NCBI GenBank assembly: GCA_947569225.1
Contig: CANORX010000009.1
Location: 1 to 14,186 of the forward strand
DNA: 14,186 nt
Direction: 5' to 3'
From: an uncultured Clostridia bacterium
GTDB lineage: Bacteria > Bacillota_I > Bacilli_A > RF39 > UBA660
Positions within the stretch are counted from its first letter, which is position 1. Every line of letters starts with the position of its first letter. A model generated the notes under the pieces. That model had not been told where the DNA came from. It worked only from the letters and a program-made list of their open reading frames with translations, and did not search any database. Positions 1 through 14,186 of the stretch are shown piece by piece. Made by a program: the position numbers and the translations under genes.

Positions 1-8
1 AAAATCAA

Positions 9-482
9 ATGAAAAAAACTAAATACATTTTAGTAATGATAACTATCCTAATAATAGACCAAATAAGCAAAATAATAATAATGAATAAAATACCTTTAAA
101 CAAAAGCATAAAAATAATAGGTGATTTTTTTAAATTAACTTACACCCAAAACGATGGAGCAGCCTTTGGAATATTTGGAGGAAGAACTATTTTTATCTTA
201 CTAATATCAGTATTAATATTAATATATTTACTATATGAACTATTTAGAAACAAAAGACAAAACTTCTTAATGGACTCATCAATCTCACTAATAATAGGCG
301 GCCTATTAGGTAACTTAATAGATAGAATATACTTTGGATACGTAAGAGACTTCTTAGACTTCACCATATTTAACTATGACTTTGCAATATTTAACATAGG
401 AGACATAGCAATCGTAATAGGCGCTTTTACATTCTTTATATGTATAATACGGGAGGGTAAATATGAAAATAAAAATAACTAA
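9..482 (+). CDS. lspA: Lipoprotein signal peptidase (signal peptidase II)
   Basis: Membrane aspartyl protease that removes the signal peptide of prolipoproteins after diacylglyceryl modification of the lipobox Cys. The 157-residue length is normal for the family. Seen: Asp17 in the first membrane segment, the NDGAAFGIF motif (residues 48-56), GGLLGNLIDR (97-106), VRDFLDF with the first catalytic Asp (D114), and FNIGD with the second (D132); the usual Ala before this Asp is Gly here. Four hydrophobic segments are visible. Only 8 bases precede the ATG, so its ribosome site and promoter are not visible and a slightly earlier start cannot be excluded. It overlaps the next gene by 20 bases, implying co-transcription and probably translational coupling; lspA next to an rluD-type gene is a common Gram-positive arrangement. 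The lipoprotein at 7639 is a possible substrate. Confidence 0.95.
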   Translation: MKKTKYILVMITILIIDQISKIIIMNKIPLNKSIKIIGDFFKLTYTQNDGAAFGIFGGRTIFILLISVLILIYLLYELFRNKRQNFLMDSSISLIIGGLLGNLIDRIYFGYVRDFLDFTIFNYDFAIFNIGDIAIVIGAFTFFICIIREGKYENKNN

Positions 483-1356
483 AGAAGAATCTGGACAAAG
501 ACTAGACAATTACTTAACAAATATATTAAATACCAGTAGAAGTAACATAAACAAACACATAAAAGATGGAACAATAAAACTAAATAATCAAACTATAAAA
601 TCAGGGCATAGCCTAAAAGAAGGAAACATAATAGAATATGAAAGTTGGAATGAAACCACAGAAATAAAACCAGAAAAAATACCATTAGACATCTACTATG
701 AAGACGAACACATAATAGTTGTAAACAAACCTAGTAAAATGGTTGTACACCCAGGAAATGGAAACACTAGTAAAACCCTTGTAAACGCACTTATGTATCA
801 CACTAATGAACTAAGTAGCATAAACGGAAACGATCGTCCTGGAATAGTACACAGAATAGATAAAGACACATCAGGATTACTATTAGTATCAAAAACAAAC
901 GAAGCGCACAGAATACTAGCAGAAGACTTTAAAAACAAAAAAATAAAAAGAAAATACATAGCCTTAGTAAGTGGAGTAATAACAACAGACAAAGGAAAAA
1001 TAAATGCCCCAATAGGAAGGGACATAAACGACAGAAAAAAAATGTGTATCACGGACAAAAATAGTAAAAACGCAATAACTAACTTTGAAGTCTTAGAAAG
1101 ATACAAAAATGCCACACTAATTGAATGCATACTAGAAACAGGAAGAACACATCAAATAAGAGTACACATGTCATACATAAAACACCCAGTAATAAATGAC
1201 CCTGTATACTCTAACAAAATAATAAACGACTATGGACAAATGTTACATGCTGCATACCTTGGATTTAATCATCCCATAACAAAAGAATACCTAGAGTTCA
1301 CTTCTCCCACAGAAGAAGAATTTAATCGTATCTTAGAAACATTTAAAAATTCATAA
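463..1356 (+). CDS. RluD-family 23S rRNA pseudouridine synthase
   Basis: Converts specific uridines in large-subunit rRNA to pseudouridine. The 297 residues begin with an S4 RNA-binding domain (QRLDNYL near residues 12-18, followed by SRSNINKHIKDGTIKLN), then the catalytic domain with HRIDKDTSG (130-138; D133 is the expected nucleophile) and GRTHQIRVHM in the last third. This layout matches RluD and its Bacillus relative YlyB; RluC is the main alternative, and the exact target uridine cannot be read from sequence. A good ribosome site (GGGAGGG) lies 6 bases before the ATG, inside the end of lspA, so the two are probably one operon. The 3' end overlaps the convergent TspO gene by 14 bases, and no terminator is visible between them. 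Confidence 0.93.
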   Translation: MKIKITKEESGQRLDNYLTNILNTSRSNINKHIKDGTIKLNNQTIKSGHSLKEGNIIEYESWNETTEIKPEKIPLDIYYEDEHIIVVNKPSKMVVHPGNGNTSKTLVNALMYHTNELSSINGNDRPGIVHRIDKDTSGLLLVSKTNEAHRILAEDFKNKKIKRKYIALVSGVITTDKGKINAPIGRDINDRKKMCITDKNSKNAITNFEVLERYKNATLIECILETGRTHQIRVHMSYIKHPVINDPVYSNKIINDYGQMLHAAYLGFNHPITKEYLEFTSPTEEEFNRILETFKNS

Positions 1357-1807
1357 TATAAACAAACAAACTAAGAACAAAAGCATAAAAAGCATAAACA
1401 GAATAAGGAATCAATAAATACCAAGCCTTATCACTTATCTTTCTAGTCTCTAAAATCAAGAATAAACTACTAATTAAAGTCACAGTAGTAATAACAAATC
1501 CAAAAAAAGGACTCTTCAAAGTAAAGAAAACATACATAAACAACTGATTAGCCAAATAATTAGTAACTAAAACATACAAATAGTCTCCATTCTTAAAAAC
1601 ATTTATCTCATTACTAGTAACATAAATTGAAATAGCAATTAATATAAAAAGTATAACCCAAATAACACTAATAACATTTGGAGGTAAAGCAAACTTAGGA
1701 ATATTTAACATCTCATAATAACTAGAATCAAACTTAAAAACAATTCCACTAATAAGCCATGGCAAAAAACAAACTAAAAAACGTAAAACCTTTTTTATAA
1801 CAATCAC
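1343..1807 (-). CDS. TspO/MBR (translocator protein) family membrane protein
   Basis: Small five-helix membrane protein of the TspO/mitochondrial benzodiazepine receptor family, whose members bind porphyrins and other hydrophobic ligands; the physiological role in Gram-positive bacteria is unsettled. Seen in the 154 residues: a long first helix, the family signature YEMLNIPKFALPPNVISVIW (residues 31-50, with the PxFxPP core and Trp50), YLANQLFMYVFF (84-95) in place of the usual helix-3 N-x-x-W-x-x-x-FF, and LIPYSVYAFYAFVLSL (132-147). The start is unusual. No in-frame ATG exists upstream, and the only canonical start, GTG at 1807, lies within the sequence AGAGGTGATT that itself looks like the Shine-Dalgarno site. 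Translation may therefore begin at this GTG or at a non-standard codon a few triplets later. Divergent from the rhomboid gene. Confidence 0.82.
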   Translation of the reverse strand: MIVIKKVLRFLVCFLPWLISGIVFKFDSSYYEMLNIPKFALPPNVISVIWVILFILIAISIYVTSNEINVFKNGDYLYVLVTNYLANQLFMYVFFTLKSPFFGFVITTVTLISSLFLILETRKISDKAWYLLIPYSVYAFYAFVLSLFVYIMNF

Positions 1808-1834
1808 CTCTTTACTAATCTTATGAAAAAGAGT

Positions 1835-1842
1835 ATTATAAT
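1835..1842. promoter_or_regulatory. Palindromic -10 element, probable bidirectional promoter
   Basis: The octamer ATTATAAT is its own reverse complement, so it holds a perfect TATAAT on both strands (plus 1837-1842, minus 1835-1840). It lies about 28 bases before the rhomboid start (+) and 28 before the TspO start (-), giving leaders just long enough for each ribosome site. No good -35 box is present on either strand. Symmetric -10 sequences driving divergent transcription are known in bacteria; use here is inferred. Confidence 0.5.
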
Positions 1843-1865
1843 ATTAATGGAAAAAGGAGGAATCT

Positions 1866-2996
1866 ATGTCAAATATAGCATTAGGAAAAAAAGACGAAAT
1901 AGTGATGAAAATAATTCATTACTTTGTAACAGAAGAAGACTATAGACCAGTAATAGTTAATGGAGTACAAAACGAAATATGGCTTGAAAACTTAGAAAAT
2001 GACATACCATTAATTAGAATAAATATAAATTACATACACAATGAAGAACAACTATATATAGACTTAAGAAAAACAAACGCAATAAGAAAAACAATAAAAA
2101 AGAAAACATATAAAATAAAAATGAATGTTTTAAACTTATTATTAGATGTAAGAGATGAAGTAACACTAGTAAGTGACAAAAACATAGAAACAATAAAAAT
2201 AAACAAAATAGGAGACTTAAAGAAAAATAAATACATAAATGACTTCTTCCCAAAATTAAAAGATAAAATAATAAGTAAAAAAACAGGAATAGTAGACATG
2301 TTTTCAATGACAGAAGAATTAAATGAAAAAACTCAAAAAGAAGATAAAAAATTAGCGAAAGTATTCAAAGAAAATAAATATCCAATTTTAACTTATATTC
2401 TAATTGGGATTAATGTAATTATATATTTACTATCTTTAATAGATTCTTACAATATTATAAATTTATTTGCTAACTACTATGAAAACATCCAAATAGGACA
2501 AATATGGAGACTCTTAACATGCACATTTGTACACGTAGACTTCTTTCACATATTCTTTAATATGATGGCGTTATACACAATAGGCCCATTAATAGAAAAA
2601 TACTATGGAAAACCAAAATATATATTAATTTATTTAGGAAGTGGAATAATAGGAAGCTTATTTTCAGCAGTACTAATTAGTATTCCAAGCATAGGCGCTA
2701 GTGGAGCAATATTCGGATTATTTGGTTCTTTATTATACTTTGGATTCAAATACAGAGCTACCCTTGATGGTTTTTTAAGAAGTAGTATAATACCAATAAT
2801 AATAACAAACTTACTAATAGGAGTAATAATACCAAACATTGATATATATGCACACATTGGTGGTTTATTAGGTGGATTCCTAATTAGTTACACAGTAGGT
2901 GTAGCAAACAAAGAAAAAATTAGTGAAAAAATAAATGGAATAATTTTACTTACAATACTAATAATATCTCTAGCATATATGATAATAATTAAATAA
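1866..2996 (+). CDS. Rhomboid-family intramembrane serine protease (GluP/YqgP-like)
   Basis: Intramembrane protease cleaving transmembrane substrates with a Ser-His dyad. The 376 residues split into a soluble, Lys-rich N-terminal part (1-170) and a rhomboid core. In the core, WRLLTCTFVHVDFFHIFFNM (214-233) carries His228 and Asn232, corresponding to the oxyanion-stabilising HxxxN; GASGAIFG (277-284) gives the nucleophile Ser279; and AHIGGLLGG (329-337) gives the catalytic His330. A further hydrophobic helix closes the protein (about 357-375), so a seven-helix form like Bacillus GluP/YqgP is likely, although that protein is longer (about 500 residues, with a TPR tail that is missing here). The start is supported by AAAAAGGAGG six bases upstream. 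Substrates are unknown. A terminator follows, so this is probably a single-gene unit divergent from tspO. Confidence 0.92.
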   Translation: MSNIALGKKDEIVMKIIHYFVTEEDYRPVIVNGVQNEIWLENLENDIPLIRININYIHNEEQLYIDLRKTNAIRKTIKKKTYKIKMNVLNLLLDVRDEVTLVSDKNIETIKINKIGDLKKNKYINDFFPKLKDKIISKKTGIVDMFSMTEELNEKTQKEDKKLAKVFKENKYPILTYILIGINVIIYLLSLIDSYNIINLFANYYENIQIGQIWRLLTCTFVHVDFFHIFFNMMALYTIGPLIEKYYGKPKYILIYLGSGIIGSLFSAVLISIPSIGASGAIFGLFGSLLYFGFKYRATLDGFLRSSIIPIIITNLLIGVIIPNIDIYAHIGGLLGGFLISYTVGVANKEKISEKINGIILLTILIISLAYMIIIK

Positions 2997-3013
2997 AAAA
3001 TATAAATTAACTT

Positions 3014-3045
3014 AAAAATGTAACTACAAAAAGTTGCGTTTTTTT
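3014..3045 (+). terminator. Rho-independent terminator after the rhomboid gene
   Basis: GTAACT (3020-3025) pairs with AGTTGC (3032-3037) around the loop ACAAAA. The stem extends through A5/T pairs into a run of seven T. It lies 18 bases after the stop codon. The interval from here to 3171 is otherwise A/T-rich DNA without a gene. Confidence 0.75.
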
Positions 3046-3171
3046 AAATATTCTTAAGGCTAAAACAAAAAATAATGCAAATAAACAAACAAAATAATAA
3101 AAAAGTATTTATTTTTTTGTAATTTTGTAGTAAAATTTATACCTGTTCACAAGTAGAGGGGAGAAATAGAA

Positions 3172-4575
3172 ATGAAGAAAACAAAAATAGTATGTAGCAT
3201 AGGACCATCAAGTTATGATTACGAAGTTTTCAAGAAAATGGTTTATGCTGGAATGAACGTTGCAAGAGTGAACTTTTCACATGCATCAGAAGAAGAAAAA
3301 GAAACTGTAATTAATTTAGTAAAGAGAGTAAATGAAGAAGAAAATAAGAACATAGCGCTTCTTTATGACACTAAAGGACCTGAATTTAGAAATGGTGATG
3401 TACAAGAAGAAGGTATAAACTTACAAAGAGGTAAAACAATACGTATAGTAAAAGAAAACGTAATAGGAAATGAAGAAAGATTTAGTGTTAATCATCCAAG
3501 TGCATTAGATAGCTTAAATGTTGGAAATGTAATACAATTAGAAAATGGATTAATGAAAATAGAAGTCATATCTAAAGAAGAAGATGGAGTAACATGTAAA
3601 ATAATAAATGGTGGAAACCTAGGAAGAAGAAAAAGCTTATTTGTGCCTGGAGTAAAATTAGATATACCATTTATAAGTGAGATAGATAAAGCAGACATAG
3701 AATATGCTTGTACTCACGATGGAGACTTCTTAGCACTATCATTTGTATCATGCAAAGAAGATGTTTTAGAAGCAAGAGAAATACTAAAATAACATAACAG
3801 TAAAATGAGAATAATATCTAAAATTGAAAGTAAAACTGGAGTTGAAAACATAGACGAGATTTTAGAAGTAAGTGAAGGAGTAATGGTAGCACGCGGAGAC
3901 TTAGGAGAAGAAGTTCCAATTTCATTATTACCTGTATATCAAAAACTAATAATAAGAAAAGCAAGAGAACATGGAAAAGCATGTATAGTTGCGACTGAAA
4001 TGTTAGAAAGCATGAAAAAGAACTCACGTCCAACTAGAGCAGAAGTAACAGATGTAGCTAACGCTGTATTAGATGGGACAGATGCAGTAATGCTTAGTGG
4101 AGAAACAACTGTTGGTAATTATCCGATAGAAACAGTAACTTACATGGCTAGTATTGTAAAAGATGCAGAAGAACATGCCAATAATAAATTTGAGTACACT
4201 GGAAAAATTGGTCGTACTGAATGTATAGCAAGAGGAGCAGTAGAACTTACAAACTATGTAGATGCAAAAGCTATAACATGTGCTTCTATAAGTGGATTCT
4301 CAGCAAGATTTATAAGTAACTTTAGACCTAATTGTCCAATAATAGCACCTTGTACAACTAAAGAAGTTGCAAGAAGCTTATCATTAAATTATGGTATATA
4401 TACTAGTATAGTACCTGTTCTAAACAGTACAGACAGTATAATAGAGGAAAGTATAAAAATTGCTAAAGAGTACTTAAACTTACAAAAAGAAGACAAAATA
4501 ATAGTAACAGGCGGAATACCAGTAACAGATGAAGGAAGAATAACAAACTTTATAAAAATAGAAGAAATAAAATAA
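3172..4575 (+). pseudogene. pyk: Pyruvate kinase interrupted by one in-frame TAA (3790-3792)
   Basis: Pyruvate kinase transfers phosphate from phosphoenolpyruvate to ADP, the last step of glycolysis. Both parts are in the same frame: 206 codons, TAA, four codons (H-N-S-K), then 256 codons from an internal Met, about 467 in all, normal for the family. First part: ARVNFSH (31-37), YDTKGPEFR (65-73) and the B domain (about 75-160). Second part: IISKIESK with the catalytic Lys, MVARGDLG, ATEMLESM, NSRPTRAEV and DAVMLSGETT. Neither half alone holds the whole active site. Related enzymes usually have Glu or a similar residue where the stop stands, so one base change (for example GAA to TAA) explains it; no frameshift or other decay is visible. 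No ribosome site precedes the Met at 3805. A real mutation, an assembly or sequencing error, or readthrough (the stop is followed by C, a leaky context) remain possible. The gene has a strong ribosome site (AGGGGAG) and its own terminator. Confidence 0.85.
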
Positions 4576-4605
4576 AAAGTGTTAAACAAAAAACACTTTT
4601 TTTTT
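4574..4605 (+). terminator. Terminator after pyruvate kinase
   Basis: AAAAAGTGTT (4574-4583) pairs perfectly with AACACTTTTT (4592-4601) around an 8-base A-rich loop, followed by more T. It starts within the stop codon region of pyk. The symmetric A and T runs mean it could also work on the minus strand for lexA transcripts that pass the next hairpin. Confidence 0.85.
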
Positions 4606-4631
4606 AAGGTCTCACATGGAAGAAACAAAAT

Positions 4632-4659
4632 AAAACTACCAGTTTAAACCAGTAGTTTT
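4632..4659 (-). terminator. Terminator after lexA
   Basis: AAAACTAC (4632-4639) pairs with GTAGTTTT (4652-4659); the loop contains the palindrome GTTTAAAC. Read on the minus strand, it lies five bases beyond the lexA stop and is followed by a T-rich tail. The plus strand also has a T run, so it may be bidirectional. Confidence 0.65.
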
Positions 4660-4663
4660 TTTA

Positions 4664-5281
4664 CTAAAACTTCCTATAAAGTCCAATAGCAATACCTAAA
4701 ATATCAACTTTATCTAAAATAATAGGATCCATAGTTTCATTTTCAGGTTGCAATCTATAATAACCATTTTCCTTATAAAAAGTCTTTAATGTAGTAAAAC
4801 CATTCTCATCTAAAGCAACTACATAATCTCCATTTTTAGCAGAACTAGTTCTCTTAACAATAACTATATCCCCATCATATATACCAGCATTTTTCATGCT
4901 CATTCCTTCAGTTTTTAAAGTAAAAATCTCTTCTTTTTTAGGAATCATATATGCAGGCAAACTAATATATTCATCAGGAAACTCAATAGCTTCAATAGGA
5001 TTACCACAAGTTACCTTTCCAAGAAGTGGTACACTAATAACTTCTTCTTTTGTTTCTAAATACTCGTTAGGTACTAGAACTTCTAAAGTACGAAATTTAT
5101 TATCTGTTTGTTTTATATAACCTTTATTCATTAAATGTCTCATATGAACAAATCCAGTAGCAGTACTATTTAAACCCATCATTTCACAAACTTCTCTAAC
5201 ACTTGGACTATATCCATTTTTAGCTATAAATTTTTTTATACAAGTAAGTGCTATTTCCTGTTTTTTAGTTAATGGTTCCAT
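4664..5281 (-). CDS. lexA: LexA, SOS-response transcriptional repressor
   Basis: Repressor of DNA-damage genes; RecA filaments trigger its self-cleavage. The 205 residues are standard. The N-terminal winged helix-turn-helix spans about 1-67 (LTKKQEIALTCI; GYSPSVREVCEMMGLNSTA; LMNKGYI). The scissile bond sits in VTCGNP at Cys92-Gly93; the usual LexA pair is Ala-Gly, but Cys-Gly is the pair cut in the related UmuD. The catalytic Ser128 is in EGMSMKNAG and Lys166 in TTLKTF; the C-terminal LQPEN and LGIAIG motifs are also present. A prophage CI-type repressor is less likely because of the LexA-type N-terminus and the neighbours. A strong ribosome site (AAGGAGAGTGAT) precedes the ATG. The promoter holds a LexA-box-like site, so autoregulation is expected. 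Divergent from a small membrane protein and tkt, as in Bacillus. Confidence 0.95.
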   Translation of the reverse strand: MEPLTKKQEIALTCIKKFIAKNGYSPSVREVCEMMGLNSTATGFVHMRHLMNKGYIKQTDNKFRTLEVLVPNEYLETKEEVISVPLLGKVTCGNPIEAIEFPDEYISLPAYMIPKKEEIFTLKTEGMSMKNAGIYDGDIVIVKRTSSAKNGDYVVALDENGFTTLKTFYKENGYYRLQPENETMDPIILDKVDILGIAIGLYRKF

Positions 5282-5304
5282 AATATCACTCTCCTTCTAA
5301 ATAC

Positions 5305-5333
5305 ATATTAACAAATAAACGTACATTTGTCAA
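5305..5333 (-). promoter_or_regulatory. lexA promoter (sigma-A type)
   Basis: On the minus strand TTGACA (5328-5333) is followed after exactly 17 bases by TAATAT (5305-5310). The predicted RNA starts near 5298, about 17 bases before the lexA ATG, with room for the ribosome site. The -35 is a perfect consensus. Confidence 0.8.
5316..5329. promoter_or_regulatory. Candidate LexA operator within the lexA promoter
   Basis: The 14-mer TAAACGTACATTTG matches 11 of 14 positions of the Bacillus-type SOS box CGAACRNRYGTTYG, including the AAC arm and the R-N-R-Y centre. It fills the spacer and overlaps the -35 of the lexA promoter, where bound LexA would exclude RNA polymerase. Inferred from position and similarity. 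Confidence 0.5.
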
Positions 5334-5352
5334 ACATTTTTTTGTTTTCCTA

Positions 5353-5381
5353 TTGACACGAACAATTATATGGTGTATTAT
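5353..5381 (+). promoter_or_regulatory. Promoter of the small membrane protein divergent from lexA
   Basis: TTGACA (5353-5358), a 17-base spacer and TATTAT (5376-5381): a near-perfect sigma-A promoter. The expected RNA start near 5388 leaves a 26-base leader before the ATG at 5414. A second LexA-box-like site lies in the spacer. Confidence 0.8.
5359..5372. promoter_or_regulatory. Candidate LexA operator within the small-protein promoter
   Basis: CGAACAATTATATG has the perfect left arm CGAAC of the Bacillus-type SOS box and matches 11 of 14 consensus positions; the right arm is degenerate. On the minus strand it shares the pattern CAWAT-N4-GTTYR with the site at 5316-5329. It lies exactly between the -35 and -10 boxes. 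Suggestive rather than proven. Confidence 0.4.
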
Positions 5382-5413
5382 GAGAACATAAAAAGAAAAG
5401 GATGTGAGTTTAT

Positions 5414-5566
5414 ATGGAAAAAATAAGAGGATTTTTTGAAGACTATAAAGGAATAATAATCTTTTATATAATAATAGGGGTATTAGCATTTTTACTGACC
5501 AAGAAAATAGAAGATATAAACGCACAAGCTAGAATAACTACTGAACAAGAGAGCTACTATGCATAA
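5414..5566 (+). CDS. Small single-pass membrane protein, YneA-position candidate
   Basis: A 50-codon gene starting MEKIRGFFEDYKG, with a hydrophobic helix at about residues 13-28 (IIIFYIIIGVLAFLL), a KK pair just after it, and a polar tail ending ESYYA. It resembles no family I can name. Support for a real gene: near-consensus promoter, ribosome site AAGGATGTGAG at suitable spacing, and a dedicated slot between lexA and tkt. In Bacillus subtilis the same slot holds yneA-yneB-ynzC, where yneA encodes an SOS-induced membrane inhibitor of cell division with a LysM domain. This protein has no LysM domain and is about half as long, so homology is not shown. By position, topology and the LexA-like site in its promoter I infer a possible SOS-induced division or envelope regulator. 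Confidence 0.75.
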   Translation: MEKIRGFFEDYKGIIIFYIIIGVLAFLLTKKIEDINAQARITTEQESYYA

Positions 5567-5572
5567 AAATTT

Positions 5573-5601
5573 TTGCAAAGATCTCTTTAGCATGATATAA
5601 T
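5573..5601 (+). promoter_or_regulatory. Transketolase promoter
   Basis: TTGCAA (5573-5578), 17 bases, then TATAAT (5596-5601) with an upstream TG at 5593-5594 giving an extended -10 (TGATATAAT). The expected start near 5608 leaves about 21 bases before the tkt ATG. It begins right after the stop of the small membrane gene, so tkt can be transcribed independently of SOS control. Confidence 0.75.
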
Positions 5602-5628
5602 AATAACATAATAAAAAGTAGGTGAGTT

Positions 5629-7584
5629 ATGGATACTAAGATAATAAATGGAATAAGAAGTTTAGCGCTTGATATGATTAACGAATCAGGAAGTGGGCAC
5701 CCAGGAATATGTTTGGGTGCGGCTCCCATAGTATATAGTTTATTTAAAGAACATTTAAACTTTAACAAAGAAGATGGAGAGTGGATTAACAGAGACAGAT
5801 TTATATTAAGTGCAGGTCACGCATCAGCTCTACTATATAGTATTTTATTTTATAGTGGTTATCCTATAGACATTGAAGATTTAAAAAAATACAGAAGACG
5901 CGGAAGCAAATTGACAGGACACCCTGAACTAAATAAAAAACTAGGAGTTGAATTGACTACGGGTCCGTTAGGACAAGGATTTGCTTCATCTGTAGGAATA
6001 GCCATGGCAGAAGAATACTTGCGTGCTCTTTTAGGAAAAGACTTAATAAATAATTATACATATGTACTAGCGTCAGATGGAGACTTAATGGAAGGAGTAT
6101 CATATGAAGCTGCTTCTCTAGCAGGCACTTTAAAATTAGGTAAACTAATAGTATTATATGACTCTAATGGAGTAACGCTAGATGGTAAAACAGAAGGAGT
6201 ATTCAATGAAAATGTACTAAAAAGATTTGAATCAATGGGATGGCATACAGAATTAGTAAATAACGCTGAAGACTTTATAAGCATAAACAATGCTATTACT
6301 AAAGCAAAAGAAATAGAAGACAAGCCAAGCTTAATTGAAATAAAATCCATTATAGGAATAGGCACAAGTAAAGCAGGTTCATGTGAAGTACATGGTGGAC
6401 CATTATCAGAAAATGATTTAATAAAAGTAAAAGAAAAAATGAATATATCAAGAGTCCCTTTTCATGTTTCTAAAGAAGCTATAACTAACTATAGAGAAAT
6501 GATAGATAAAAGAACTAGTAGCATATACAATAATTGGGTTACAAACTATAACAAAGTATTTGAAACTGATGAAGAAAAAAGAAAAATTTTAACAGCAATA
6601 GAAGATGGAAACATAAAACTAAACCTAAAAAATCTACAAATAAACTTTGACATTAACATGAAAGAAGACATGAGAATAACTAATTCAAATCTAATGAATG
6701 TAATTGGAAAACTACTACCGTTATTTATAGGTGGATGCGCTGACACAAAAAGATCAACATATGCGCACATTGAAGGAGGAAAAGACTTCAAGATAAATAG
6801 TAACACAGGAGGAAACATACACTGTGGAATAAGAGAACATGCGATGGGGTCTATATTAAATGGTCTAGCATTATCAGGATTAAGACCATTTGGAGGATGC
6901 ATGTTAGCCTTTAGTGATTACTTAAAACCAGCAATAAGACTAACAAGCATGATGAATTTACCTGTAACGTACATATTCTCTCATGACTCAATAAAAATAG
7001 GAAGTGATGGCCCTACACACCAACCAATCGAACAACTATCAAGCCTTAGAAACATACCTAATATGACAGTATTTAGACCAGCAGACGTTAACGAAATAGT
7101 AGGGTGTTGGGACTACATAATAAATAAAAGAGTACCTTCAACTTTAATAATACCAAAAGAAGAAAAAGGAATAATAAAAGGTAGTAACATAGAAGGAACA
7201 ATCAAAGGTGGATACTTAATCAAAAAAGAAAATGGAAGACTTGGAGGAATAATAATATCAACAGGTAGTGAAGTAGAAACATCTATATTAATAAGTGATC
7301 AATTAGAAAAAAAAGGAATAATGACTAGAGTAATATCTATGCCATCAATAGAAGTGTTTAACAAACAACCGAAAGAATACAAAGAATCTCTTCTTCCAGT
7401 AGGTGCCAAAACTATAGTAATAGAAGCGAGTAACGACCCTATTTGGAATGAATTTGTCTATAACAGAAATTACATATTAAACATAAATACATTTGGAATA
7501 AGTGGAACAAAAAGTGAAATATTAGACTATTTTGACTATAACTTAGAAAAATTACTAGAAAAAACAGAAAAGTTACTAAAATAG
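5629..7584 (+). CDS. tkt: Transketolase
   Basis: Thiamine-diphosphate enzyme of the pentose phosphate pathway that moves two-carbon ketol units between sugar phosphates. The 651 residues are close to the usual 660-670 and all three domains are present. Seen: SGHPG with His24, GHAS with His64, TTGPLGQG (110-117), the cofactor/Mg motif SDGDLMEG...YDSN (149-180; the first residue of the usual GDGDL is Ser), VHGGPL with His255, GIREHAM with the catalytic Glu403, and SHDSIKIGSDGPTHQPIE in the pyrimidine domain. The ribosome site AGGTGAG sits two bases before the ATG. It is downstream of the lexA-divergent small gene but has its own extended -10 promoter. The lexA-tkt linkage matches Bacillus. No obvious terminator follows; the next gene has its own promoter. 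Confidence 0.96.
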   Translation: MDTKIINGIRSLALDMINESGSGHPGICLGAAPIVYSLFKEHLNFNKEDGEWINRDRFILSAGHASALLYSILFYSGYPIDIEDLKKYRRRGSKLTGHPELNKKLGVELTTGPLGQGFASSVGIAMAEEYLRALLGKDLINNYTYVLASDGDLMEGVSYEAASLAGTLKLGKLIVLYDSNGVTLDGKTEGVFNENVLKRFESMGWHTELVNNAEDFISINNAITKAKEIEDKPSLIEIKSIIGIGTSKAGSCEVHGGPLSENDLIKVKEKMNISRVPFHVSKEAITNYREMIDKRTSSIYNNWVTNYNKVFETDEEKRKILTAIEDGNIKLNLKNLQINFDINMKEDMRITNSNLMNVIGKLLPLFIGGCADTKRSTYAHIEGGKDFKINSNTGGNIHCGIREHAMGSILNGLALSGLRPFGGCMLAFSDYLKPAIRLTSMMNLPVTYIFSHDSIKIGSDGPTHQPIEQLSSLRNIPNMTVFRPADVNEIVGCWDYIINKRVPSTLIIPKEEKGIIKGSNIEGTIKGGYLIKKENGRLGGIIISTGSEVETSILISDQLEKKGIMTRVISMPSIEVFNKQPKEYKESLLPVGAKTIVIEASNDPIWNEFVYNRNYILNINTFGISGTKSEILDYFDYNLEKLLEKTEKLLK

Positions 7585-7613
7585 TTTATAAAAAAAAATA
7601 AATGTGTTAAAAT
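7585..7613 (+). promoter_or_regulatory. Promoter of the lipoprotein gene
   Basis: TTTATA (7585-7590), a 17-base spacer and TAAAAT (7608-7613) with TG at 7605-7606, an extended -10. It begins on the base after the tkt stop codon. Start expected near 7620. Confidence 0.55.
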
Positions 7614-7638
7614 ATAAATAAAGGATAGGAGAAGTAAA

Positions 7639-8169
7639 ATGAAAAAACTAATATTAATTATGTTTACATTATTATTTTTAACTGGATGTGGAATGTCGGA
7701 AGAAGAAAAAGAAAAAATGTTATATGACTCACTAGAAAAAGCATTTGTAACAGTATACTCAGCAGAAGGACTAGGATTAGCTGTATATGGAGAAAAAACA
7801 CTAGAAATTGATGGAGAAATATGGTATCAAGTAGCTATTAGCAAATATAATAAATTATCTACATTAGAAACTTTAGCAGATGATGTATATGAAAGTAAAA
7901 TAGCAAAAGAACTAAAAAATACTCTAAATACAAAATATAAAGAAACAGACACAGAATTATATTTTATATCAAAAGGTGGATGTAAACTAGACTATAATCT
8001 AGATGACAATCTTGTAGAAAATCTAAAAAAAGATATAAAAATAAAAAAATATGGATTTATGGATAAAGTAGTATTTGAATACAAAGGAAAAGAATACACT
8101 GCAAAAAAATCTAAAGATAACTATGTATTTGATAGTAAAATATTTGAGTGCCCAAGCCAAGAAGAATAA
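7639..8169 (+). CDS. Putative lipoprotein of unknown function
   Basis: A 176-residue protein with a lipoprotein signal peptide: MKKL, a hydrophobic core (4-13) and the lipobox L-T-G-C with Cys17 as the expected lipid-modified residue. The mature protein would be anchored on the outer face of the membrane. The body is acidic and Lys-rich, without motifs I can assign firmly. The stretch from SLEKAF through EIDGEIWYQV and TELYFISKGG loosely recalls IseA-type inhibitors of cell-wall DL-endopeptidases, but this rests on pattern memory only and should be treated as weak. The ribosome site AGGAGAAG lies four bases before the ATG. It is a single-gene unit with its own promoter and a terminator that begins inside its last codons. 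It is a possible substrate of the signal peptidase at 9-482. Confidence 0.8.
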   Translation: MKKLILIMFTLLFLTGCGMSEEEKEKMLYDSLEKAFVTVYSAEGLGLAVYGEKTLEIDGEIWYQVAISKYNKLSTLETLADDVYESKIAKELKNTLNTKYKETDTELYFISKGGCKLDYNLDDNLVENLKKDIKIKKYGFMDKVVFEYKGKEYTAKKSKDNYVFDSKIFECPSQEE

Positions 8170-8186
8170 AAAACTTGGCTTTTTTT
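8154..8186 (+). terminator. Terminator nested in the end of the lipoprotein gene
   Basis: AAGCCAAG (8154-8161) pairs perfectly with CTTGGCTT (8174-8181) and is followed by T7. The 5' arm encodes the last residues of the lipoprotein and the TAA lies in the 12-base loop, so a ribosome at the stop codon would cover part of the stem. Confidence 0.85.
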
Positions 8187-8251
8187 AACCAAGATTTTTG
8201 TAGATTAAAATTTAACAATTATTATAAATCTAGACTACCTTCCTCAGTAAA

Positions 8252-8578
8252 CTAATGTTTAATATTATCTTTTACAACTATTATTTTTTTAAAATTATCA
8301 TTTATATTCATTAAAGGTCTCTCTTCTTGAATTGTCTTTTCTCTAGTATCTAAATTTACTGCTGATTGCACATAATATCTCTTATTTTCCTCTCTATCTA
8401 ATTCAATTTTAATAATATGATCTTCCCTCACACCGCTTCCAATTAAATAATTCTTAAAAAGAGGATCTAATAAATATGATTTTCCACATCTTCTAATTCC
8501 AGTTATTATTTTAATAAGTCCGTTTTCTTTTCTATTTATTAGTTTCTCTAAATAAACATCTCTTTTTATTTCTTTCAT
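8252..8578 (-). pseudogene. AAA_14/DUF4143-family ATPase, internally deleted remnant
   Basis: The first 67 or so residues (MKEIKRDVYLEKLINRKENG..., Walker A GIRRCGKS at 27-34, then EDHIIKIELD) match the start of the widespread prokaryotic ATPases with an AAA_14 domain and a C-terminal DUF4143. The next segment (KRYYVQSAVNLDTREKT..., NFKKIIVVKDNIK) matches the extreme C-terminus of the same family. The middle, including Walker B and most of DUF4143 (about 290 residues in relatives I recall), is absent, joined in frame near ENKRYY. After 108 codons a TAG occurs where relatives continue; the next codons read FTEEGSLDF, reminiscent of the usual tail, so a second lesion is likely. The start at 8578 is chosen over the in-frame ATG at 8626 because GGAGG lies just before it and the family begins here. 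Probably non-functional. Confidence 0.8.
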
Positions 8579-8657
8579 ATATTTCCTCCATTGAAAATTT
8601 TTGCCACTTTTATCATTTTTTTTCAATGTGATTGTAGAATAATTTATTAATATAAAA

Positions 8658-8753
8658 CTATTTTTTATTACTAATACTCAAAATAATACCAATCATACTC
8701 ATACTAACAAGCAAACTAGAACCACCATAACTAATAAAAGGAAGAGTAACACC
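8658..8753 (-). pseudogene. 3' end of a SEDS-family gene (FtsW/RodA/SpoVE), cut by the element
   Basis: The minus strand encodes 31 residues, GVTLPFISYGGSSLLVSMSM...SISNKK, then TAG. LPFISYGGSSLL is the highly conserved last periplasmic loop and final helix of the SEDS glycosyltransferases that build septal or lateral-wall peptidoglycan. Upstream the frame meets TAG at once (8754-8756) and similarity stops, marking the chromosome/element junction. FtsW and RodA cannot be separated from this piece. The rest of the gene must lie past the other end of the element, outside the window. Integration may restore the gene there if the element carries a matching 3' end; otherwise this copy is broken. 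Confidence 0.85.
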
Positions 8754-8785
8754 CTATGTCTTGCACTCGTAACTGTTTTTTGATA

Positions 8786-8837
8786 GGTAACACTTACAAA
8801 GTAACTGAAAATTAAGGGTAACACTTCCAAATAACTG
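8786..8837 (+). repeat. Two direct repeats beside the element junction
   Basis: Copy 1 (8786-8807) and copy 2 (8817-8837) share GGTAACACTT, CAAA and TAACTG, with one substitution and one indel between them. Their starts are 31 bases apart, about three helical turns. The shared GTAACAC also occurs in the SEDS fragment at 8746-8752, 41 bases before copy 1, and TAACTGTTTTTT appears both at 8770-8781 and running on from copy 2. Position between recombinase gene and junction suggests an attachment region. Confidence 0.6.
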
Positions 8838-8854
8838 TTTTTTATACAGTTTCT
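8833..8854 (-). terminator. Hairpin at the recombinase stop codon
   Basis: AACTGT (8833-8838) pairs with ACAGTT (8846-8851), spanning the stop codon of the recombinase. The T tract after it on the minus strand is poor (ATTTGG), so termination is doubtful; it may instead be part of the attachment region. Confidence 0.3.
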
Positions 8855-10419
8855 TTTAATTCTGGAAACTTTAGATGAACATATACTTTTTTGTCCTTAT
8901 CTATTTCTATTCTATCAACTAATCTTTCTACCATATTTTTAGTAGGGTTTTTCAAAGACATATAATCAAGAATAGATTTTTTACATTTATGAAAACTTGA
9001 ATTTGTGTCGTTTTGTTTTTCATTTGCTTGTTTCTTTTTTTCTAAGTTTTCTAATTCAATATTTAACTTTGATATTTCATCTTGGGTTTTATCATATATT
9101 CTTTTATACATTTCATTATCTACTAAACCTTTTACTTTATCAAGATAAAGATTATCAATAGTATTTTTGTGAGAATTTAATAAAGTTTTAATTCTTTCTA
9201 TTTTTGTATTTATTTCTTTTATATTTTTCATAACAATATCTTCCGAATTATCTTCAATTTCATTAAAATTATAATGTTTACAAAATTTTTCACATACCTC
9301 TTGTAAATATTCTACAATATCTTCTTCTAACCAGTCATAATTAATTCTATGAGATGAACAGATACCAAATTTTCCTTTTCTAGTATATAAATTGCATTGT
9401 GTATAATGTCTTACTCCAGATTTTAGCACATCTTCACTTATTCTAATAGTACGACCACATTCATGACAATAAAGCATACCACCTAATAAATAATCAAGTT
9501 GATGATCAGTTGCTCTAGTAGTCATTTTTGATTTTAAAATTTCTTGTACTTTTTCAAATACTTCCTTAGAAATTATTCCCTCATGGGTATTTTCTACTAT
9601 TATTAATTCATCAGCAGTAGTTTTTCGTAATTTTTTAGAATTATAACTAATTTTATTATGAGTATTCTGTACCATATTTCCTATATACATTTGATTTGTT
9701 AGTATTCCAAAAACAGTTTGTCTTTTCCAAATACCATAACCATCATTTTCTGTTACATCTTTTGCTCTAGGTTCTTTCTTATGAACTATTGGAATAGGTA
9801 TTTTCTTTAGTGTCAATGATTCTGCTATCTTATTTGGGCTATAACCCTCAAGTGCTAAATCATAGATTAATTCTATTACATATCTTACATCTTCATCTAC
9901 AATTAATTTATGTCTATCTGATGGATCTTTTTTATATCCATATAATGGAAAAGATCCAATATAATCACCACGATTTTGTTTTGCCCTTAAAGATGTCTTA
10001 ACCTTTTTAGAAACATCTCTTAAATATAAGTCATTTACACTTAATCTAATACCAAGCATGGAATCACCAATATTGGAATCATAGGAATCATTAATAGCAA
10101 TATATCTGACACCTTTTTCTAAAAAGTATTCTTCAATGTACTTACCAGTTTTATACATTTCACGACCAAGTCTTGATAAATCTTTAGTAATTACACAATT
10201 AATTTTTCCACTTTCAATATCTTTAATCATTTCTTGAAATCCTGGTCTATCAAAATTACCACCAGAATAACCATCATCTACATAATGTTTATAAATTTTT
10301 AAATTATTGAATTTAGCAAATGAATCAATTATAATTTTTTGACTTTGAATAGAAGAACTTTCATCAGTTTTACTGTCAGCATCTGATAATCTGTCATAAG
10401 CACCACAAATATATTCCAT
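8842..10419 (-). CDS. Large serine recombinase (TnpX/Tn4451 type), element integrase
   Basis: Site-specific recombinase that cuts and rejoins attachment sites through a Ser-DNA bond, likely integrating and excising this element. The 525 residues show the resolvase domain (about 3-145): YDRLS with Arg10 and the expected nucleophile Ser12, SIQSQK (23-28), DDGYSGGNFDRPGF (48-61) and KDLSRLGREM (79-88). Then come a recombinase domain (about 155-295), a zinc ribbon with Cys318, Cys321, Cys342 and Cys354, a coiled coil (about 395-470), and a short tail. The length is at the short end for this group. The ribosome site GGAGG precedes the ATG, which overlaps the stop of a 28-codon ORF (TAATG). Lying next to the junction and transcribed toward it is the usual arrangement. 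Confidence 0.93.
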   Translation of the reverse strand: MEYICGAYDRLSDADSKTDESSSIQSQKIIIDSFAKFNNLKIYKHYVDDGYSGGNFDRPGFQEMIKDIESGKINCVITKDLSRLGREMYKTGKYIEEYFLEKGVRYIAINDSYDSNIGDSMLGIRLSVNDLYLRDVSKKVKTSLRAKQNRGDYIGSFPLYGYKKDPSDRHKLIVDEDVRYVIELIYDLALEGYSPNKIAESLTLKKIPIPIVHKKEPRAKDVTENDGYGIWKRQTVFGILTNQMYIGNMVQNTHNKISYNSKKLRKTTADELIIVENTHEGIISKEVFEKVQEILKSKMTTRATDHQLDYLLGGMLYCHECGRTIRISEDVLKSGVRHYTQCNLYTRKGKFGICSSHRINYDWLEEDIVEYLQEVCEKFCKHYNFNEIEDNSEDIVMKNIKEINTKIERIKTLLNSHKNTIDNLYLDKVKGLVDNEMYKRIYDKTQDEISKLNIELENLEKKKQANEKQNDTNSSFHKCKKSILDYMSLKNPTKNMVERLVDRIEIDKDKKVYVHLKFPELKETV

Positions 10420-10505
10420 TATACTAAAACCTCCATGATAGAAGATTTTTCCATATTGTTATGAGTATTATTTTGATTATCATAATCAATTTTTAAGTAT
10501 TGCAT
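10419..10505 (-). CDS. Short ORF coupled to the recombinase (28 aa)
   Basis: Begins MQYLKIDYDNQNN, is polar and Asn-rich, and resembles no family I know. Its ribosome site GGAGG lies about ten bases before the ATG. Its TAA shares one base with the recombinase ATG (TAATG), and its own ATG shares one base with the stop of another small ORF, so it may act as a translational link rather than as a protein. It is short enough to be chance in AT-rich DNA. Confidence 0.4.
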   Translation of the reverse strand: MQYLKIDYDNQNNTHNNMEKSSIMEVLV

Positions 10506-10591
10506 TAATAACTTACCTCCAATTCCAAATTATGCAATACCAATACCTCACGATGCCATGTTACCATCCTTACGACAAAAAAGCAAATCAT
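10505..10591 (-). CDS. Short ORF through the hairpin (28 aa, or 37 aa from 10618)
   Basis: Starts at the ATG in ATGA (10588-10591), overlapping the stop of the 44-codon ORF, and begins MICFFVVRMVTWHREVLV. A longer in-frame form from 10618 has a very strong site, AAAGGAGGGAT, just upstream. The ORF runs through the terminator-like hairpin and ends TAATG on the next ORF. Composition is unlike the neighbours (G-rich, Trp and His present), so it may be regulatory leader rather than a protein gene. Confidence 0.3.
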   Translation of the reverse strand: MICFFVVRMVTWHREVLVLHNLELEVSY

Positions 10592-10600
10592 TTTGCTTTT
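10579..10600 (-). terminator. Terminator or attenuator upstream of the recombinase
   Basis: On the minus strand AAAAGCAAA pairs perfectly with TTTGCTTTT around the four-base loop ATGA and continues into T6. The loop holds the stop of the 44-codon ORF and the possible start of the next one. It could end transcripts arriving from the virD4 side or act as an attenuator for the recombinase. Confidence 0.75.
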
Positions 10601-10722
10601 AAATTTCTCAAATAGCATAAATATCCCTCCTTTAGTATTTCTTCTAGTTTTGTACCATTATCTTTATGAATAAATTTAATATCTAAATTTCTTTTTTTAC
10701 CACTTTTACTTATTCGTTTCAT
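10588..10722 (-). CDS. Small basic protein of the element (44 aa)
   Basis: Begins MKRISKSGKKRNLDIKFIHK and continues with an acidic segment (KLEEILKEG). The basic head and Lys-rich content would suit a nucleic-acid-binding or regulatory protein, but I do not recognise the family; small ORFs of this kind are common just upstream of recombinases in Tn4451-like elements. The ribosome site AGAGGTGA is eight bases before the ATG and codon use matches the element. Its TGA falls in the loop of the terminator hairpin and overlaps a possible ATG (ATGA). Confidence 0.6.
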   Translation of the reverse strand: MKRISKSGKKRNLDIKFIHKDNGTKLEEILKEGYLCYLRNLKAK

Positions 10723-10779
10723 AGAGTGTTCACCTCTATAAAACCTATTCTAAAAAACAGGAAATAATGAATATCTTTA
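10592..10779. other. Spacer between virD4 and the recombinase unit
   Basis: The 360 bases between virD4 and the recombinase hold three short ORFs and one hairpin, listed separately. In 10723-10779 I see only the ribosome site of the 44-aa ORF. No convincing sigma-A promoter is visible on the minus strand; CATAAT near 10529-10534 lacks a matching -35. Confidence 0.5.
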
Positions 10780-12807
10780 TTAGACATTTTTATTTCCTTT
10801 CTCTAAAGTCATGTCTTTTTCTAAAGGGTTTTTTAAATGTATTTCAATGGTAGACTTAGTATTATTACCATTATCTATTTCTAAATGAAATACTTCCTTA
10901 TTTATTTTACCTTTAATAAAGGTTAATTCCTTAGTATTAAGTGGCTTAGATAATTCAAAACTAGCATAAATTCTATTATTATTTTCTTTAAATTCAAATA
11001 AAGAAATTTTATTTTTAAGTTGATCTTGTACGATTTCAACTATATTTTTTAGTTTTTCTTTTTCTGCTTCTCTAAATTTATCTAATTCTGATAATTCTTC
11101 TTTATAGATAGATTTATCATTTCTGTTTCTAAATAATCTATCATATTTAGTCTTAATATCTTCAACAGTAAAATATGTACTACTTAAATCTACTAATGGT
11201 ACCATTTTTCTTTCCAGTTCACCACTAGAATAACAAGATAATCTTTTATAGATAACAGTATCCCTAAAAATTGGGTAGCCAATAGTAGGAAAAATTATAG
11301 TTTTATGATGAAGATTTTTTACTTCATCTGGTGTTAAGAGATCACGGGCAATTAAGGAAGTAGATTTATTTCCATTATAATTAGTTAAACTAATAGACTG
11401 GCTTATAGAGTTACTTTCAATAGATTTTTTTCCTAGCATTTTTGAAACTGCTTCAGCAGTAGACATGGTATTCGTTTTAAGGTATTGCAGACCAGCATTA
11501 TCAAGAATAATCTGGGCTACTTCTTTACCATAAACATTATCAAGTTGACTTAAACTTTGAATAAACAAATGATACCTTAACCCACGAGAACGAGCAACAG
11601 AAATTATGGATTCTATACTTGGCTCTACTAGTGGTGGGCAATTTGAAAATTCATCACATATCCAGTCAATTTCAATAGGACATTTTTTATTTTCATTAGC
11701 ATTAGCAAGTTTTACTAATTCCTTATATAAAAGACCTAATATGATCGTAACTAGAGAATAATAAACTTTATCTTCATCTGGAACTATAACAAATAAAGCA
11801 GACTTTTCCTTACCTAAAATATCAAAATCAAAATCTGACTTACTAGTAACATTAGCAACATTGACATCATCAAATATAGCCATTTTTTCAGAAAAGACAC
11901 TAGTAATAGATTTATAAGTATTTTCACTAGATGATAGAATAGGAATTAAACTATCTTTTGATTTAGTACCATAAGGTTTTTGTTCAATATATAATTTAAA
12001 CTTTTTAGAATTTTTTTCTTCCATAGTAGAATTTTGAAACTTACGAATGGAAGTCATAGTTATTTGCTCACGGCTAATTTTACCATCCTTATATTCTTCT
12101 AAAAAGAAACCTATTAAACCCTCTAGTAAGTTTTTAGCACTATTATTCCAAAAGGGATCTTTACCTTGTGATTTATCATAGGTAATCATGGATGCTAGAG
12201 AAGTAATTAGTCTATTAGTTTCAGCATAACTAGAAATAGATTTATTTTGATAATCTAGTCTTTCATTTTCATTAGTAGCAGTATTAACTAGATTTTCATA
12301 TTTTATATATTTTTCATATTCACATATAACTGGCTCTAAAATATTTATATGATTTGATAATTCTGGATGTCTAAAATCTATTGTTAAAACTTTATATCCT
12401 TTATCATATAGCATTTTAGAAGTTGTATGGTAAATTTCACCCTTAGGATCAGTAACAAAAACACTTCGTGGCTTTTTGGCATTAGCAATAAAACTAATCA
12501 TAGGTATAACACAAGTAACACTTTTACCAGAGCCACTTGATCCTAAGTAAACATAATGGGGTGTTTCTTTATCAAACCATACATGATTTATATTTTTATC
12601 ATAATAAATTGGAAATCCTACATCATTAATATTAGATATTTTTTCTTTTGAAAAATATTTATTTATTTCTGATTCAGTAGAAAACCTTGCAGATCCATAC
12701 TCATTATTATTTTTAATTTTATGTTTTGAAATTAATGGCTCTATATAAATAAAACAAATAATGAAAACAATTAAAATCAACAATAAAATAATAAGGGGCA
12801 AACTCAT
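10780..12807 (-). CDS. VirD4/TraG-like type IV coupling protein
   Basis: ATPase that recruits the relaxase-DNA complex to the conjugation channel; it acts at the membrane as a probable hexamer. The 675 residues have one clear N-terminal membrane helix (about 3-22), the NNEYGSARFS segment typical of the family (34-43), Walker A GSSGSGKS (89-96), TDPKGEIY (119-126), Walker B IDWICDEF (380-387) and the motif RSRGLRYHLFIQSLSQL (407-422). This fits the Gram-positive VirD4-like proteins of the Clostridioides CD1115 type. The C-terminus (about 570-675) is charged and less typical. Start context is special: the ribosome site AAGGGG lies in one arm of an 8-bp hairpin, and a 12-codon leader ends in ATGA on the start codon. 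The upstream genes are closely packed, so they form one operon. Confidence 0.92.
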   Translation of the reverse strand: MSLPLIILLLILIVFIICFIYIEPLISKHKIKNNNEYGSARFSTESEINKYFSKEKISNINDVGFPIYYDKNINHVWFDKETPHYVYLGSSGSGKSVTCVIPMISFIANAKKPRSVFVTDPKGEIYHTTSKMLYDKGYKVLTIDFRHPELSNHINILEPVICEYEKYIKYENLVNTATNENERLDYQNKSISSYAETNRLITSLASMITYDKSQGKDPFWNNSAKNLLEGLIGFFLEEYKDGKISREQITMTSIRKFQNSTMEEKNSKKFKLYIEQKPYGTKSKDSLIPILSSSENTYKSITSVFSEKMAIFDDVNVANVTSKSDFDFDILGKEKSALFVIVPDEDKVYYSLVTIILGLLYKELVKLANANENKKCPIEIDWICDEFSNCPPLVEPSIESIISVARSRGLRYHLFIQSLSQLDNVYGKEVAQIILDNAGLQYLKTNTMSTAEAVSKMLGKKSIESNSISQSISLTNYNGNKSTSLIARDLLTPDEVKNLHHKTIIFPTIGYPIFRDTVIYKRLSCYSSGELERKMVPLVDLSSTYFTVEDIKTKYDRLFRNRNDKSIYKEELSELDKFREAEKEKLKNIVEIVQDQLKNKISLFEFKENNNRIYASFELSKPLNTKELTFIKGKINKEVFHLEIDNGNNTKSTIEIHLKNPLEKDMTLEKGNKNV

Positions 12808-12820
12808 AGTAAGCCCCTTA
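12792..12820 (-). promoter_or_regulatory. Hairpin covering the virD4 ribosome site and start codon
   Basis: TAAGGGGC (minus strand, 12820-12813) pairs perfectly with GCCCCTTA (12799-12792), leaving a 13-base loop that holds the ATG. The 5' arm contains the Shine-Dalgarno sequence and the 3' arm codes for residues 3-6 of the protein. An alternative stem (AGTAAG/CTTACT, 12808-12822) hides the same site. GC-rich pairing is rare in DNA this AT-rich. Confidence 0.65.
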
Positions 12821-12842
12821 CTAGATTATTGCTATAAAGCAT
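12804..12842 (-). CDS. Leader ORF of virD4 (12 aa)
   Basis: MLYSNNLVRGLL then TGA. The TGA overlaps the virD4 ATG by three bases (ATGA). AAGGAGG lies three bases before its ATG, a strong site at short spacing. A ribosome finishing this leader would open the hairpin at 12792-12820, so translational coupling is likely. The peptide itself need not have a function. Confidence 0.4.
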   Translation of the reverse strand: MLYSNNLVRGLL

Positions 12843-12987
12843 AATCCTCCTTATTTAATACATAAATTCTTTTATGATAAATAAGTAAATATTTGATAAC
12901 TTTTTCATTTTCAATAACAACATATCTATGCCCCCAAAAATTTTTATGAAACCATAGAAATTTTGAAAGTAATTCTTTAAACTTCAT
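12832..12987 (-). CDS. Small basic protein of the element (51 aa)
   Basis: Begins MKFKELLSKFLWFHKNFWGH and ends NKEDYAL: rich in Lys, Tyr, Phe and Trp, with no membrane segment of full length and no family I recognise. It starts inside the end of the 117-aa gene (11-base overlap, different frame) with GGGTGAT before the ATG, and its last codons contain the ribosome site of the virD4 leader. The tight overlaps on both sides and the element-like codon use favour a real gene, possibly mainly a translational link. Confidence 0.55.
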   Translation of the reverse strand: MKFKELLSKFLWFHKNFWGHRYVVIENEKVIKYLLIYHKRIYVLNKEDYAL

Positions 12988-13330
12988 AAGAATCACCCAA
13001 CTTTTTATCTAAGTCATAGATAATATTATCAATAATGGTGTTTATGTCATTATTCGTTATGTTATTAAAGTTACCATAATTATCCCTAATTAAATAATCA
13101 CATTTAATACTTTCTACACTTTGTAACATATATTTAATTCTTTCCCAACCAGATTTATCAATATCATGTCTTATAATATCTCTAATACCATTATCATCAT
13201 AAATATCATCTGTATATTCGTACAAATCATTTTGATAAACAAAGTCCATAAAATCATTAACTCTAGTATATAGAAATTTACCATCATTAGTAGTTTTAAA
13301 TTCTAATAATTCTTCTTTATTCAATGTCAT
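12977..13330 (-). CDS. Acidic hypothetical protein of the element (117 aa)
   Basis: Hydrophilic and strongly acidic, rich in Asp, Asn, Ile and Tyr (for example YEYTDDIYDDNGIRDIIRHD at about 38-57), with no membrane segment and no motif I recognise. It overlaps the upstream DUF7659-like gene by 14 bases and lacks a strong ribosome site of its own (only GGAAAA about 12 bases upstream), so it is probably translated by coupling. Position between that gene and virD4 puts it in the conjugation operon. Acidic small proteins in such elements are sometimes DNA mimics or anti-restriction factors; nothing here shows that. Confidence 0.7.
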   Translation of the reverse strand: MTLNKEELLEFKTTNDGKFLYTRVNDFMDFVYQNDLYEYTDDIYDDNGIRDIIRHDIDKSGWERIKYMLQSVESIKCDYLIRDNYGNFNNITNNDINTIIDNIIYDLDKKLGDSYEV

Positions 13331-14171
13331 AGTCTTGTTGGTTTTCCTTTTCTATGATTTCTTTCTTAGCAAGTTCAAGCCCATGTTTTAAATTAGGGTT
13401 ATTCATAACTTGTTCATAAGAAAGTTCCAAAGCATCTAAGGTATCTTCTATATCATAAGTAATACAATATTCGTGATTTTCAAGTTCACTAACAAACATA
13501 TCCTTGATATAACCATCACCAGTTTTATCTGATTCTATTAATTCTTTATTTTCTTTTCTAATTTCATCCCACATTTTATTATATTCTTCTAAATCAGTTT
13601 TTCTTATAAAACCTCCACCACCAATAGAGAGTATTTTATCTGTATCATTTTCTTCCAAACCCCATTTTTCCATCATATCTTTAAATTGCTCATTACTAAA
13701 AGCAAAACCTAGTGGAAAATCATTTACTCTTTTCTGATGTCTATTTTTTACTTCATCATATTTATTTACAGACTTTTCTTTTTGATTCTCAATATATTTA
13801 TCTAATTCAGTAACTTTAAAATATTCATCTTCACCATATCCATCTTCCATTTCAGAAAGAATTTTAAATAAAGATAAATCTTGTATATCTTCTATAGGGT
13901 AAATTCTATTTTCTATATTGGCATCAAGTTTTATTTGATTATCAGAATTATCTATAAAACACTCAAAACTTCGTTGTCCATCTCTTTCACCACAAACATA
14001 AAGTAATTTATCATCTTTTTCAAAATTATATCTACTTATATCTTTTTTTACTTCAACTATTAAACATGGATCACAAAAAATATATTGATCACGATCACTG
14101 TTTATAATTTGTTTTATAAGTTCATTTTGATAATTTTTTTTTACTTTTATAACACTTTCTTGATATCCCAT
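13317..14171 (-). CDS. Element protein with a DUF7659-like C-terminal domain (284 aa)
   Basis: Function unknown. The N-terminal part (1-72: YQESVIKVKKN..., FCDPCLIVEVKK, LYVCGERDGQRSFECF) resembles proteins that recur in conjugative elements of gut Bacillota. The C-terminal part (about 149-270) has the features I associate with DUF7659: NDFPLGFAFSNEQF, DTDKILSIGGGGFIRK, DKTGDGYIKDMF, ENHEYCITYD, DTLDALELSYEQVM and LKHGLEL. The protein is acidic and soluble with no signal peptide. GGTGAT lies three bases before the ATG, inside the sequence AAGGATGGTGATTAA at the window edge. It is the first gene of the visible operon; more probably lie upstream. Confidence 0.75.
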   Translation of the reverse strand: MGYQESVIKVKKNYQNELIKQIINSDRDQYIFCDPCLIVEVKKDISRYNFEKDDKLLYVCGERDGQRSFECFIDNSDNQIKLDANIENRIYPIEDIQDLSLFKILSEMEDGYGEDEYFKVTELDKYIENQKEKSVNKYDEVKNRHQKRVNDFPLGFAFSNEQFKDMMEKWGLEENDTDKILSIGGGGFIRKTDLEEYNKMWDEIRKENKELIESDKTGDGYIKDMFVSELENHEYCITYDIEDTLDALELSYEQVMNNPNLKHGLELAKKEIIEKENQQDYDIE

Positions 14172-14186
14172 TTAATCACCATCCTT

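Follow-up and report, generated by a model that had tools for sequence, protein, structure and literature searches.

A predicted LexA-controlled single-pass membrane protein encoded divergently from lexA in small-genome gut Bacilli, a candidate SOS cell-division inhibitor

The DNA analysed here (the window, 14,186 nt) is contig C9 of an uncultured bacterial genome assembly (G000; 1.1 Mb, 193 contigs, 83% complete). The closest relatives are uncultured Bacilli or Firmicutes, and many of their isolate names point to rabbit, goat, sheep and rumen samples. The genes and sites in and around the interval between lexA and tkt are collected in Table 1. The product of lexA matched TIGR00498 at 187 bits (cut-off 110.95) and is complete by this family. 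Cys-Gly replaces Ala-Gly at its presumed self-cleavage site; by pattern, CG was found in 16 and AG in 128 of 147 loci, the pattern failing in three. An earlier note, made from the letters of the window, had placed an unlisted 50-codon ORF for a single-pass membrane protein between lexA and tkt. The ORF was confirmed, with the product MEKIRGFFEDYKGIIIFYIIIGVLAFLLTKKIEDINAQARITTEQESYYA, and proved to be conserved. The tkt gene has a promoter-like site of its own and therefore need not depend on the SOS promoter. On the other side of lexA, the pyruvate kinase gene (3172-4575, +) was found in two in-frame pieces with a stop codon at 3790-3792, either an assembly error or real.

Table 1. Genes, promoters and predicted LexA boxes of the lexA-tkt region, in window coordinates
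Feature	Position	Strand	Basis
lexA, SOS repressor	4664..5281	-	LexA_DNA_bind, Peptidase_S24, TIGR00498
sigma-70-type promoter of lexA, TTGACA-17-TAATAT (-35 5333-5328, -10 5310-5305)	5305..5333	-	consensus match
LexA box (predicted) of lexA, overlaps lexA -35	5331..5344	-	second matrix score in window; position relative to -35 as in relatives
sigma-70-type promoter of small gene, TTGACA-17-TATTAT	5353..5381	+	consensus match
LexA box (predicted) of small gene, in spacer right behind -35	5359..5372	+	top matrix score in window; co-occurrence with ORF
50-aa single-pass membrane protein ORF (proposed SOS-induced division inhibitor)	5414..5566	+	ORF list, conservation, dN/dS, AlphaFold2
promoter-like site for tkt, TTGCAA-17-TATAAT	5573..5601	+	consensus match only
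tkt, transketolase, next gene downstream of small ORF	5629..7584	+	Pfam/NCBIfam matches

The structure of the small protein was modelled by AlphaFold2 with 40 sequences, giving helices at residues 2-10 and 12-43 (mean pLDDT 83) and a C-terminal tail that ends in SYYA. Both hydropathy and the model predict a single membrane span, at about residues 12-30, with some 20 residues behind it; the median length of the family members is 48 aa. Net charge is +2.1 on the N-terminal side and -0.35 on the C-terminal side, and the N-terminal side is the more positive in 92 of 112 members, a count that excludes L028, L191 and lengths outside 40-62. This asymmetry predicts that the N-terminus lies inside and the C-terminus outside. 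The predicted layout fits a bitopic protein.

No Pfam, NCBIfam or Rfam family scored above its cut-off for the small ORF. The YneA family NF010723 did not match the window protein at E<=10. It matched two of 40 family members weakly (best E 0.013), and the one member seen in full scored 12.8 bits against a cut-off of 60, over profile positions 2-43 of 87. Since many of the weak family matches are of the hydrophobic-helix kind, the two YneA matches carry little weight alone. MpPF26 reached 16.8 bits at residues 15-38 (E 0.007; cut-off 37.2), which we put down to the hydrophobic helix and set aside. No LysM appeared when the window protein was scanned against Pfam (E<=10), nor in the list of 24 families obtained from 40 members (E<=1). 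In a phylum-level LexA search, the 34 of 245 matches that were listed all fell in the window's own class, and no YneA or SosA sequence was recovered among them. By sequence, the small protein is not a YneA. The earlier description of a protein with no LysM domain and about half the length of YneA, possibly an unrelated solution to the same task, fits YneA matches that stay below cut-off.

Conservation was examined in the family of the window, probably the RF39 group of GTDB, sampled for LexA over 148 genera with small genomes (193 genomes). We gathered 171 lexA loci (30 + L060 + 60 + 80), of which 147 were distinct over 200 bases upstream of lexA; the sample is biased toward the LexA proteins most similar to that of the window. 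A detector that looks for short divergent ORFs, preceded by a ribosome-binding site and encoding a single hydrophobic helix, was run on the 146 loci with at least 250 bases upstream of lexA, and on 400 control stretches downstream of lexA. Such an ORF adjoins lexA in 119 of the 146 loci and appears in 6 of the 400 controls. The six control hits show that chance can produce ORFs of this kind, which speaks for the view that the ORF is a leader or an AT-rich open frame and that only the promoter and operator of lexA are conserved. This explanation is already contradicted, and we regard it as extremely improbable. A tighter detector (42-60 aa, start 100-200 nt from lexA) still found the ORF in 108 of the 146 lexA loci and in none of the 400 controls. 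In the 15-member window clade the median dN/dS was 0.37, with dN<dS in 84 and dN>dS in 3 of the 87 usable pairs (of 105), for ORFs chosen by a loose aromatic/hydrophobic motif filter that may favour them slightly. The unfiltered detector recovered the same clade ORFs, taking later starts in L005, L130, L131 and L132. Differences at the three codon positions were 0.405, 0.240 and 0.543, the third being highest, and the C-terminus is YYA in 14 of the 15 clade proteins and FYA in the remaining one. Moreover, a profile of 40 members, in a search that admits only 0.55-1.75 times the query length, matched 171 public proteins at E<=0.01. The window protein was among the 120 of these that were listed; few of the 120 carried a descriptive name, and all such names were 'hypothetical protein'. 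The small ORF is a real, conserved gene under purifying selection in the window clade.

The gene downstream of the small ORF was classed by tblastn within 1.1 kb at 117 loci, giving tkt in 40, polA in 18, an MGD-synthase-like gene in 8, a SirA-like gene in 7 and an OGG-like gene in 4, with the others unclassed. The MGD and OGG names were assigned by eye, and one tkt starts 782 nt and one polA 992 nt away. A motif-based classing (tkt 21) was an undercount and was replaced by this one. The small gene is linked to lexA, not to one downstream gene. When the profile was searched against 37 lexA-bearing family genomes, a match beside lexA was found in 28, a count that is partly circular, as the profile holds members from some of these genomes. 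No LexA match at E<=1e-20 was found in 22 of the 193 family genomes. In the 20 of these searched with the profile, the sole strong match (G116, E 2e-11) lay beside a lexA cut by a contig end. Weaker matches occurred in 6 of the 20, at 6e-6 in G095 (a 199-aa frame) and at 8e-5 to 0.008 in G055, G024, G175, G139 and G071. When the search was relaxed, G083, also one of the 20, showed part of a LexA-like protein. In seven genomes of family f8, of the same class, lexA and tkt were present and no such ORF was seen by eye.

SirA-like genes follow the small ORF in L067, L022, L086, L019, L165, L179 and L098. In a scan of three of them with PF10747, L067 was above cut-off (E 2.5e-8), L022 just below it (2.2e-5) and L086 at 0.56. 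A SirA-like gene in this position would place a possible replication-start inhibitor under the SOS promoter. At four other loci (L070, L102, L173, L178) the slot has a good LexA box but another ORF, about 62 aa long and not of the membrane type; that of L070 matched an excisionase model only at E 0.91.

The two divergent promoters proposed in the earlier note, with 17-base spacers and perfect TTGACA, were both confirmed. Four promoter-like sites were found, against a shuffle mean of 3.3; being about as frequent as in shuffles, such sites draw their weight from conservation. LexA boxes were scored with a matrix of 189 relatives' sites, all from outside the window clade. The ORF-side box, CGAACAATTATATG, ranked best of 14,173 window positions with 13.7 bits, and in random 132-nt sequences a best site as good occurred at a frequency of 0.0005 (n=4,000). 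It is weaker than typical, the training sites having a median of 16.6 and a 5% quantile of 13.2 bits. Rank 2, at 13.2 bits, went to CAAACATTTTTTTG, which overlaps the lexA -35. The search string behind the lexA-side training sites left no freedom in their left half; a matrix of 86 gene-side sites, which avoids this, returned the same two top sites in the same order and gave the ORF-side box 15.2 bits. By a plain count against GAACN4GTTC, the best window site has 3 mismatches, as do 65.5% of shuffled sequences. The consensus alone would therefore not have revealed the window box, whereas the trained matrix does. An SOS box had been proposed earlier in each promoter spacer, at an '11/14' match, a figure that includes free positions of the consensus. 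The ORF-side box held; the lexA-side spacer site, TAAACGTACATTTG at 5316, fell to rank 9 with 5.2 bits, and the likely lexA operator is instead the predicted box over the -35.

In relatives, the two boxes read AAACAAATGTTT over the lexA -35 and GAACAAATGTTC right behind the -35 of the small gene. Against GAACN4GTTC, the best intergenic box was perfect in 10 of 119 loci and had 1, 2 or 3 mismatches in 54, 43 and 12, the window being among the last 12; in shuffles, 0 or 1 mismatch occurred in 2.4%. Of 120 loci with the ORF, 116 had an ORF-side box, against 5 of 22 loci without the ORF (Fisher p 3e-14). For this table, L028 and L191 were removed by hand as spurious, L088, L118, L197 and L105 were added, L120 was scored as lacking the ORF for an early in-frame stop in it, and four loci without a located lexA anchor were excluded from the 120 and 22; by the labels of the table, 25 of 146 loci lack the small ORF. 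The five ORF-less loci with a second box are L070, L102, L173 and L178, which have another small ORF, and L120 with its early-stop ORF. The two boxes are spaced by 28-29 bp in 86 of 116 loci and by 38-40 bp in 15, and the longer spacing, about one helical turn more, suggests that both repressors would sit on one face of the DNA.

A like box was found in the recA promoter of all eight genomes in which recA was found (10 searched), the window's genus included. Two of nine uvrB loci (G047, G010) were out of register, their upstream side being clipped by the contig, and among the seven readable promoters one had the box (G070). Neither recA nor uvrB was found in the window's own assembly, which fits its 83% completeness. 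The small gene is thus predicted to be under the same LexA control as lexA, and we infer binding and induction from the boxes. Lack of conservation of the ORF or boxes in relatives had been named as an outcome that would refute the proposal, and this outcome was not seen. The ORF, its helix, the back-to-back layout and the paired boxes are kept family-wide, with weak boxes in the window and poor ORF-side boxes in two clade members (L004, 2.9 bits; L127, 0.8 bits).

The slot beside lexA is known from other bacteria. According to the available parts of the cited papers, YneA, SosA, ChiZ and DivS, all encoded beside lexA, inhibit division in the SOS response; each spans the membrane once and has a predicted outer C-terminus, and their mutual homology is mostly slight (PMC6851548). 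SosA of Staphylococcus is among the closest known systems, likened here by its published description: it is divergent from lexA, SOS-controlled (predicted for the window gene) and LysM-free, with a single N-terminal transmembrane segment at residues 10-30 (predicted at about 12-30 in the window protein) and a short outer C-terminus (likewise predicted here). It differs in length, 77 aa against a family median of 48, and its function is shown whereas the one proposed here is inferred (PMC6851548). YneA of Bacillus and Listeria shares the lexA slot, including the lexA-tkt interval, the LexA box, the single transmembrane segment and the outer C-terminus, the last three as predicted here; it differs in its LysM domain, which was not found in the window protein, and the window protein does not match NF010723. 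SidA of Caulobacter, from another phylum, is not known to adjoin lexA. It is described as a small membrane SOS inhibitor of the septal synthesis complex (PMC13396833). ChiZ of Mycobacterium and DivS of Corynebacterium, likened by description and also from another phylum, are membrane SOS division inhibitors adjoining lexA, and DivS too is LysM-free (PMC6851548). In C. difficile a lexA mutant filaments (PMC4689574), so LexA also controls division there.

A further arrangement was seen in family f11, of the same class as the window. Genomes G268, G279 and G290 have a transmembrane ORF (57 aa) in the lexA slot, SOS-box-like promoter sites and a DUF896-like gene next; the f11 loci L261, L262 and L263 hold such a small ORF, other than that of the window (57 aa in L262), with several SOS-box-like sites. 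The small-protein profile found nothing in G268 or G279, the two searched, and no such ORF was found in the other three of the six f11 genomes fetched. More than one type of protein thus occupies the place next to lexA, either through common descent past recognition or through replacement. The earlier argument from the yneA slot is upheld by tkt within 1.1 kb downstream (40/117), by SirA-like neighbours (7/117) and by the order lexA, small transmembrane ORF, DUF896-like gene in 3 of 6 f11 genomes. In a literature search with most subscription journals outside its coverage, no account of such a gene in this lineage was found, the papers returned being on DinQ and TimP. A study of the gut SOS meta-regulon, in the text available, discusses division inhibitors and not this one (PMC3998124).

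The family-wide ORF, boxes and slot support the proposal of an SOS-controlled membrane protein in the yneA position. We consider it probable that the small ORF encodes the SOS cell-division inhibitor of this lineage, repressed by LexA and probably acting on FtsW and septal wall synthesis, and read the protein as a LysM-free, SosA-like inhibitor. LexA on the promoter-spacer box would repress the small gene together with lexA from the back-to-back promoters. Upon DNA damage, RecA would be activated, LexA would cleave itself and the 50-residue protein would be made. It would insert in the membrane with the N-terminus inside, as predicted from charge, and its transmembrane helix would dock on the machinery that builds the septal wall, with FtsW as the likeliest partner. 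The extension of the helix past the membrane and the short outer tail would then stop the synthesis of septal peptidoglycan. Clearance of the protein, probably by a protease of the CtpA type, would end the block.

In the available parts of the cited work, YneA binds TM7 of FtsW through its transmembrane segment and requires its LysM to stop septal synthesis; in B. subtilis, the transmembrane segment without LysM localises and does not inhibit (PMC13396833). A short LysM-free protein therefore needs a different blocking step, and the blocking part here would have to be the helix extension and the tail. For SosA, which has no LysM, a low-confidence model places an extended helix over the FtsW cavity (PMC13396833), and CtpA-class proteases clear both YneA and SosA (PMC6851548, PMC13396833). 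The computed support comprises the gene, its conservation and selection, the boxes, the lexA linkage and the occurrence in the family of FtsW/RodA-type genes (116/117 genomes) and S41 protease genes (105/117); LexA binding, induction, topology, target and turnover are predictions. The assembly of the window itself, 83% complete, yielded no S41 protease gene. A counterpoint to the inhibitor reading is that an integrative element interrupts the ftsW of this genome.

Two other functions were weighed against division inhibition. The protein could be an SOS-induced membrane peptide of the TisB/DinQ type, which lowers membrane potential or ATP and slows growth or gives tolerance, with no target in the divisome. 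DinQ is described as an SOS-regulated toxic single-transmembrane peptide (PMC3567139), and the size, the single helix and the predicted SOS control of the window protein fit. The predicted leader, however, is short, as the -10 ends at 5381 and the start codon lies at 5414, about 26 nt from the inferred start site. Toxins of the TisB/DinQ type have a long structured leader and an antisense RNA, for which there would be little room, and no Rfam family reached its gathering score in the window, which leaves room for an antisense RNA of an undescribed kind. The fixed slot beside lexA over the whole family and the charge asymmetry of a bitopic protein also argue against this function, and we regard it as unlikely. 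Slightly less likely still is that a LexA-linked membrane protein serves another task in the damage response, such as the anchoring or control of a protease or, jointly with SirA-like neighbours, a delay of replication start. The seven loci with SirA-like genes next, with PF10747 above cut-off for L067, would suit such a role, but 110 of 117 loci have something else downstream, and the known proteins in the slot, as far as described in the available text, are division inhibitors (PMC6851548).

The break in ftsW was seen in other genomes as well. In the window, an integrative element with a serine recombinase and a T4SS coupling protein (8842-10419, -; 10780-12807, -) abuts the last 31 ftsW codons (8658-8753, -), and the remainder of ftsW ends ...MIPVTG on contig C14 of the same assembly. 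At least 11 genomes have an FtsW match that ends at profile positions 324-331; in all 11 checked, ftsW breaks at these codons (PVTG or PITG), and the element ends are of four or more kinds. The same codons and different element ends make ftsW look like a recurrent attachment site; the literature search made beside this observation returned no mention of ftsW. Next to the ftsW fragment, an AAA_14 ATPase ORF (8252-8626, -) has 124 aa, whereas the counterpart in the same place in G077 has 412 aa, so the window copy looks truncated.

Gram-positive SOS division inhibitors share place and control and little sequence, and are thus missed by annotation; the small protein, too, falls in no named Pfam or NCBIfam family above cut-off. 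With it, an uncultured gut lineage gains a predicted checkpoint gene, and 'divergent from lexA, with its own box' is suggested as a workable rule for finding such genes. The small LysM-free protein may also serve for probing what blocks FtsW. It is possible, though rather doubtful, that a whole order of small-genome gut Bacilli relies for its division checkpoint after DNA damage on a minimal inhibitor, some 48 residues long, that evolved independently and lacks a peptidoglycan-binding domain, and whose transmembrane helix extends rigidly beyond the membrane and itself caps FtsW. If so, docking would be separated from blocking, unlike in YneA, and the slot beside lexA would have been filled repeatedly by unrelated membrane inhibitors.
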